Shown piece by piece: positions 1-64,000 of a stretch of DNA of 64,000 nt (the first letter of the stretch is position 1; each line of letters begins with the position of its first letter). The stretch covers positions 1 through 64,000 of the forward strand of contig PLME01000008.1 of NCBI GenBank assembly GCA_003142375.1, written 5' to 3'. Under the pieces are notes generated by a model. It was not told the DNA's origin, did no database searches, and was given only the letters and a program-made list of their open reading frames with translations. Source of the stretch: Dehalococcoidia bacterium. Lineage in GTDB: Bacteria; Chloroflexota; Dehalococcoidia; GIF9; UBA5629. The translations under genes and the position numbers were made by a program.

Positions 1-920
1 ATCACCGGCAGGTCGGCCAGCAGCCGCTCCGTGACACGCGCAGTCCTGGACTTGGGCACCCGCAGGGTGAACTGGTTATCTTCGCAGGATATTACTTCCC
101 CGTAATCTTTTAAGTTGGCACTGCAGTCTTCCAGCCGCACTATGATGGTCTTGTGGTCGGTGAATTTCTGCACCAGGGCGGAAAGCTCGCCGTCGAAGAG
201 GAGCTTGCCGTGGTGGATGACGACCACCCTTTTGCAGAGCGCCTCAACGTCCGCCATGTAATGGCTGGTCAATAGCACTGTGGCGCCGAAGCGCTGGTTG
301 TACTCGGCTATGAACGAACGTATGCGCCGCTGCATGGTGACGTCCAGCCCGATGGTCGGCTCGTCCAGGAAGACTACTGTGGGACGGTGCAGCAGCCCGG
401 CGGCGATCTCGCACTTCATGCGCTCGCCCAGGGAGAGGTTGCGCACGGGCTTGTTCAGCAGCGGGCCCAGGTCCATCAGCTCTGTCAACTCTTTCAGTGT
501 GCTGCGGTAGATATCGGCGGGTATGCGGTAAACGGCCCGGTTCAATTCGAAGGAGTGGATGGCGGGGATGTCCCACACAAGCTGGTTGCGCTGTCCCATG
601 ACCAGCGTGATCTGCCGCAGGAAGGACTTCTCGCGCTTCCAGGGGATGTAGCCCAGCACCTTTACCTCGCCAGTCGTGGGATGCAGCAGGCCGGAGAGCA
701 TTTTGAGCGTGGTGGTTTTGCCGGCGCCGTTGGGACCCAGGAACCCGACTATCTCGCCGGGGGCCAGGTCGAAGGAGATGCCGTCCACCGCCGCCACCTG
801 TATGGTGCGGCGCTTGACCAGTCCCATCAGGGCGGCCTTCGCCCCGCTATCCTGCTGGCTGACGGTGAATACCTTGCGCAGGTCCTTGATGTGAATGACC
901 GGGGGATTTTGTGTGCTCAC
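1..920 (-). CDS. ABC-2 type transporter ATP-binding protein (partial, C-terminus off window)
   Basis: Nucleotide-binding subunit of an ABC exporter; ATP hydrolysis powers a membrane partner that is not in the window. The reading frame starts at a GTG at 920 and runs off the left edge, so the C-terminus is missing. Walker A (GPNGAGKTT) is near residues 58-66, the ABC signature (LSLGERM) near 158 and Walker B (VVFLDEP) near 178. The distance from Walker A to the signature fits a DrrA/NatA-like ATPase. Substrate cannot be told. No longer upstream start with a good ribosome binding site was seen, so the GTG is a best guess. Confidence 0.85.
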   Translation of the reverse strand, partial: MSTQNPPVIHIKDLRKVFTVSQQDSGAKAALMGLVKRRTIQVAAVDGISFDLAPGEIVGFLGPNGAGKTTTLKMLSGLLHPTTGEVKVLGYIPWKREKSFLRQITLVMGQRNQLVWDIPAIHSFELNRAVYRIPADIYRSTLKELTELMDLGPLLNKPVRNLSLGERMKCEIAAGLLHRPTVVFLDEPTIGLDVTMQRRIRSFIAEYNQRFGATVLLTSHYMADVEALCKRVVVIHHGKLLFDGELSALVQKFTDHKTIIVRLEDCSANLKDYGEVISCEDNQFTLRVPKSRTARVTERLLADLPV

Positions 921-974
921 AGTAGAGGATAATATAACATCTTGCCCGGTTTCCCCAAAATCCCGTTGATTGGT

Positions 975-1014
975 GCCTTCGTACAAAGGATTGCCACGCT
1001 TCGCTCGCAATGAC
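975..1014. repeat. Half copy of dispersed palindromic repeat
   Basis: This carries only the right arm of the repeat found complete at 1711-1805, 5113-5529 and 6219-6313, ending in CTCGCAATGACG. It lies between the ABC gene and the membrane methyltransferase gene. The left arm (GTCATTGCGAG) is absent. Confidence 0.75.
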
Positions 1015-1073
1015 GTTGTTAATATAACCCGCTTTCTATTAAAATCAGTAGATATCATTTTAATAGTAAAACT

Positions 1074-1631
1074 ATGAATCCATCAATCTTCATCTGGACC
1101 ATCTATGCTATCTGGGTTATCGTCGTTGTATATCTGACCGTTTCCGGGATAGGCGTAAAACAGGAGACCAAAGGACACTTGTTGCAGAGTTTTGGCCTCA
1201 TGTTTGCCATTATCGCCGCGTTTTTGCTTCCGCTACTTCCAATATTCAACTTCCTCAACTTCGCTCCCGTAAACCCTCTTTTAAGCAGTATCGGTCTTAT
1301 TCTGTGCGCCGCAGGCATGGCATTCCTCGTCTGGGGGCGGCAGCATCTTGGCAGAAACTGGAGCCAGACTGTCTCCATCAAGAAAGAACCAGAATTGATA
1401 ACGTCTGGTCCATACCGCTACGTAAGGCATCCGATGTATGCAGGAGGCCTCATTGCATGCATCGGTTCTGCGATTGTCTGCGGCGGAGCCTGGATATTTC
1501 TTCTTCTCATCCTTGGTACCATTTTTCTTGGGCGCGTGGGCGCAGAAGACAAGCTAATGGAGAAACAATTCCCGAATGAATTTCCTGATTACAAGAAACG
1601 TACCAAAGCGTTGATTCCGTTCGTGTGGTGA
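1074..1631 (+). CDS. Isoprenylcysteine carboxyl methyltransferase-family membrane protein
   Basis: A 185-residue multi-pass membrane protein of the ICMT/phospholipid N-methyltransferase (PEMT-like) family. Hydrophobic segments lie at about 5-25, 40-62, 68-88 and 125-150. The family signature SGPYRYVRHPMYAGG is at residues 111-125 and corresponds to the S-adenosylmethionine-binding loop. A charged C-terminal stretch follows, as usual. The methyl acceptor is unknown: bacterial members act on small molecules or lipids, and protein prenylation is not expected here. It stands alone on the plus strand and is flanked by dispersed repeats. Confidence 0.85.
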   Translation: MNPSIFIWTIYAIWVIVVVYLTVSGIGVKQETKGHLLQSFGLMFAIIAAFLLPLLPIFNFLNFAPVNPLLSSIGLILCAAGMAFLVWGRQHLGRNWSQTVSIKKEPELITSGPYRYVRHPMYAGGLIACIGSAIVCGGAWIFLLLILGTIFLGRVGAEDKLMEKQFPNEFPDYKKRTKALIPFVW

Positions 1632-1642
1632 GGCCTTTCGCC

Positions 1643-1680
1643 TTCGATCAAAGGATTGCCACGCTTCGCTCGCCATGACG
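1643..1680. repeat. Half copy of dispersed palindromic repeat
   Basis: Right arm only, read as TCGATCAAAGGATTGCCACG followed by the CTCGCCATGACG end. A complete copy follows 30 bases downstream at 1711-1805, so the two may have arisen by partial duplication. Confidence 0.7.
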
Positions 1681-1710
1681 TGTTTTCCGCGCTAGCAAAG
1701 GCGTTATCAC

Positions 1711-1805
1711 GTCATTGCGAGGAGCCCACAGGCGACGTGGCAATCCTTATATTCGAAGACTGCCAACTTCGTACAAAGGATTGCTTCGCTCCGCTCGCCA
1801 TGACG
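1711..1805. repeat. Complete dispersed palindromic repeat
   Basis: Starts GTCATTGCGAGGAGC and ends in the near-complement CTCGCCATGACG, so the outer arms can form a hairpin. The inner arms (GGCAATCC and GGATTGC) also pair. The same element is at 5113-5529 (three tandem copies) and 6219-6313. Short open frames running through it are non-genic translations of the repeat. Confidence 0.85.
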
Positions 1806-1901
1806 TATAGCTTTGCACAATTCGCCCTATATATTTAGACTATATACCGGATGTAACAGAGAATGACGCGATGGACATGATAGGATTCGCAGGAGAAAGT
1901 A

Positions 1902-2234
1902 TTGAATAAGTGGTCAGGCGCCTGGTGGGGTTACCTGATAAGTCTCGGGATGGTCCTCGTGGTTACGGTAGCCGGCAAGCTACTGGAGGGCCTGCCCGCC
2001 TTCACTCCCTACAGCACGGAGATGCTCTACATCCTGTGCGTTGCGCTCTCAGCGGTTTACCTGGGGTTCGGCCCGTCCATCCTGGCATCTTTTCTAAGCG
2101 TACTGGCCTTCGATTTCTTCTTTACCCTCCCGCTATTGACTTTTACAGTAGCGAGCCAGCAGGACATTCTCAGCCTGCTTATCCTGTTCGTGGTTACAGT
2201 CGTAATCTCTTGCCTTTCGCCCAGGATTCGATAA
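1902..2234 (+). CDS. DUF4118-only membrane protein (truncated sensor kinase remnant)
   Basis: A 110-residue hydrophobic protein that matches only the four-helix DUF4118 sensor region of KdpD-type histidine kinases; the stretch FFFTLPLLTFTV near residues 70-81 is typical. The kinase, GAF and USP-like parts are absent and the frame stops directly after the domain. The start is TTG at 1902, six bases after AGGAG (1891-1895). It is either a decayed sensor kinase or a free-standing membrane domain. The next gene begins 21 bases downstream and is unrelated. Confidence 0.65.
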   Translation: MNKWSGAWWGYLISLGMVLVVTVAGKLLEGLPAFTPYSTEMLYILCVALSAVYLGFGPSILASFLSVLAFDFFFTLPLLTFTVASQQDILSLLILFVVTVVISCLSPRIR

Positions 2235-2255
2235 TAATCAATGAGGTATTAATTT

Positions 2256-2729
2256 GTGGAGTGCCGGAAGGGTATGTTAAACGGTTATTTGAAATATGTT
2301 CGGAAGGTCAGCCCCGGTATAAGTGTAATTTCCCTTATATTAACGCTTGCGGCCGTGATGATATTCGCCGGCGGTGCAGCTTGTAATGATAGTCCACAGA
2401 ATCAGGCCGTTGAAATCATATCGGTAATAGGCCCCATCCCGCCGTTTACCCCGGGCGGGCCGGCAGTGGAAATAACCGTAAAGAATGTGTCCGCTGAACC
2501 AGTCACGGGTTTAACGGCCACGCTCGTAGCAGGCAGGTCATTCGATTTCAATTTTGAAGTTTCCCCCTCGGCTCCTTTGATGCCCAACGGGAGCATTAGC
2601 AGTAAAATCACTATGATCGGAGGGGGATTCGATGATACGTCAATGTATCCCCTGACGGTAAAGGCGACCTTGCAGAGCGGAACCGCAGCCGTCTATACTC
2701 AGCAGGTACAAATTAAGTCGCCCCAATGA
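2256..2729 (+). CDS. Putative secreted lipoprotein, unknown function
   Basis: A 157-residue protein with a basic N-terminus, a hydrophobic stretch and a lipobox-like GGAAC near residues 39-43, after which it would be lipidated and exported. The remainder is beta-rich with hydrophobic alternation (EISVIGPI, AVEITVKNV), resembling an immunoglobulin-like or FxLYD/CARDB fold, but no family is firmly recognised. The GTG at 2256 has GAGG nine bases upstream; an in-frame ATG at 2274 is the alternative start. Function unknown. Confidence 0.6.
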   Translation: MECRKGMLNGYLKYVRKVSPGISVISLILTLAAVMIFAGGAACNDSPQNQAVEIISVIGPIPPFTPGGPAVEITVKNVSAEPVTGLTATLVAGRSFDFNFEVSPSAPLMPNGSISSKITMIGGGFDDTSMYPLTVKATLQSGTAAVYTQQVQIKSPQ

Positions 2730-2789
2730 AGCCGGGGCTATACCAATAGTGATGTATTATATTAGACAGAGATGGGGGAGCATGATTCG

Positions 2790-3224
2790 ATGAAATGCCC
2801 TTTCGATAAAAGCGACATGATAGTGGTCGAGCACAAGCAGATAGAGCTCGACTTTTGCCTGGAATGCTCGGGGGTCTGGCTGGACTCGGGCGAGCTGGAG
2901 CTGCTGACGGCCGTGCTCAACTCCGAAGGCGCCAACCTGTCACTGAGCGAACTGGTTACCCGGCCTGCCGGGCAGGGCAAGCGCCGATGTCCCATCTGCC
3001 ATAACCGGATGAATAAAATCTGGCTGGGGAAGAAAGCTGAGGGCGTGATGGACAAGGGACCTGATGTCCTCGTCGACAAATGCCCGATGGGCCACGGGAT
3101 GTGGTTCGACGGCGGTGAACTGCAGAATACCCTGAGCGAGATGTGCGCAGCCCCTTCTCCTGAAGTCGTCTGCTTCCTGCAGGACGCTTTTCCCGCTGCT
3201 TACTGGCAGCCAGTCAAGAAATAG
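2790..3224 (+). CDS. Protein with two TFIIB-like zinc fingers
   Basis: A 144-residue protein with two copies of the Zf-TFIIB module, each ending in a W-x-D-x-GEL motif. The first reads CPFD...CLECSGVWLDSGELE (residues 3-36), with Asp6 where a Cys is usual. The second reads CPIC...CPMGHGMWFDGGELQ. The ATG at 2790 is chosen over one at 2772 because GGGGGAG at 2773-2779 is correctly spaced for it. The next genes are lemA and an htpX-like protease, suggesting a membrane quality-control context. The exact role is unknown. Confidence 0.75.
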   Translation: MKCPFDKSDMIVVEHKQIELDFCLECSGVWLDSGELELLTAVLNSEGANLSLSELVTRPAGQGKRRCPICHNRMNKIWLGKKAEGVMDKGPDVLVDKCPMGHGMWFDGGELQNTLSEMCAAPSPEVVCFLQDAFPAAYWQPVKK

Positions 3225-3267
3225 AAATAACTTCAGTGCAGTTGAGATATAAACAGGGAGGTTTACG

Positions 3268-3852
3268 ATGATTTTCGGGATCATTATTCTAGCAATAGTC
3301 GTCATTCTTATCTTTGTCTTTATAGGCATTTATAACGGGCTGGTCGGCGCCCGCAACGGGGTTAAAAATGCCTGGGCGCAGATAGACGTGCAGCTCAAGC
3401 GGAGGCACGACCTGATCCCCAACCTGGTGGAGACGGTCAAGGGCTATATGGAACACGAGCGCGGCACGCTGGAAGCCGTGACCAGCGCCCGCAACCTGGC
3501 GCAATCGATGTCCAATGCCGGCCCTGCCGACAGGGCCAAAGCGGAAGGCGACCTGGGCAGCGCCCTCTCCCGCCTGCTGGCAGTGGTTGAGAACTATCCC
3601 AACCTCAAGGCCAACGAGAACTTCCTGGCGCTGCAAGAGGAGCTGACCTCCACTGAGAATAAGATCAGCTTTTCGCGCCAGTTCTACAACGATATCGTCC
3701 TGAAATACAACAACATGATCCAGATGTTCCCCTCGAATGTCATCGCCGGCATGGGCGGTTTCCAGCCGAGCGAGTTCTTCGAGGTCAAAGCGACTGAGGA
3801 AAGGGAAGCCCCCAAGGTGAGCTTCAGCGCCCCTCCCAAAACCGGCAGCTAA
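3268..3852 (+). CDS. lemA: LemA family protein
   Basis: A 194-residue protein with an N-terminal membrane helix (residues 2-20) followed by the long LemA helical domain; the signature LKRRHDLIPNLVETVKGY is present near residues 49-66. Typical LemA proteins are about 185-200 residues, so this is full length. AGGGAGG stands nine bases before the ATG. The htpX-like gene follows after 19 bases. A LemA-HtpX pair is a common conserved neighbourhood, but the molecular role of LemA is still uncertain. Confidence 0.93.
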   Translation: MIFGIIILAIVVILIFVFIGIYNGLVGARNGVKNAWAQIDVQLKRRHDLIPNLVETVKGYMEHERGTLEAVTSARNLAQSMSNAGPADRAKAEGDLGSALSRLLAVVENYPNLKANENFLALQEELTSTENKISFSRQFYNDIVLKYNNMIQMFPSNVIAGMGGFQPSEFFEVKATEEREAPKVSFSAPPKTGS

Positions 3853-3871
3853 ATGGCTTTGAATTAATCCT

Positions 3872-5074
3872 ATGTGGGAACAGATAAGGGACAACCAGGT
3901 CCGGTCGGCCATCCTTGTAACCTTCATGGGCATCGTTTTGCTCCTGGTAGGTGCGGTGATCGGCTACTATTTTTTGGGCGACCCGATTGCCGGCCTGGTT
4001 ATAGCCGCCCTGGTGTGGGGTGTGATGAACCTGATTGCACTCTTCCAGGGGGACAGCATCATACTGGGCATGTCCGGCGCCCACAAGGTAGGGCCGGACG
4101 ACCATCCGCGGCTATATAACGTGGTGGAGGAGATGAAGATAGCCTCCGGCCTGCAGAAGATGCCGGATGTCTATATCATCGATGACCCCGCGCTGAATGC
4201 CTTCTCGACCGGGCGCAGCCCCGACCATGCTTCCGTGGCCATCACGTCCGGCTTGTTGGATAAGCTTAACCGCGACGAGCTGCAGGGCGTCATCGGCCAC
4301 GAGATAGGCCATGTCAATAACCGCGATATCCGGCTGATGATGCTGGCCAGCATACTGCTGGGCTCCATCGTCATACTGTCCTGGTACGCCACCCGCATCA
4401 TGTTCTTCGGCGGCATGGGAGGAAGGAGGGGCGGTTCGTCAGGCGGAGGCGCAGCGCAGCTGATCATACTGGTCGTGGGACTGCTGCTGTTAATACTGGC
4501 GCCCATCTTTGCCCAGCTTATTTACTTCGCCGTCTCGCGCAGGAGGGAATACCTGGCTGATGCCTCATCGGCGCTGTATACCCGTTATCCGGACGGGCTG
4601 GCCTCGGCGCTGGAGAAGCTAAAGGACAACGACACCAAGGTGCAGACCGCTAACAAGGCCACGGCCCCCATGTATATCAGCAACCCCTTCTACAAGGGCG
4701 GCTCGGCGGGCAACGACCTCTTTGCCACTCATCCGCCGCTGGACGATAGGATACACATACTGCATGCTATGTCCGGGGCTTCCTACGCCGACTATGACAA
4801 ATCTTATAAAGAGGTTGAGAAGGAGAGCGTCATCCCGGCCTCGGCGCTTAAGGAAACTGCGGCTGTAGGGTTGAGAGAAGCGACGCCTGGGGCACAGGCA
4901 GGGGAATTACAGGACCAGTTGGACCGCACGCGCCAGACCTCGGATATGCTGTGGAGGATGAACAATTACCGGTCGCTCAATTGCTCGAATTGTGGGACTT
5001 TATTGCGGCTGCCGCCTTCTTACAACCAGCCCTCGGTACGCTGTCCGCATTGTGGATTTGAGAATCAGCTCTAA
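3872..5074 (+). CDS. htpX: M48 family metalloprotease (HtpX-like) with C-terminal zinc ribbon
   Basis: A 400-residue membrane zinc protease of the kind that removes damaged membrane proteins. Two transmembrane helices span residues 13-58. The zinc/catalytic motif HEIGH is at 143-147, two further membrane helices follow (about 158-175 and 195-220), and the third zinc ligand is the Glu of REYLAD near 226. It is longer than E. coli HtpX because residues 371-400 form an extra zinc ribbon (CSNC...CPHC), which may recognise a substrate or partner. It is probably co-transcribed with lemA. Confidence 0.93.
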   Translation: MWEQIRDNQVRSAILVTFMGIVLLLVGAVIGYYFLGDPIAGLVIAALVWGVMNLIALFQGDSIILGMSGAHKVGPDDHPRLYNVVEEMKIASGLQKMPDVYIIDDPALNAFSTGRSPDHASVAITSGLLDKLNRDELQGVIGHEIGHVNNRDIRLMMLASILLGSIVILSWYATRIMFFGGMGGRRGGSSGGGAAQLIILVVGLLLLILAPIFAQLIYFAVSRRREYLADASSALYTRYPDGLASALEKLKDNDTKVQTANKATAPMYISNPFYKGGSAGNDLFATHPPLDDRIHILHAMSGASYADYDKSYKEVEKESVIPASALKETAAVGLREATPGAQAGELQDQLDRTRQTSDMLWRMNNYRSLNCSNCGTLLRLPPSYNQPSVRCPHCGFENQL

Positions 5075-5112
5075 GGGATTTATACCCTCACCCTGCCCTC
5101 TCCCTGCCCTCT

Positions 5113-5529
5113 CCCTGCCCTCTATTAACAACGTCATTGCGAGGAGCGTAGCGACGTGGCAATCTCACGGAATTAGGTCTGGCAACCGCCTTCGTTTAAA
5201 AGATTGCTTCGCTTTGCTCGCAATGACCAGAGGGAAACTTATTTAAATGTCCCCTGCCCTCTATTAACAACGTCATTGCGAGGAGCTTTGCGACGTGGCA
5301 ATCTCATGCAATTAGGTCTGGCAGCCCCCTTCGTTCAAAGGATTGCTTCGCTTTGCTCGCAATGACCAGAGGGAAACTTACTTAAAGGCCCCCTGCCCTC
5401 CATTAACTGCGTCATTGCGAGGAGCTTTGCGACGTGGCAATCTCACGCAATTAGGTCTGGCAGCCCCCTTCGTTCAAAGGATTGCTTCGCTTTGCTCGCA
5501 ATGACCAGAGGGAAACTTACTTCTCTCAC
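5113..5529. repeat. Three tandem 139-bp units, each holding the palindromic repeat
   Basis: Three units start at 5113, 5252 and 5391, exactly 139 bases apart, each beginning CCCTGCCCTC followed by ATTAAC. Each contains the dispersed palindrome (GTCATTGCGAG ... CTCGCAATGAC) and an AGAGGGAAACTTA tail. The units differ at only a few bases, so the amplification is recent or homogenised. This is the only gene-free stretch above 300 bases in the window (5075-5646). Bases 5530-5646 hold no recognised feature apart from a TATAAT at 5622-5627 ahead of the next gene. Confidence 0.9.
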
Positions 5530-5646
5530 GTGGTTGAATATGAAGGGGACTGTGGGGGAATATGACCTTAGTACCTATTTAAACGTGACTAATTGTCTAT
5601 TCATATTACGATCAGGGACGGTATAATTGAATAGTGGGATAAAAAA

Positions 5647-6033
5647 ATGAAAATTAAGACGAAATTAATCGAAATGGCTTTCGCAACATTGCTATGCTTT
5701 ATTGTCCTGGCATCCTCCTTTATCCCATCGCAAGTTGTGAACGCCGCAAATGTAACCGTCACATTGTACGTATATGCGTATGACGGAAGCACAAATGGTC
5801 AGGCCCTTTCCGGCGTGCTGGTGACGGGCAAGGATGGTAACGGGGTATCTTTTTCGCAGACCACAAATGTCAGCGGTTATATCAGCATCACAGGAGCAAC
5901 CGGCGCCTGGGTTTTTAACGCATCCACGTACGGTTATCAGACCAACATATGGGCTACCTACATCCTATCGTCCAACACCCTTAAGGTAGTCCTTATTCCA
6001 TCAGCGCAAACAACCTCTAGTTATGCTTATTGA
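5647..6033 (+). CDS. Small secreted protein with carboxypeptidase-regulatory-like fold
   Basis: A 128-residue protein with a Sec signal peptide (residues 1-34, predicted cleavage after VNA). The mature part is one beta-sandwich-like repeat: LSGVLVTGKDGNGVSF, then a Thr/Val turn, then YISITGATGAWVFNAS, the pattern of CarboxypepD_reg/SpaA-like domains. A TATAAT lies at 5622-5627. It is flanked by repeats on both sides, so the gene may be part of a variable segment. Substrate or partner unknown. Confidence 0.6.
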   Translation: MKIKTKLIEMAFATLLCFIVLASSFIPSQVVNAANVTVTLYVYAYDGSTNGQALSGVLVTGKDGNGVSFSQTTNVSGYISITGATGAWVFNASTYGYQTNIWATYILSSNTLKVVLIPSAQTTSSYAY

Positions 6034-6058
6034 GAAGATTGGGATACCCTCACCCTGG

Positions 6059-6116
6059 CCCTCTCCCTTTGAGGGAGAGGGGACTTTGTTAATAAGAGGG
6101 GCTAAAGCCCCTCTTC
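6059..6116. repeat. Two consecutive inverted repeats in intergenic DNA
   Basis: CCCTCTCCCTTTGAGGGAGAGGG (a near-perfect hairpin) is followed by AGAGGGGCTAAAGCCCCTCT (6096-6115). Neither has a T-run of the kind seen in the strong terminators elsewhere in this window, so they look like small dispersed repeats. A factor-independent termination role downstream of the 5647-6033 gene is possible but weak. Confidence 0.45.
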
Positions 6117-6218
6117 AACGCCCCCTGCCCGGAATACATTACCGTTAGAGAATATGTCCCACGCCGTCAATTACGGGAAATGGTCCCTCTTCAACGCCCC
6201 CGACTCTCTATTAACAAT

Positions 6219-6313
6219 GTCATTGCGAGGAGCGTAGCGACGTGGCAATCTCATGGAATTAGGTCTGGCAACCGCCTTTGTTCAAAGGATTGCTTCGCTT
6301 CGCTCGCAATGAC
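6219..6313. repeat. Complete dispersed palindromic repeat
   Basis: Same element as at 1711-1805 and in the 139-bp array: GTCATTGCGAGGAGC at one end and CTCGCAATGAC at the other. It lies immediately downstream of the msrB stop codon on the opposite strand, where a hairpin could also protect or end the msrB transcript. Confidence 0.85.
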
Positions 6314-6323
6314 TGGCTGACCG

Positions 6324-6773
6324 CTATTTGTCAGGAACGAATTTAAGGGCAAAGCCGTTCATGCAGTAGCGTTTGCCCGTAGGCTTGGGGCCGTCGTCGA
6401 AAACGTGGCCCAGATGCGAGCCGCAGCGTGCACACAATACTTCGGTCCGCCTCATACCCAGGCTGTTGTCAACCTGCTCGACAAGGTTCAGCGGCGAGAC
6501 CGGTTGATAAAAGCTGGGCCAGCCGGTCCCCGATTCAAACTTGGTAGTGTAATTGAAAAGGTCGGTCTCACAGCGGACGCATTTGAAAATACCCTGCCCG
6601 TGGACTTCGTTAAAGGGGCAGGTGCCCGGCGTCTCGGTGCCCTTCCTGGTGGTGATCTCGTACTGCCTGGGGGTCAGCAGCTTCTTCCATTCATCGTCCG
6701 GTTTCTCGATTTTCTCAACCGTCACTATCTTATTCTGCTTGACGTCGAAGATCTGCACAGTAGCCACGTTCAT
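6324..6773 (-). CDS. msrB: Peptide-methionine (R)-S-oxide reductase MsrB
   Basis: Reduces the R-epimer of methionine sulfoxide in proteins, a repair step after oxidation. The 149-residue protein has the zinc-binding pairs CVRC (65-68) and CARC (114-117), the GTGWPSF substrate loop (82-88), the HLGHVF motif and the catalytic Cys137 in RYCMNGF. GGAGG ends only one base before the ATG at 6773, so translation may really start at the in-frame GTG at 6767, seven bases away. It follows panC and may be transcribed with the pan genes. Confidence 0.93.
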   Translation of the reverse strand: MNVATVQIFDVKQNKIVTVEKIEKPDDEWKKLLTPRQYEITTRKGTETPGTCPFNEVHGQGIFKCVRCETDLFNYTTKFESGTGWPSFYQPVSPLNLVEQVDNSLGMRRTEVLCARCGSHLGHVFDDGPKPTGKRYCMNGFALKFVPDK

Positions 6774-6816
6774 ACCTCCATGTATCTTTGTATGAATTGT
6801 AGCAAGGATGCTGCAG

Positions 6817-7650
6817 CTAGCCCAAAATGACGTTGTCGATCAATCGCGGCTTGCCGAGTTTGACGGCCAGCGAGATGAGGACCCTGCCCCTTATGGCATT
6901 CACTTCCCGTAAGGTCTCGATGTCGGCGATACTGATATAGTCTATCTTGGCCGCAGGCACAGCGGTGATGAGCCTGGTCATGGCGTTCTTGATTAAAATG
7001 GCGTCCCGCTCACCCTTATCGTACATGTCCGAGGCCAGTTGCAAGGCCTTATGGAGCACAGGCGCTGACCGGCGTTCTTCAGGCGTCAAATAGATATTGC
7101 GGCTGCTCATGGCCAGCCCGTCCTTCTCCCTGATGGTCGGCGCCACGACTATCTCCAGGTTCATGTTGAGGTCCGAGACCATCTTCTCAATAACCAGCGC
7201 CTGCTGGGCGTCCTTCTGGCCGAAGTAGGCCCGGTTGGGTTGGACGATGTTGAAAAGCTTGTTGCAGACCGTGGTGACGCCCTGGAAGTGCGTGGGACGC
7301 GAGCGGCCTTCCAGCGTTTGAGTTATGCCCTTCACTTCCACCCAGGTGTCATAGCCCGCCGGATACATATCTTTGTCGCCGGGTATGAAAACGATATCCG
7401 CCCCGGCGCTTTCCAGCAGGGCAAGGTCGCGGTCGAGGTCCCTGGGATAGGCCTTGAAATCCTCGCTGGGGGCGAATTGTGTGGGGTTGACGAAGATGCT
7501 GACAACGGCTATGTGGTTTTCATTTTTAGCCAGTCTGACCAGCTCGAGATGCCCCTCGTGGAGGTAGCCCATGGTAGGCACGAAGCCCACGGAACCCTTG
7601 CATTTTCTGCGCAGGCCTTTCATTTCCTCTGTGGAATGGGCTGTTTGCAT
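6817..7650 (-). CDS. panC: Pantothenate synthetase (pantoate-beta-alanine ligase)
   Basis: Joins pantoate and beta-alanine with ATP in the last step of pantothenate synthesis. At 277 residues it is full length. It carries the nucleotidyltransferase HIGH-like motif MGYLHEGHL (27-35), the pantoate-binding region around FVNPTQF, the Q-x-x-G-x-K-D signature (YFGQKDAQQ) and the KMSKS-like MSSRN loop. It lies 10 bases after panB in the order panG-panD-panB-panC, so it is almost certainly in one operon with them. Confidence 0.96.
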   Translation of the reverse strand: MQTAHSTEEMKGLRRKCKGSVGFVPTMGYLHEGHLELVRLAKNENHIAVVSIFVNPTQFAPSEDFKAYPRDLDRDLALLESAGADIVFIPGDKDMYPAGYDTWVEVKGITQTLEGRSRPTHFQGVTTVCNKLFNIVQPNRAYFGQKDAQQALVIEKMVSDLNMNLEIVVAPTIREKDGLAMSSRNIYLTPEERRSAPVLHKALQLASDMYDKGERDAILIKNAMTRLITAVPAAKIDYISIADIETLREVNAIRGRVLISLAVKLGKPRLIDNVILG

Positions 7651-7660
7651 ACTTTAAAGC

Positions 7661-8485
7661 TCAAAGGCCCTTAAGCAGGCTCTCATCGATAGTCGAACCA
7701 TGCTCGGGACCCGGGAATGTCCCTGATTTAACCTCGCCTATATAGCCGGCTACGGCCGATTTAATATCGACGGCCAATTTGGCGTACTGCTTGGAATGTT
7801 TGGGCACGAAGTCGGTGAAAAGACCCAACATATCGTGGATTACCTGCACCTGGCCGTCGCAGTAGGGCCCGGCCCCTATGCCGATGGTGGGTATCTTCAG
7901 CCTGCTCGTGATCAGCTTCGCCAGTGGAGCGGGGACCAGTTCCAGCACCACGGCGAAGGCCCCGGCCTGCTCCAGAGCGAGAGCATCGTCCAGCAGTCTT
8001 TTGGCGGTGTCTGGGGTCTTGCCTTGCACGCGGTGGCCGCTCAACTGGTAGATGGACTGGGGGGTTAAGCCGATATGTCCCATTATGGGTATGCCGCTGT
8101 CGACGATACGTTTGACCGTGGGTGCAACCGTGACGCCGCCTTCGAGTTTGACGGCCTGACAGCCGGCTTCCTGCATGAAGCGTCCGGCGTTGCGAAGGGT
8201 TTCGGATTCGCCTAGCTGGTAGGTTAAGAATGGCATATCGCCGATGACCATGGCCTGGCTGGAGCCGCGCACCACTGCCTTGGTGTGGTGGAGCATATCC
8301 TCCATGGTGACGCGCAGGGTGGTCTCATAGCCCAGCACCACCATGCCCAGGGTGTCGCCAACCAGTATTAAGGGAACGCCGGCTTCATCGACGATTTTGG
8401 CGGTGGAGTAATCGTAGGCAGTGAGCATAACGATCTTCTCACCGTTCTGCTTCATCTCCTGGATTTTGGCGATGGTTACACGCAT
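7661..8485 (-). CDS. panB: 3-methyl-2-oxobutanoate hydroxymethyltransferase
   Basis: Transfers a hydroxymethyl group from methylenetetrahydrofolate to ketoisovalerate, giving ketopantoate. The 274-residue protein shows the TIM-barrel KPHMT pattern: MLTAYDYSTAKIVDEAG, the metal-binding VGDTLGMV, QAVKLEGG and the GIGAG loop near the C-terminus. ATG at 8485 is preferred to the GTG at 8488 because GGGAGG is six bases from it. It sits between panD and panC with short gaps. Confidence 0.96.
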   Translation of the reverse strand: MRVTIAKIQEMKQNGEKIVMLTAYDYSTAKIVDEAGVPLILVGDTLGMVVLGYETTLRVTMEDMLHHTKAVVRGSSQAMVIGDMPFLTYQLGESETLRNAGRFMQEAGCQAVKLEGGVTVAPTVKRIVDSGIPIMGHIGLTPQSIYQLSGHRVQGKTPDTAKRLLDDALALEQAGAFAVVLELVPAPLAKLITSRLKIPTIGIGAGPYCDGQVQVIHDMLGLFTDFVPKHSKQYAKLAVDIKSAVAGYIGEVKSGTFPGPEHGSTIDESLLKGL

Positions 8486-8501
8486 CACAGGCCTCCCAAT
8501 T

Positions 8502-8900
8502 CTATTTGGCTGAGATCAGATGGTCCATCCAGTCGTCGACGTTCTTAGTGGCCTTGATATGGTTGTCGGCGTCCACATAGACCAGCCTGGGTTTGACGTG
8601 GGAAGCCTCATCGGAGGGAACTTCATAGTAGGTTAAAATAATGACTACGTCGCCCTTGGAAGCCAGCCTGGCGGCGGCCCCGTTCAAACATATATCGCCG
8701 GAACCCGGTTGGCCCTCTATGGCATAGGTCCTGAACCTGGCCCCGTTGTTGACGTTCAATATCTCGACCCGCTCGTACGGTAGGATGTCGGCCGCCCTCA
8801 GCAGGTCGGTATCGATGGTTATGCTGCCTTCGTAGTCAATATTACAATCCGTCACCCTCGCCCTGTGTATCTTACTTTTGAGCATGGTTCTGGTTGACAT
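8502..8900 (-). CDS. panD: Aspartate 1-decarboxylase
   Basis: Makes beta-alanine from aspartate using a pyruvoyl group formed by self-cleavage. The Gly25-Ser26 processing site is intact in YEGSITID; Ser26 becomes the pyruvoyl residue. Other family marks are KIHRARVT (10-17) and NGAAARL. At 132 residues it is the usual length. It is followed 16 bases later by panB in the same operon. Confidence 0.96.
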
Positions 8901-8941
8901 CCTATTTCTCCTTAATATTACTCAATCTTAATATGCATTCA

Positions 8942-9889
8942 TTAACGGGGTAAGTGGTAAAGAAAACCTGCGACCGGATTAGACTCCAGTTCTCCGTTCA
9001 ACGCGGTCCCGGATGATGTGTCTGACTGCAACAGCTCACGTATCTCCTCGGCGGTTTCCAGCCCGATATGCCCTTTGGTGAGAGCGATGGGGAGTGTTTT
9101 GAGGCCCAGCACGCGGTAGATCTCGAGCAGTTCGGGATGCTCCCGGCGCAGGGCGTTGATGTGTTTCTCAACGGTGCGGACATCCCCCCGGGCTATGGGG
9201 CCGGTGAGGCAGTCCGGTATGCCGACCCGCTCGATGTTATTGACCGTGCCTTTGAGCAGCGGGAGCAGCGCTTTAACGGCCTCATCCTGGGGTATGCCGA
9301 AGGACTGCCATAACTCGGCGGCGGTCTTCATGAGAGTTACCAGGTAGTTGGAAAGCGTGACGGCGGCGGCGTGATAAAGAACCTTGTCGCCGGGCTTGAG
9401 GGTGATAACGGTGCCTTTCATGGCGGTGGCCATCTGGCGGCCGGCGGCCATGGCCGGCTCATCGCCCTCCAGGGCAAAAGTGGAGCCGGAGATATTATGG
9501 ATGGCCTCCTCGATGCTGGCGAAGGTTTGAAGTGGATGCAGGCAGCAGGTGAAGGCGCCGTACTTGTGGGCTGATTCGAGGATCTCGGTGGAGTGCACGC
9601 CGCTGCAGTGGACTATTGTCTGCCCCTCGTGCCATTTCAGGCCTGAGGCCATATCTTCAATGATATCGTCGGGCGTAGTGATGAATACGATCGAGGCGTG
9701 GTCGGATACATCCTGCGGGCGGTAATAGACGGCGCAGCCCTGAACACGCGAGGACAGCCGCATAGAGGATGAAGGACTTCTGCTGTAGACGGCGGAGATA
9801 TGGTAGCCGCAGCGGTATAGTTCGCTGGCCAGCGCCGTGCCTGTTACTCCGGCGCCTATAAATCCTATTGTCGGTCTAGGCTCTACCAT
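8942..9889 (-). CDS. panG: Rossmann/DUF2520 reductase, likely ketopantoate reductase (PanG-like)
   Basis: A 315-residue NAD(P)-binding protein: the Rossmann glycine motif GFIGAGVTGTALA is at 9-21, followed by the helical DUF2520 domain with the HPLQTF motif. Francisella PanG, a ketopantoate reductase, belongs to this broad group. No panE is seen in the window while panD, panB and panC follow directly, so reduction of ketopantoate to pantoate is the likely job; that is inference from context. AAGGTGA precedes the ATG, and a leader with an intrinsic terminator lies just upstream (9911-10047). Confidence 0.8.
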   Translation of the reverse strand: MVEPRPTIGFIGAGVTGTALASELYRCGYHISAVYSRSPSSSMRLSSRVQGCAVYYRPQDVSDHASIVFITTPDDIIEDMASGLKWHEGQTIVHCSGVHSTEILESAHKYGAFTCCLHPLQTFASIEEAIHNISGSTFALEGDEPAMAAGRQMATAMKGTVITLKPGDKVLYHAAAVTLSNYLVTLMKTAAELWQSFGIPQDEAVKALLPLLKGTVNNIERVGIPDCLTGPIARGDVRTVEKHINALRREHPELLEIYRVLGLKTLPIALTKGHIGLETAEEIRELLQSDTSSGTALNGELESNPVAGFLYHLPR

Positions 9890-9910
9890 AGTTCACCTTA
9901 AAAAGTCATT

Positions 9911-9940
9911 AAAAAACCTTCTCGGCAAGGCACGAGAAGG
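9911..9940 (-). terminator. Intrinsic terminator in the pan operon leader
   Basis: On the minus strand CCTTCTCG (9940-9933), an 8-base loop, then CGAGAAGG (9924-9917) and TTTTTT (9916-9911). It stands 22 bases before the panG start codon, so it acts either as a conditional terminator for the operon or as the end of a free small RNA. Confidence 0.85.
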
Positions 9941-10047
9941 TAAAGGTTAACTAACCCGTATAAACCGTCTCGGTCATCGCTGATCCAAGCGGACTTGTTA
10001 TTCAGTTGTAGGACTTCTGCCTCACCGCCACTCAGGGTCGATGGACA
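9911..10047 (-). ncRNA. Structured leader RNA upstream of the pan operon (riboswitch/attenuator candidate)
   Basis: A promoter (10054-10082) predicts transcription from about 10047. The RNA can close a three-part stem: 10043-10039 with 9979-9975 (CAUCG/CGAUG), 10035-10032 with 9983-9980 (CUGA/UCAG) and 10029-10025 with 9992-9988 (GGCGG/CCGCU). It ends in a hairpin plus six U (9940-9911). The segment CGAGACGG (9972-9965) can instead pair with the terminator's 5' arm CCUUCUCG, giving mutually exclusive structures. No known riboswitch motif (TPP, SAM, cobalamin, T-box) was recognised. A short frame beginning MTETVYTG (8 codons) could also act as a leader peptide. Confidence 0.6.
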
Positions 10048-10053
10048 ATTAAT

Positions 10054-10082
10054 ATGTTAGGCAATAATTTTGAATTTGTCAA
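10054..10082 (-). promoter_or_regulatory. Sigma70-type promoter of the pan leader
   Basis: Minus-strand -35 TTGACA (10082-10077, perfect) and -10 TAACAT (10059-10054) with a 17-base spacer. The predicted start of transcription is near 10047, about 158 bases before the panG ATG. Confidence 0.75.
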
Positions 10083-10143
10083 TTACCCCGGTAAACGAAC
10101 AGTCGCTCGACAGATTTTATACAGGAATATGACAAATTGACGT

Positions 10144-10662
10144 TTATAATTTCAGTTTTGGCCGGCAGCGTCCGCAGAAAAAGGGCTTCTTGATGTCGGT
10201 GTCGATGAGGCTGTTGGAGAAGTGCATGATGCAGATACCATCCTGGCAGTGTCCCATGCCTAAGGTATGCCCAAGCTCGTGGATGGCTTCCTTGAGGGCT
10301 CGTTCCGCCAGCAGTTGGGGGTCGGCCGGTAGGCCGTAGTTCTCCTGCCGCAGCAGGTTAAGGGAGATGACGGCTACCCCGCCCTCCTCACTGGCCTGGC
10401 CGAATACAAAGTTCAGCCCGCTCGTATACAAGTTAACGTCGGTGATGCCCAGCACCGTTACCCTGGCTTTGCGTGAATGTTTGAGCAGGTCGATGAAGGC
10501 GTCGGAAAGATATTGGTCCCGTTCGGGGTTGAAGGAGGATGAGGGGATGGGGAGTGGTTCATTGATCTTAAAGGGACAGCCGAAGGTGTTTTGAAGTCCC
10601 TGCTTGAGCTCCTGCAGGATAATGTCGCTTATCGTTCCTACAGGTTGAAGATCGATTTCCAT
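10144..10662 (-). CDS. amzA: Archaemetzincin family metalloprotease
   Basis: A 172-residue zinc peptidase of family M54. The full archaemetzincin signature is visible: HELGHTLGMGH at 128-138 (zinc ligands His128, His132, His138; catalytic Glu129), then Cys139, Cys144, Met146 in the Met-turn, and Cys163/Cys166 (CGRC) for a second structural zinc. The physiological substrate of this family is unknown. It starts eight bases after the THEP1-type NTPase stop, so they share a transcript. Archaemetzincins are mostly archaeal and patchy in bacteria. Confidence 0.92.
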   Translation of the reverse strand: MEIDLQPVGTISDIILQELKQGLQNTFGCPFKINEPLPIPSSSFNPERDQYLSDAFIDLLKHSRKARVTVLGITDVNLYTSGLNFVFGQASEEGGVAVISLNLLRQENYGLPADPQLLAERALKEAIHELGHTLGMGHCQDGICIMHFSNSLIDTDIKKPFFCGRCRPKLKL

Positions 10663-10669
10663 GCGTCAG

Positions 10670-11185
10670 CTAATGTGTCAACCAGGTCAAAATCTCGGCC
10701 AGCACGTATTTCTGGTTGTTCCGCGTCAGCTCGGCCACCCGGATGTTCTGGTTCTCCCGGATGGAATCGGCCAGTGGATGGGGCCTCAGGGTGATGGTGC
10801 CGAGGACTTTTTTGGTGCTGGCCAAGGCATCCTGGACAGCCTTGATGAAGTGGGGGGAGAAAAGCTCCATTTTGCCTATCTCATCGATAACCACCACCTT
10901 ATGGTGCTCCATGGCGTCGTAGATGGCTTCGACGCCGGTCCCGTCCAGGGCGCTGATATCGATCCCATATTTGCCTACCCTGAAGGGGCTGTCAATCGAG
11001 ATATGGGCGAAGATGGCTTCCTTGCCGCTCAGGGTGACGATGCGAAAGCCCTCCCTTATGCCCACACTTCTTATTTCCTGCGTGAAGAATCCTCCGGCAT
11101 CGCATTGCGATTGCGAAATCGCCTGCCGGATTATGCTGGTTTTACCCGTACCGGGCATACCGGTAAGCAGATAAGCTTGACCCAT
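10670..11185 (-). CDS. THEP1-type nucleoside-triphosphatase
   Basis: A 171-residue P-loop NTPase of the THEP1/COG1618 family, known to hydrolyse nucleoside triphosphates slowly in vitro with no settled cellular role. Walker A is GMPGTGKTS (9-17). Walker B plus the family mark reads VVVIDEIGKMEL. The start ATG overlaps the stop codon of the preceding gene by one base (TAATG), indicating translational coupling. The family is common in archaea and thermophiles. Confidence 0.9.
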   Translation of the reverse strand: MGQAYLLTGMPGTGKTSIIRQAISQSQCDAGGFFTQEIRSVGIREGFRIVTLSGKEAIFAHISIDSPFRVGKYGIDISALDGTGVEAIYDAMEHHKVVVIDEIGKMELFSPHFIKAVQDALASTKKVLGTITLRPHPLADSIRENQNIRVAELTRNNQKYVLAEILTWLTH

Positions 11186-11628
11186 TAACTTTTTTCGCTG
11201 GATTCGGGCTTCTTTTTCCTGCTTGTGCTCTTCTTGGGCTCGTCGGTTTTGGCAGCTGCCGGCTCGGCTTCAGCCTTTACCGTCTTCTTTTTAACCGGAG
11301 CTTTCTTGGGTTTCTCAGCTTTCTCGACTTTAGCGGCCTTTTCAACCTTCTCGACTTTTGCGGGTTTGGCGGCTACCGCGGGCTTTTTAGCCGGGGCGAC
11401 CTTCTCTTTGGCAGGCGCCGCCTTGTGGACGGGCGCAGCTTCCTTCGGTTTCAGGATATCGGCCAGGGCCTTGACCGGCTTAGGCAATTCCTTCTCTTTT
11501 TTGGGGGCTACTTTTACGACGGGCTTCATCGTTCCGCCGGAGGATATCAGCAGGGCCTTACGCCTTTGTTCTGACCTCTTCCTCTTGTGACGGTGTTTAA
11601 GGATTGCCATTTTCTTTCTTTTATTCAT
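11185..11628 (-). CDS. Lys/Ala/Pro-rich basic protein (histone H1-like tail)
   Basis: A 147-residue, strongly basic, low-complexity protein. The N-terminal 30 residues are Arg/Lys-rich (MAILKHRHKRKRSEQRRK), and the rest is built of AKPAKVEK/KAEKPKKAPVKKK-type repeats as in H1-like or AlgP-like DNA-binding tails. It probably binds nucleic acid, an inference from composition only. The start could be the first ATG (11628) or the one at 11610. It is coupled to the downstream THEP1 NTPase by a one-base overlap. Confidence 0.7.
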   Translation of the reverse strand: MNKRKKMAILKHRHKRKRSEQRRKALLISSGGTMKPVVKVAPKKEKELPKPVKALADILKPKEAAPVHKAAPAKEKVAPAKKPAVAAKPAKVEKVEKAAKVEKAEKPKKAPVKKKTVKAEAEPAAAKTDEPKKSTSRKKKPESSEKS

Positions 11629-11724
11629 TCTGCGCTACCTTTGATATCGATGATATCGTTCCTTTTATATTTATTTCTTCGTGTATTATCGCTAAAGTAA
11701 CTGAGGATTTCAAATTAAGCAGGT

Positions 11725-12750
11725 TCACAGCCCGTAGCAGTCGCGTACTTTTTTGGAAAGCACCTTCAATAGGAAAAGGGCTTCATCAGCCTTTCCCGGA
11801 GTGAGTGAGGCCAGGCCGCAAGTGGGGGTTATCAGGCTGTGCGCCGCTATTTCCTCTACGGTTAAGCCCTCCGCAGCGAACTGGGCTATGGACGTGTTGA
11901 ACCTGTCGTAAAGGCTGGCCTGTGTCTCCTTTACGAGTACATCGGCGTCGTTGGGCACGATGCCCCAGGCTATGGATCCGCCGCCTTTGATAAAGGAAAC
12001 CACGTCGGAGCGGTAGCAGAGCAGGGAATCGAGATAATTGTAGGCGTCAAAGCTGAGTATATCTATGGGCAGCTTGAGCAGCAGCGACCAGTCGGTCCCG
12101 CCGCAGCAGTGGACGCCCTTAAGTCCCTGTATACCGCCCAGGACCTCGGCGATGGATGAAGATACCTGTTCGTTGCTCAGGGATACGAAGGCCGATCCCA
12201 GCGAAGCCAGGTAGGGCTCGTCGATAAATATTACGGTCTGTCTGGCTGCCTTCCGGAGGAACTTCTCCATCCAGGCGGCCTTCAACTGCAGGAACTTGAC
12301 CACCGCATCGGCCAGGGTATCATCGTAAATAATGCCGCGGCCGGAGGTATCCGTAACGCATAGTCCCCAGCTTATGGGGCCGGTTATCTGGCCCTTGACG
12401 ATGGCATGTTCCGCCCCGTGCGAAACGGCGCAGTAAAGCCCGGCTGCGTAATCGCGGCTTATCCCGTAGTTATCGCTGTTGCCCCCATGAGCATCGGTGA
12501 AAATCTGTTCGAGCAATTGATCGAAATTGAAGCCCGGGACAATCGTTATTTTCTGGCCGTCGACGGCTATGCCCGGGAAGCCCTCACTATACTGTATATA
12601 CATGTTTTCCAGGTTGGAGCGCATGGGCAACTGAGGCCAGGCCGGGATGTTTTGCAGGAAGTTCTCGACCCTGGCGCAGCCGGTATCGGCGTCAGCGTAG
12701 GGCACGCTGCCGATCATGGTCGCCATGCAGTTGAAGTTCGTCTTGTTCAT
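11725..12750 (-). CDS. Core-MetE methionine synthase (MetE C-terminal domain only)
   Basis: A 341-residue protein equivalent to the C-terminal half of cobalamin-independent methionine synthase. Zinc/homocysteine ligands are seen as His214 and Cys216 (VHCCGG) and Cys311 (PTCGLAS). Asp235 lies where canonical MetE has Glu. The folate-binding N-terminal half is absent, as in the Dehalococcoides core-MetE, which takes its methyl group from a methylcorrinoid rather than methylfolate. It follows mtnA and mtnP after 10 bases, tying methionine synthesis to methylthioadenosine salvage. Confidence 0.8.
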   Translation of the reverse strand: MNKTNFNCMATMIGSVPYADADTGCARVENFLQNIPAWPQLPMRSNLENMYIQYSEGFPGIAVDGQKITIVPGFNFDQLLEQIFTDAHGGNSDNYGISRDYAAGLYCAVSHGAEHAIVKGQITGPISWGLCVTDTSGRGIIYDDTLADAVVKFLQLKAAWMEKFLRKAARQTVIFIDEPYLASLGSAFVSLSNEQVSSSIAEVLGGIQGLKGVHCCGGTDWSLLLKLPIDILSFDAYNYLDSLLCYRSDVVSFIKGGGSIAWGIVPNDADVLVKETQASLYDRFNTSIAQFAAEGLTVEEIAAHSLITPTCGLASLTPGKADEALFLLKVLSKKVRDCYGL

Positions 12751-12760
12751 GGTTGTAAAG

Positions 12761-13624
12761 CTATTTGATGTATTTACCTATTATTATATTCAGGTCTTTT
12801 TTAACTTTGTCAGGGATTAGCTCGGGGGCGGTAATTATGGCATTTTCCAGGGCATGGCTGCAAGCGCACTCCCTTTTGGCGGGCAGGTTGACGATGGCGT
12901 GCTTCAGCGCTTTCTTGGCCGTTTCAAGGGTCTTAAGTAAGTTGGATATGACCATCTCGGCCGAGACGGTCTCGCTCACCTCGTTCCAGCAGTCATAGTC
13001 CGTGACGATGGCCATCATCCCGTAGCAGATCTCGGCCTCGCGGGCCAGCTTGGCTTCGGGCAGGGCTGTCATTAAGATGACGTCGGCGCCCCAGGACCGG
13101 TAAAGCTCGGACTCGGCACGCGTTGAGAACTGAGGACCTTCCATAACGATGCAGATGCCTCCATCATGCACGCGCGCCCCGGTCTTATGCGCCGCGTCGT
13201 AGAGGACGTCGCTCAGGGCGGAGCAGTAGGGGTCGGCGAAGGCGATGTGGCCGACGATGCCGTTGCCGAAAAATGTGTTGGGGCGCAGGGTGCTGCGGTC
13301 TATGATCTGGTCGGGTATCACGATATCGGTGGGCCTGATCTTTTCCTTGAGGCTGCCCACCGTCGAGATGGCGATTATATATTCGACGCCCAGCGATTTG
13401 AAGCCGTAGATATTGGCCCTTGAAGGCAGCTCGGTCGGCATAATGCGATGCCCTACCCCATGGCGCGGCAAGAAGGCAACATTGACGCCCTCGAGATGCC
13501 CCAGCGTAAAGGCGTCGCTGGGATCGCCGAAGGGGGTCTTTATTCTGACTTCCCTGACCTTGGTCAGGCCTTCAAGTTGATAGAGTCCGCTGCCGCCGAT
13601 GATACCTACCTTTGCTTCCTGCAT
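12761..13624 (-). CDS. mtnP: S-methyl-5'-thioadenosine phosphorylase
   Basis: Splits methylthioadenosine with phosphate into adenine and methylthioribose-1-phosphate. The 287-residue protein has the purine-phosphorylase family marks: GIIGGSGLY (8-16), LPRHGVGHRIMPTELPSRAN, the VMEGPQFSTRAES phosphate/ribose loop, and an MTALPEAKLARE stretch. Its start overlaps the mtnA stop by one base. The product is the substrate of MtnA. Confidence 0.95.
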   Translation of the reverse strand: MQEAKVGIIGGSGLYQLEGLTKVREVRIKTPFGDPSDAFTLGHLEGVNVAFLPRHGVGHRIMPTELPSRANIYGFKSLGVEYIIAISTVGSLKEKIRPTDIVIPDQIIDRSTLRPNTFFGNGIVGHIAFADPYCSALSDVLYDAAHKTGARVHDGGICIVMEGPQFSTRAESELYRSWGADVILMTALPEAKLAREAEICYGMMAIVTDYDCWNEVSETVSAEMVISNLLKTLETAKKALKHAIVNLPAKRECACSHALENAIITAPELIPDKVKKDLNIIIGKYIK

Positions 13625-14661
13625 TAACGAGCCTCCTGCAATATAGATTGGATAGAAGTTTTAAAGGGCGGTCTAAGTATACCCTTTTCAGTGACGATGG
13701 CCGCGATATATTTGGCGGGCGTGACGTCGAAGGCCGGGTTGGCCGCATTTGCTCCGGCCGGTGCTATGGCTATGCCCTGGAGCTTGAGCACCTCCTGCGG
13801 GCTGCGCTGCTCAATAGGGATGGAGGCGCCCGATTTGATGGAGATGTCGATGCTGCTTGTGGGGGCGGCGATGTAGAAGGGGAAGTGGTTCTCTCTGGCC
13901 AGCACAGCAAGTGAATAGGTGCCGATCTTGTTGGCTGTATCCCCGTTGGCAGCGATGCGGTCGGCGCCAACGATGACGCAATCGATCTTATGTTGGCTGA
14001 GGAAATAGCCGGCCATATTGTCCGTGATGATGGTGAAGGGTATATGCAGCCGGGAAAGCTCCCAGGCCGTTAAACGTGAGCCTTGCAGCAGGGGGCGCGT
14101 TTCATCGGCGTAGACGGAGATGCTCTTGCCCTGTTCGGCGGCTGCCTTGATTACGCCCAGGGCCGTGCCGTAGCGCACGCCCGTGGCAAGCTGCCCCGTG
14201 TTGCAATGCGTGAGCACCGTGAAGCCGTCCTCTATTAACGCTGCTCCGTGTTTGCTGAGGGCGGCCATGGCCCGGTCTTCCTCCCGGTGCACAGCGACGG
14301 CGGCCTTGACCAGTGCCTCACGGATGGAGGCAACGGTGTTTTTACCCTTAATGGCCTGCCTCATGCGGTCGATGGCGAAAAAGAGGTTGACTGCTGTAGG
14401 CCTGGCGGCCGCGAACTGCTTTAAAACAGCTTCGAGATGTTTAATATATAAGGTTTTATTGCCGGCTTTGATCTCCAGGCCTGCCAGCGCAATGCCGTAG
14501 GCTGTGGCCACACCGATAGCCGGCGCACCGCGTACTTTAAGCTGTTTGATGGCGCTGATGACCTGCCTGTAGTCGGATGTTTCCAGGTATTTCTCTTTGT
14601 GCGGCAGTTCGGTCTGGTCCAGGAGCTTTAGCCGGTCGCCCAGCCATTCGATGGGCTTCAC
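13624..14661 (-). CDS. mtnA: S-methyl-5-thioribose-1-phosphate isomerase
   Basis: Isomerises methylthioribose-1-phosphate to methylthioribulose-1-phosphate. It is an eIF2B-alpha-like fold protein with VRGAPAIGVATAYG near the N-terminus, the catalytic Cys in HCNTGQLATG, and the catalytic Asp in VGADRIAANGDTANKIGTY. The GTG at 14661 (345 residues) is preferred to an ATG at 14727 because GGAGG sits five bases before it and the family N-terminus (PIEW) follows. No mtnB, mtnC or mtnD is present, so the next step in the salvage is open. Confidence 0.93.
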   Translation of the reverse strand: MKPIEWLGDRLKLLDQTELPHKEKYLETSDYRQVISAIKQLKVRGAPAIGVATAYGIALAGLEIKAGNKTLYIKHLEAVLKQFAAARPTAVNLFFAIDRMRQAIKGKNTVASIREALVKAAVAVHREEDRAMAALSKHGAALIEDGFTVLTHCNTGQLATGVRYGTALGVIKAAAEQGKSISVYADETRPLLQGSRLTAWELSRLHIPFTIITDNMAGYFLSQHKIDCVIVGADRIAANGDTANKIGTYSLAVLARENHFPFYIAAPTSSIDISIKSGASIPIEQRSPQEVLKLQGIAIAPAGANAANPAFDVTPAKYIAAIVTEKGILRPPFKTSIQSILQEAR

Positions 14662-14705
14662 AGCAGCCTCCGCCGGTCTGCATACAATAAATTGTCCATA
14701 TGATA

Positions 14706-14741
14706 AATAAAGGACAGCTTTGTACAAAGCTGTCCTTTATT
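14706..14741 (-). terminator. Strong intrinsic terminator
   Basis: A near-perfect palindrome, AAAGGACAGCTTT meeting AAAGCTGTCCTTT, flanked by AAT/ATT on both sides so it could act in either direction. It lies 24 bases after the DUF4349 stop on the minus strand and isolates the sigma operon from mtnA. Confidence 0.85.
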
Positions 14742-14764
14742 ATAACGTATTTAGCTGAAATTGC

Positions 14765-15715
14765 TCAGGCCTTCCGGGACTTCCTCCTGTACCTGAGTAT
14801 GAGCCAGACCACCACCAGTATGATTATCCATATCGGCGAGAAGACCAGCAGCCAGATCAAGACGGAGAGCAGGGCCTTGCCGAAGGTGATCAGGCCGTCG
14901 ACGGCGGACTTAAAGATGCCTGTGATATCCCAGGTGCTTTCGCCGATGGGTTGAGTCTTAACCAGCGTAACGGATATGAGGGACATGTCGGAGGTGCGGT
15001 CCAGATACTGGATGCGGCCTTGCAGGCTCTCGATATTGCCCCTGACAGTGGTCAGCTCCTGTTGCACTGCCAGTATATCTTTGACGTTATCGGCCTTCTT
15101 CAAAATGTCCAGGTACTGAGCTTCAGCGGCCTGCTGGTTCTTGAGCTGGGCCTGAAGGTCGGTGTACTGCTCGGTTACATCCTGGCTATTGGTGTTTTCG
15201 CTTAGGACCTTGACGGCCATAGCATTGAGTTTCTGCAGGACTTCGTCGAATTTGTCGGCTGGCACCCTCAGGGAGATATCGCCCCCCTGGCTGCCGGCAG
15301 CGGGGACCATGACGGATTTATCGTACACCTGGTTCTGGTCGCCATTGTAACGGTTGGACGAGACCACATAGCCGTTATACTGGACGGCCAGCGCGGCGAT
15401 GGAGTCCAGCGTCTTGTCTACATCGGCTATCTCCAGCGTGGCCGACCCGGTGCGCACGATCTTGCGGTCTGGAGTCTGGTCAGTTCCCCAGACGACGGTA
15501 TTGGAGCCTGTGGAGCCGCCTGCGCTATATTCCCGTGCCGTATCGTAGGAAGGTGCGGCAGGCGCTGGTGCAATGGATGGGATTGCTGCCGGGGACGAAT
15601 AAGTCTTAGATGCCTGATTGACCGTCGAGGATTGCATGAACGAACAGCCGGCCATTGCCAGGATCGAGATGATAAATAGGATGAAGGCCGTACGTTTGAA
15701 TAAATTATTTAACAC
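14765..15715 (-). CDS. DUF4349 lipoprotein
   Basis: A 316-residue exported protein: lipobox AMAGC (Cys24), a low-complexity Ala/Pro/Ser linker, then the DUF4349 domain with a long coiled coil (LQAQLKNQQAAEAQYLDILK). A C-terminal membrane helix and a basic tail (RYRRKSRKA) follow. The domain is common in Firmicutes and Chloroflexota without a proven role. It follows the ECF sigma/DUF5667 genes by 81 bases, so it may belong to the same envelope-stress unit. It ends just before the terminator at 14706-14741. Confidence 0.85.
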   Translation of the reverse strand: MLNNLFKRTAFILFIISILAMAGCSFMQSSTVNQASKTYSSPAAIPSIAPAPAAPSYDTAREYSAGGSTGSNTVVWGTDQTPDRKIVRTGSATLEIADVDKTLDSIAALAVQYNGYVVSSNRYNGDQNQVYDKSVMVPAAGSQGGDISLRVPADKFDEVLQKLNAMAVKVLSENTNSQDVTEQYTDLQAQLKNQQAAEAQYLDILKKADNVKDILAVQQELTTVRGNIESLQGRIQYLDRTSDMSLISVTLVKTQPIGESTWDITGIFKSAVDGLITFGKALLSVLIWLLVFSPIWIIILVVVWLILRYRRKSRKA

Positions 15716-15796
15716 TATCTAACCCTCCATATATATATGTATATATACGCACGTACAGCCTTTATATTACATGAATTATTGGCACCGTGTAATGCC

Positions 15797-17137
15797 CTAG
15801 CGCTTATGCTTATCGGGGAGGCGATTGGTTGTGCCTTGATATTGGCTGGAATTATCTACATTGGTGCTGGTAACAGATGTGGTTGACGTGGGGATTGGCG
15901 TGGAAATATTCGTAGTGGTATTTGTCTCCGATGTAATGGAGGTCTGGTTCTCACTGGAAGTTTGCAGGGACGTGATGCGTTCCCTGGCCTTCTTGGTTTT
16001 CTGAATGGCGTCATTCAGACTTGATTTCACTGATTCGGGCGCCTTATCGAGGGCATTTTGAAGTATAGTGAGGCTCTTATCAGTAGAAACGTCGATGCTG
16101 GTCTTGGCCTCGTTGACGTTCTTAAGGTTCTGCGTGAGAGTTGCCAGACGTTTGGAACCGGCCAGCGATTTGTTATCAGAGGTCGTCACCACGGTAGCAT
16201 TTTCAACGGTGATGTTTTCTGCAGCGACAGCAGCGGGCGGCTGTACGGGAGCTGTCATCAGGGTGGCGTTTTCAACGGTTGCGTTTTCGACAGCGATGAC
16301 ATTAGCGGGTTGCACGGGAGTCGTCACAACAGTGGCATTCTCAGCGGTGGCGTTTTCAACGGTGGCAAGGGGTAGAGGTGTCGGTGGTGGGGGTAGGTTA
16401 ATCGTGGAGGTATTCTCCGAGACTGCAGCAGAAGTTGGGGTAGGAGTGGTTACTTGGGGTGGGGCTGGCGGCACAACAGGTATATTGGTGAGAGGAGGCA
16501 CCACAACTTTGGGTGTGGTTGCAACAGAGCCGGGAAGGGCGCCCGAGGCTGCCAGAGCGGCCTCATATTTGGTCAGCAGGGCGTCCGCCTGCTCAAGCTG
16601 GTAGTTTAATTTTGCAGTAGTGGCTACTACCTGGTCCGTTTTGCCCTTATCGGCCATGACTGCGATTTCCTGAGCCCTTTTTTCGGCAAGGTGGGCGTAA
16701 AGCTCGGCCTTATCTACGTCGGAGGTCGTCAGGGTGAGCTGTGCCTGTTCGACTGCCATCTTAACTGTGTAAAGCGGCTCGTCCGGCATGGCCTGAGATG
16801 AAGCTGCGGCGGTGCCGCTGGAGGCTATCACGAAGACCAGCAGGGCGGCCAGGGAGAAGGCAAGATTGCGCCTCAGGTTGGAGCCGCTGACTTTTTCCTC
16901 TTCCGGTTCACGCTCTGAATAGTACTGGACATTCTGCATCCTAACGCGCGCCCAGTATTTGAATTCCGGCCTGGGTTGCACCGGGAATGCTTTGCGCTTG
17001 ACGTCGAAGGCAGTGCGCAGCATGGAATCGAGCTCGTCAGAGTACTCGGGGTACCTGAGCAAGCAGCTTTCGAGGCTCTCGCCCAGGAGCAGCCTTTCAA
17101 AGCAGTCGTTAAATACTTCTTCGATTCTCTTAGACAT
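15797..17137 (-). CDS. DUF5667 membrane protein, probable anti-sigma factor
   Basis: A 446-residue protein with a cytoplasmic N-terminal helical part (1-88), one membrane helix (91-112) and an extracytoplasmic DUF5667 domain (about 112-200). The remainder is Pro/Thr/Asn-rich and includes a 22-24-residue repeat with VENAT units (about residues 255-320). Its start overlaps the ECF sigma stop by eight bases, the usual arrangement for a sigma/anti-sigma pair; the anti-sigma role is inferred from this. The C-terminal half looks like an exposed linker or stalk. Confidence 0.75.
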   Translation of the reverse strand: MSKRIEEVFNDCFERLLLGESLESCLLRYPEYSDELDSMLRTAFDVKRKAFPVQPRPEFKYWARVRMQNVQYYSEREPEEEKVSGSNLRRNLAFSLAALLVFVIASSGTAAASSQAMPDEPLYTVKMAVEQAQLTLTTSDVDKAELYAHLAEKRAQEIAVMADKGKTDQVVATTAKLNYQLEQADALLTKYEAALAASGALPGSVATTPKVVVPPLTNIPVVPPAPPQVTTPTPTSAAVSENTSTINLPPPPTPLPLATVENATAENATVVTTPVQPANVIAVENATVENATLMTAPVQPPAAVAAENITVENATVVTTSDNKSLAGSKRLATLTQNLKNVNEAKTSIDVSTDKSLTILQNALDKAPESVKSSLNDAIQKTKKARERITSLQTSSENQTSITSETNTTTNISTPIPTSTTSVTSTNVDNSSQYQGTTNRLPDKHKR

Positions 17138-17672
17138 CGATTCTACCGTAAAGCAATTTTCTCAGGGATGCCACAGCGTTGAACTGAAGGGCCTTGACCG
17201 TTCCCTCGCTTTTGCCCAGTGTTAACGCCACCTCGGCTATGGACAACTCGGAGATGAAGCGCAGCGTTGCCACTTCCCTCTGGGCATCCGGAAGCTTTCT
17301 GAGTGCGTCCATGAGTTGAAATATTTCGAAATTCTGTTCGGTGATATAAACGGGGTCGCCGGAGGATATGGCGTCGGCTTCATCCAGGCTGACGTTTTTC
17401 TCCCTGGAGATTTTGCGGATATAGTCGATAACCCGGTTGTGGGCAATCCTGAATAGCCAGGCGGTAAACGGAAGGTCGCGCCATTTATAAGAATTTATTG
17501 CCTCATATGCCTTAATAAACACGTCCTGGGTTAAGTCCTCGGCCGCAGCTTGAATATGCACTTTGAGGTAGATATACCGATATATCCTATCGAAGTGCAT
17601 GTCATATATTTGCGTAAATGCTTCCTGATCTCCATTTACGGCCCTCTGTACAAGTTGCTCTTCTAATAACAC
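17130..17672 (-). CDS. ECF-type RNA polymerase sigma factor
   Basis: A 180-residue sigma factor with only regions 2 and 4. Region 2 includes FTQIYDMHFDRIYRYIYLKV and the DLTQDVFIKAY motif. Region 4 includes LPDAQREVATLRFISELSIAEVA and the helix-turn-helix ending GKSEGTVKALQ. It directs RNA polymerase to its own promoters, probably under control of the membrane-bound DUF5667 partner encoded immediately downstream. A diverging ferredoxin-like gene starts at 17827, and the 154-base gap probably holds its promoter. Confidence 0.92.
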   Translation of the reverse strand: MLLEEQLVQRAVNGDQEAFTQIYDMHFDRIYRYIYLKVHIQAAAEDLTQDVFIKAYEAINSYKWRDLPFTAWLFRIAHNRVIDYIRKISREKNVSLDEADAISSGDPVYITEQNFEIFQLMDALRKLPDAQREVATLRFISELSIAEVALTLGKSEGTVKALQFNAVASLRKLLYGRIDV

Positions 17673-17826
17673 CAGGCTACCTCTAAGTGACCCGGCGTCT
17701 ATTATATAGAAACGTGGAATACAACGGAAAGTTTACGACGAATTGTTTTTCGATCGTTTCTCGTTTAAAATTGCTAGGTAAAAATCCGCTGTTTCAAAGG
17801 TTATTCTGTATGGGAGTATTAATGTA

Positions 17827-18639
17827 ATGTCCAGGCCCACATGGATGGTCAAATTGATCGAGATCGGGTTCCCGCTGAGGTTCATGTTGGCCCGGTTGAC
17901 CAGGCTGCCTGTGCTGGACCGGGTTTTCGATCGCTGGCTGTTCGACAGGGACGATATCATCTACATGCCCAAGGACAGGGTAGTGTCGGTGGAAAAGGAC
18001 CTGGAGACGCCACGTCAAACCGTTTTACCTTCGGAAGTCATACATCGTTTCATAGATGCCGCCAATTATCACTGGGTGATGAATTTCTGCATTTGCCGCG
18101 AGAGTTCGAACTGTAAAGACTATCCGCAGAGCCTGGGGTGTTTATTCATGGGCAAGGCCGTACTGGGCATCAACCCTGCATTGGGCAGGCTGGTATCGAA
18201 AGACGAAGCCCATGAGCATATAAGGCGCTGCGATGAAAAGGGGCTCTTTCACCTGATAGGCCGAAATAAGCTGGATACCGTCTGGCTGGGCATCGGCCCC
18301 GGCGAAAACCTGCTCTCCGTATGCAACTGTTGCCCCTGCTGTTGCCTGTGGCGGTTTATGCCGGATATCAACCCGCAAATTGCCAGCAAGGTTACCCGGA
18401 TGCCCGGTGTGAGCGTGGAAGTGACCGAAGCATGCACCGGGTGCGGCACCTGCGGTCCGGCCTGCTTCATCGGTAAGATCAGCCTGGCTGATGGCCACTC
18501 CGTGATAGCCGAAGGCTGCGTGGGCTGCGGGCACTGTGTGGAAGTGTGCCCCAACAATGCCATTAAATTGAGCATCCATGACAACCTGTATGTTGATAGG
18601 AGCGTGGAACGCCTGATCAAAGCCGTCAAGGTTGAATAA
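17827..18639 (+). CDS. 4Fe-4S ferredoxin-type protein with additional Cys clusters
   Basis: A 270-residue protein with two C-terminal ferredoxin motifs (Cys203/206/209/213 and Cys231/234/237/241), expected to bind two [4Fe-4S] clusters. It also has a dense CNCCPCCC stretch (166-173) and CICRESSNC (88-96), which suggest a further cluster or metal site. This combination is seen in anaerobes without an assigned reaction. The following SDR gene starts 17 bases downstream, so ferredoxin-linked redox chemistry with that partner is possible. Partner and substrate unknown. Confidence 0.75.
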   Translation: MSRPTWMVKLIEIGFPLRFMLARLTRLPVLDRVFDRWLFDRDDIIYMPKDRVVSVEKDLETPRQTVLPSEVIHRFIDAANYHWVMNFCICRESSNCKDYPQSLGCLFMGKAVLGINPALGRLVSKDEAHEHIRRCDEKGLFHLIGRNKLDTVWLGIGPGENLLSVCNCCPCCCLWRFMPDINPQIASKVTRMPGVSVEVTEACTGCGTCGPACFIGKISLADGHSVIAEGCVGCGHCVEVCPNNAIKLSIHDNLYVDRSVERLIKAVKVE

Positions 18640-18655
18640 GGATAGGAAAAGAGTT

Positions 18656-19546
18656 ATGCATGATGATATGACAGCAAAATATTGCGTGGTTACAGGCGCT
18701 AGTTCGGGCATAGGCAAGGAGATAGCGCTGGGTCTGGCACGGAAGGGGGCTTCGGTGATAATGGTCTGCCGCGATGCGGACAGGGGCCGTGAAGCACTTG
18801 AGGAGATTCGGCAGAAGAGCGGTAATAAGTCACTCGAGCTTTTTCTGGCAGACCTGTCATCACAGCACCAAATAAGACGGCTGGCGGCTTCTGTAAAATT
18901 GAAATTTGAGGAGTTGCATGTGCTCGTTAATAACGCTGGTGTCGTGATGGACAAAAGGGTCATGACGGAGGATGGGATCGAGATGACTTTCGCCGTCAAT
19001 TACCTGGCGTATTTCATGCTGACCAACCTGCTGATAAATTCGCTCAAAGCGAGCGCCCCTTCGAGAGTAGTCAACATCTCCTCCATGGCCCACCGCTCAG
19101 CCAGGCTGGACTTTGCCGACCTGCAGGGTGAGAAAAGGTACAAACGGGATACTGCCTACGCACAATCGAAGCTGGCCGACATCATCTTTACCTATGAACT
19201 GGGGCGCAGGCTGGAGGGGACGGGGGTAACGGTTAATAGCGTTTGCCCGGGAGGTGTGGCCTCCCGGTTGTGGGAAAATTCCAACCCGCTCATCAATTAT
19301 CTCTTCAGGACCTTTACCAAAGGTCCTGAAGAGGGCGCAAGGCTGCCGGTTTACCTGGCTTCATCTCCTGAAGTCGAAGGGCTCTCAGGCAAGTATTTCC
19401 AGACGAGGGAGCACCTGAAGTTCCAGCATGTTAAAACGCCGGGGGCGATGTGCAAAACATCGCCCGTGACCTACGATGCTGAGACGGCTCGAAAGCTATG
19501 GGAGGTCAGCGAAAAGCTGACTGGCTTTCACTTCCCGGTTAAATAA
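18656..19546 (+). CDS. Short-chain dehydrogenase/reductase
   Basis: A 296-residue SDR, closest in pattern to retinol-dehydrogenase/WW-oxidoreductase-type members. The cofactor motif TGASSGIG is at 13-20, NNAGVV follows near 95, a catalytic Ser sits in NISSMAHRSA and the YxxxK pair is YAQSK. The ATG at 18656 is chosen over a TTG at 18632 that would overlap the preceding gene. The substrate cannot be told from sequence. It is likely co-transcribed with the ferredoxin-like gene upstream and converges on gap. Confidence 0.88.
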   Translation: MHDDMTAKYCVVTGASSGIGKEIALGLARKGASVIMVCRDADRGREALEEIRQKSGNKSLELFLADLSSQHQIRRLAASVKLKFEELHVLVNNAGVVMDKRVMTEDGIEMTFAVNYLAYFMLTNLLINSLKASAPSRVVNISSMAHRSARLDFADLQGEKRYKRDTAYAQSKLADIIFTYELGRRLEGTGVTVNSVCPGGVASRLWENSNPLINYLFRTFTKGPEEGARLPVYLASSPEVEGLSGKYFQTREHLKFQHVKTPGAMCKTSPVTYDAETARKLWEVSEKLTGFHFPVK

Positions 19547-19558
19547 GATATCTTCGGG

Positions 19559-20584
<1,026 letters not shown>

Positions 20585-21001
20585 TTATGCAGGCTTTTTC
20601 TTATCGTACGAACATGTAATCCTGGTCGAGATGCCGCCCCTGACATTCCAATCGGTTACCACTTCCATGGACCTCGGCTTGATCGCATTGACAAGGTCCT
20701 TAAGGATGCGGTTGGTCGAGGCTTCGTAGAAAATTGCCACCGTCCTGTAGCTGGTTAAATACAGCTTTAGCGATTTGAACTCGATAATATATTTATCAGG
20801 CACATATTTTATGGTGACTGTGGCGAAATCGGGCTGTGCCGTATTAACCGGGCAAAGCGCCGTGAACTCCGGTGAAACTACCTGTACCTCGTATTCCTGC
20901 TCGGCGGAAGGATTGGGCATGGCGATCAGCAGTTCCGGCTGTGGGCGGTCGCTGTATTCAAGGTTTAAGGACAGTATTTTCTTTAACAGCTTATCCTGCA
21001 T
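20585..21001 (-). CDS. queF: QueF-family preQ0 reductase (divergent active site)
   Basis: QueF reduces 7-cyano-7-deazaguanine to the 7-aminomethyl form in queuosine synthesis. This 138-residue short-type homologue keeps the nucleophile Cys in FTALCPVN, the Asp in QPDF, the FKSLKLY strand and GGIS. It has one extra residue between Cys and Asp compared with the usual CPxTGQPD pattern. The FHED motif reads FYEA, so the conserved His is Tyr while the Glu remains. Activity is therefore likely but not certain. Its start overlaps the stop of the MBL gene at 21001. Confidence 0.8.
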   Translation of the reverse strand: MQDKLLKKILSLNLEYSDRPQPELLIAMPNPSAEQEYEVQVVSPEFTALCPVNTAQPDFATVTIKYVPDKYIIEFKSLKLYLTSYRTVAIFYEASTNRILKDLVNAIKPRSMEVVTDWNVRGGISTRITCSYDKKKPA

Positions 21002-21996
21002 TATTCTCCCGACCAGTAGACTGTTTTTTCGCCCTCTGTTACTTTTTTACCCTGCTTCTCGGCGGTCATAAACTGCAGGTGGGCCAGCGTCTCCAGCAGG
21101 GCCAGCCTGCGGTCTATCGGCTCCAGCTTATCGTACTGCACGGTCTCGCCATTGACGATCCACGGGATGTTCTTGGCTACATCGTAGCCGCTTTTCATCT
21201 CCACGCCCATCACCTTTTGAATGCCCCTCATCCGATCGCGGTGCAGATGCATTATATCATCTATCTTAGGGGCCAGGCCGCTGAAAACGGACCCATGCCC
21301 GGGAAACACAAAGCGCACTTCCAGTTCGGCCAGGGAGTTGAGAGAGTTTACATAATCACCCAGAGGGTTTTCACCGGACTGGGGGTGGTAGCTGATATTG
21401 GGGACTACCTCGGCCAAAACATGGTCGCCGGAAAACAGGTACTTCTTATTCGGTTCGTATAAGCAAATGTGGCCTGGAGAGTGCCCGGGGGTCAGTAATA
21501 CCTGAAACTCGAAGGGATCCATACTGACTTTGTCGCCGGGTTTAAGCGTGGTAATGGCCTTAACGGGCGAGATATTGTTGCGTATATTCAATGAGGCTTC
21601 AGTAAGCATTTTCAATTCCCAATCAGGCACGCCGTTGGCCTTGAGAAAAGCGGACATCTGCTGCATCAGGTCCTCGGGATGGTAATAGCGGGAATCCAGC
21701 AAACCGTTTTCGATTTCCCCAGCCATGATCTTCGCTCCGGAGAGCTCGGCGATTTTGCCGGCCAGTCCAAAATGGTCAGGGTGGATGTGCGTGATAACTA
21801 CATCGGTAATATCCTTCATGGCAAAGCCGCTGTTCTTCATCTCCTGGGCCAGGGCGTTAAAGCATTCGGGAGTGTTCCAGCCGGTATCGATCATCAGGTT
21901 CCCGCTCGCTCCTTCAATAATATAGACATTCACGCTGTCCAGGCTGGCGTTGGGCAGGGGTAGTTTGATTTGATTGATGCCCTTAAACAGCTCCAT
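21001..21996 (-). CDS. Metallo-beta-lactamase-fold hydrolase
   Basis: A 331-residue protein with the MBL metal motif THIHPDHFGLAG (His70, His72, Asp74, His75), the downstream SPGHICLY and FSGDHVL ligands and a C-terminal His in FPGHGSVF. Length and the helical C-terminal region (MHLHRDRMRGIQ) fit the glyoxalase II/LACTB2-like branch with a winged-helix-like tail. The substrate is unknown. It sits between eno and queF with 14-base and overlapping junctions, so it is probably co-transcribed with them. Confidence 0.85.
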   Translation of the reverse strand: MELFKGINQIKLPLPNASLDSVNVYIIEGASGNLMIDTGWNTPECFNALAQEMKNSGFAMKDITDVVITHIHPDHFGLAGKIAELSGAKIMAGEIENGLLDSRYYHPEDLMQQMSAFLKANGVPDWELKMLTEASLNIRNNISPVKAITTLKPGDKVSMDPFEFQVLLTPGHSPGHICLYEPNKKYLFSGDHVLAEVVPNISYHPQSGENPLGDYVNSLNSLAELEVRFVFPGHGSVFSGLAPKIDDIMHLHRDRMRGIQKVMGVEMKSGYDVAKNIPWIVNGETVQYDKLEPIDRRLALLETLAHLQFMTAEKQGKKVTEGEKTVYWSGE

Positions 21997-22010
21997 GAAG
22001 CTTTTTCCTC

Positions 22011-23309
<1,299 letters not shown>

Positions 23310-23460
23310 CTATTAAATTATTCGAAGCGTTTTGGCCGGGGTGAGATGATTAACATAGCGATAATTTGAAGCGCTGTCATTATACCATCCGTTTTTTTTA
23401 ACGGACAATCTGAATTGAACAGGCTGGAAATACGAGAAGCGGTCAGGGAGACTGCTGTCA

Positions 23461-24054
23461 TTAAATGGCCCCGTGCCTGTTGAACCTGTTCATAGCTGCA
23501 GTCATGCCCTCGGCCAGGATGCATGAAATAGCTTCGGCGGCGCCGTTTAAGGCTGGTTGAATTAGATCTGCTTCATTGGAGGGAAAATCGCCCAGTACGT
23601 AGTCGATAATATCTTCCTCGTCTTTTAACCGGCTGGTAGTATTTTCGGGTCGCGATATGCCTATTCTAATGCGATAGAAATCCTGGCTGCCAATGCAGTT
23701 GATAATGGATTTGATTCCCCGGTGACCGCCGGAACGGCCGCCCATTCTGAGCCTCAGCCTGCCGGTAGGCAAATCGAGGTCATCGTGTATTACAAGCAGC
23801 TCGTCAGGATCAGCATGAAACTTATCCATCAGGCACGCGACAGCGTTACCGCTGAGGTTGACGAAGGTGCGGGGCTTGACCAGCAAGACCTCTTGATCGG
23901 CTATCAGGCCGCGTCCCGTGTCTGACTGGCAGAGGCGTTTATTGACGGGAATGGAGAACTTCTCCGCCATGTAGTCAATACAGCGGAAGCCGATATTATG
24001 GCGGTTGTTTTTGTATTTGTTCCCGGGGTTGCCCAGTCCTACAATAATTTTCAT
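23461..24054 (-). CDS. pth: Peptidyl-tRNA hydrolase
   Basis: Frees tRNA from prematurely released peptidyl-tRNA. The 197-residue protein has the GLGNPGNKYKNNRHNIGF start with the catalytic His at about residue 20, the conserved Asn and Asp in FVNLSGNAV and VIHDDLDLPTGRLRLR, and SGGHRGIKSI. It starts 14 bases after ligA. The 163-base gap to eno holds no gene; short frames there are not supported. Confidence 0.96.
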   Translation of the reverse strand: MKIIVGLGNPGNKYKNNRHNIGFRCIDYMAEKFSIPVNKRLCQSDTGRGLIADQEVLLVKPRTFVNLSGNAVACLMDKFHADPDELLVIHDDLDLPTGRLRLRMGGRSGGHRGIKSIINCIGSQDFYRIRIGISRPENTTSRLKDEEDIIDYVLGDFPSNEADLIQPALNGAAEAISCILAEGMTAAMNRFNRHGAI

Positions 24055-24067
24055 AGTTCTTCGTGTA

Positions 24068-26125
<2,058 letters not shown>

Positions 26126-26196
26126 TTATATCATTTAGTCTGGCTATTATTGTATAGGGATTTACCTATAACGGCCTTTGTGACATAATCGTAGCT

Positions 26197-26655
26197 GTGA
26201 ACAAGGATATGGATGGCATAAAAACTCCTGATAAGGTCAAATTAAGTAAGCGTGATCCGGCCCGCTGGCACACGGTTTATTCCATTATAAGCACAGCTGT
26301 GGAAGAAGCTGCAATTGCGGCCCTGATCTTGTGGATATTGCCTATCTTCGGGATTGTTTTGCCGGCCTGGGGACTATGGTTGGCCCTGATCGTTTTCGCC
26401 ATATATTCATATATCATGTACCGCATCGGGCATCCCACCATATCCTACAGGAAAGTCAGTGCGCCCGAATCGATAGTAGGCAGTACGGGGGTGGTGGAAA
26501 AAGACTTGAACCCGGATGGTTTTGTGAGGGTGCGGGGGGAGTTATGGAAGGCACATTCTAAGGATGGCTACCTGGCCAAAAACCAGGAGGTTACCGTGTC
26601 CGGGATAGACGGTCTAAAGCTGACCGTTAATAAAAAACCGATTGATTATCGCTAG
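26197..26655 (+). CDS. NfeD-like membrane protein
   Basis: A 152-residue protein with two membrane helices (about 30-75) and a C-terminal OB-fold NfeD domain, recognisable from STGVVEKDLNPDGFVRVRGE and the closing GLKLTVNKK. NfeD proteins usually partner stomatin/prohibitin-like proteins or NfeD serine proteases; no partner gene is adjacent here. The start may be the ATG at 26197 (GTG/ATG alternatives lie near). Its last 29 bases overlap the end of a convergent lipoprotein gene. Confidence 0.8.
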   Translation: MNKDMDGIKTPDKVKLSKRDPARWHTVYSIISTAVEEAAIAALILWILPIFGIVLPAWGLWLALIVFAIYSYIMYRIGHPTISYRKVSAPESIVGSTGVVEKDLNPDGFVRVRGELWKAHSKDGYLAKNQEVTVSGIDGLKLTVNKKPIDYR

Positions 26656-27058
26656 TATGGTGATAGGGCACTGCTCCCGAAACCGGCATTAAGCGTGTCT
26701 GGCCCGCATACCCGGCGCTGGCAAGCGCTTCCTGAATATGCGGAATATCTTCGATCCCACCGGCTATCCAGAGGAGTGAGACATGGGCCTGGGACGTTAT
26801 TTTATTAATATGCGTTACAAAGTCTGCATCGCCCGGCTGATAATACTCCACCGGGCCGACCTCGAAGCCGTCCACTGCCGACTTCTGCCTGATATCATCT
26901 ACTGCTGCGTGGGCGGCCGGCAAATCGATTGCGATCACGGCGGCATAGGACTTGGCCGGGTCATAAGTGACATGGCTCTGACCTGCACACGATACTGAGA
27001 GTAAGGAGAGCAATATGATAGCGAGCGCAAATATGTGTACAGTATTTCGGGGTTTCAT
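26627..27058 (-). CDS. Putative lipoprotein, unknown function
   Basis: A 143-residue protein with a type II signal sequence and lipobox LLSVSCAG (Cys24). The mature part is an alpha/beta pattern with YAAVIAIDLPAAHAAVDDIRQ and HVSLLWIAGGIEDIPHIQEAL; no family was recognised. It overlaps the convergent NfeD gene by 29 bases. It lies 104 bases downstream of the molybdopterin oxidoreductase gene on the same strand and might serve in the same envelope process, but this is only neighbourhood evidence. Confidence 0.6.
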   Translation of the reverse strand: MKPRNTVHIFALAIILLSLLSVSCAGQSHVTYDPAKSYAAVIAIDLPAAHAAVDDIRQKSAVDGFEVGPVEYYQPGDADFVTHINKITSQAHVSLLWIAGGIEDIPHIQEALASAGYAGQTRLMPVSGAVPYHHTSDNQSVFY

Positions 27059-27162
27059 TTTTATCCTCGCTCAGTGAGTTTCAGAGTTTATATTATACAT
27101 CCCGCCGCGGTTTGACGAAAGATGATCGTGTAAGGGCAGCTTACACGTACAAAAGGAGACGA

Positions 27163-27840
27163 TTAGCGGTCAAAAAACGGCTTGTCCAGGCTGCCCTCAT
27201 TTGAATAGCCTGCCTGCTCCCAGTAGCCCCGGTAATTTTCATCGTTAGATAGCTCTATCTCGGTTACCCACTTGATCCATTTATAACCCCATTTCTGCTC
27301 GGCAACCAGCTCGAAGGGAAAGCCTCGCTCGGGAGGCAGGATAACGCCGTTCATCTTATAGGCCAGCAAGATATTGTTATCCCGAATGTACTGGAGGGGA
27401 AGAGAAGTGGTATAGCCGTCATAGGCGTGGAAGATGACAATTTTGGCTTCAGGTTTAACACCGGCCCGGCTGATAAGGTCGTCGACCAGCACGCCTTCCC
27501 ACAGAAGGGTGACCGACCAACCCTCGACACAATCGAGGGTAACCAGCTTTTGATAGCTTTGATGGTTATTAATAACGTTTTCATACGTATATGTTATGGG
27601 CTGATCAACGAGGCCGTCTACTTTCAAGCGGTAGGTCAGATTATCTACATATTGAGGGCCTTTGATGGAGTTCTCGTGGAAATCCCCGATGGAAGACAGC
27701 TTTTGGCCCTGGTATTCCTTGATCTGCACTGACTCCAATTCCTTCAACGTCCCCGAAGTCGCCCCGGCCGAGCAAGCCTGCAGAGCGGCCACCAGTACCA
27801 TAGCCAGGACAATGAATATGTAAATGATCTTGCTTTTCAT
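27163..27840 (-). CDS. Sulfite-oxidase-type molybdopterin protein, exported
   Basis: A 225-residue protein with a hydrophobic leader ending in LQACSAG, a lipobox with Cys23, and one Oxidored_molyb domain. The expected molybdenum ligand is Cys104 in TLDCVEGWSV. It matches the MsrP/YedY-like branch in size and pattern: VDGLVDQP, then EGVLVDDLI, then GFPFELVAEQKWGYKWIKW. The substrate is unknown. It follows a DOMON-domain lipoprotein after 37 bases, which may be its electron-transfer partner. Confidence 0.82.
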   Translation of the reverse strand: MKSKIIYIFIVLAMVLVAALQACSAGATSGTLKELESVQIKEYQGQKLSSIGDFHENSIKGPQYVDNLTYRLKVDGLVDQPITYTYENVINNHQSYQKLVTLDCVEGWSVTLLWEGVLVDDLISRAGVKPEAKIVIFHAYDGYTTSLPLQYIRDNNILLAYKMNGVILPPERGFPFELVAEQKWGYKWIKWVTEIELSNDENYRGYWEQAGYSNEGSLDKPFFDR

Positions 27841-27877
27841 ATTGTTCTTCTTCAGCCAGTTATTGCCAGGATGATTG

Positions 27878-28528
27878 CTACTGAATAATTATCTCGCCTG
27901 TTCCTCGTGATATGTGCTTGATCAAGAATTGATTGTCTGAACCGTAGGCCCAGATAATATTATTGGTGCCTTTGACCAGTGCCTTGTGGTATTGGTCGCC
28001 AGGGTCGAGTTTGCGCTTGAATTCGATAATGGTGTAGCCATCGACCTGTTTGCCGCCGTAATCCACTATTGAATACGTTCCTCCCAAGGTAGTTACGTCA
28101 GGGTGCGGACCGAAATTGCCCACACTGTATTGATCGGCTACCTCCACCTTGGTGCCGTTGAAATAACCCTGAACGATATTGGCATTTTTCATAAACGTTT
28201 CGGCGCCGAAGCCTACGGCCACCCAGCCCATGGTCTTGGCCTTCATGCCGATATATATGTAATGGTCGTCGTTGTACCAATTGATGTCAAAATCACCAAA
28301 TGCCTTGTGGTTCAGATATTCGCCGGGTGTGATGATGCCGTCGGCGACCCAGGGGACACCGCCAACTGGAGCAGCCGCAGAGGGTTGATCTGGTGAAGTT
28401 GAAGGGGCGGCAGGGGTTGTCTGTTGAGGCGCCTGACAGGCTGAAAGGCCGATTATCAGTACGGCGAATAGGATGAACAGATATTTTGTCAGAGACCTGT
28501 GATAGCGATGGGACGTTAATAAAAACAT
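27878..28528 (-). CDS. DOMON-domain lipoprotein
   Basis: A 216-residue exported protein. A long hydrophobic leader ends in a lipobox GLSAC (Cys30), followed by a Pro/Thr/Ser/Ala linker. The DOMON domain then starts with WVADGIITPGEYLNHKAF, DINWYNDDHYIYIGM, GWVAVGFG and ends TIIEFKRKLDPGD. DOMON domains bind haem or sugars; the Met in IGMKAKTMGW and a His near VKGTNNI could be haem ligands, but this is not certain. It is paired with the molybdopterin protein downstream. Confidence 0.8.
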   Translation of the reverse strand: MFLLTSHRYHRSLTKYLFILFAVLIIGLSACQAPQQTTPAAPSTSPDQPSAAAPVGGVPWVADGIITPGEYLNHKAFGDFDINWYNDDHYIYIGMKAKTMGWVAVGFGAETFMKNANIVQGYFNGTKVEVADQYSVGNFGPHPDVTTLGGTYSIVDYGGKQVDGYTIIEFKRKLDPGDQYHKALVKGTNNIIWAYGSDNQFLIKHISRGTGEIIIQ

Positions 28529-28635
28529 AATACCTCCCTGTTCAAATAAACGAGATTTTATGCGGGAGTTTCCCTTATTAAAAAATGGGGGGGAATACTC
28601 TCCTTATCATTGGGGTGATGTCAACCCGTTTGTTA

Positions 28636-29019
28636 CTACCCAGAAATGATATCCTTGAATTTTACAGGATCTGTCGCATAGAGAACAGCCCGTTCCAGGG
28701 CTTCTTCACGGGAATGATGAACCTGGAGATAGCCGGGGTTGTTGGCCATTTTGAGGAATGCCTTACGTGACGGATATTGGACTAGCATTACAATATCCCA
28801 CGTCTCTATTCCATTAAGTAACTCTTTTGCCTTGCCGAAATAAAGTACCTTGCCGCCGACGCTTTCGAGGAAGGGACCCGATTCCCTGATGTAGCGAAAA
28901 TATGCCTCCCGGCCTCCTCCGTTCTTAAACTTTAAGAGATTGAGCATGACAAATGGTTCTTCGTTTGTATTACCGGCTAATTCATGAAATTGATCTTTGT
29001 TGGTTTGGATGCCAGCCAT
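28636..29019 (-). CDS. DUF1330 family protein
   Basis: A 127-residue dimeric alpha/beta-barrel-like protein of the DUF1330 family, recognised from PFVMLNLLKFKNGGGREAYFRY, the FLESVGGKVLYFG stretch and MLVQYPSRKAFLKMANNPGY. No reaction is established for the family. It is the last gene of the minus-strand oxygen-defence cluster, 72 bases after the YHS gene. AAGGAG precedes the ATG at nine bases. Confidence 0.88.
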   Translation of the reverse strand: MAGIQTNKDQFHELAGNTNEEPFVMLNLLKFKNGGGREAYFRYIRESGPFLESVGGKVLYFGKAKELLNGIETWDIVMLVQYPSRKAFLKMANNPGYLQVHHSREEALERAVLYATDPVKFKDIISG

Positions 29020-29090
29020 ACATTTTTTCTCCTTAAAGAATGGAATACGGTGACTTCACAATCCAGCTTGCAGGGTAGTGATTCATTCCT

Positions 29091-29249
29091 TTACTTTTCC
29101 TTCTTTTGTGCCAGGTATTTCTCAGGATTGGCATCGAAAGCTCTCTTGCACCCGATGGCACAGAAATAATATTTTTTACCCTTATATTCGGATGTCGCCG
29201 GCGCCTTCTTTTCATCTACCTTCATGCCGCATACTGGATCAATTGCCAT
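29091..29249 (-). CDS. YHS-domain small metal-binding protein
   Basis: A 52-residue protein too short for usual gene callers. It begins MAIDPVCGMKVDEKKA and continues YYFCAIGCKRAFDANPEKYL, the full YHS pattern with Cys7, Cys30 and Cys34 as likely metal ligands. GAGGTG lies six bases before the ATG. YHS domains bind copper, iron or zinc, often beside metal-handling enzymes. Here it lies within the oxygen-defence gene series, between a winged-helix gene and DUF1330. Confidence 0.85.
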   Translation of the reverse strand: MAIDPVCGMKVDEKKAPATSEYKGKKYYFCAIGCKRAFDANPEKYLAQKKEK

Positions 29250-29296
29250 GTGAACACCTCCCTCATTAGTAGACCTCTAAGCTAGCAGGTTTCATA

Positions 29297-29518
29297 TTAA
29301 CTCAATAATTCTATGCCTTTTTGGTCCAGGACGTAATGTTCTCCCGACCGCCTGACCAGCCTGGCTTTCTCAAGATCGCGAAGGCCGCTTTTAATGAGGA
29401 ATAAGGCCAGCCCGGTGCTCTGGGCGATCAGTTCCGGAGTCGACATCTCGGCGCTGATGGCCAGAAGTATCTTAGAACCCGACTCCGTCGGGGCTCCGTC
29501 AGGTCCGACTACTGCCAT
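29297..29518 (-). CDS. Small winged-helix-like protein
   Basis: A 73-residue protein. After a short flexible start it has a compact helical region, SKILLAISAEMSTPELIAQS, then a recognition-helix-like TGLALFLIKSGLRDLEKARLV and a wing-like RRSGEHYVLDQKGIELL. This resembles an ArsR/MarR-type winged helix, so it may regulate the oxygen-defence genes around it. It is short and has no obvious sensor Cys, so a protein-interaction role is also possible. Confidence 0.6.
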   Translation of the reverse strand: MAVVGPDGAPTESGSKILLAISAEMSTPELIAQSTGLALFLIKSGLRDLEKARLVRRSGEHYVLDQKGIELLS

Positions 29519-29576
29519 ATAATTTTCACCTCATTCCTGCCAACTATATTGTACTCGTATTCATAACGAGATGTGA

Positions 29577-30119
29577 TCACAGTTCAAGGTGCTGTTCCCA
29601 AACGCCGTGTTGATTACAGTAGGCAAATGAAAACAGGTGCTTGAATTGTGAAGAGTCGATTTCAAATTGATAGACGGGTTTTCCGTCTCCCGGACGGAAA
29701 ACTTTCCTTCCCAGGTCCAGTACCTGGCCGTCCTTCTTGGCGCCAAAGGCCTGTACCCAGACTATGTAATGCTCCGGCGTACTGGGGTGTGGGGCCTGCT
29801 TGCCCACCTCGATTTCTACCAGGTCTTTACCACCGGGGCCCTGTCCTTTGGCCATCTCGATAAAGGGGATATGCTTTTCCTTACCCTCTGAGGTCCTCCC
29901 TCTGATCAAGTCACTGAAGCGCACGACCTTACCCGGCTTTTCCTTTTTCATCACCCGGTGTGCGACCAGTTTGGAGTCAAGCGTTCCTATACCCCCGCAA
30001 TCCGGCGTATAGCAGGTCACGTCCATGAAAGCGCATTTGATCTTACAGCCCGGGCATGGCTCGGGCGGTCTGGCGTTCTCAATCACAAAACTACAATTCT
30101 CACACATCCAGTACGTCAT
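29577..30119 (-). CDS. Superoxide reductase with N-terminal rubredoxin-like domain (desulfoferrodoxin type)
   Basis: Reduces superoxide to hydrogen peroxide without making oxygen. The N-terminal metal knuckles are Cys6/Cys9 and Cys22/Cys25. The C-terminal SOR iron centre is intact: catalytic Glu81-Lys82 with His83 (EKHIPFIE), His111 and His117 (APHPSTPEHYIVW), and Cys168/His171 (FAYCNQHGVWE). The spacing in the N-terminal site (CxxC then CxxC) differs from the classical desulforedoxin site. It follows fprA after 20 bases in the same operon. Confidence 0.92.
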   Translation of the reverse strand: MTYWMCENCSFVIENARPPEPCPGCKIKCAFMDVTCYTPDCGGIGTLDSKLVAHRVMKKEKPGKVVRFSDLIRGRTSEGKEKHIPFIEMAKGQGPGGKDLVEIEVGKQAPHPSTPEHYIVWVQAFGAKKDGQVLDLGRKVFRPGDGKPVYQFEIDSSQFKHLFSFAYCNQHGVWEQHLEL

Positions 30120-30139
30120 AACCTCACCTCATCTCCAAT

Positions 30140-31324
30140 TTATTTATATCCACGTTCCCTGTGCTTCTGAGCGATGGTTTCAGCCAGCTTATCGAGAGCT
30201 TTGAAATCATCGTCCCCGGGACTGCCCTTGATATAGACAGGTTCCAGTACCTCCAGTTTGAGGTTGGATAGCATGCCGGTAATTTGTTCGATGGCCCTGC
30301 TGCCCCAGCCGTATGACCCGATGATGCTGGCAAACTTCAAATTGGGCCTCAGCGCGTTGGCCAGGAAGGTAACGTTGGCAGCCAGCGGGTGCGCACCGCC
30401 CAGCACCGTGCATGTGCCCAGCACCAGGGTGGCAGCGTCGACCAGCGCGATGGCCAGCTTACCGGGATCAGCTACCGTAAGGTCGAATTGTTTCACATTG
30501 ACGTTCCTCTCGGTCAGTGCCTGTGTTAAGTGTTCGACCATCTCACGGGTGCTGCCGTGCATGGATACATAGGGGAGCAGGACTATATTCAGCGGCTCAT
30601 CATATACCCAGCTCCTGTAGGCGCTCAGGATGAACTCCGGCTTGTCATAGGCCGGGCCGTGGCTGGGAGCAATGATATCGATCTTATAGTCTTTAAGCTT
30701 GTCCATATTTTTCTGGATATTGGTTCTGAAAGGCATCATTATCTCGCCGAAATACCTTTTAGCGGACTCATATACCAGGCCTTCATCCTGCACGTAAAGC
30801 GCTGATTGCGCCAGGTGCGAGCCGAAGAAGTCACAGGGGAAAAGCACTTTGTCTTCCCGCAAATAGGTCAACATGGTCTCAGGCCAATGCACCCAGGGAG
30901 CATGGATGAATTCCATGGTACGATCTCCCAGCGATAAAGTATCCTTATCATTCACAGTCTGGAACACACTTTCATCCAGGTGCAGGAGGTCCATCAGCAT
31001 GCCTTTACATTTTGGCGTGCATATAACACGAGCCTCAGGATACAGGTCCAGCATGATGGTGATACTGCCGGCATGGTCCTGCTCAGCATGGTTACATACA
31101 ATGTAATCGATCTGTTCTACATTTAGCCGGTCAAGGTTGTCGATGAGCACATAGTCCATGGCAGGATCGACCGTATCGATCAGGGCTGTTTTCTCGCTGC
31201 CCTTAATCAGGTAAGAGTTATAGCTGGTGCCGTCCGGCAGCGGTATAAGAGAATCGAACAGTCGCCTGTCCCAATCGACAGCTCCTACAGAATATATTCC
31301 TGGCTTAATCTCGTGATAACTCAT
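30140..31324 (-). CDS. fprA: A-type flavoprotein FprA (oxygen/nitric oxide reductase)
   Basis: Reduces oxygen to water, or nitric oxide to nitrous oxide, with electrons from a rubredoxin-type donor. At 394 residues it has the MBL diiron domain with His79, Glu81, Asp83 and His84 (NHAEQDHAG), His in PWVHWPET and further ligands downstream, then a C-terminal flavodoxin domain with SMHGSTREM as FMN loop. It begins 12 bases after the Hrb-type gene, the electron donor known for FprA in Moorella. Confidence 0.95.
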   Translation of the reverse strand: MSYHEIKPGIYSVGAVDWDRRLFDSLIPLPDGTSYNSYLIKGSEKTALIDTVDPAMDYVLIDNLDRLNVEQIDYIVCNHAEQDHAGSITIMLDLYPEARVICTPKCKGMLMDLLHLDESVFQTVNDKDTLSLGDRTMEFIHAPWVHWPETMLTYLREDKVLFPCDFFGSHLAQSALYVQDEGLVYESAKRYFGEIMMPFRTNIQKNMDKLKDYKIDIIAPSHGPAYDKPEFILSAYRSWVYDEPLNIVLLPYVSMHGSTREMVEHLTQALTERNVNVKQFDLTVADPGKLAIALVDAATLVLGTCTVLGGAHPLAANVTFLANALRPNLKFASIIGSYGWGSRAIEQITGMLSNLKLEVLEPVYIKGSPGDDDFKALDKLAETIAQKHRERGYK

Positions 31325-31335
31325 TGAACACTCCG

Positions 31336-32019
31336 TTATAGTTTATTAAATTGGTCTTTACTGGCCCCGCAGACCGGGCATGTCCAATCTGCGGGTATAT
31401 CTTCAAATTTGGTCCCCGGCTTGATTCCGCCATCAGGATCGCCTTTTTCCGGGTCGTAAATATAACCGCAAACAGAGCATTGATATTTATCCATCTTTAT
31501 TTTCTCCTCCTTATTATCTGCAATATAGCTGGATGCCGATTTAGGCGTGGTGCCGCGCTTGACCTGCTGGTAATAAGCGTATGTCAAAGGTTCCGCTTCT
31601 TTTATAATGCCGGCATCGGTCAGCAGGCCAACGAAAATAGTATGTGTGTGTACATCCAGGTGGCTGATTACCTTGGCCTCCAGGAAAGCGACTGTATTAT
31701 CGAGAACTATGGGTGACTGTGTAACTCCGCGCCTATAATTCACCCCGGCGAATTTGTCGATTTCCCGACCGCTTTTGAAACCAAAAGTGCCTATGAATTT
31801 TAGGGGGGTTTCCTGCGCCAGGATAGAAACGGCGAATGCCTGGCTGCTGGTAATGTATTCGTGTGTAAGGTTATTGCGGTTTACAATTACCCCGATAACC
31901 GTCGGTTCAGCGCAAATCTGCGTGGCAGTATTAATGATCTGTCCGTTGATTTTATCACCTTTAAATGAAGAGACAATATACAGACCGTACGAGAGCGCGT
32001 GCAATGCTTTGGTATCCAC
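31336..32019 (-). CDS. Flavin reductase-rubredoxin fusion (high-molecular-weight rubredoxin, Hrb type)
   Basis: A 227-residue fusion. Residues 1 to about 165 form a flavin-reductase/FMN-binding domain ([17 protein letters not shown], then [11 protein letters not shown]). Residues 175-227 are a complete rubredoxin ([18 protein letters not shown] ... [13 protein letters not shown]) with two CxxC sites. In Moorella the same fusion, called Hrb, passes electrons from NADH to FprA, and fprA is adjacent here. The GTG at 32019 has GGGGGAA seven bases upstream. Confidence 0.92.
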
Positions 32020-32087
32020 TGACTAATTCCCCCTGACGCTTTATTTCAACCTTTAATGAAATCTCAATATTGCTTCAATTAGATGCT

Positions 32088-32618
32088 CTAGACCCCATCG
32101 AGATGGGGATGCTCAGTCCTGGTAAACCAGCCAACCGGATCGGATATATATTCCTTATAATCGATCAGGGCCAAATAGTGTCCCTGTTCTTCAGCAGCTA
32201 TGCACGAGAAGAATTTCTTTTCTATATCGGCGGCCGATTTTAGCGCCTGCTCTTTGTAGAAGTCCCTTGATTTAATTTCCATGTCCACAGCTTTGGCGGT
32301 GGCGTCAAGAGCATACTGGTTTGGTTTGACTGTTTTCCCCTCACTTTTTATGGCTTGACCGAACAATGTTATGAGCTGAAAAGTCTGGGCCGGCTGCACG
32401 ATCTCAGCAGGCCATCCCTGCTTATCGACGGTCGCCTTGTAAATGGCCTCGAATTTTCTTCTGTGATGGTCCTCCTGCTCAGCCAGGTAGGAATAAAGCT
32501 CCCTGCCTACCTTGTTATCTATCTCCTGGCTGACCAGCGTGTAATATTTTTTGCCATCGACCTCCATTTGTATAGCATATTTGAGCGCTTCGACCAATCT
32601 GTGTTGTTCATCCATCAT
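32088..32618 (-). CDS. Ferritin-like/rubrerythrin-family protein
   Basis: A 176-residue four-helix-bundle protein with the diiron ligand pattern EMEVDGKKYY-like helix 1 (MEVDGKKYY), AEQEDHHRRKFE, MEIKSRDFYKEQ and AAEEQGHYLAL. These supply the Glu and His residues of a rubrerythrin-like centre. There is no rubredoxin domain. The start ATG at 32618 has AGGAG seven bases upstream; a longer in-frame extension runs into the preceding gene and is rejected. It probably handles peroxide or iron. Confidence 0.85.
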   Translation of the reverse strand: MMDEQHRLVEALKYAIQMEVDGKKYYTLVSQEIDNKVGRELYSYLAEQEDHHRRKFEAIYKATVDKQGWPAEIVQPAQTFQLITLFGQAIKSEGKTVKPNQYALDATAKAVDMEIKSRDFYKEQALKSAADIEKKFFSCIAAEEQGHYLALIDYKEYISDPVGWFTRTEHPHLDGV

Positions 32619-32628
32619 TGGCAAACTC

Positions 32629-33492
32629 CTATTTTGTTCTTTGCTTGCGTGCATTGTACCTGGCCTGGCCTTCTGAGAAAAGCTTCTCCTCCTCCTCTGT
32701 GCTGATGATGAGGGGAGGGACCTCAATAGCCTTGCCGTTGGTATCCAGCGCAACGAAAATGAACGTTGCTGTAAGCACCAGCCTTTTCTCTCCGCTGAGC
32801 ATATTTTCCGCTGTGGCTATGATGCCGGTCTCCATTGTCGCATGGCTGACGAATGTCAACCTGGCATCAATTGTGACCAGTTCGCCTACATGTACAGGGT
32901 TCTTAAAGGTAATAGTATCCACCTGAGCGGTTACCACAGGATGCTGGCTGTGCCTCAGGGCGACTATAGCGGCCGTGTTATCCATCATTTTCATCAATTC
33001 TCCGCCGTGCACAAAGCCCACCGGATTTGTCTGGCTGGGCATCATTATCTGCGATAAGGTGACGGCGGAATGGCCGACGGTCTTACCTTTAAGAGGTTCG
33101 GAAGTATTTAAGGATTTGAGAACAGCCTGCAGGTTTTCACCGTGCTTTTGTTCCACTCTGGCTGTGAGTTTAAAGAAGTCTGCTATAGCGGAGAAGCCCT
33201 CTTTCCGAGCGATGGCCTCCGCCTCCGGATAGAATTTTTGCGCTTCTTCGAACTCCCGCTCCACGGCATTTTCAAGATTAGTAACTGTATTCGGGGATCC
33301 GCCCAGGAAATGGAATTCATGAGTGGCGTGCTCGGCTTCGTTAGAGGAGGTCGCCTCAAAAATATCGGCAACCTGTCCCAAGCCCTGCTGACGGGCAGTA
33401 TCGGCATAATATTTATAGCGTGCGCGAACCAATAACTCCCTCGAAAATGCTTTTTCCAGCATTTGTTCTGTTTGGCTGCCTTTGAGATCCAT
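32629..33492 (-). CDS. Rubrerythrin-acyl-CoA thioesterase fusion
   Basis: A 287-residue protein that joins two unrelated folds in one uninterrupted frame. Residues 1-133 form a ferritin-like diiron domain: SRELLVRARYKYYADTARQQG, NEAEHATHEF, EREFEEAQKFY and VEQKHGENL supply the ligands. Residues from about 137 form a hotdog acyl-CoA thioesterase: SQTNPVGFVHGGELMKMMDN is the active-site loop and helix, followed by AQVDTITFKNPVHVGE. It follows the preceding ferritin-like gene by two bases and is probably coupled. Peroxide defence linked to acyl-CoA hydrolysis is an inference. Confidence 0.85.
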   Translation of the reverse strand: MDLKGSQTEQMLEKAFSRELLVRARYKYYADTARQQGLGQVADIFEATSSNEAEHATHEFHFLGGSPNTVTNLENAVEREFEEAQKFYPEAEAIARKEGFSAIADFFKLTARVEQKHGENLQAVLKSLNTSEPLKGKTVGHSAVTLSQIMMPSQTNPVGFVHGGELMKMMDNTAAIVALRHSQHPVVTAQVDTITFKNPVHVGELVTIDARLTFVSHATMETGIIATAENMLSGEKRLVLTATFIFVALDTNGKAIEVPPLIISTEEEEKLFSEGQARYNARKQRTK

Positions 33493-33494
33493 AG

Positions 33495-33983
33495 CTATTT
33501 AAAACATCCTGCGAACTCCACCTGGTATTCCAGCAATCGCCGGAGGTGGCGCTTTTCTTCATTTAGTATCTTTTTAACTGCCTCCTTTTCCGGATTCTGC
33601 ACTAAGCTACGCAATTCCGTATAGAAAAGGATGCTATCCTTCTCGGCCTGTATACCTGTTTTAAGTGCTGCAGACGGACCTGATTTAGCAGCCCGGCTCT
33701 TGGCGGCAGCCGTACTTGGGAAAACCGTATCTTTAATCAGGGCTTTAAGATATTTACGATATTCTCCCTTATAGCTTTCGGGAGGTGCTGACTTACCGAT
33801 CTTATTCCATAACTTTCTAAACGTTTTCAGATGTCTCTTTTCGGCCGACGCCAGGTATTCATAAACAGCTCTGGTCGATAAATCCTGTGACTGCTCTGCA
33901 ATTGCCGTATAGAAAGCGAGTCCGGTTCTTTCCATTTGCATGGCAATACGATATAGCTCGCTGCTTCTAAAAAATTCTGCCAT
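33495..33983 (-). CDS. Ferritin-like protein
   Basis: A 162-residue ferritin/rubrerythrin-like protein. Helix patterns MQMERTGLAFYTAIAEQ, SAEKRHLKTFRKLW, QAEKDSILFYTELR and NEEKRHLRRLLEY supply two EXXH-like pairs (AEKRH, EEKRH) and two Glu residues for a diiron site. It is the first gene of the minus-strand oxygen-defence operon. The 239-base gap upstream holds the terminator at 34162-34194 and presumably the operon promoter, which was not recognised. Confidence 0.85.
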   Translation of the reverse strand: MAEFFRSSELYRIAMQMERTGLAFYTAIAEQSQDLSTRAVYEYLASAEKRHLKTFRKLWNKIGKSAPPESYKGEYRKYLKALIKDTVFPSTAAAKSRAAKSGPSAALKTGIQAEKDSILFYTELRSLVQNPEKEAVKKILNEEKRHLRRLLEYQVEFAGCFK

Positions 33984-34161
33984 TCCTCACACCTGCAAAT
34001 CGATATTTATGGAATTATCAGCCTGATACGTTTATAGTCCGCCGTTTTCGACTTCCCCATTACCATTCTTGTTTTTGTATTTATCACGGTTACCCAATTA
34101 TAACAATATTTTAGCTTGCTGAAGTAATAAAAGTCACATATTGAGAAAATATGTCAGGGAC

Positions 34162-34194
34162 GTAAAAAGAGCCGGCCTTTGGGGCCGGCTCTCT
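34162..34194 (-). terminator. Intrinsic terminator after the two-CW gene
   Basis: On the minus strand AGAGCCGGCC, a five-base loop and GGCCGGCTCT are followed by TTTTTACG. The stem is ten perfect pairs and GC-rich. It ends the two-CW gene transcript and separates it from the oxygen-defence operon downstream. Confidence 0.88.
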
Positions 34195-34222
34195 ATAGTT
34201 GCTAAAGGAGCTGGTCTGGCAA

Positions 34223-34561
34223 TTACTGCGCTATTTTTTCGATGGCTTTGAGCTGCGTATCCATGCCTTTGCCAAAGAGCTTCAACCGGATAGGCTCGTC
34301 ATGCCCATATTTCTTGTATACACGGCATACTTCGCAGATGCTGGTATCTTTGCCGGTTGCGCCACGGTCATCTAGCTTGCAGTAAGTACCTTCGATCTCC
34401 CAGCAGGGCAGAAACTGGTACCTGGTCGCCGGGCACTCGTCTTTAATCATTTCGGGACAGTGGCATTTTTCCCAGCACGGTTGCTTGTCGGTCCAGAAAT
34501 TGAATTGTGAAGTCCCGTCGCCTGTTTCTACCTTTTGAGTCCTTTCCATCAGTTCAGCCAT
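34223..34561 (-). CDS. Two-CW domain protein (Cys-rich)
   Basis: A 112-residue protein with two Cys-Trp motifs, PCWEKCHC (29-35) and PCWEIEGTYC (53-61), plus Cys43, Cys76 and Cys79. This matches the two-CW domain pattern of anaerobe proteins, which has no assigned reaction and is expected to bind metal or an Fe-S cluster. GGAGG stands nine bases before the ATG. It is a single-gene transcript ending at the strong terminator 34162-34194. Confidence 0.8.
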   Translation of the reverse strand: MAELMERTQKVETGDGTSQFNFWTDKQPCWEKCHCPEMIKDECPATRYQFLPCWEIEGTYCKLDDRGATGKDTSICEVCRVYKKYGHDEPIRLKLFGKGMDTQLKAIEKIAQ

Positions 34562-34780
34562 TTTAGTTGCCTCCTTTAGTATTTTTCTAGCTTTGGTCTC
34601 TTTTACACATTAAATTTAACATTTGTTACGGCGTGCAGCATCCGTCATGAAGCTTAATTTAAATTTGCGCACAAGCGCATAAACGGTACAAAAGAATTAA
34701 GCCAAAATGCGTAGCGCCGATATAAAATATTTGGATGGCCTGCCTTTTTAGGGCACAATAATCACGGAGTTTTTAGTGCG

Positions 34781-36829
34781 ATGGCGAATGGAAATGAAAA
34801 ATTGAACCACCTGGCCGGCCAATCGAGCCCCTACCTTCTACAGCATGTAAAGAACCCGGTAGACTGGTATCCGTGGGGGGATGTGGCGTTTAACAAAGCC
34901 AGGAAAGAAGACAGGCCGATTTTTCTCAGTATAGGGTACTCATCCTGCCACTGGTGCCATGTGATGGCGCATGAATCGTTTGAGAATGAGGAAGTAGCCA
35001 AATTTCTTAACGATAATTTCGTCAGCATCAAGGTAGACAGGGAAGAACGTCCGGATATCGACCATATTTATATGCAGGCGGTCCAGGCCCTTACGGGCAG
35101 GGGAGGCTGGCCTTTAAGCGTATTTTTAACGCCGGAAGGCATTCCTTTTTTTGGTGGTACGTATTTTCCTCCGGAGAACGGGCATGGGTTACCAGGTTTT
35201 AGCTATATTTTGCAAGTAATGGCTCAGGCTTACAGCCAGGATAAGATGGAAATTGAACAGCACGCGGCGGAATTACAGTCCGCCCTGGGGCGGGCGCCAA
35301 GTCCCGGAGCCGGGCAAATATTGACACCGGAATCGTTGGATAAAGCTTGTGAAAAATTAAATAAAGATTTCGACTCTGACAACGGCGGCTTCGGCGATGC
35401 TCCCAAGTTTCCTGAGGCTACGGTCATGGATCTGTTATTGAGCACCGCTGCACGTAAAAAGGATAGGAAAATACTTGGGATGGTCGAGCTGACCCTCAGG
35501 AAGATGGCGGGTGGCGGCATTTATGATCAGTTGGCGGGAGGTTTCCATCGCTATTCCACGGATAACCAGTGGCGCATACCGCATTTCGAGAAGATGCTTT
35601 ATGACAATGCCCAGTTGGGCAGCCTTTACCTGCACGCATATCAAGCTACTCATAATGAGCTTTATAGAAGAATTGCATCCGAGACCCTGGACTATTTGAT
35701 CGAGGAATTACGATCAAAGGATGGCGGATTTTACAGCTCACAGGATGCGGATAGTGAGGGCCTGGAGGGGAAATATTATACGTGGACCATGGATGAGTTA
35801 AATCAAAGCATGGGTGTTGAGGATGCTGAAAAGGTCAGCCGCTACTATGGAGTAACGGAAGCAGGGAATTTCGAAGGAAGGAACGTACTTTATGTGACAG
35901 GCCTAAACACTATGAATAAAGATCTTCTGGCCGGGGCCAAAGCTGAAATGAGAAAGGTGAGGCAGAAGAGGGTCAGGCCAAACATGGATGATAAAATTAT
36001 CGCATCCGGGAACGGCCTGGCGATAAGCAGCCTGAGCGAAGCGGCTGCCGTGCTGGAAAGAAAAGACTATCTCGAGGCTGCGGAATCCTGTGCGGACTTT
36101 ATAATCAGTAAAATGATGCCCGACGGAAAGCTGTCACATACATATAGTGGAGGGAAAATGGGTGGCCATGGCTTTCTCGAGGACTATGCGCTGGTTATTC
36201 TGGGCCTGCTGGATTTGCAGGCGGTCAGTTTTTCAGCTAAATACCTGAACCTGGCCGTATCGCTGTCCGATACCATGATCGCCGAATTTATAAGCAGTGA
36301 CGATGGGCTTTTGTACGATACACCGAATTTAAGCGAAAGGCTTTTTATCAGGCCGCGCAACCTGGTCGATAGTCCGGTATCTTCCGGGAACGCCGCAGCA
36401 ATCAGGGCGCTGCTATACTTGTCGGCATTGACCGGAGACCCCTCTTATAAAAGGATCGCCGAACGTTCTTTGCGAATTATGCAGGAGCAGATGGAGTCCT
36501 TTCCCAGGGGTTTTGCCAACTGGCTGCGTGCGCTGGGCTTCTATTTATCAGCGGGACTTGAGCTGGTTATAGCCGGTAAGCGCGGAGCAAAAGATTCAAA
36601 TAAATTATTACACTTGATTTACAGCGTATATCTACCCGATAAGGTGTCATGTGCATATGATCCGACCGGGGATGCAGTTGACCGCAGGGTAGAGCTTCTA
36701 AAGGAACGCGGTATGACCCGTGAAAAGGCCACGGTTTATATTTGCGAACAGAGTACATGTCTGGCTCCAATTAGCGATATCCGAGAGCTGTCATCAAGAT
36801 TGAGGAATCTCACAAGTACCTTCAGTTGA
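34781..36829 (+). CDS. YyaL/SSP411-type protein with thioredoxin and six-hairpin domains
   Basis: A 682-residue protein of the DUF255 family. Residues about 1-165 are a thioredoxin-like domain with the [20 protein letters not shown] signature (Cys56-x-x-Cys59). The rest is an (alpha/alpha)6 barrel related to glycoside/epimerase folds, with [28 protein letters not shown] and [11 protein letters not shown]. Family members are near 650-700 residues, so it is complete. The reaction is not known for bacterial members; a redox-linked role is suggested by the CxxC. Confidence 0.92.
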
Positions 36830-36848
36830 AGTTTAAGACGGTCATGAC

Positions 36849-37895
36849 TTGAGCAAATTCTTTATCTGTGTAGCTATCTTAATATTACTGATGTCAGGTT
36901 GTGCAGCGGGCATACCATCGACCGGTAATGCCGGGACATCAGACCTGAAAAATGAGATCCGACGGATTGCCGAACCCTACTCTCTCAAAGTTCCCGGCTG
37001 GGAACTGGAGAATTTCTTACGGCCTTTGAAAAATAGCCGCGGCCAAAATGATAAGGAGGTTGATCTCAGCGGGCTGGACAGCCAGATTGAATTGGTGTTA
37101 AAAGACCAGGGCATCGACATTGTTCCGCCGGTTCGCATCAGGCTGGAAAGGCCCCCATTGCTGCTGGTCCTATCACCCAGAAATAGAATCGAATACCTTG
37201 ACCGCATTTTGCTGTCGCCGGATATGAGTTTAAGCCAGATGGAATCACTGGAAAATCAGCTTGATCAAGTCAACCTTTCAGCGCTGGTCGTCGAGTTGGG
37301 TGGTCTGGGGGCGGCCTATCCTGCTCTAGTATCTCCGGATATGCCTGTAAGGGACGTGGTTGACGCCGCGGCCGAGGAGTGGTCACACCAAAATCTGGCC
37401 TTCAGACCTCTGGGCTATTTATATTTGCTGGATTCGTTAGGCATAAGCCAAAATCCAGATGTGATTACAATGAATGAGACACTGGCCGGAATCATGGCCG
37501 GTGAGATCGGTAAAAAGGTATATGAAAATTACTATAATAATTCTGAGGAGCAGCAAAAGTCACATGCAGGACGTGGCTTTGATTTCAATCGGGAAATGCG
37601 CCTGACCCGGAGAAATGTCGATGTACTCTTAGCGCAGGGAGATATAAAGGGAGCCGAACAGTACATGAATGAAAGATGCCTGGTTTTCAACGGGAACGGA
37701 TATTCCATAAGGAAATTGAACCAGGCCTATTTCGCTTTTCACGGGATATACGGGCAGGATCCCGGTGCAGTAAGCCCCATCTACGATGCTATGCAGAAGT
37801 TGCGAGCCAGGTACACGACTTTATCTCATTTTATCGAGGAAGCCTCAAAATTAACCAGTTATACCGACCTTCAGAAGGCTATAGCCAATTACTGA
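36849..37895 (+). CDS. Putative lipoprotein, unknown function
   Basis: A 348-residue protein with a lipobox LLMSGCAAG (Cys18) after a short hydrophobic helix. The mature part is mostly helical with conserved-looking patches (SQMESLENQLDQVNLSALVVELGG; TTLSHFIEEASKLTS) and near its middle the motif HAGRGFDFNREMRLTRRNVD. The same arrangement (an HExxH-less Pfam-unassigned envelope protein) was not recognised in any family. It starts with TTG 19 bases after the YyaL-type gene and is probably co-transcribed. Function unknown. Confidence 0.6.
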   Translation: MSKFFICVAILILLMSGCAAGIPSTGNAGTSDLKNEIRRIAEPYSLKVPGWELENFLRPLKNSRGQNDKEVDLSGLDSQIELVLKDQGIDIVPPVRIRLERPPLLLVLSPRNRIEYLDRILLSPDMSLSQMESLENQLDQVNLSALVVELGGLGAAYPALVSPDMPVRDVVDAAAEEWSHQNLAFRPLGYLYLLDSLGISQNPDVITMNETLAGIMAGEIGKKVYENYYNNSEEQQKSHAGRGFDFNREMRLTRRNVDVLLAQGDIKGAEQYMNERCLVFNGNGYSIRKLNQAYFAFHGIYGQDPGAVSPIYDAMQKLRARYTTLSHFIEEASKLTSYTDLQKAIANY

Positions 37896-38054
37896 TATGT
37901 TTGGGTTTATCCATGGCTAAGCAATGCGGTGCGTGATTTTGTTCTGGTATACTTTACGCAAACGCGGCGAATTGCGACGCCCTTCCTTTATATTTAAATA
38001 GTTGGCTGGAATTTCCATTTTTCGAGCCGTCCCGCGTACGAGTACTTCTAAAAT

Positions 38055-38831
38055 ATGATTAAAATCGATCTTACGTGGAATGACAATGACGTGCTGCCGG
38101 ATAAGCTGCGGCCCGATGTCGAATTCCTTTTTTCCAGGATGAGCCAGGCCACTATCCGAATGGTAGATCCGAAGCCGGGTGACCGCATCCTGGATATAGG
38201 CTGCGGACGGGCCATGGATATAGTGGCCATGTCGAAATACGGCTCGATAGTGATCGGCGTGGAACCGTCATCGGTGATGCTTGAGCACGCACGCCAATCG
38301 CTCAAGTTGGACGGACATAGGACGGGGGTGTTGCAGGCTATCGCGGAGAGCATTCCTGTTGTCCCGGGGTCTATCGATAAAATAGTCTGCAAAGGCGCCC
38401 TTGACCATTTTGCAGACCCCGAGGGGGCTGTACGTCAGATGGCTGCCGCCATTAAACCAGCGGGTACAGCGGTAATTGCCATTGCTAACTTCGAAAGCCT
38501 GGGATTCAAAATCGGCAAATTGATTTTCAGCCTAAGAAAACTGTTTAACATACGCAATCCCTACAGCAGGCTTCCCTGGGAGATACCACCTGATCACACC
38601 ATGAAATTTGATTATGATGTTGTTGTCCGGATGGTGCGTAAGCATATGAGGGTGGAGGAAATATTGGGAGTATCGATGTTGTGCAGCATGCCCGGATGGG
38701 GAGACATGCTATCAACCTTTCCGCGTGTTTTGTCAGATAAGGTATTGGGAAGTCTCGATTGTGTTTCGCGTTATTTGCCGTTCTTAAGCGATGTGATTAT
38801 ATTAAAGTGTACTCGAAAACAGCCGGATTAA
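38055..38831 (+). CDS. Class I SAM-dependent methyltransferase
   Basis: A 258-residue methyltransferase with motif I DRILDIGCGRAMDIVA, the acidic residue at the end of strand 2 (VIGVEPSS), and VCKGALDHFADPEGAVRQM as the post-catalytic region. It is the type-11 (UbiE/small-molecule) branch. The substrate cannot be told. It ends 55 bases before the left end of the IS1595-type element at 38887, so its terminator or downstream operon may have been affected by insertion. Confidence 0.85.
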   Translation: MIKIDLTWNDNDVLPDKLRPDVEFLFSRMSQATIRMVDPKPGDRILDIGCGRAMDIVAMSKYGSIVIGVEPSSVMLEHARQSLKLDGHRTGVLQAIAESIPVVPGSIDKIVCKGALDHFADPEGAVRQMAAAIKPAGTAVIAIANFESLGFKIGKLIFSLRKLFNIRNPYSRLPWEIPPDHTMKFDYDVVVRMVRKHMRVEEILGVSMLCSMPGWGDMLSTFPRVLSDKVLGSLDCVSRYLPFLSDVIILKCTRKQPD

Positions 38832-38878
38832 AACCGAGCCGCTTTGAGCCGATTCTTAACGTGCAGTTAAGAGATATT

Positions 38879-38886
38879 AATTAATC
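38879..38886. repeat. Target-site duplication, left copy
   Basis: AATTAATC immediately left of the element; repeated exactly at 40882-40889. Eight-base duplications are typical of the IS1595 family. Confidence 0.9.
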
Positions 38887-38899
38887 CGGGATTATATAC

Positions 38900-38928
38900 T
38901 TGACACGGATTAGCTATCATGTTATATT
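38900..38928 (+). promoter_or_regulatory. Promoter inside the left IS end
   Basis: TTGACA (38900-38905), 17 bases, TATATT (38923-38928) reading toward the transposase. The -35 overlaps the inner part of the terminal inverted repeat, so transposase binding could repress it. The predicted transcript crosses the small antisense gene 38927-39085. Confidence 0.75.
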
Positions 38929-39085
38929 ACCCTTGTAATGAAGATTCTGAATCTGTTTTCGGTTTCTTGTCCTGAGAGAATTCGTCAATTTTCTCCCTCA
39001 GTTTTTCATGTAGTTTCGGGTGAAACACAGCCTTTGCTATTTCGTCTGTTGTCATGTTCTTCGGGTGTTTCTTACTTTTAGGCAT
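38927..39085 (-). CDS. Small basic/acidic protein divergent from the transposase
   Basis: A 52-residue frame, MPKSKKHPKNMTTDEIAKAV... ending KPKTDSESSLQG, opposite to the transposase. The two ATGs are 12 bases apart, with GGAG on each strand (39087-39096) serving as ribosome binding sites. Small MTTDE-type proteins of this form occur beside mobile-element genes elsewhere in my knowledge of such loci, but I cannot verify that here. It might be a regulator or an antitoxin-like passenger. Function unknown. Confidence 0.55.
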   Translation of the reverse strand: MPKSKKHPKNMTTDEIAKAVFHPKLHEKLREKIDEFSQDKKPKTDSESSLQG

Positions 39086-39097
39086 AGGAGTTCTCCA

Positions 39098-40012
39098 ATG
39101 AAAAAGATCGCAAAGAAAGAAGTGAAAAAAGACATCGATATGATGCGCTTGATGGCAAAGTATAACAACGAGGATGCTTGCCGTAATCTGCTGGAGAATC
39201 TACGCTGGCCGGACGGCGTGACTTGCCCCCGCTGCCAGAGCAAGGACATCCGTAATTCATACAGCCGTAATCAGTTTGATTGTGGTTCATGCGGTTATCA
39301 GTTCTCCGTAACCTCTAATACCATCTTCCATGATAGCCATCTCCCGCTTCCGAAGTGGTTCATAGCCATTTACATGATGATCGAGTCTAAGAAGGGCATA
39401 TCCGCCAATCAAATGAAGCGCACCCTTGATGTATCCTACAAGACGGCTTGGTACCTTTGCCACAGGATTCGCGCTGCCATGACAGAGATAAACCCGAAGC
39501 CTCTTAGTGGCATTGTTGAGATTGATGAGACCTGGGTAGGTGGTAAGAGGCAGCATGTTGGGCATGGCTACAAGGGAAACAAGGTAGTTGCTGCTGGTGC
39601 TGTTGAGCGCAACGGTGATACGAGACTTCAACGGATCGACAACCGCACCCACGAAACGCTTCACAACTTTATCAAGTCTGTGGTAGCACCCGATGCGGAA
39701 GCTATCTATACAGACGACTTTCCGACTTACAAAGGAATTGAGGACGAGGACACAAGGCACGAGTCTGTTAATCACAGTGCTGATGAGTGGGTTCGTGGTG
39801 ATGTCAATACGAACTCTATCGAGAACGTGTTTAGCCTCTTTAAGAGGTCTGTTATGGGTTCCTATCATAAGGTCTCTAAGAAGCATCTTGATGCTTACCT
39901 CGACGAATTGGAGTGGAGATTCAACAATCGTGAGAATCCGTACTTGTTTCGTGACACGCTTCTTAAACTCATTCATTCCGAAAACCTCGAATATAAGAAG
40001 CTAGTTACCTAA
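39098..40012 (+). CDS. IS1595-family transposase (ISXO2-like)
   Basis: A 304-residue DDE transposase. The N-terminal zinc ribbon has Cys43/Cys46 and Cys62/Cys65, followed by a helix-turn-helix (SANQMKRTLDVSYKTAWYL). The catalytic core has VEIDETWVGGKR, the second Asp in AIYTDDFPTY and the Asn/Glu region NSIENVFSLFKR. The ATG at 39098 has AGGAG seven bases upstream and is preferred to a GTG at 39020. It appears intact. Its last eight bases overlap the end of the convergent passenger gene. Confidence 0.95.
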   Translation: MKKIAKKEVKKDIDMMRLMAKYNNEDACRNLLENLRWPDGVTCPRCQSKDIRNSYSRNQFDCGSCGYQFSVTSNTIFHDSHLPLPKWFIAIYMMIESKKGISANQMKRTLDVSYKTAWYLCHRIRAAMTEINPKPLSGIVEIDETWVGGKRQHVGHGYKGNKVVAAGAVERNGDTRLQRIDNRTHETLHNFIKSVVAPDAEAIYTDDFPTYKGIEDEDTRHESVNHSADEWVRGDVNTNSIENVFSLFKRSVMGSYHKVSKKHLDAYLDELEWRFNNRENPYLFRDTLLKLIHSENLEYKKLVT

Positions 40013-40835
40013 GCGGTACCACATAAGACCCATTGCCTTTCAATATAATAGGTTTTGATATCTTGAACAAGCGGAATCCTTCTGAAGACCCTAATGGATA
40101 TATGTCAGTTATAATTTCCCTGAAATCCTCCTTAGTTAATCGGTCAGTCCATTCTAAATATAACTTACTATCGGGCAAGGTAGTAGGCGTAGTGGGCAGC
40201 AGCTTATTAAAATCAACATAGGCTTGTAGAGGCATACAAAATAACATAAATCCACTAGCTAATCCTTGTGGTTCCAAGCGCAATGGAAACTTTAGGTAAT
40301 CACCAAAAGAACGGTCATTTTCCTTTTCGATCATAGTCTTGAAGTCTAAAACAGTATTTTCCGGTGGTTCCCAAGAAGCAATAAATATATTCTGCTCATT
40401 ATCCACATTTTTGTTACCAGGTGATCTTATTCCCCATCTCATATTTGCCTGTATACTTTTCGTATTACTGGATGAATTGGTAATTGTAACGTGTGCCACT
40501 ATTAGCATCATTCCATTTTGAATATCTGGGGTACCTTCGAGATAATCCACATCAATGTCCAAATCACTATCCAGATGCTCAGTCGTGTTAGATTGGCTAC
40601 CATATGTACTCAATGACTGGTTAGACTGTGATCTCATATGCTGTTGGATAATAGGCCATATAAAATACCAAAGAGCAAAAAGCACAAATATTGCGAAAAT
40701 TATCCAGAAAAATATTAAGTGCATCCTTGCTGTTTTGGGCTGTGGATTAGGCATGGCCTGGCTCCTTAGAGTCAGAAACCCTACCATTGTTGCAATCAAT
40801 CCCAACGCTATAATGGCGAAGTCCGTTATAGACAT
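40005..40835 (-). CDS. Passenger membrane protein inside the IS element
   Basis: A 276-residue protein with two N-terminal membrane helices (about 6-25 and 42-66) and a large C-terminal soluble region that probably faces outside. No family was recognised. A TATAAT on the minus strand ends at 40844, about seven bases before the start codon, so the mRNA may be leaderless; the -35 is poor. It lies within the exact IS boundaries and shares the AT-rich composition, so it moved with the element. Function unknown. Confidence 0.6.
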   Translation of the reverse strand: MSITDFAIIALGLIATMVGFLTLRSQAMPNPQPKTARMHLIFFWIIFAIFVLFALWYFIWPIIQQHMRSQSNQSLSTYGSQSNTTEHLDSDLDIDVDYLEGTPDIQNGMMLIVAHVTITNSSSNTKSIQANMRWGIRSPGNKNVDNEQNIFIASWEPPENTVLDFKTMIEKENDRSFGDYLKFPLRLEPQGLASGFMLFCMPLQAYVDFNKLLPTTPTTLPDSKLYLEWTDRLTKEDFREIITDIYPLGSSEGFRLFKISKPIILKGNGSYVVPLR

Positions 40836-40881
40836 CACCAGCTATTATATCATGGCAATACGCTTCAAGTATATAATCCCG

Positions 40882-40889
40882 AATTAATC
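40882..40889. repeat. Target-site duplication, right copy
   Basis: AATTAATC immediately right of the inverted repeat; identical to 38879-38886. Confidence 0.9.
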
Positions 40890-41001
40890 AACATTATTAA
40901 CGAGGGAGGTTGCCATGGGACTAATGACGGTTCAGCAATTATAAGAAGATGATTGAACTGGCCGCCGGTATAACCCACCAATAACTATAAAGGAGATAAG
41001 C

Positions 41002-42135
41002 ATGGATTTCCGGTTTAGTGAAAAAGAAGAGCTATTGAGGGCCAAAGTCAGGAAGTTTGCCGAGGATAAACTTGCGCCGCTGGCGGTGGAGGCGGATGAG
41101 AGCGATGAGGTATCCTGGGAGATCGTGAAGCTTATGGCGGAACATGAACTATTCAAACTTACGGTGCCAGAGCAATATGGTGGCATAGGCATGAAGGCCA
41201 TGACCAATTGCATTCTCAGAGAAGAGCTGAGCAGAATATCCGTTCATGCCGACGTCTATTACGCCGAGGATGTACTCTGCACATATCCCATCAGCGTCTA
41301 TGGCACTGAGGAACAAAAGCGAAGGTACCTACCAGCCTTTGCCAGCGGCCAACATATCGGCAGCTTTGCGCTTACTGAGCCGGACGCAGGATCTGATGTT
41401 GGTAACCTAAAGGCTACGGCAGTTCCTGATGGCGATTCATATGTATTGAACGGGAGCAAGTGCTTCGCTTCAGTAGGGCCGTTTGCGCAGACATATCTTA
41501 CGTTTGCCAAGACAGACCCAGGAGCCGGCAGCAAGGGCATTTCGGCCTTTATTGTAGAAAAGGGGACACCCGGGTTCGAGGGCAAACAGATGAAGCTGAT
41601 GGGCCCTCATCCCATAGGTGAGATGACCTTCACTGATTGCAGGCTTCCTAAAGAGAACCTTTTGGGCAAAGAGGGTAAAGGCCTTGAAGTGGCTTTGAGC
41701 TCATTGGACAACGCTCGCATGGGCGTTGGAGCATCGGCGGTCGGAATGGCGCGCCGAGCATTTGAGGAAGCTGTCGCCTATTCGCGTAAACGTGTTGCTT
41801 TTGGGAAACCGATTTCTGAGTTTCAGTCTACTCAGTTTAAACTGGCGGATATGGCTTTGGATATCGATGCTGCGGCACTGCTGGTATACAGGGCCGCCTG
41901 GATGAAGGATGAAATTGGTGGCAGAGTTACCAAAGAATCATCCATGGCCAAATTATATGCTACTGAGATGGCGTGGCGCGTGGTGGACCAGGCACTACAG
42001 CTACATGGCGGTTATGGTGTAGTCAGAGGTATGCCTGTGGAGAAGCTCTACAGGGCTGTCAGACAGCCGAGGCTTTACGAGGGCACTACCGAAATCCAGA
42101 AAGTCGTTATTGCACGCCATATTCTCAACAGCTGA
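41002..42135 (+). CDS. Acyl-CoA dehydrogenase
   Basis: A 377-residue flavoprotein that introduces a double bond in acyl-CoA and passes electrons to an electron-transfer flavoprotein. The FAD/substrate signature [18 protein letters not shown] is near residues 127-144, [19 protein letters not shown] is near the C-terminus, and the catalytic Glu lies in [14 protein letters not shown] is eight bases before the ATG. A 112-base gap separates it from the IS element; short frames there end quickly and might be remnants of an interrupted gene. Confidence 0.95.
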
Positions 42136-42171
42136 TAGAGCAGGTAGAATTGCCGGGAATCTAACAGCGGC

Positions 42172-42786
42172 TTATCTGGGGTTACCCAGGTAAAATAGCT
42201 TGTTAGCCGGGTTGCCTCCGTTGGATATGCAAAGGTACACTTTCTGGGACTCTGAAGCGACGGTAAATTTAAGCGTGCCGGTTTGTTTTTCACCTGGGCC
42301 GAAGCTGCGGTTGTAGAATCCGATACCGGAGGCGTTCATACTCTTATCCCAAAATACCAGATGATTGCTGTCAACTGCACAGAGTTTATATATCGAGTTA
42401 AATGATTGATCGCTAACCTCGTAACCAAATCCGAAAGGATAATTACTAGCCCCCGTATTTTGAATCGTTATACCTACCGTCACCGTACTGCCTGACCAAT
42501 CCACGCTATTAAGTGTATAGGACCAGTTGCCGATCGTCTGTGTGGCGGCATCCGCAGGTCCCGGTGTGGATGTTGTAGCAGTTGGCAGCGCGGTTGAGGC
42601 CGCCGGTGTAAATGTCTGCTGTACCCCGGCCGGAAAGCTTTGTATCCATTTTCTGACGGAAGCCCGAAAAGAATAAAAAGGTTCAACCTCTAAAAAAGAA
42701 AGTGTGAGAAGAATCACCACCAGCGCAAAAATAACCGAAATTACAGCACCTGTATTGGATTGATCCGACTGAGAGTTTCTGCTCAA
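42172..42786 (-). CDS. Membrane-anchored protein with DUF4352-like domain
   Basis: A 204-residue protein with an N-terminal membrane helix (about 13-31), a Thr/Pro/Ala linker and a C-terminal beta-sandwich (TIGNWSYTLNSVDWSGSTVTVGITIQNTG ... GEKQTGTLKFTV). The pattern NW-y-t-v-x8-v-x-v-x-i-x-N is that of telokin-like DUF4352 domains. It faces outside the cell. It precedes pilT on the same strand by 48 bases and may be part of the surface/pilus gene region. Function unknown. Confidence 0.65.
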   Translation of the reverse strand: MSRNSQSDQSNTGAVISVIFALVVILLTLSFLEVEPFYSFRASVRKWIQSFPAGVQQTFTPAASTALPTATTSTPGPADAATQTIGNWSYTLNSVDWSGSTVTVGITIQNTGASNYPFGFGYEVSDQSFNSIYKLCAVDSNHLVFWDKSMNASGIGFYNRSFGPGEKQTGTLKFTVASESQKVYLCISNGGNPANKLFYLGNPR

Positions 42787-42833
42787 TGTAAATTGCCTTG
42801 ATCAATAATTCCGTTGATTATACAGGTCAATCA

Positions 42834-43916
42834 TTAATGCTTGTAGGATTCGTAAATTCCCCGCAACTCCTCAAGCATATTTGTCCTCAGAAATGCCTGT
42901 TCTTCGCTGATAGTCCCCTTTACCAGAAGGTCGGCCAGTGCCTGGTTCAGAGTCTGCATCCCCTCTTTCTTGGAAACCTGTATGATGCTGTATAGTTGGT
43001 GAATACGGCCTTCGCGAATGGTGTTTCTGATCGGCATGTTGGCAATCATTATTTCACAGGCGGGGACCCTGCCTACGCCGTCAGCCCGGGGAACCAGTGT
43101 CTGGCAAACAATTGCGGACAGTACAAGACTGAGCTGGTTCCTGATTTGGTCCTGTTGAAGACCGGGGAACATGTCTACAATGCGGTTGATTGTTTGCGAT
43201 GCGTCGATAGTGTGCAAAGTGCCTAGGACTAGATGGCCGGTTTCGGCAGCCCTGACGGCTATGGTCATGGTATCCAGGTCGCGTATTTCACCCAGTACAA
43301 TGACGTCGGGATCATGCCGCAGCGCATGCATGAGAGCGGAACCAAATGAATCCGTATCTTCACCTATATCCCTCTGCAATATCAGGCTCAGTTTATTGGA
43401 ATAAACGAATTCTATGGGATCTTCAATTGTAATGACGTTGCATGCTTTGGTCACGTTCAGGTGCTCGATCATTGCCGCAATTGTGCTGGATTTTCCACTG
43501 CCGGTGGGTCCCGTCATTAAAATCAGGCCGGACGGCCTTAGTATCAGCCTTTTACAAATAGCTGGCAGGTTTAAGTTCTCAATGGTGGGGATGCCAAAAG
43601 GGATAAGCCTGATTGCGATGCTGACGGAAGATCTCTGTTGTAATACGTTGACCCTGCACCGGGTTAACCCCGGGATGCTGTAGGCAAAATCCAACTCATG
43701 ATGCTTATTATATGCTTCCCTTCTCTCAGGGTTGGCGATTTCGTCAAGATAACCTTCAACTTCTTTAGGCGATAGCGGTTTCAGTTCCTCGACCGGGGTC
43801 AAATTGCCGTCGATACGCAGGGTGGGTTTGGATGAGACTGTCAAATGTAAGTCCGACGCCCTGTACTGGATGGCCAACTCAAGCAACTCCTTCATTCTCA
43901 TCAGACTCAGATCCAT
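42834..43916 (-). CDS. pilT: Type IV pilus retraction ATPase PilT
   Basis: A 360-residue hexameric secretion-type ATPase that drives pilus retraction. Walker A is GPTGSGKSST, the Asp box is TIEDPIEFVY, Walker B is VIVLGEIRDLDT and the His box TGHLVLGTLHT. The N-terminal PAS-like region (LELAIQYRASDLHLTVSSKP) is typical of PilT. No PilB or PilC is in the window. A pilin-like gene lies 1.3 kb upstream. Confidence 0.94.
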   Translation of the reverse strand: MDLSLMRMKELLELAIQYRASDLHLTVSSKPTLRIDGNLTPVEELKPLSPKEVEGYLDEIANPERREAYNKHHELDFAYSIPGLTRCRVNVLQQRSSVSIAIRLIPFGIPTIENLNLPAICKRLILRPSGLILMTGPTGSGKSSTIAAMIEHLNVTKACNVITIEDPIEFVYSNKLSLILQRDIGEDTDSFGSALMHALRHDPDVIVLGEIRDLDTMTIAVRAAETGHLVLGTLHTIDASQTINRIVDMFPGLQQDQIRNQLSLVLSAIVCQTLVPRADGVGRVPACEIMIANMPIRNTIREGRIHQLYSIIQVSKKEGMQTLNQALADLLVKGTISEEQAFLRTNMLEELRGIYESYKH

Positions 43917-44130
43917 CCTGCTATATTTAATAAATGTAGGGTTATTCTATACTGCAAACCTTTGGTTGGCAAGCAGATTATGGAATTGACTGGCTACACA
44001 GGATAACAATGCTGTCGCATATGAGCAAGTGAAAGGATGTAGAAGGAAAAATCTGGGATTTTTAGATTTGCATTCTTAAGAGGATAAATGCTGAGGGGGA
44101 TGACTTAAAAGAGAGCCATGACTGAGCGGA

Positions 44131-44763
44131 CTACTTTCCGGTATAGCAGTGGCCCAAACCGCCAAAGCAGGCGCTTTTCTGCCGGTTCACCGTGTTTGAA
44201 GAATCATTGCCCGACCCATTATTGGATGAACTAGTTCCAGCGGAGCTGCCATTGCCTGTATTGCCAGTATCGATAGATTGGCTACCGGAACTGCCGTTGC
44301 CGCCGCCGGTACTGCTATTAGCTACACCGGTATTGCCGCTGGTGCCGCTGCCGGTGCCGCCGGCGTTGCTATCAGCATCATTGTTGCTGGCAACGTCGCT
44401 ACTGGTGCTGGCGGAATCTGGATTGCTGCTATCGCTGCCAGTGCCATAACCGCCGCTGCTGTTTCCGGCATTACTGCCGGTCCCCGAAAGGGAACCATTG
44501 CTTGAACCACTTGCTTGGCTGGGACTTGCTGATTGGGATTCCAATTTAATCTTGTCCTGGAGAGCGCCGGCGCTAACTGTCTGTGCTGAAATTGAGTCAG
44601 CGCTATACCCACCGGATGAGAAAAACATGACAGCGCAAATAAAGGCAGCAAAAGTCAGCAAGCCGACGATGATTGTGAGTCCACCATGTAGCAATTTGCC
44701 TATACTAAAAGTGGGAGGGCTTGCTGGCATATTACTTCTACCGCGTCCGGGCGCATTACTCAT
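44131..44763 (-). CDS. Ser/Gly/Asn-rich low-complexity membrane protein with Cys tail
   Basis: A 210-residue protein. The N-terminal helix (about 24-50) is preceded by a basic segment and could act as a membrane anchor or signal. Residues about 75-190 are almost pure Ser/Gly/Asn/Asp/Thr, resembling a flexible glycosylated linker. The C-terminus ends SACFGGLGHCYTGK, with a possible Cys pair. It lies between pilT and a prepilin, so it may be displayed on the surface. No family recognised. Confidence 0.65.
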   Translation of the reverse strand: MSNAPGRGRSNMPASPPTFSIGKLLHGGLTIIVGLLTFAAFICAVMFFSSGGYSADSISAQTVSAGALQDKIKLESQSASPSQASGSSNGSLSGTGSNAGNSSGGYGTGSDSSNPDSASTSSDVASNNDADSNAGGTGSGTSGNTGVANSSTGGGNGSSGSQSIDTGNTGNGSSAGTSSSNNGSGNDSSNTVNRQKSACFGGLGHCYTGK

Positions 44764-44914
44764 ATTTCTAGCTTACTCTGCTCGGGCAGTATATTAAATC
44801 CCCTGATAGTACCCGGGCCTTTAGTACTTTGGTACTAAATCACGATCGCGGATTGTGGTTTAACAGTACAAAAGACGCATGTTGAGAAACGCGGGCCAGC
44901 CCGGAATATGCGGG

Positions 44915-45223
44915 TCACGGATAAGATGTTTGTGTCACTTTACCCGTGCTGTCGATAGTGTAGGTGCCGTGCGGAGTCCCCAGGAAATAAGGCGACAGCT
45001 GAGAAGTATTGGTGGGCGCTACGCCTGCATTGTCAAACATGAAAACAGATACTGCTGTCTGAACGTTGGACAGTTCGGTTGCCGCCGTCTCGTTCAACCC
45101 GGCCCCAATATATCTGGTGAGGTTGAGTACAACAACCGCCGCCAGAACGCCGAGTATCGAGATTACCACGAGAAGCTCGATAAGAGTAAAACCTTTTTCT
45201 GTTGACCTGATACCTGCAATCAT
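44915..45223 (-). CDS. Type IV prepilin-like protein
   Basis: A 102-residue pilin with the class III signal EKGFTLIELLVVISILGVLA: cleavage is expected after Gly11, before Phe12, and Glu16 is the conserved +5 residue. The mature C-terminal globular part is short, suggesting a minor pilin or pseudopilin rather than a major pilin. No prepilin peptidase is in the window. It shares the region with pilT. Confidence 0.88.
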   Translation of the reverse strand: MIAGIRSTEKGFTLIELLVVISILGVLAAVVVLNLTRYIGAGLNETAATELSNVQTAVSVFMFDNAGVAPTNTSQLSPYFLGTPHGTYTIDSTGKVTQTSYP

Positions 45224-45388
45224 TATATTTTATATACTCTGATTAATCCCCTTTTGCACTATAAAATGTTTCAGGACTGATGTAAATAGCGATTAAGTAC
45301 GAGGTCCACCCGGACTAAGGTAATAGGTGTGAATGAGGGACCAGCTTACCAAGCCGTAACTTTGAGCTTAGATTTATGGTGAGTTGGT

Positions 45389-45754
45389 CTATGACATTTG
45401 CTGCTTAAATGCTTCGAACGAAACGATCTGGACATGGTCATTAGGAAAAGGAGGCAACTCTGCCGGCAATTTTCCCCTGACCTGCCAGGTAAAACGCACT
45501 AAATCTGTAAATTCCTGTGGCGACTCGGCTTTAACTATCCTGTTGTCGGAGAGCCATACAGCCAGCGGGTAATTGTGATCAAAATAGGCGGCGCCCAGGT
45601 AGTGGTCTATATCAAAATCATGTTTTAGATTGAATCTATCGTATAGTGGGTGGACGCTCCAATTCCCATTATTGTAATGAACTGGTACTGCGGGAGGCTC
45701 ATACAGGCCCGGCCGTGGGCTTGCATATGTCCACTCAGGAACTCCATTGCTCAT
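45389..45754 (-). CDS. Hypothetical protein, unknown
   Basis: A 121-residue protein with many aromatic and acidic residues: PEWTYASPRPGLYEPPAVP, then LYDRFNLKHDFDIDHYLGAAYFDH, then PQEFTDLVRFTWQVRGKLP. It has no signal peptide or membrane helix and no recognised family. The ATG at 45754 with GGGGTGAGGGG upstream is preferred to a TTG at 45772. Function unknown. Confidence 0.5.
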   Translation of the reverse strand: MSNGVPEWTYASPRPGLYEPPAVPVHYNNGNWSVHPLYDRFNLKHDFDIDHYLGAAYFDHNYPLAVWLSDNRIVKAESPQEFTDLVRFTWQVRGKLPAELPPFPNDHVQIVSFEAFKQQMS

Positions 45755-45916
45755 CCCCTCACCCCCTAACAATTAAATGTGACTGCCCAACTTTGGATTT
45801 ACAGCATTAGAATATCATAGAGGACAGGCAAACTCAATCCTAAAATTGACTATATGATATTGAAGCAAATGGCGACTGCCTGGGGGAACTTAGATAAAAG
45901 GGCGCCTGGATATTAT

Positions 45917-45991
45917 TGGAGCGGGAGACGGGATTCGAACCCGCGACAGCCTGCTTGGAAGGCAGGAACTCTTCCGCTGAGTTACTCCCGC
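45917..45991 (-). tRNA. tRNA-Gly (TCC)
   Basis: The acceptor pairs GCGGGAG with CTCCCGC, and the anticodon loop is CTTCCAA with anticodon TCC. The discriminator is T, and CCA is encoded at 45919-45917. T-arm GGGTTCGAATCCC is intact. Confidence 0.95.
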
Positions 45992-46071
45992 AAAGTGAAT
46001 TCATTTTAACCTCCGAATACCCTGTTGTCAAAGCATTCAGACCATGCGGGAGAAACTCAGTTTAATAGCCG

Positions 46072-47118
46072 TTAAAAACAGGTCAGAGTGAAACCGGCCT
46101 GGTTGGAAAGCATATCGTTGGGAGCCAGGATGTGCAGGCGTTCCCAGCCGGAATATGAAGCTCCCAGCTGCCAGGTCTCGCTAACTGTCTGCGCACTGGA
46201 TGCGCCGAAGAATATGTTTTGCGTTGGGCCCACCACCCCATCGCTCTTTTCCCACCTGTAGGTAACAGTCATGGGCCCTCCATTCACCGTAATTAGACCG
46301 GAGAAGGCAATGGTCTTGGGACAGACGCCTGTCACTACCGGCGTAACACTGGCAGTTGCTCCCGTTACCGCAAATCCGCAGTTAAGAGTGAAGTTGGCCT
46401 GGTTGGATAGGATATCGTTCGGGTTGAAAACATGTAGCTGCTCCCATCCCGTGTATGTTGCTCCCAGTTGCCAGGTTTCGGTTACCGTTTGCGAACCTGC
46501 CGCAGCGAAGGTGACGCTGTGGTGAAGACCGGGCGAGCCATCGCTCCTTTCCCAGCCGTAGGTAGCCGTTCCAGGTCCGTTGGCGGTAATAATTGCAGTG
46601 AATGTCAGGGTTTTGGGGCAGGGGCCTGAATAGGATGGCGCATCCACAGTTGCCAGGACATTGGTAACACCAAAGTTGGCCGAATTGGGAGGGGGAAGAG
46701 TGGGATTGGGATACGGAGTAGGGTAAGGATTTACTGTCGTAGGAACCGATGTGCTGTTGACTGTAATGGTGGCCGTCGCCGTACTGGTCCCATAGGCGTT
46801 AACTGCATTGAGGGTATAGGTAGTTGTGGCGGCCGGTGATATCACAACAGTACCTGCTATGGGCACAATTCCCACGTTCTGGTCGATGCTTACTGAGGTT
46901 GCATTGGCAACCGTCCATAGCAGGTTCGACGAACTGCCTGCATTAATTGTAGCCGGGACGCTGGTAAAAGCAGCAATGGTGGGGGGTGTATTCGCTTGTT
47001 GAGCCGGCTGCTGCACGGGAGTTTGGGCCGGCGTTTGAACAGAGGCGGGGGCCTGGTAGTAAATGCATCCGGCGGCGGCTATCAGCAATAAGCATAGCAA
47101 AAGTGTCAATCTTCTCAT
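46072..47118 (-). CDS. Lipoprotein with Ig-like and duplicated WQLG domains
   Basis: A 348-residue protein with a lipobox AAAGC (about Cys18), a Gln/Pro linker, an Ig-like repeat and a Pro-rich hinge (NPYPTPYPNPTLPP). Two copies of a roughly 95-residue domain follow (GPCPKTLTFTAIITANGPGT and GVCPKTIAFSGLITVNGGPM), each with WQLGA-Y and QA(N/G)FTL ends and a Cys near each end. It is surface exposed. The start ATG at 47118 has GGAGAGG seven bases upstream. Function unknown; adhesion is possible. Confidence 0.75.
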   Translation of the reverse strand: MRRLTLLLCLLLIAAAGCIYYQAPASVQTPAQTPVQQPAQQANTPPTIAAFTSVPATINAGSSSNLLWTVANATSVSIDQNVGIVPIAGTVVISPAATTTYTLNAVNAYGTSTATATITVNSTSVPTTVNPYPTPYPNPTLPPPNSANFGVTNVLATVDAPSYSGPCPKTLTFTAIITANGPGTATYGWERSDGSPGLHHSVTFAAAGSQTVTETWQLGATYTGWEQLHVFNPNDILSNQANFTLNCGFAVTGATASVTPVVTGVCPKTIAFSGLITVNGGPMTVTYRWEKSDGVVGPTQNIFFGASSAQTVSETWQLGASYSGWERLHILAPNDMLSNQAGFTLTCF

Positions 47119-47340
47119 CTTTGATCCTCTCCTTTTTCGCATATTCCGATTGTAATATTAATAAATAAATTGTTAAGAAGTCATAAACTAAGGGTTGGAA
47201 ATGTTACAGATATATAACATGAGATGCAATTAATGGGACGTAGCACATACTCCGGAGAATGTGGTCAATCAACCGCCTGGATATACAATTGAAGCTATTA
47301 ATCGGGTAAAAAAACGAGAGTTATCGGGCCTTTAAAAAGC

Positions 47341-47369
47341 TTGACATTGTACTAGTTGCAGAATATTAT
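47341..47369 (+). promoter_or_regulatory. Promoter for the 47405 gene
   Basis: TTGACA (47341-47346), 17 bases, TATTAT (47364-47369). The start of transcription is predicted near 47376, leaving a leader of about 29 bases before the ATG at 47405. The remaining gap 47143-47340 holds no recognised feature. Confidence 0.75.
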
Positions 47370-47404
47370 AAGGTCACAAAAATTGTGAACGGGGGGTCGT
47401 AATT

Positions 47405-47728
47405 ATGGCTAACGAACAATATACTTCGCGGCCTTACGAAGATCAGGAGTTGCTTTCTTTTGACCGCCTCAGAAGGGCGGTTATGAACAGGATAATAGAA
47501 CGGGCGGAAGCCCTGATGGATGTGGAATTTCCCCTCGGCCCTGAGCGGCAGGACCAGGTGGTGGCCGAAGAGTGGGAGTGTGCTAAGGTTGCCGTGCGCA
47601 GTTCCCCGACGGCCAGGGAAGCCTACCGCAAATACCTGGAACAGACCATGGGCGGGAAGCTTGAAGAGCATATGAAGCGGGACAAGGAAGATTTAAGCGC
47701 TATGGGAGTGCAAGAAAAGAGCCTGTGA
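47405..47728 (+). CDS. Small soluble hypothetical protein
   Basis: A 107-residue, charged, probably helical protein with no recognised family (LLSFDRLRRAVMNRIIERAEALMDVE; AREAYRKYLEQTMGGKLEEHMKRDK). It has a clear own promoter (47341-47369), a GGGGGG ribosome binding site and a terminator right after it (47749-47781), so it is a monocistronic, possibly highly expressed gene. Function unknown. Confidence 0.65.
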   Translation: MANEQYTSRPYEDQELLSFDRLRRAVMNRIIERAEALMDVEFPLGPERQDQVVAEEWECAKVAVRSSPTAREAYRKYLEQTMGGKLEEHMKRDKEDLSAMGVQEKSL

Positions 47729-47748
47729 GGATGATCTGAATGACCTGA

Positions 47749-47781
47749 ATAAGAGGAGAAGTCCTTGATTTCTCCTCTTAT
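47749..47781 (+). terminator. Intrinsic terminator
   Basis: AATAAGAGGAGAA pairs with TTCTCCTCTTATT across an eight-base loop and is followed by TTTCTTTAT. It ends the 47405-47728 transcript, 20 bases after its stop. Confidence 0.8.
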
Positions 47782-47822
47782 TTTCTTTATAGTAACATCT
47801 ATATTAGAGCGGAAGTTTGGAG

Positions 47823-48053
47823 ATGGATAAGAAGTACGAGGACGCCGAGAAACAGCTGGACAAACTGGCCCAGATGGAAAAACGGCTGGAAATGATGTAT
47901 AAAAGGATCGACCAGCTTGATACGATGGTGTCTACGCTGATCGAGCGGGTGATGCGTAAGCCTATTATGACCATAGAGGTGACGTGCCCCAAATGCGGCA
48001 CTGATGTACATGTTTCTCTGACCGGCAATTCCAAGTTGTCTACCAAAGGATGA
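47823..48053 (+). CDS. Coiled-coil protein with CxxC zinc knuckle
   Basis: A 76-residue protein: residues 1-45 form a heptad-repeat coiled coil (EKQLDKLAQMEKRLEMMYKR), and the C-terminal part has one CPKCGTDVHV knuckle that would bind metal as a dimer. GGAAG lies seven bases before the ATG at 47823. No family is firmly recognised. It is upstream of tRNA-Val. Confidence 0.55.
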   Translation: MDKKYEDAEKQLDKLAQMEKRLEMMYKRIDQLDTMVSTLIERVMRKPIMTIEVTCPKCGTDVHVSLTGNSKLSTKG

Positions 48054-48135
48054 CCTTTCCCCGGCCTCAAATTTTGTCTAAATCATAGTTCTTGACTATA
48101 TCCATTGCCGTTGATAAAATTCCAAGTTGTTTCAG

Positions 48136-48211
48136 GGGCGGTTAGCTCAGTGGTTAGAGCGCTGCGTTGACATCGCAGAGGTCACAAGTTCAAGTCTTGT
48201 ACTGCCCACCA
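48136..48211 (+). tRNA. tRNA-Val (GAC)
   Basis: The acceptor GGGCGGT pairs with ACTGCCC with one G-T pair. The anticodon loop TTGACAT gives GAC. Discriminator A and CCA are encoded at 48209-48211. Confidence 0.95.
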
Positions 48212-48390
48212 TCCATGCCTTTCTAAGTACATTCGCGAATTGATGTTTACACAACTGTTTTCCGAATGTTGTGGTGGATACGGTGCCTATCGTACACGGT
48301 TTGACCCTATAAGATAAGAAATAAAGAAATCACAAAAATTTCCGTTAAGTTGTTGAAAATTCATAAACTTTTGCGGTGACTAAATACAAA

Positions 48391-48425
48391 AATAAAAGGC
48401 CCATCGTCACGATGGGCCTTTTATC
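48391..48425 (-). terminator. Strong terminator after the IPT-repeat gene
   Basis: AAAAGGCCCATCG and CGATGGGCCTTTT flank a TCA loop, with an A/T-rich surround on both sides so it could act in either direction. It stands 28 bases after the stop of the minus-strand 48453-50219 gene. The interval 48212-48390 holds nothing else recognised. Confidence 0.85.
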
Positions 48426-48452
48426 ATAACGATCTACGATGTTACACGAGTG

Positions 48453-50219
48453 CTATTCCCAATCTCGCCTGACCTTCTTCTTATGCGGCTTCCTTTTTAA
48501 TACTGCTACGAGTATCAGGAGAGCTAAGATACCCACGCCAATAAGAATAAGCGTTGTTGTGGTTACGAATCCCACCTTAACCAGGGAAGTGGTAGTCCAG
48601 TTGCTGGTATTGCCGGCGCCATCCGCGGCACGAACGTGCCAGTAGTATTCACCGTTGGGAAGCGCCTCGGCCTCACTCAGCGTATATTTGGCCTCGGTCA
48701 ATTTGGTTTGTGAGATCAGAGTCTTAGCGAAATTGGACTGGTCGCTGATCTCAATATCATAAGTAACACCATTGCGGCTTGAAACGTCAGTCCACTTAAA
48801 CGTAACCTTGGTATTCCCCATGAAGCCCACCGTAGCGCCATCTCTGGGCGACGATATTTGCGGAACTTCAGGAGGCGTAGTATCCACCGTGAATATAGTA
48901 GATGCGGTGACATTTTTCAGGTCAGTCGCCGTGATCGTCATCGGTCCGCTCTTGCCGCCGGGTACCTTGAAGATAGTCTGGAAACTTCCACTATCGTTAG
49001 TTGTCCCGCTCGCGGCCGGAGCATCGCCGAATGACACGCTGAAATCCTTACTGCCGCTGAATCCCGAGCCGGTAACCCGGAGCTCATCTTTGACAAACCC
49101 GGTCTTCGGCACAACCGTTATCTGCGGAAGCGTGGTGATGGTGGCAGGAGTAACATCCGCCGAAGAAGTCATTCTGCCATCTGCCTTCAGGGTATGGGGG
49201 CCGTTGACCGACTCCGGCAATTTAAAGGGGGAAGACCAGTAACCGGTGTCATCTGCCACAAGGTTCCTCAGTATTTGCTTACCGTCGAATAGAACCTCTA
49301 CGGTGGTCTCGTTATTGGCAAACCCGCTGCCGCTAATTGTGATGTCATCTTCCGCATACCCGGAGCCCGGGCTGACCGATACTGCCGGGGAAACAGTAAA
49401 AATGAGGTTAGGAACATCCTTGGCTGTTGTATTATCACCGATTATATTCACTATGTGGCTGCCCTTATTGGAGCTGGGCACAGCAAATGAGGTGCTCCAG
49501 GAGCCATCAATTTGTGCTGTGAGCCCCGTACGTACGTCCTTGGAAGAAAACTGTATTTTGATTCCTTCAGCAGTGGCGAAGCCGGTGCCGGTGACCGTTA
49601 CCAGAGTGCCGACACCGCCCGAAATAGGATCTATTGTTACGACGGGACTGACGGTAAACGGCTTGTCGGTCACATCAGAGGCCTTGGTTACATCGCCGGA
49701 GGCGTCTATGTTGTGAACGCCTTTGGTTAACGCCGGAGCAGTCAGGCTGGTATTCCATGCGCCGTTGGCATCGGCTGAAATGCCGGAGCTTGCGATAGTA
49801 CCGTCAATGGTGACCGCAACGTTTTTCTCGCTGACACCAAAACCATGCCCGGCAACTGTAATGGCTGTACCCGCAGCACCGGAATTAGGGGTGATGGCGA
49901 TATAAGGCATGACAGTAAACGTTCCACTGTATACCTGTGTGCCGGTCGGCACCTCTATTTTTACAGTGTGTTCGCCGCCATACGACTCCGGGACGGCAAA
50001 CGAGGCAGAACCATTGGTATCAGCGGTACCCTGCTGAATAGATACATCATCCCACTTGATATTATAAGAAACGCCACTGGTTAACCCGGTGGCCGTCACT
50101 TCCAGCCCAACAACGCCCTGAGTAGGACTGATTCCCAGGCTTGCCTGAACGCTGCCGACTGGGATAAGGGTGAGGACAATGGTTAAAAGTGCGACCATAA
50201 CCAGCACCTTTTTTCTCAT
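48453..50219 (-). CDS. Large surface protein with IPT/TIG-like repeats, FN3 domain and C-terminal anchor
   Basis: A 588-residue exported protein. The signal peptide ends near VQASLG. It then has five or six beta-sandwich repeats of about 80-85 residues, each starting with an I-P-x-G-x-x-G (PNSGAAGTAITVAG; PISGGVGTLVTVTG; PGSGYAEDDITISG; PKTGFVKDELRVTG). A fibronectin-III-like domain follows (IEISDQSN ... WHVRAADGAGNTS), then a membrane helix and basic tail. The ATG at 50219 has GGAGG seven bases upstream. Likely an adhesin or cell-surface structural protein. Confidence 0.85.
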   Translation of the reverse strand: MRKKVLVMVALLTIVLTLIPVGSVQASLGISPTQGVVGLEVTATGLTSGVSYNIKWDDVSIQQGTADTNGSASFAVPESYGGEHTVKIEVPTGTQVYSGTFTVMPYIAITPNSGAAGTAITVAGHGFGVSEKNVAVTIDGTIASSGISADANGAWNTSLTAPALTKGVHNIDASGDVTKASDVTDKPFTVSPVVTIDPISGGVGTLVTVTGTGFATAEGIKIQFSSKDVRTGLTAQIDGSWSTSFAVPSSNKGSHIVNIIGDNTTAKDVPNLIFTVSPAVSVSPGSGYAEDDITISGSGFANNETTVEVLFDGKQILRNLVADDTGYWSSPFKLPESVNGPHTLKADGRMTSSADVTPATITTLPQITVVPKTGFVKDELRVTGSGFSGSKDFSVSFGDAPAASGTTNDSGSFQTIFKVPGGKSGPMTITATDLKNVTASTIFTVDTTPPEVPQISSPRDGATVGFMGNTKVTFKWTDVSSRNGVTYDIEISDQSNFAKTLISQTKLTEAKYTLSEAEALPNGEYYWHVRAADGAGNTSNWTTTSLVKVGFVTTTTLILIGVGILALLILVAVLKRKPHKKKVRRDWE

Positions 50220-50350
50220 ATCCATACCTCCTTATATAAATAATATCTAAAATGTTGGGTAATTAATAGGGGGTATGTGCACTACCATTGCGTAGAATCG
50301 TACCTCCCGCTTCCTGCAGCTTCCGAATTGATCGTTACTGAAGAAATTAT

Positions 50351-51952
50351 TCAAGGATTCCTAAAGCGCTGACCCAGCGAGGAGAGGAAATTATGTGCCT
50401 GGATTTGACGGTTTTTTTCCTCTTCGGTCCATTTCAGCAAATTTTGCATTTCCTTTGCGACAACTGCTACCGCGTCCCTTCCCTGGTCCTTCCTGAGTCC
50501 GACAATGCTGCGCCTGACCATAAAGTCATTGACTGTCATACAGCTCTCCATTTGGACCGCATGCCGGATTTGAGCAATGATATCGGGGCCGCCTGCGCTG
50601 ATCTGCTGCGCTCCGGACGTGTCCTGTTTGGCAATAGCGATCACCTCACGGCAACGGGACCCGTACAGCTCAGATAGATGGCTTACGACTGGATACGGCA
50701 GTCCGCTTTCGCCAACCAAGCTCTTTACATCTTCATCCGTAAGCTCCGGCGCTCCCGGCAAAGCCTTCTCACCCGTTATACACTTTGCTTTATTACCCAT
50801 TTTCTTGCAGACAAGGTCCGTTGCATCCCTTGCCACGGCCCTGTAGGCAGTAATTTTGCCGCCCAGGATAGTTACCAGCCCATCCAGTTTATCGGTTTTA
50901 CTGTGGTCAATCAGCTCATGGCTTCGTGATGTATTCGAAGCTGACTTTCCGGGTTTGAGCGCCAGGGACCTCAGGCCGGCATAGGCATAGAAAATATCCT
51001 CGGTTTTGACATCAGGGTAAGCAAAATGCAGGCCGTCCAGGATGTATTTGACGTCTGCCGCAGTTGCAAAGACGGCATCAAGGTTATCTTTATAGTCTGT
51101 ATCTGTCGTGCCCACCAGGGAGTATTCCCGCCAGGGTATAACGAAGAAGAGGCGTCCGTCGACCGGTGAAAAAAGTACCAGGGCATCATGGGAAATTTTG
51201 GGAATCATAATGTGAACGCCCTTGGTCCTGCGCAAATAGGCCGGTTTGTTAGTAAATATCATGTCCTTGACCACGTCCACCCAATGACCGGCCGCGTTGA
51301 CGATCAATTTGCCCCTGGCCTGTAATGTCTTGCCGGATATTTCATCTTTTATTTCAACACCGGTGATCCGGTTATCTTCACGTATCAGCTTGGTGATACG
51401 GGCATGATTGACCACTGTTGCACCGCCTTCATAGGCGGAAAGCGCGGTCTCGAAGTTGAGCCTTTCAGTCAGGGGTATAGCGCAATCCGAATACATGTAA
51501 GACCCCTGCAGGTTGTCTATTTTCAAACCCGGTTCAAGCTCGAGGGTTTTCTTTTTGGAGAAATATTTATGATTAGGAAGGGTTTTATCGAAGGAAATGA
51601 CGTCATACAGTGTCACTCCCAGGGCCATTTTGATATTCAGGAATGTGTTGTGTACAGGGATAAGAAACGACAGGTGGTGCACCAGGTGGGGAGCGATGCG
51701 CAGCATAACTTCTCTCTCACTGAGGTCTTGCCTGACTAGGGCGAATTCAAGCTGGGCGAGGTAGCGCAATCCTCCGTGGATGAGCCTGGTTGAACGGGAC
51801 GTCGTTCCGGAACCGAAGTCATCTTTCTCGATTAACAGCGTGTCCAGCCCGCGTAGAGTAGTGTCGCGGGCGACTCCCGCCCCCACAATTCCGCCGCCGA
51901 TGACGATTACATCGTAGGTTTTATTGGGTATCGATTTGAAATCTCTTTTCAT
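50351..51952 (-). CDS. glpD: FAD-dependent glycerol-3-phosphate dehydrogenase
   Basis: Oxidises glycerol-3-phosphate to dihydroxyacetone phosphate. At 533 residues it has the FAD motif VIVIGGGIVGAGVARD at the N-terminus, SRSTRLIHGGLRYL, and GTTDTDYKD downstream. The C-terminal helical domain contains VRRSIVGLRKDQGRDA. The ATG at 51952 is preferred to a GTG at 51961. It begins 15 bases after the glpK stop; together they channel glycerol into glycolysis or lipid synthesis. Confidence 0.95.
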   Translation of the reverse strand: MKRDFKSIPNKTYDVIVIGGGIVGAGVARDTTLRGLDTLLIEKDDFGSGTTSRSTRLIHGGLRYLAQLEFALVRQDLSEREVMLRIAPHLVHHLSFLIPVHNTFLNIKMALGVTLYDVISFDKTLPNHKYFSKKKTLELEPGLKIDNLQGSYMYSDCAIPLTERLNFETALSAYEGGATVVNHARITKLIREDNRITGVEIKDEISGKTLQARGKLIVNAAGHWVDVVKDMIFTNKPAYLRRTKGVHIMIPKISHDALVLFSPVDGRLFFVIPWREYSLVGTTDTDYKDNLDAVFATAADVKYILDGLHFAYPDVKTEDIFYAYAGLRSLALKPGKSASNTSRSHELIDHSKTDKLDGLVTILGGKITAYRAVARDATDLVCKKMGNKAKCITGEKALPGAPELTDEDVKSLVGESGLPYPVVSHLSELYGSRCREVIAIAKQDTSGAQQISAGGPDIIAQIRHAVQMESCMTVNDFMVRRSIVGLRKDQGRDAVAVVAKEMQNLLKWTEEEKNRQIQAHNFLSSLGQRFRNP

Positions 51953-51967
51953 TTTTTCCACCTCAAG

Positions 51968-53470
51968 CTATTTTTTAATCCACCCATGAGCCCTTTCAAC
52001 CGCCCGCAGCCAATTAGAATATAATTGATCACGCTGGTCTGCGGACATCTTGGGTTCGAATGTAGCTGAGGAGCGCCATTTTTTAGCAATTTCGTCGGTA
52101 TTTTTCCATTGGCCGGTAGCCAGGCCGGCCAGATAAGCTACACCGAGTGCGGTGGTCTCGGCCACGGCAGCAACCTGGATAGGCATATTGGTGATGTCAG
52201 CCTGGAATTGCATGAGCAGTGAATTGGCGGTGCCGCCGCCGTCCACCCTAAGAATTGGAATCTTTATGCCGGCTTCCAATTTCATGGTGTCGACTACGTC
52301 CCGGACCTGGTACGCTTCTGCTTCCAGTGTAGCCCTGGCGATGTGGCCGTTGGTGGTGCCCCTGGTTATGCCTATGATAGTGCCCCTGGCATACATATCC
52401 CAGTAAGGGGCGCCAAGGCCAGCCAGTGCAGGAACGAAATATACTCCCCCGTTGTCCGGTTCCGACTCGGCCAGCGCCTCGCTTTGCGCCGCGGTTTTGA
52501 TAATTTTCAGGCCGTCGCGCAGCCATTGGATGGCTGCTCCGGTGATAAAAACACTGCCTTCCAGTGCGTAGATGATTTTACCTTCCAAACCCCAGGCCAG
52601 GCTGGTAAGCAGCCCTTTTTTGGAAAATGTCGGTTTCTCTCCGCTGTTAAGCAATATAAAAGAACCGGTGCCGTAGGTGTTTTTAGCCATGCCGGGCGTA
52701 TAGCACGCCTGACCGAAAAGAGCAGCCTGCTGATCGCCCGCAATGGCGCATAAGTTAATCTCCTCTTTACCCAAAATACCGGGTGCCGTTATACCATAGG
52801 CTAAGCTGGAGGGTATAACTTTGGGCAGCATATTAGCGGGAATATTGAGGGCGGCCATAATATCCTTATCCCATTTGAGAGTGTTGATATTGTAAAGCAT
52901 GGTACGTGAGGCGTTGCTGTAATCCGTTACATGAGCTTTACCGCCGCTTAATTTCCAGGCAAGCCAGGTGTCTATAGTGCCGAAAAGCAGGTCACCTTGC
53001 TCGGCGCGTTTTTGTCCTTCCTTAATATGGTCCAATATCCAGCGTATTTTGGTAGCGGAAAAGTATGCATCGGGTATTAAACCTGTTTTCTGATAAATTA
53101 CATCAGCCAGGCCCTTGTTCTTGAGGTCCTCCACGAGAGATGCAGTGCGCCGGCACTGCCATACTATGGCATTGCTGACAGGTTCACCGGTCTTCTTGTC
53201 CCAGACTACTGTAGTTTCCCGCTGGTTGGTAATTCCGATGCCGGATATGGCGGTCGGCGATATGCCTGCTTTTTTTATCGCGGCATGAGCAACATCCACG
53301 GCAGTCTGAAATATTTCACTTGGATTGTGTTCCACCCAGCCTGGCTGGGGGTAGATCTGTTTTATCTCCCTATCCGCATCCGCAACCGGTTTTCCTTCCC
53401 CATCAAACAATATAGCTGCCGTTCCTGTCGTTCCCTGATCGATGGAAAGAATATATTTGTTATCAGGCAT
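51968..53470 (-). CDS. glpK: Glycerol kinase
   Basis: Phosphorylates glycerol with ATP. At 500 residues it is complete, with YILSIDQGTTGT at the N-terminus, GITNQRETTVVWD, the glycerol-binding SNASRTMLYN region, and the FGGY-family signature GGGTANSLLMQFQADI. It is the first gene of a glpK-glpD pair, about 16 bases apart. The upstream gap to 53641 holds diverging promoters, one on the plus strand at 53577-53605. Confidence 0.97.
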   Translation of the reverse strand: MPDNKYILSIDQGTTGTAAILFDGEGKPVADADREIKQIYPQPGWVEHNPSEIFQTAVDVAHAAIKKAGISPTAISGIGITNQRETTVVWDKKTGEPVSNAIVWQCRRTASLVEDLKNKGLADVIYQKTGLIPDAYFSATKIRWILDHIKEGQKRAEQGDLLFGTIDTWLAWKLSGGKAHVTDYSNASRTMLYNINTLKWDKDIMAALNIPANMLPKVIPSSLAYGITAPGILGKEEINLCAIAGDQQAALFGQACYTPGMAKNTYGTGSFILLNSGEKPTFSKKGLLTSLAWGLEGKIIYALEGSVFITGAAIQWLRDGLKIIKTAAQSEALAESEPDNGGVYFVPALAGLGAPYWDMYARGTIIGITRGTTNGHIARATLEAEAYQVRDVVDTMKLEAGIKIPILRVDGGGTANSLLMQFQADITNMPIQVAAVAETTALGVAYLAGLATGQWKNTDEIAKKWRSSATFEPKMSADQRDQLYSNWLRAVERAHGWIKK

Positions 53471-53576
53471 GCTCCACCTCGCTCCGATTGTGAATTCGGA
53501 CTATTTTAGCATTAATAAAATCACGTTACTACTATGCGACATGCTCAAATGCGAAGGCGTCGAGGGGCCACACCGT

Positions 53577-53605
53577 TTGATTTAAGCCCTTTCTGATTGT
53601 ATCAT
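53577..53605 (+). promoter_or_regulatory. Promoter for the thiN-nadA-isc cluster
   Basis: TTGATT (53577-53582), 17 bases, TATCAT (53600-53605). Transcription is predicted to start near 53612, 29 bases before the thiN ATG. No TPP riboswitch was found in the interval. Confidence 0.65.
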
Positions 53606-53640
53606 AAGTTCATACAAAAACAGGTTGGACAAAGCGAAAA

Positions 53641-54240
53641 ATGCAGATTAAGAAAAGCAGTAAAGAGACAGTTATGGGCAACCTGCTGCTGGCTGTCAAC
53701 CGCCTGCAGAAATGTAAAGAATTTTCTCTGCTGATGCCGGAGGTCCGGGTCAATGTGGTCTATGCTATGCGCGGAGCAAAAACCGGTGAAGATGTGGCTG
53801 CAGTCGATGGCAGGATAACAGTAGTAAATGGATATCCTCACGCATCGGGCCTGCCGAAATGGGGCGCCTCGGATCATATGGCCCGGCTTATACTTGAGGC
53901 ACGTAAATATAACCCATCGATCAATGCCGGCATCAATTTCAAATGTGATAAGGGAATCATCGGGCTGGTTAAGAGATATGCCCGTCAAAAGAAATTGCCT
54001 TACGGTTGGATTGACAGGACGAAGGAGCCCCCGGAAGCCTCCAGCATCGACGGCATGTCCATACCATGGAAGGTGAAATATCTGGTTAAGCAGTGCGGAC
54101 AGGTGCCCATACTGTTTTATGAAGGTGATGGCTGGGGTAAGGAGCCCTTGTTTTTTGCCCTTGGTGAAGATGCGGTCAGCGTGGTCAAGATGGCTGTGGA
54201 AATTTCCGGCCTGTATAAAAAAGAATACGCCGGCAAATAG
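53641..54240 (+). CDS. Stand-alone ThiN-type thiamine-phosphate synthase domain
   Basis: A 199-residue protein made of the ThiN domain alone. The pattern LAVNRLQKCKEFSLLMPEVRVNVVYAMRGAKTGEDVAAVDGRI, GASDHMARLILEARKYNPSINAGINF and the YGWIDRTKEPPE region match ThiN/archaeal ThiDN C-terminal domains. These make thiamine phosphate from the pyrimidine and thiazole parts. Usually ThiN is fused to ThiD or to a DNA-binding domain (ThiR); neither is present. Enzyme or ligand-sensing protein cannot be decided from sequence. nadA starts 15 bases downstream. Confidence 0.8.
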   Translation: MQIKKSSKETVMGNLLLAVNRLQKCKEFSLLMPEVRVNVVYAMRGAKTGEDVAAVDGRITVVNGYPHASGLPKWGASDHMARLILEARKYNPSINAGINFKCDKGIIGLVKRYARQKKLPYGWIDRTKEPPEASSIDGMSIPWKVKYLVKQCGQVPILFYEGDGWGKEPLFFALGEDAVSVVKMAVEISGLYKKEYAGK

Positions 54241-54255
54241 ACTTGGGGAAAATCC

Positions 54256-55173
54256 ATGGAACCTGACGATAAAAATAAAGAACTGGTCGATAAAATACTC
54301 GAGCATAAGCGAAGGCGCGGCGCCGTGATCCTGGCGCATAACTATCAGCGATCGGAAGTGCAGGATATCGGGGATTTTGTCGGTGATTCACTGGAATTGA
54401 GCAGGGAGGCAGCGAAAACAGATGCCAGGGTGATAGTATTTTGCGGAGTGCATTTTATGGCTGAGACAGCCTCTATTCTTTGTCCCGATAAAGTCGTATT
54501 GCTGCCGGACGAGGGCGCCGGCTGCCCGATGGCTGATATGATCACGGCCAAAGACCTTATTGAAAAAAAGAATGGATTGCCGGGTGTACATGTAGTCTGC
54601 TACGTCAACTCTTCTGCAGCCGTGAAAGCCGAGTCGGAGATATGCTGCACATCGGCCAACGCTGTCGAGGTGGTAAAAAGCATCGGCGAAGGGGAAATCC
54701 TGTTTGTGCCGGATCAATACCTGGGGCAGTATGTGGCAACCAAGGTTAACCGTCCTCTGATTGTCTGGCAGGGTTATTGCCCGACCCATGCTAAGATTCA
54801 ACCCGAGGACATATTGAACCAGAAGGAAAAATATCCCGGTGCGCTGGTGCTGGTGCATCCCGAATGCCGCCCGGACGTTATTGCGCTGGCAGACCGGGTG
54901 TTGAGCACTGGCGGCATGATGAAATTTGCTCGCCAGACCGATGCCAAGGTGATGATCATCGCCACGGAAAGCGGCCTGCTGCACCGGCTGGGCAAAGAGA
55001 ATCCGGGCAAAACCTTTGTTCCTGTTACGCGCAAGGCACTCTGCCCCAACATGAAGAGGATTACGCTTGAGAAAGTGTTATGGTCGTTAGAGGGTATGAA
55101 ATACGAGATCAAGGTGCCGGAAGATATCAGGGTGAGGGCTAAATTGGCCCTTGATAAAATGCTGGCTATATAA
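54256..55173 (+). CDS. nadA: Quinolinate synthase
   Basis: Makes quinolinate from iminoaspartate and dihydroxyacetone phosphate for NAD synthesis, using one [4Fe-4S] cluster. The 305-residue protein has [24 protein letters not shown], the three cluster Cys ([25 protein letters not shown]) and HPECRPDV. The downstream Fe-S assembly genes would serve it. The next gene starts 47 bases on. No nadB or nadC is in the window. Confidence 0.96.
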
Positions 55174-55220
55174 TTTGGTTACGTCCGGTTATTGCATTAA
55201 CATTTTTATAGTGGGGTAAG

Positions 55221-56402
55221 ATGAGAAAAGTATATATGGACAATGTAGCGGCCGCTCCCTTGCTTCCCGAGGTGAGAGAGGCCATGATGCCGTTTCTTAA
55301 AGAAACGTTTGGAAACCCTCAATCCTTGCATTCATGGGGCGATGGAGCAAGGGATGCTCTTGAAAAGGCACGTGAGCAGGTAGCTTCCCTGATAGGCGGA
55401 GTTGCCGAAGAAGTGTTCTTCACTTGCAGCGGCACCGAGTCAAATAATATGGCGGTCAAGGGGATAGCAAGGGCCAGGGCCGATAAAGGGAAACATATAA
55501 TTATTTCCGCCATTGAGCATTTCTCCGTGATGAATTCTGCACGCACACTGGAGAAAGAAGGGTTTGAGGTCACGATGGTACCTGTGAATAGCTACGGTAT
55601 AGTCGACCCTGATGAAATAGTCCGCAATATCAGGAAGGATACAGTGCTGGTTTCCATCATGCACGCTAATGGCGAGGTAGGTACAATTGAGCCGATAGTC
55701 GAGATAGCGAAAAAACTGCCCAAAGACGGCCCGGCCTTCCATACCGATGCAGTGGCAAGCACTGGGAATATACCGATCAATGTGAAAGAACTGGGCATTC
55801 ATGCCCTGAGCCTGGCAGGCAACCAATTTTACGGGCCCCGCGGCAGCGCGGCCCTGTGGGTAAAGCGAGGAGTGAGGATACTGCCTCTCATGGACGGCGG
55901 CATCCAGGAAGGCGGCCGGCGGCCGGGGACCGAAGATGTGCCGGCGATCGTAGGATTGGGAAAGGCTGCCGAGATAGCCAAAGCGGAAATCCCCGCAAAG
56001 AGCAGCAGATTTATCCGCCTGCGCGATTTGTTGATAGAGGGGGTATTAAACAAAATCGAGCATTCCATGTTGACCGGACACCCTACCCAACGTTTGCCCA
56101 ATTATGCCAGTTTCTGCCTGAGGTTCATCGAGGGCGAGGGAATGCTTATGCTGCTTGATAGCCATGGTATAGCCGGCGCCAGCGGATCCGCTTGCACCTC
56201 CCGTGCGCTGAAAGCGTCACATGTACTCCTTGCTATGGGGATATCCCACGAGGTGTCGCAGGGCTCCATGCTGTTTACCCTTGGTCTGGACAACACAGAA
56301 GATGACGTTGCTTATGTTCTGGAGAAGCTGCCGCAGGTTGTGGACCGGCTTAGGCAGATGTCTCCATTGTATTCAAAATTTATCAAAGAGCAGAAGGGGT
56401 GA
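55221..56402 (+). CDS. iscS: NifS/IscS-family protein lacking the PLP lysine
   Basis: A 393-residue class V aminotransferase fold protein. The expected Schiff-base Lys is Gln202 (LAGNQFYGPRG instead of SGHKFYGPKG), and the PLP-stacking Gln partner is Ala179 (DAVAST). His100 and Asp176 remain, as does the catalytic-loop Cys325 in ASGSACTSRAL. The codon (CAA, 55824-55826) is unambiguous. Archaeoglobus fulgidus IscS has the same loss and binds IscU and Fe-S cluster through its Cys rather than acting as a PLP desulfurase. iscU follows 5 bases downstream. Confidence 0.9.
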   Translation: MRKVYMDNVAAAPLLPEVREAMMPFLKETFGNPQSLHSWGDGARDALEKAREQVASLIGGVAEEVFFTCSGTESNNMAVKGIARARADKGKHIIISAIEHFSVMNSARTLEKEGFEVTMVPVNSYGIVDPDEIVRNIRKDTVLVSIMHANGEVGTIEPIVEIAKKLPKDGPAFHTDAVASTGNIPINVKELGIHALSLAGNQFYGPRGSAALWVKRGVRILPLMDGGIQEGGRRPGTEDVPAIVGLGKAAEIAKAEIPAKSSRFIRLRDLLIEGVLNKIEHSMLTGHPTQRLPNYASFCLRFIEGEGMLMLLDSHGIAGASGSACTSRALKASHVLLAMGISHEVSQGSMLFTLGLDNTEDDVAYVLEKLPQVVDRLRQMSPLYSKFIKEQKG

Positions 56403-56407
56403 TATTT

Positions 56408-56848
56408 ATGCCTGTATATAGTGAAAAGGTAATGCAACACTTCATGAACCCGCATAATGTGGGCGAGATTGCCGATGCCGATGGTATCGGGGAAATCGGG
56501 AACCCGGTTTGCGGCGACATGATGACATTTTACATAAAGGTAAAAGACAACCGCCTGGAGGATGTGAAGTACAAGACTTTTGGCTGTGGGGCGGCGATTG
56601 CAGTATCCAGCATGGTCAGCGATATGGTCAAGGGGAAGACACTGGAGGAAGCGCTGACGGTGACACCTTCCATGGTTGCCAAGGAGCTTGAAGGCCTTCC
56701 CAAAAACAAATTCCACTGTTCCAACCTGGGGGCACAAGCATTAAGGAAAGCCATCAGGAATTATGCCATTAAAAATAAGATAGATATACCGGGTCTTACT
56801 GATCAAGAAGAGCCGGAGGAGGAAGATGAACATGCCTGCGAAACCTAA
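56408..56848 (+). CDS. iscU: IscU/NifU-type Fe-S cluster scaffold
   Basis: A 146-residue scaffold with the three conserved Cys, Cys35 (NPVCGD), Cys60 (FGCGAA) and Cys104 (HCSNLG), plus Asp37. These three ligands are expected to hold a [2Fe-2S] cluster with a fourth ligand from the IscS partner. A Glu-rich tail (QEEPEEEDEHACET) ends the protein. It overlaps the next gene by 23 bases, which implies coupled translation. Confidence 0.95.
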   Translation: MPVYSEKVMQHFMNPHNVGEIADADGIGEIGNPVCGDMMTFYIKVKDNRLEDVKYKTFGCGAAIAVSSMVSDMVKGKTLEEALTVTPSMVAKELEGLPKNKFHCSNLGAQALRKAIRNYAIKNKIDIPGLTDQEEPEEEDEHACET

Positions 56849-57032
56849 AAAAGATGAAAAGCCCGTAATTTGCCGATGCGTCTGCCCGTACTGCGATGTT
56901 GAAATCATCGTGGAGGATTCACCTTTCTGCAATGTTTGCAAGGTGAGTTTTGGAAGGTGCGCCAGTTGCGGAGCCGTGATAATGGAAGAAAAAGCCGTCA
57001 AGTGTCCAAGCTGCGGTAAGCCGCTCAAATAA
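56826..57032 (+). CDS. Small multi-CxxC zinc-ribbon protein
   Basis: A 68-residue protein packed with metal knuckles: CRCVCPYC (16-23), CNVC (35-38), CASC (45-48) and CPSC (60-63). It would bind two or more zinc atoms or an Fe-S cluster. It overlaps the end of iscU by 23 bases and has GGAGGAGGAAG just before its ATG. Position suggests a helper in Fe-S or sulfur handling, but this is inference. Confidence 0.75.
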   Translation: MNMPAKPKKDEKPVICRCVCPYCDVEIIVEDSPFCNVCKVSFGRCASCGAVIMEEKAVKCPSCGKPLK

Positions 57033-57045
57033 TAGGAGGTTGGGG

Positions 57046-57528
57046 ATGGCCGAGAAAGAAAAGATGACCCTTATCCTTTTCTCGGGTGAAATGGATAAGG
57101 CATTGGCAGCATTCAATATAGCTGTGGGCGGGGCCAGTTCAGGTATGGACGTTACCATATTCTTCACCTTCTGGGGCCTGAATGTCATAAAGAGGAACGA
57201 GGGGAGCATCAAGAGCAAGGGTATAATGCGCAATATGTTGAACTTCATGAATCGCGGCGGCGCCAAACGCTTGCCGCTGTCCAAGTTCCACATGATGGGG
57301 ATGGGCAAGGCTATGATGCAAAGGCTGATGAAGGATATCAATTTCCCTCAGGTCGATGAGCTGATCAAATTGGCCAAGGAGCTTGACGTCAAGTTTATTG
57401 CCTGTACCACGACCATGGGCATGATGGGCATTACCAGGGATGCTTTTATCCCTGAGGTCGACACCTTTGCCGGTGTTGCCACGTATATCGCCGAAGCCCG
57501 TGAAAGCAAAATAAGTTTGTTTATTTAG
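57046..57528 (+). CDS. DsrE/DsrF/DrsH-like family protein
   Basis: A 160-residue protein of the DsrE-like family, recognised from the first strand MTLILFSGEMDKALAAFNIAVGGASSGMDVTIFFTFWGL and the VDELIKLAKELDVKFIACTTTMGMMGI helix/strand, where Cys near position 130 could carry sulfur. It has AGGAGG eight bases before the ATG at 57046. A TusA-type carrier follows by 10 bases, matching common DsrE-TusA pairs. Likely a sulfur-transfer protein. Confidence 0.85.
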   Translation: MAEKEKMTLILFSGEMDKALAAFNIAVGGASSGMDVTIFFTFWGLNVIKRNEGSIKSKGIMRNMLNFMNRGGAKRLPLSKFHMMGMGKAMMQRLMKDINFPQVDELIKLAKELDVKFIACTTTMGMMGITRDAFIPEVDTFAGVATYIAEARESKISLFI

Positions 57529-57538
57529 GAGCGGCGTA

Positions 57539-57772
57539 ATGAAAGCTGATGTGACGGTTGATTGCCTCGGCCTGTACTGTCCGATGCCTATCGTGCATAC
57601 CGCCAGGAAAATGAAAGAAATGCAGCCCGGCCAGGTGCTTGAAGTCGTTGCCGATGACGAGGGGATAAAGGAGGATATGCCTAATTGGGCCAAAATGACC
57701 GGGAATGAGTTCCTGGGCATCGAGGAAGAGGGTGGGAAATTGCACGTGTTCGTGAAGAAAGCTCAATCCTAG
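57539..57772 (+). CDS. tusA: TusA-family sulfur carrier
   Basis: A 77-residue sulfurtransferase of the TusA/SirA family with the hallmark Cys14-Pro15 in DCLGLYCPMPIV (CPxP), and the KMKEMQPGQVLEVVADDEG region typical of the fold. The Cys carries a persulfide in known members. It ends the isc-type cluster. In this context it may receive sulfur from DsrE-like proteins or a free sulfide route. Confidence 0.92.
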   Translation: MKADVTVDCLGLYCPMPIVHTARKMKEMQPGQVLEVVADDEGIKEDMPNWAKMTGNEFLGIEEEGGKLHVFVKKAQS

Positions 57773-57873
57773 TGTCCTTGATTGCAATGGCTTAGGGGCG
57801 TTGATATAATTTCTTACAGTTGTACTCGAATTTATAGGTAGCGACGGCCCAAACGGCCTCGCAAGAGGGGAAA

Positions 57874-58572
57874 ATGACAGCAAAGCCTCGAAAGAGCGTT
57901 GTGCAGAATATAATAAAAAACTTACTGGAGATGGAGATCCCCGAGATTCAGACTGCATCCAAGGAACTGGGAGAATGGATAAAGCAGCTTGAACAGCATA
58001 GCTTTAAATTACAGCACTATGCTACCGAGATTGAGAGTTGGGCCTCTGAGGAAGAGGAAGCCGATTCGATCGAGCTAACCGACTTAATCAAAGACCTTGA
58101 AGCCACTCTGACCGATATGCGTAAAACAGGAACGGCGGGGCCCCTTTTAGGCGCATTGGAGGCTGAAGAGCCCGGGGAAGCCTCCGACAGAGGGCAGCGC
58201 AGCAGCTATGGCAGGACCGGAAGGATTTTGAAAGAGCCCAAGATGGTGCCCAAGGCAGAGATCAAGGAATCGGAAGAGAATGCGCCGGTGAGGCAGATTG
58301 AACGTGCCAGGGACGTTGAGGAACCTGTCAGGAAGGAATCTGCCCGGAAAGCCCCGGCACGAAAGGTACCTGTCAGGAAAGAGCCTGCCAGGACGCCCCA
58401 GGGCGTTCTGATAGCAAAAGATAGCGAGAAAACACGGGTAAAAGCCGAATTGCCGACAGGCGGAAAGGAACTTGCATCGCGTGAAGCTGCCAGGACCCCG
58501 AGAGAAATCGAAGAGGGTCCCAAGGGGTATTTAACACCCGAAGGGTTCGTAATACGACGGCTGCGCCCATAG
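57874..58572 (+). CDS. Coiled-coil protein with basic PARK-type repeats
   Basis: A 232-residue protein. Residues 1-90 are a coiled coil with many Glu/Gln (IEIPEIQTASKELGEWIKQL), and residues about 135-175 repeat PVRKESARKAPARKVPVRKEPARTP (short Arg/Lys/Pro/Ala units). It has no signal peptide and no recognised family. It stands alone before the tRNA array. Function unknown; nucleic-acid contact is possible. Confidence 0.6.
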   Translation: MTAKPRKSVVQNIIKNLLEMEIPEIQTASKELGEWIKQLEQHSFKLQHYATEIESWASEEEEADSIELTDLIKDLEATLTDMRKTGTAGPLLGALEAEEPGEASDRGQRSSYGRTGRILKEPKMVPKAEIKESEENAPVRQIERARDVEEPVRKESARKAPARKVPVRKEPARTPQGVLIAKDSEKTRVKAELPTGGKELASREAARTPREIEEGPKGYLTPEGFVIRRLRP

Positions 58573-58583
58573 ATCAGGTTCAT

Positions 58584-58656
58584 GCCCCTGTAGCTCAGTG
58601 GATAGAGCAGCGGTTTCCTAAACCGCGTGTCGTGCGTTCGACTCGCACCAGGGGTA
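58584..58656 (+). tRNA. tRNA-Arg (CCT)
   Basis: Acceptor GCCCCTG pairs with CAGGGGT, with a G-T pair at position 1-72. The anticodon loop TTCCTAA gives CCT. CCA is not encoded, unlike most tRNAs in this array. Confidence 0.92.
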
Positions 58657-58687
58657 CTTTAAAAAATACATATTTTTAGTATAATTT

Positions 58688-58764
58688 AGGGGCGTAGCTC
58701 AGCCTGGTAGAGCAGCGGTCTCCAAAACCGCGTGTCGTGGGTTCGAATCCTGCCGCCCCTGCCA
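58688..58764 (+). tRNA. tRNA-Trp (CCA)
   Basis: Acceptor AGGGGCG pairs with CGCCCCT; anticodon loop CTCCAAA gives CCA. Discriminator G, then CCA encoded at 58762-58764. Confidence 0.96.
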
Positions 58765-58765
58765 T

Positions 58766-58853
58766 GCCGAGGTGGTGGAATCTGGTAGACACGCCATCTT
58801 GAGGGGGTGGTGGGCGTAAGCCCGTAGGAGTTCAAATCTCCTCCTCGGCACCA
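58766..58853 (+). tRNA. tRNA-Leu (GAG)
   Basis: Class II tRNA with a long variable arm. Acceptor GCCGAGG pairs with CCTCGGC; anticodon loop TTGAGGG gives GAG. Discriminator A and CCA are encoded at 58850-58853. It starts one base after the tRNA-Trp end. Confidence 0.94.
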
Positions 58854-58881
58854 GATTGTTAATTATCTTTTTGTGGAGCGA

Positions 58882-58956
58882 GCGGAAGTAATTCAGTGGT
58901 AGAATGCCTCCTTGCCAAGGAGGATGTCGCGGGTTCGAATCCCGTCTTCCGCTCCA
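58882..58956 (+). tRNA. tRNA-Gly (GCC)
   Basis: Acceptor GCGGAAG pairs with CTTCCGC; anticodon loop TTGCCAA gives GCC. CCA encoded at 58954-58956. Confidence 0.95.
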
Positions 58957-58969
58957 TTTTTTATTTCGT

Positions 58970-59045
58970 GGCGGCGTAGCCAAGTGGTTAAGGCGGGGGT
59001 CTGCAAAACCCCTATGCAGCGGTTCAAATCCGCTCGCCGCCTCCA
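58970..59045 (+). tRNA. tRNA-Cys (GCA)
   Basis: Acceptor GGCGGCG pairs with CGCCGCC; anticodon loop CTGCAAA gives GCA. CCA encoded at 59043-59045. Confidence 0.95.
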
Positions 59046-59053
59046 AAAGATAT

Positions 59054-59136
59054 GCCGAGGTGGCGGAATGGCAGACGCGGCGGACTTAAAATCCGCTTCC
59101 CTCACGGGAGTGTGGGTTCAAGTCCCTCCCTCGGCA
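59054..59136 (+). tRNA. tRNA-Leu (TAA)
   Basis: Class II tRNA: acceptor GCCGAGG pairs with CCTCGGC; anticodon loop CTTAAAA gives TAA. CCA not encoded (ATTAA follows). It is the last of six tRNAs; the 211-base stretch to 59347 holds nothing else recognised. Confidence 0.92.
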
Positions 59137-59347
59137 TTAACCCCCACTTTTCAGCCCAAATCTGTTAATAATGTTAACAAACTTAGCTACGACTTGTTAA
59201 CAAAGTTTCTGTAGTCGAGAAGGCAGGGTTTATCCCCCCTACAATCCCCGTCGTTCATCAGATACCCTATACTCCTGTAACGGGCCCAATCTCAATATGC
59301 CCTATCAGGGGCACGGGGACTGGACAACGCTTTATTGAGAAACAGGA

Positions 59348-60148
59348 TCAAATAAAAAATTCCGGCGCTTTTCTTTCCTGAAAACTTCTACTTAACCATT
59401 GCGCCACTTTTATTATCCGCGCATCTTCCATAACACGCGCTTCAATCGGACAGCTTTTTACACAGGCACAGCAGCGGATACATAGAGTTTTATCCGTTAG
59501 CACAGTTGTATTTACCGTAATTGCTGCAGTTGGACATACCGTAGCACATGCACCACAAAGATTACAAAGATTATCCAGTATTATCGGTGATATACCTGGC
59601 AATGCGACAATATCTTTATATGGAAAATTTCCCGGCAACGGTAACGTGGCGATTGCATCAAGGCTCTTTATCTCCCCTATTTTCTTACTGACCATTGCAC
59701 CGAAATCTCTCGCTTGTATCAGGTCTTCTGTATCCGGACGTCCTTCAGCAATAGGGTTTGCCGTCGTTGAATATGAGTGCTCACCTATAAATGCCCCTGC
59801 AGCAACAGGGATGAACCCAACTTCTTTGACGAGATCCGACAGTTCCAAGAGAGCGTCTTCATACGCCCGGTTGCCGTACACGACTGTTATCGCGGCCGGA
59901 GTTTTATCGGCCTTGAGCTTTTTCAACCTTTGGACTGCTATGCTAGGAATCCGCCCTGCGTATACCGGCGCGCCGATGACGGCGAAATCATCTTGTTTTA
60001 TTGTGAAATTCATCGTTTTTACAGTAGGAGTTGTTAAATCAATATGCTCGACCACGGCTGCCTGTAGTCCATGGATAATCCCTTCGAGAATTTTTTTGGT
60101 TGTACCGGTGGGAGAAAAATATACTGATATGGCTTTATTGATAGTCAT
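59348..60148 (-). CDS. EFR1-type flavodoxin-ferredoxin protein
   Basis: A 266-residue protein joining an N-terminal flavodoxin-like domain (FSPTGTTKKILEGI, FMN-loop pattern) to two C-terminal [4Fe-4S] ferredoxin motifs (CNLCGACATVCPTA and CIRCCACVKSCPIEA). This is the EFR1 family arrangement found in clostridia and other anaerobes, with no known substrate. It is monocistronic and follows a 167-base gap. It likely passes electrons between flavin and Fe-S proteins. Confidence 0.9.
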   Translation of the reverse strand: MTINKAISVYFSPTGTTKKILEGIIHGLQAAVVEHIDLTTPTVKTMNFTIKQDDFAVIGAPVYAGRIPSIAVQRLKKLKADKTPAAITVVYGNRAYEDALLELSDLVKEVGFIPVAAGAFIGEHSYSTTANPIAEGRPDTEDLIQARDFGAMVSKKIGEIKSLDAIATLPLPGNFPYKDIVALPGISPIILDNLCNLCGACATVCPTAAITVNTTVLTDKTLCIRCCACVKSCPIEARVMEDARIIKVAQWLSRSFQERKAPEFFI

Positions 60149-60315
60149 TATAAATATCCTTTCTATTTAAAAGTATACTGAAACCGGATAAGCTCTTGTC
60201 AAGTGATCTGCCCCCAATATATGTCCGCTGTAAGTTAGCCCCACAAGAAGAATAAGCATTCCTCCCAAATGACGTAATCATATGAAGAGGACTTTTTAAG
60301 AATGGTGGATAATAA

Positions 60316-61032
60316 TCAGGCCAGTTTGATAGCAGCGTCGTTCTTGATGTGCTCGATGAACCGCAGGTACATTTTGGTTCGCAGCTCGTTCCTCAATCCG
60401 TAAGGGGTTACGAATTTTCCCTTAAGCCATATCCTGTTCTCATCCACATGTATCAAAACATGGCGATCGCTCTCGGCTTCGTGCAGGAATGCGGGATAAT
60501 TGTCCTTGAAAGCCTCTTTAGACTGCTTTACGTATACTGCATCCTCACCGTTGATTATATCTTCGAGGAGCCACACAGCATGTGCTATATCGCTATCGGA
60601 AGATATCGGTATCCGTATTTCGTCGAAAATATAATCGCACTGCATTATTTTGCAGTTTTTCTCATAGTTTTTGGAGAAATTCAGCACTGGCTGGTCCAGC
60701 ACAATCAGGTTGGGCACATGCAATATTTTACCTGTCAGCTCGCCGCCCAATTTCTCATCCTCGCCCACTTCATCCAGCGTGAGGTAAAAGATGCCGATAT
60801 GCCGGACATCTCCCTTGTATCTGTCGATCCTTATGCGGTCGCCTTCGTGAAGCATATTCGAGAAGACGATGATGAAATAGCCGAAGTAGCTGGCAACGTA
60901 TTTTTGAAGGGCAAGCGCCAGGCCGATGGCAATTATCGAGATATAAATGGCCAGATTGCTGTAAAGGGCAACGGCAACTAATATGGCCAGAGCGCAAAAT
61001 GCGGTGAAGAGCGCCAGTAAACGGGTTTTCAT
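60316..61032 (-). CDS. Small MscS-type mechanosensitive channel-like protein
   Basis: A 238-residue protein. Two N-terminal membrane helices (about 5-40) are followed by the MscS-like pore and beta domain (GLALALQKYVASYFGYFIIVF and HEGDRIRIDRYKGDVRHIGIF). A long soluble C-terminus carries the Glu/Asp-rich VGEDEKLGGELTG insertion. It is shorter at the N-terminus than typical MscS. It starts seven bases after the CARDB-type protein gene and so may be co-transcribed. Confidence 0.82.
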   Translation of the reverse strand: MKTRLLALFTAFCALAILVAVALYSNLAIYISIIAIGLALALQKYVASYFGYFIIVFSNMLHEGDRIRIDRYKGDVRHIGIFYLTLDEVGEDEKLGGELTGKILHVPNLIVLDQPVLNFSKNYEKNCKIMQCDYIFDEIRIPISSDSDIAHAVWLLEDIINGEDAVYVKQSKEAFKDNYPAFLHEAESDRHVLIHVDENRIWLKGKFVTPYGLRNELRTKMYLRFIEHIKNDAAIKLA

Positions 61033-61039
61033 TTTATTG

Positions 61040-61846
61040 TTATACGCCGGTCATGACACGGAAAATGCCGTTGGCACTGTCAACGGAGACATAGTAGTCA
61101 CCCGGAGCTCCGGCAACGACCATGAAGGTGACCTCTTCGCTTTGGCCGGGATTGAGGGCTATATCGTTTACAGCCTCTAATTGTTGGTTGACTTTGAATT
61201 CGGCTTTATGTGTCACAGGATCAGGCCCGGGGTTGACCAGGGTAGCAACGATTCCGACAGTGCTTCCCGGGCGCACGCGGTCGGGCAGTATCTGCAGGTT
61301 TGTTACGGTAGTTGTGTCATGGAACGGCTCTTTAACCGGCGTTTGTGAAGCAATAGACTGGATGTGGCTGGGCACGCTTAATTGTGAACCGGCGGGTTTA
61401 TTTCTAAAATTTGGTATGAGCGCAACGAGCGCCTTCAATCCGGTTGCTTCGGGCACAGAGACATCGTTGGAACGCTGGGCGTTTAGCAGAGATGTAAAAT
61501 GGGAGAGTTGCTCTTCGGCGATGGCAGCCTTTTTTTCGGGGTTTTTAGATAGTTTCAAATAAGCGGCAGCCGAAAGCTGGCCGACCTTAAACCTGGTTTC
61601 CAGATTGGCCAGTTCCTGCTTGTAAACGGATAGCTCTGTGGATTTCATATTGATTCTTTTATTCAAATCCTGCCGGATAAGATCGATTTTAGATAGCGCA
61701 TGCTGCAAGTTGGACGCGTATTCCATTTTGAGAGCGTTATAGGAGATATCATTGACTGCCCTGTCGTTGCGGAGTTTTTCCAAATTGCTCAGGAATACCT
61801 CAGCTTTCTCCTTGTGGATGAGCGCCGTACGCAGCATATCTTCCAT
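61040..61846 (-). CDS. Coiled-coil protein with C-terminal CARDB-like domain
   Basis: A 268-residue protein. Residues 1-120 are coiled coil (FLSNLEKLRNDRAVNDISYNALK, then LVSYKQELANLETRF-type heptads). The C-terminal 90 residues are a beta-sandwich of the CARDB pattern: NLQILPDRVRPGSTVGIVATLVNPG, then LNPGQSEEVTFMVVAGAPGDYYVSVDSANG. There is no clear signal peptide. It precedes the MscS-like gene, so it may regulate or bind that channel. Function unknown. Confidence 0.65.
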   Translation of the reverse strand: MEDMLRTALIHKEKAEVFLSNLEKLRNDRAVNDISYNALKMEYASNLQHALSKIDLIRQDLNKRINMKSTELSVYKQELANLETRFKVGQLSAAAYLKLSKNPEKKAAIAEEQLSHFTSLLNAQRSNDVSVPEATGLKALVALIPNFRNKPAGSQLSVPSHIQSIASQTPVKEPFHDTTTVTNLQILPDRVRPGSTVGIVATLVNPGPDPVTHKAEFKVNQQLEAVNDIALNPGQSEEVTFMVVAGAPGDYYVSVDSANGIFRVMTGV

Positions 61847-61901
61847 ATCAGTAAACCAGTTTACCTAATATTAGCATTAATTAAATTCCGGCATCCATAG
61901 C

Positions 61902-62855
61902 TTACAGCCCTTTTTTCCGTTTGATCACTCCTTTGACGGCTTCCACGATGTCCCCGGCCGTCAGCCCCTGCATTTCCAGCAACTCCTCGGGCTTGCCCGA
62001 TTTACAGTAAGTATCGTTAATGCCCAGGGATGCCAGTGGAACGGGCTTATTGCAGGATATTATTTGGGCTACCATGCTTGCCAGTCCCCCGTGCAGCAGA
62101 TGTTCCTCTGCCGTGACAATTGCTCCTGTATCGGAGGCAGCGTCAAGAATTGATTTTTGGTCGATCGGCTTTAGAGTCGACATGTTCAGCACACGGCATT
62201 GAATGCCTGATTTGCTCAAAGAATCTGCGGCCTGGACTGCCATGGACACCATGATGCCGGTAGCTATTATGGTGCAATCTTTGCCGTCCCTGAGCTTGTC
62301 GCCCTGGCCTAATTTAAATGCGCAGCCGCCGGGATACAGAACGGGTGTTTTGGAACGTCCCAGCCTTATATAAAAGGGCCCTTCGGTCGATATGGCGGTT
62401 TTAATGACTTCCACCGTTTCAATGGCATCGGATGGCACAACGACATTGAAGTGAGGCAGAGAGCAGTAAAGGGAAATATCTTCGATGGCCTGATGTGAGG
62501 AGCCATCCTCACCCACTGTGATCCCCCCGTGTGTTGCAACTACCTTTACGTTGCTGTGAGGCTGTGCTATACACATGCGCACCTGGTCGAAGCATCTGCT
62601 GGAGGCAAATACAGCGAAGGTGCTGGCAATAGGGATTTTCCCGCAGGAAGCAAGGCCTGCGGCAATGCTTATCATATTCTGCTCGGCCAACCCGCACTCG
62701 ATAAACCGGTCGGGATACGCCTGGGCGAAATACTTGGTCATGGTGGAGCGTGAGACATCGGCATCCAGCACAATAATACGGTTATCAGCCGCCGCCAGTT
62801 CGGTAAGAACTTTGCCGAAGGCCTCCCGGGTGCTAAGTTCGCTGTAATTCGTCAT
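61902..62855 (-). CDS. Transketolase, C-terminal subunit
   Basis: A 317-residue polypeptide equal to the pyrimidine-binding and C-terminal domains of transketolase. STREAFGKVLTELAAADNRI, the FIECGLAEQNMISIAAGLA catalytic stretch (with Glu and Asn near thiamine), AVFASSRCFDQVRMCIA and VTAEEHLLHGGLASMVAQ are all visible. Split transketolases are found in Chloroflexota and archaea. Its start overlaps the N-terminal subunit gene by four bases, so the two are translated together. Confidence 0.93.
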   Translation of the reverse strand: MTNYSELSTREAFGKVLTELAAADNRIIVLDADVSRSTMTKYFAQAYPDRFIECGLAEQNMISIAAGLASCGKIPIASTFAVFASSRCFDQVRMCIAQPHSNVKVVATHGGITVGEDGSSHQAIEDISLYCSLPHFNVVVPSDAIETVEVIKTAISTEGPFYIRLGRSKTPVLYPGGCAFKLGQGDKLRDGKDCTIIATGIMVSMAVQAADSLSKSGIQCRVLNMSTLKPIDQKSILDAASDTGAIVTAEEHLLHGGLASMVAQIISCNKPVPLASLGINDTYCKSGKPEELLEMQGLTAGDIVEAVKGVIKRKKGL

Positions 62856-63667
62856 GCCAGTTCTTTAAGGGCCAGTTCAGTTTCAGCTTTATTAGGCGCC
62901 TTGCCGTGAAAGTCCACGTTGTTTTCCATAAAGCTCACGCCCTTGCCTTTAACCGTGTGAGCGACGATGACCACTGGTTTAGCGGTAATTTTCCTTGCGC
63001 TGTTTAAGGCCTCGATGATTTGAGTGATATCATGCCCATTGATTTCCATTACTTCCCAGTTGAAGGAACGCCATTTGGTTACGAAGGGCTCCAGGTTCAT
63101 TATGTCCTTGGTGGCGCCGTCGAGCTGAAGCCCATTGAAGTCAACTATGGCGATTAAGTTATCCAGTTTATAGTTGGGCGCAAACATGGCCGCTTCCCAT
63201 ACCTGGCCCTCATCACATTCGCCGTCGCCCAGCAAAACATAGGTGCGGTAATCCTTTCTATCCAGCTTGGCAGCCAGCGCCATGCCGATTCCAACCGACA
63301 AGCCCTGACCCAGGGAACCTGCCGATACATCCACACCCGGAGTCAAAGTGCTGTCGGTATGTCCCTGCAGACAAGTTCCTGTTTTACGTAGTGTATCCAG
63401 CCAGTCAAGGGGGAAATATCCGCATTCAGCCAGCGCTGCGTATAGAATGGGAGCAGCATGCCCTTTGCTGAGAATGAACCGGTCCCGGTCGGGCCAGTGG
63501 GGGTTCTTGGGATCGTGCCGCATGATGCTGAAATACAGCGCAGTTACGATATCGGCGGCAGAAAGCGATCCGCCGGGATGCCCGCTGCCGGCCTTGGAGA
63601 TCATGGTAATAACATCACGTCGGAGTTTGCGGGCGGTGCTTTCAAGGTCGTTAATGTTGTCTGTCAT
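62852..63667 (-). CDS. Transketolase, N-terminal subunit
   Basis: A 271-residue polypeptide equal to the diphosphate-binding domain of transketolase. SKAGSGHPGGSLSAADIVTALYF is the first substrate loop, ILSKGHAAPILYA the next, and GDGECDEGQVWEAAMFA plus VDFNGLQLDGA the thiamine-diphosphate/metal motif. It works with the C-terminal subunit gene directly downstream in non-oxidative pentose phosphate metabolism. Confidence 0.95.
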   Translation of the reverse strand: MTDNINDLESTARKLRRDVITMISKAGSGHPGGSLSAADIVTALYFSIMRHDPKNPHWPDRDRFILSKGHAAPILYAALAECGYFPLDWLDTLRKTGTCLQGHTDSTLTPGVDVSAGSLGQGLSVGIGMALAAKLDRKDYRTYVLLGDGECDEGQVWEAAMFAPNYKLDNLIAIVDFNGLQLDGATKDIMNLEPFVTKWRSFNWEVMEINGHDITQIIEALNSARKITAKPVVIVAHTVKGKGVSFMENNVDFHGKAPNKAETELALKELA

Positions 63668-63784
63668 ATTTACCAGATATTACGGGAGACGCCGATGATC
63701 ATCACTGGACAGCTATAGTTGGATTTATTATAGGATACCGTAGATTAAGATGTCTATTTTAAATCGCTGCCTCCGCCACATTAA

Positions 63785-63813
63785 TTGAGATTAGCAGCAC
63801 TGTAAATTATAAT
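63785..63813 (+). promoter_or_regulatory. Promoter for the terminal amidohydrolase-like gene
   Basis: TTGAGA (63785-63790), 17 bases, TATAAT (63808-63813, perfect). The predicted transcription start (63820-63821) coincides with the ATG at 63821, so the mRNA may be leaderless. Confidence 0.75.
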
Positions 63814-63820
63814 GCTTATA

Positions 63821-64000
63821 ATGATTATCGATGCGCATACCCATATTTTCTCGCCGGAAATAATCAGCCGCAGGGACGATATCTGTTATTCCGACGCCTG
63901 CTTCAGACTACTGTATTCCCATCCCAAAGCCAAAATGTATGCGGCTGAAGAATTGATTCAAAATATGGACGACCGTGGGATATCCAAATCGGTTGTGCTG
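63821..64000 (+). CDS. Amidohydrolase-family protein (partial, 5' end only)
   Basis: The first 60 codons of a gene cut by the window edge. It begins MIIDAHTHIFSPEI, where DAHTHIF is the metal-binding HxH motif of the amidohydrolase superfamily. The spacing suggests a 2-pyrone-4,6-dicarboxylate/ACMSD-like TIM-barrel member. A second in-frame ATG at 63812 lies inside the -10 box, which favours 63821 as the true start. The exact reaction cannot be told. Confidence 0.8.
   Translation, partial: MIIDAHTHIFSPEIISRRDDICYSDACFRLLYSHPKAKMYAAEELIQNMDDRGISKSVVL

Follow-up and report, generated by a model that had tools for sequence, protein, structure and literature searches.

A pan motif RNA with a predicted terminator/antiterminator switch ahead of a pantothenate operon in a Dehalococcoidia genome

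The pan motif (Rfam RF01749) was described in 2010 by Weinberg et al., who, in the passage that presents it, report Chloroflexi among the phyla carrying it and name Bacillus subtilis as a carrier (PMC2864571). A transcriptome of Paenibacillus also lists it, in the 5′ UTR of a panB-panC operon (PMC5670726). Though the motif has been known since 2010, our literature search found neither an effector nor a validated ligand for it, and CoA is singled out in a review as a ligand conspicuously missing among those of riboswitches (PMC9971707).

We analyzed a stretch of 64,000 nucleotides from a Dehalococcoidia bacterium (GCA_003142375.1, contig PLME01000008.1; hereafter, the window), in which a structured leader precedes a pantothenate operon. 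The features of the locus are as follows:

10054..10082, (-), sigma-70-type promoter: -35 TTGACA at 10082-10077, 17-nt spacer, -10 TAACAT at 10059-10054
9961..10046, (-), whole pan motif RNA (RF01749): full-length model match, 1-92 of 92
10019..10046, (-), pan hairpin P1: GUCCAUCG-A-CC / GG-CGGUG-A-GGC, bulged A at 10038 and 10022; from the RF01749 alignment and the MFE structure
9965..9992, (-), pan hairpin P2: CCGCUUGG-A-UCA / UGA-CCGAG-A-CGG, bulged A at 9984 and 9968; from the RF01749 alignment
9933..9972, (-), predicted antiterminator alternative: CGAGACGG at 9972-9965 (P2 3′ strand) with CCUUCUCG at 9940-9933 (terminator 5′ arm)
9911..9941, (-), intrinsic terminator: stem of 8-9 bp, six U at 9916-9911
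8942..9889, (-), first gene, putative ketopantoate reductase (PanG-type): Rossmann-like and DUF2520 (Pfam PF10727 and PF10728)
8502..8900, (-), panD, aspartate 1-decarboxylase (PF02261, TIGR00223)
7661..8488, (-), panB, ketopantoate hydroxymethyltransferase (PF02548, TIGR00222)
6817..7650, (-), panC, pantoate--beta-alanine ligase (PF02569, TIGR00018)

The promoter matches the consensus at 10 of 12 positions, and the leader is 137 nt long, from approximately 10047 to 9911 on the minus strand; the terminator arms, CCUUCUCG and CGAGAAGG (9924-9917), are separated by an 8-nt loop, and the end of the terminator lies 21 nt upstream of the ATG at 9889. The original prediction, made from the letters of the window, had read these elements correctly: the TTGACA-17-TAACAT promoter, the leader of about 137 nt, the terminator with six U, and the pairing of 9972-9965 with the terminator 5′ arm at seven of eight positions are all found where it placed them. 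Judged by sequence, promoter-like sites are conserved among related leaders, occurring in 36 of 41, where shuffles would lead one to expect about 3.8. The folding energy of the region 10082-9911 is −44.1 kcal/mol (z = −2.06), but once the terminator is removed, the energy of the leader does not stand out (z = −0.52); energy is weak evidence for a leader structure, and comparison was therefore needed. The PanG function of the first gene is putative and comes from the operon context because a PanE-family domain is also present elsewhere in the genome; in same-family relatives, every operon examined contains panG and then panD, panB and panC, to the extent that the contig covers it.

The original prediction recognized no known riboswitch class in the leader, and in this, it was mistaken: positions 10046-9961 of the minus strand match RF01749 with 35.7 bits (E = 8.3e-5, Rfam in E-value mode), the next-best match having E = 0.46, and the family matched is cis-regulatory, not one unrelated to regulation. 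The score falls 0.5 bit under the curated gathering cutoff of 36.2 bits, and an Rfam scan at the gathering threshold listed only tRNAs in the window and missed the motif. The window copy aligns full length with relatives that pass the cutoff; a copy from the same genus (G020) scores 37.4 bits, and the model finds a pan RNA in 22 of 30 same-family genomes, above the cutoff in 18 and with up to 54 bits. The window genome holds a single copy at E ≤ 0.001; among 14 control genomes, B. subtilis had a match above the cutoff, and being found by the same model is the likeness of its pan RNA to that of the window. With the motif as presented in the 2010 passage (PMC2864571), the window RNA shares the tandem hairpins, typical of most members, with two bulged A's in each, and the position ahead of a pantothenate operon; it differs in that its first gene is of the DUF2520 panG type and in that we describe a terminator and antiterminator, a mechanism that does not appear in that passage. 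The leader is real and functional-looking, and in all but half a bit of score, it is a member of a known orphan cis-regulatory family; the predicted switch mechanism is what is added to that family.

Support for the fold comes from a gapless alignment (A1) that comprises the arms of P1, P2 and the terminator, but not loops and linkers, from 37 related leaders. Position and sequence pattern guided the placement of its rows, six of which were reregistered by hand. Across the pan fold and the terminator, 97.7% of alignment cells are paired and 15 of 29 pairs show double changes, and none of 500 shuffles was as good on any measure. Eight of the 10 pairs of P1 covary, as does the terminator stem (helix 3), while P2 is nearly invariant and 99.7% paired. 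The placement of P1 partly demanded pairing and bulged A's, which biases its paired percentages upward; because row extraction also required an A in each bulged-A column, A1 provides no independent test of these columns. The two-hairpin fold, with the same bulged-A layout in P1 and P2, is both the MFE and the covarying structure.

We consider it probable that the pan motif RNA is a cis-acting attenuator controlling transcription of the panG-panD-panB-panC operon, most likely one of the OFF type in which a stabilized P2 lets the terminator form. Transcription would start adjoining P1, and P1 and P2 would be kept in their folded state, the simplest agent being an effector that is available at high pantothenate or CoA; the P2 3′ strand would then be sequestered, the downstream hairpin would form, and transcription would stop at about 9911. 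If nothing holds P2, CGAGACGG would instead pair with CCUUCUCG, and RNA polymerase would read into panG. In the nascent RNA of the window, the P2 fold (−30.0 kcal/mol) and the antiterminator fold (−29.6 kcal/mol) are nearly balanced, and a small stabilization could therefore tip the choice; the complete leader favors P2 with the terminator (−43.5 vs. −36.5 kcal/mol). The family match, the conserved two-hairpin fold, the terminator and the conserved complementarity are established by our analyses; we infer the sign of the switch, with the effector meaning OFF, and the binding of an effector to P1/P2. In OFF-type riboswitches that terminate transcription, one strand of the conserved domain also serves an antiterminator, and the latter is in competition with an intrinsic terminator. 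The window leader appears analogous, its expression platform being, by sequence alone, exclusive with the conserved fold as expected of a riboswitch; unlike for those systems, however, our literature search found no ligand for it, and the RNA should not be called a riboswitch.

The effector could be pantothenate, CoA, another intermediate or a dimeric protein. The genes found behind pan RNAs in other genomes bear on the choice (a DNA pattern scan of genome contigs was too loose and gave mostly chance matches). One pan RNA above the cutoff is followed by ecfA-ecfA-ecfT-ecfS-coaX, with an S component of PF12822 (L114, 400-5043), and at another locus, a P2-like element only stands ahead of ECF transporter ATPase and T genes, an S component and a type III pantothenate kinase (L123, 1438-5537); both sequences are Chloroflexi/Anaerolineales MAGs, and the arrangement is a predicted pantothenate uptake operon. 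Elsewhere, a type III pantothenate kinase (coaX) and then panG follow a sub-cutoff pan RNA with a well-kept P2 and an unclear P1 (L062), a pan RNA heads birA (L196), and a pan RNA near 1501-1592 on the minus strand of L211 precedes a gene for an SBF-family (bile acid:sodium symporter) transporter, which is a candidate for carrying pantoate or pantothenate; panC comes next. As genes for uptake and phosphorylation stand beside those for synthesis, the gene content favors pantothenate or a downstream compound of the CoA pathway over pantoate as the signal. A tentative reading, short of probable, is that the pan RNA is a metabolite riboswitch for pantothenate/CoA status, its mechanism shared by three phyla, with the P2 3′ strand doubling as an antiterminator in a phylum-specific register and the regulon extending from synthesis to uptake (ECF, SBF) and phosphorylation (CoaX).

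On the other hand, rather than being a riboswitch, the same RNA may be a leader that depends on a dimeric protein binding the tandem bulged-A hairpins. In the passage that describes the motif, such an effector was suggested from its simple, tandem structure (PMC2864571); the identical bulged-A layout of the two hairpins and the small size of the conserved core agree with this. The core, however, recurs in three phyla whose gene content differs, which would suit a direct metabolite sensor just as well; we regard the protein effector as possible, though short of probable.

Attenuation itself would be illusory if the terminator were constitutive, the leader did not switch and the complementarity were a by-product of a conserved terminator sequence. 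Within Chloroflexota, common ancestry is enough to account for the match. Among the relatives, 92.9% of cells can pair between the P2 3′ strand and the terminator 5′ arm, but neither P2 nor the arm varies much, and the pairing consequently does not covary there. For this reason, the comparison was widened to leaders from Bacillota and Desulfobacterota (group names are those of the named records through which the genomes were reached). In these, the terminator arms differ and the pairing register is shifted, with GACAGAGGG:CCUUCUGUC in L227 and GACGAAAGG:CCUUUCGUU in L225, but the complementarity is kept. Over 107 leaders, the mean binding of the P2 3′ strand is −9.98 kcal/mol to own arms, −9.03 kcal/mol to swapped arms and −6.34 kcal/mol to shuffled ones, and none of 5,000 permutations matched the own-versus-swapped difference, a test that takes no account of relatedness between leaders. 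Within groups, the counts were 31 of 5,000 in Bacillota and 129 of 5,000 in Desulfobacterota; in Chloroflexota, own arms were no better (4,626 of 5,000), the near invariance of both partners leaving the test without power. Arms that pair poorly occur in L054, L057 and L062. With own pairings still beating swapped ones across phyla despite the differing arms and registers, a nonswitching leader is improbable. The comparison supports mutual exclusion of P2 and the terminator as what would be a general property of terminator-type pan leaders, and the conserved register of the antiterminator makes a concrete mutational test possible. Of the original reading, a ligand-sensing or attenuation leader for pantothenate/CoA synthesis with mutually exclusive folds, the attenuation and the exclusive folds thus gain backing from three phyla, while a new class gives way to a known Rfam family.

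The original prediction had also drawn the leader as a ligand-binding domain closed by a three-part stem (CAUCG/CGAUG, CUGA/UCAG, GGCGG/CCGCU), which we consider very improbable: the strands are complementary in the window, but CAUCG/CGAUG pairs in only 70% of cells over 37 sequences and is broken in the other 30%, the P2 loop varies among relatives without compensation, and covariation over the tested stems lies below the shuffle mean. That test covered CAUCG/CGAUG and GGCGG/CCGCU, the short CUGA/UCAG element lying in the variable P1 loop; 83.0% of cells were paired, no measure exceeded shuffles, and the stem was rejected as a conserved fold, in the same relatives whose two-hairpin fold covaries. 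GGCGG/CCGCU appears conserved because both its strands are constrained by the pan hairpins, and it breaks without compensation when P1 changes (seven sequences). A related long-range pairing does show up in the window sequence once the antiterminator is forced, so the closing stem may exist for a short time while the leader of this species is antiterminated.

Some neighboring genes deserve mention in their own right. Immediately upstream of the window promoter and on the same strand lies a gene for a peptidase of family M54 (archaemetzincin-like; window 10144-10662). A pan RNA in L235 precedes a gene for an aldehyde ferredoxin oxidoreductase-like protein, and the second copy of one genome (L063) precedes a molybdopterin-oxidoreductase-like gene; both names were read from the sequence, and neither gene is explained by pantothenate synthesis. 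In about half of the pan operons of the family, a gene for a peptidase of family S58 (DmpA-like, PF03576), absent from the genome of the window, stands between the pan RNA and panG, for example at 320-1288 of L025, with equivalents in L026-L032, L034, L037 and L040; the peptidase is possibly a source of beta-alanine.
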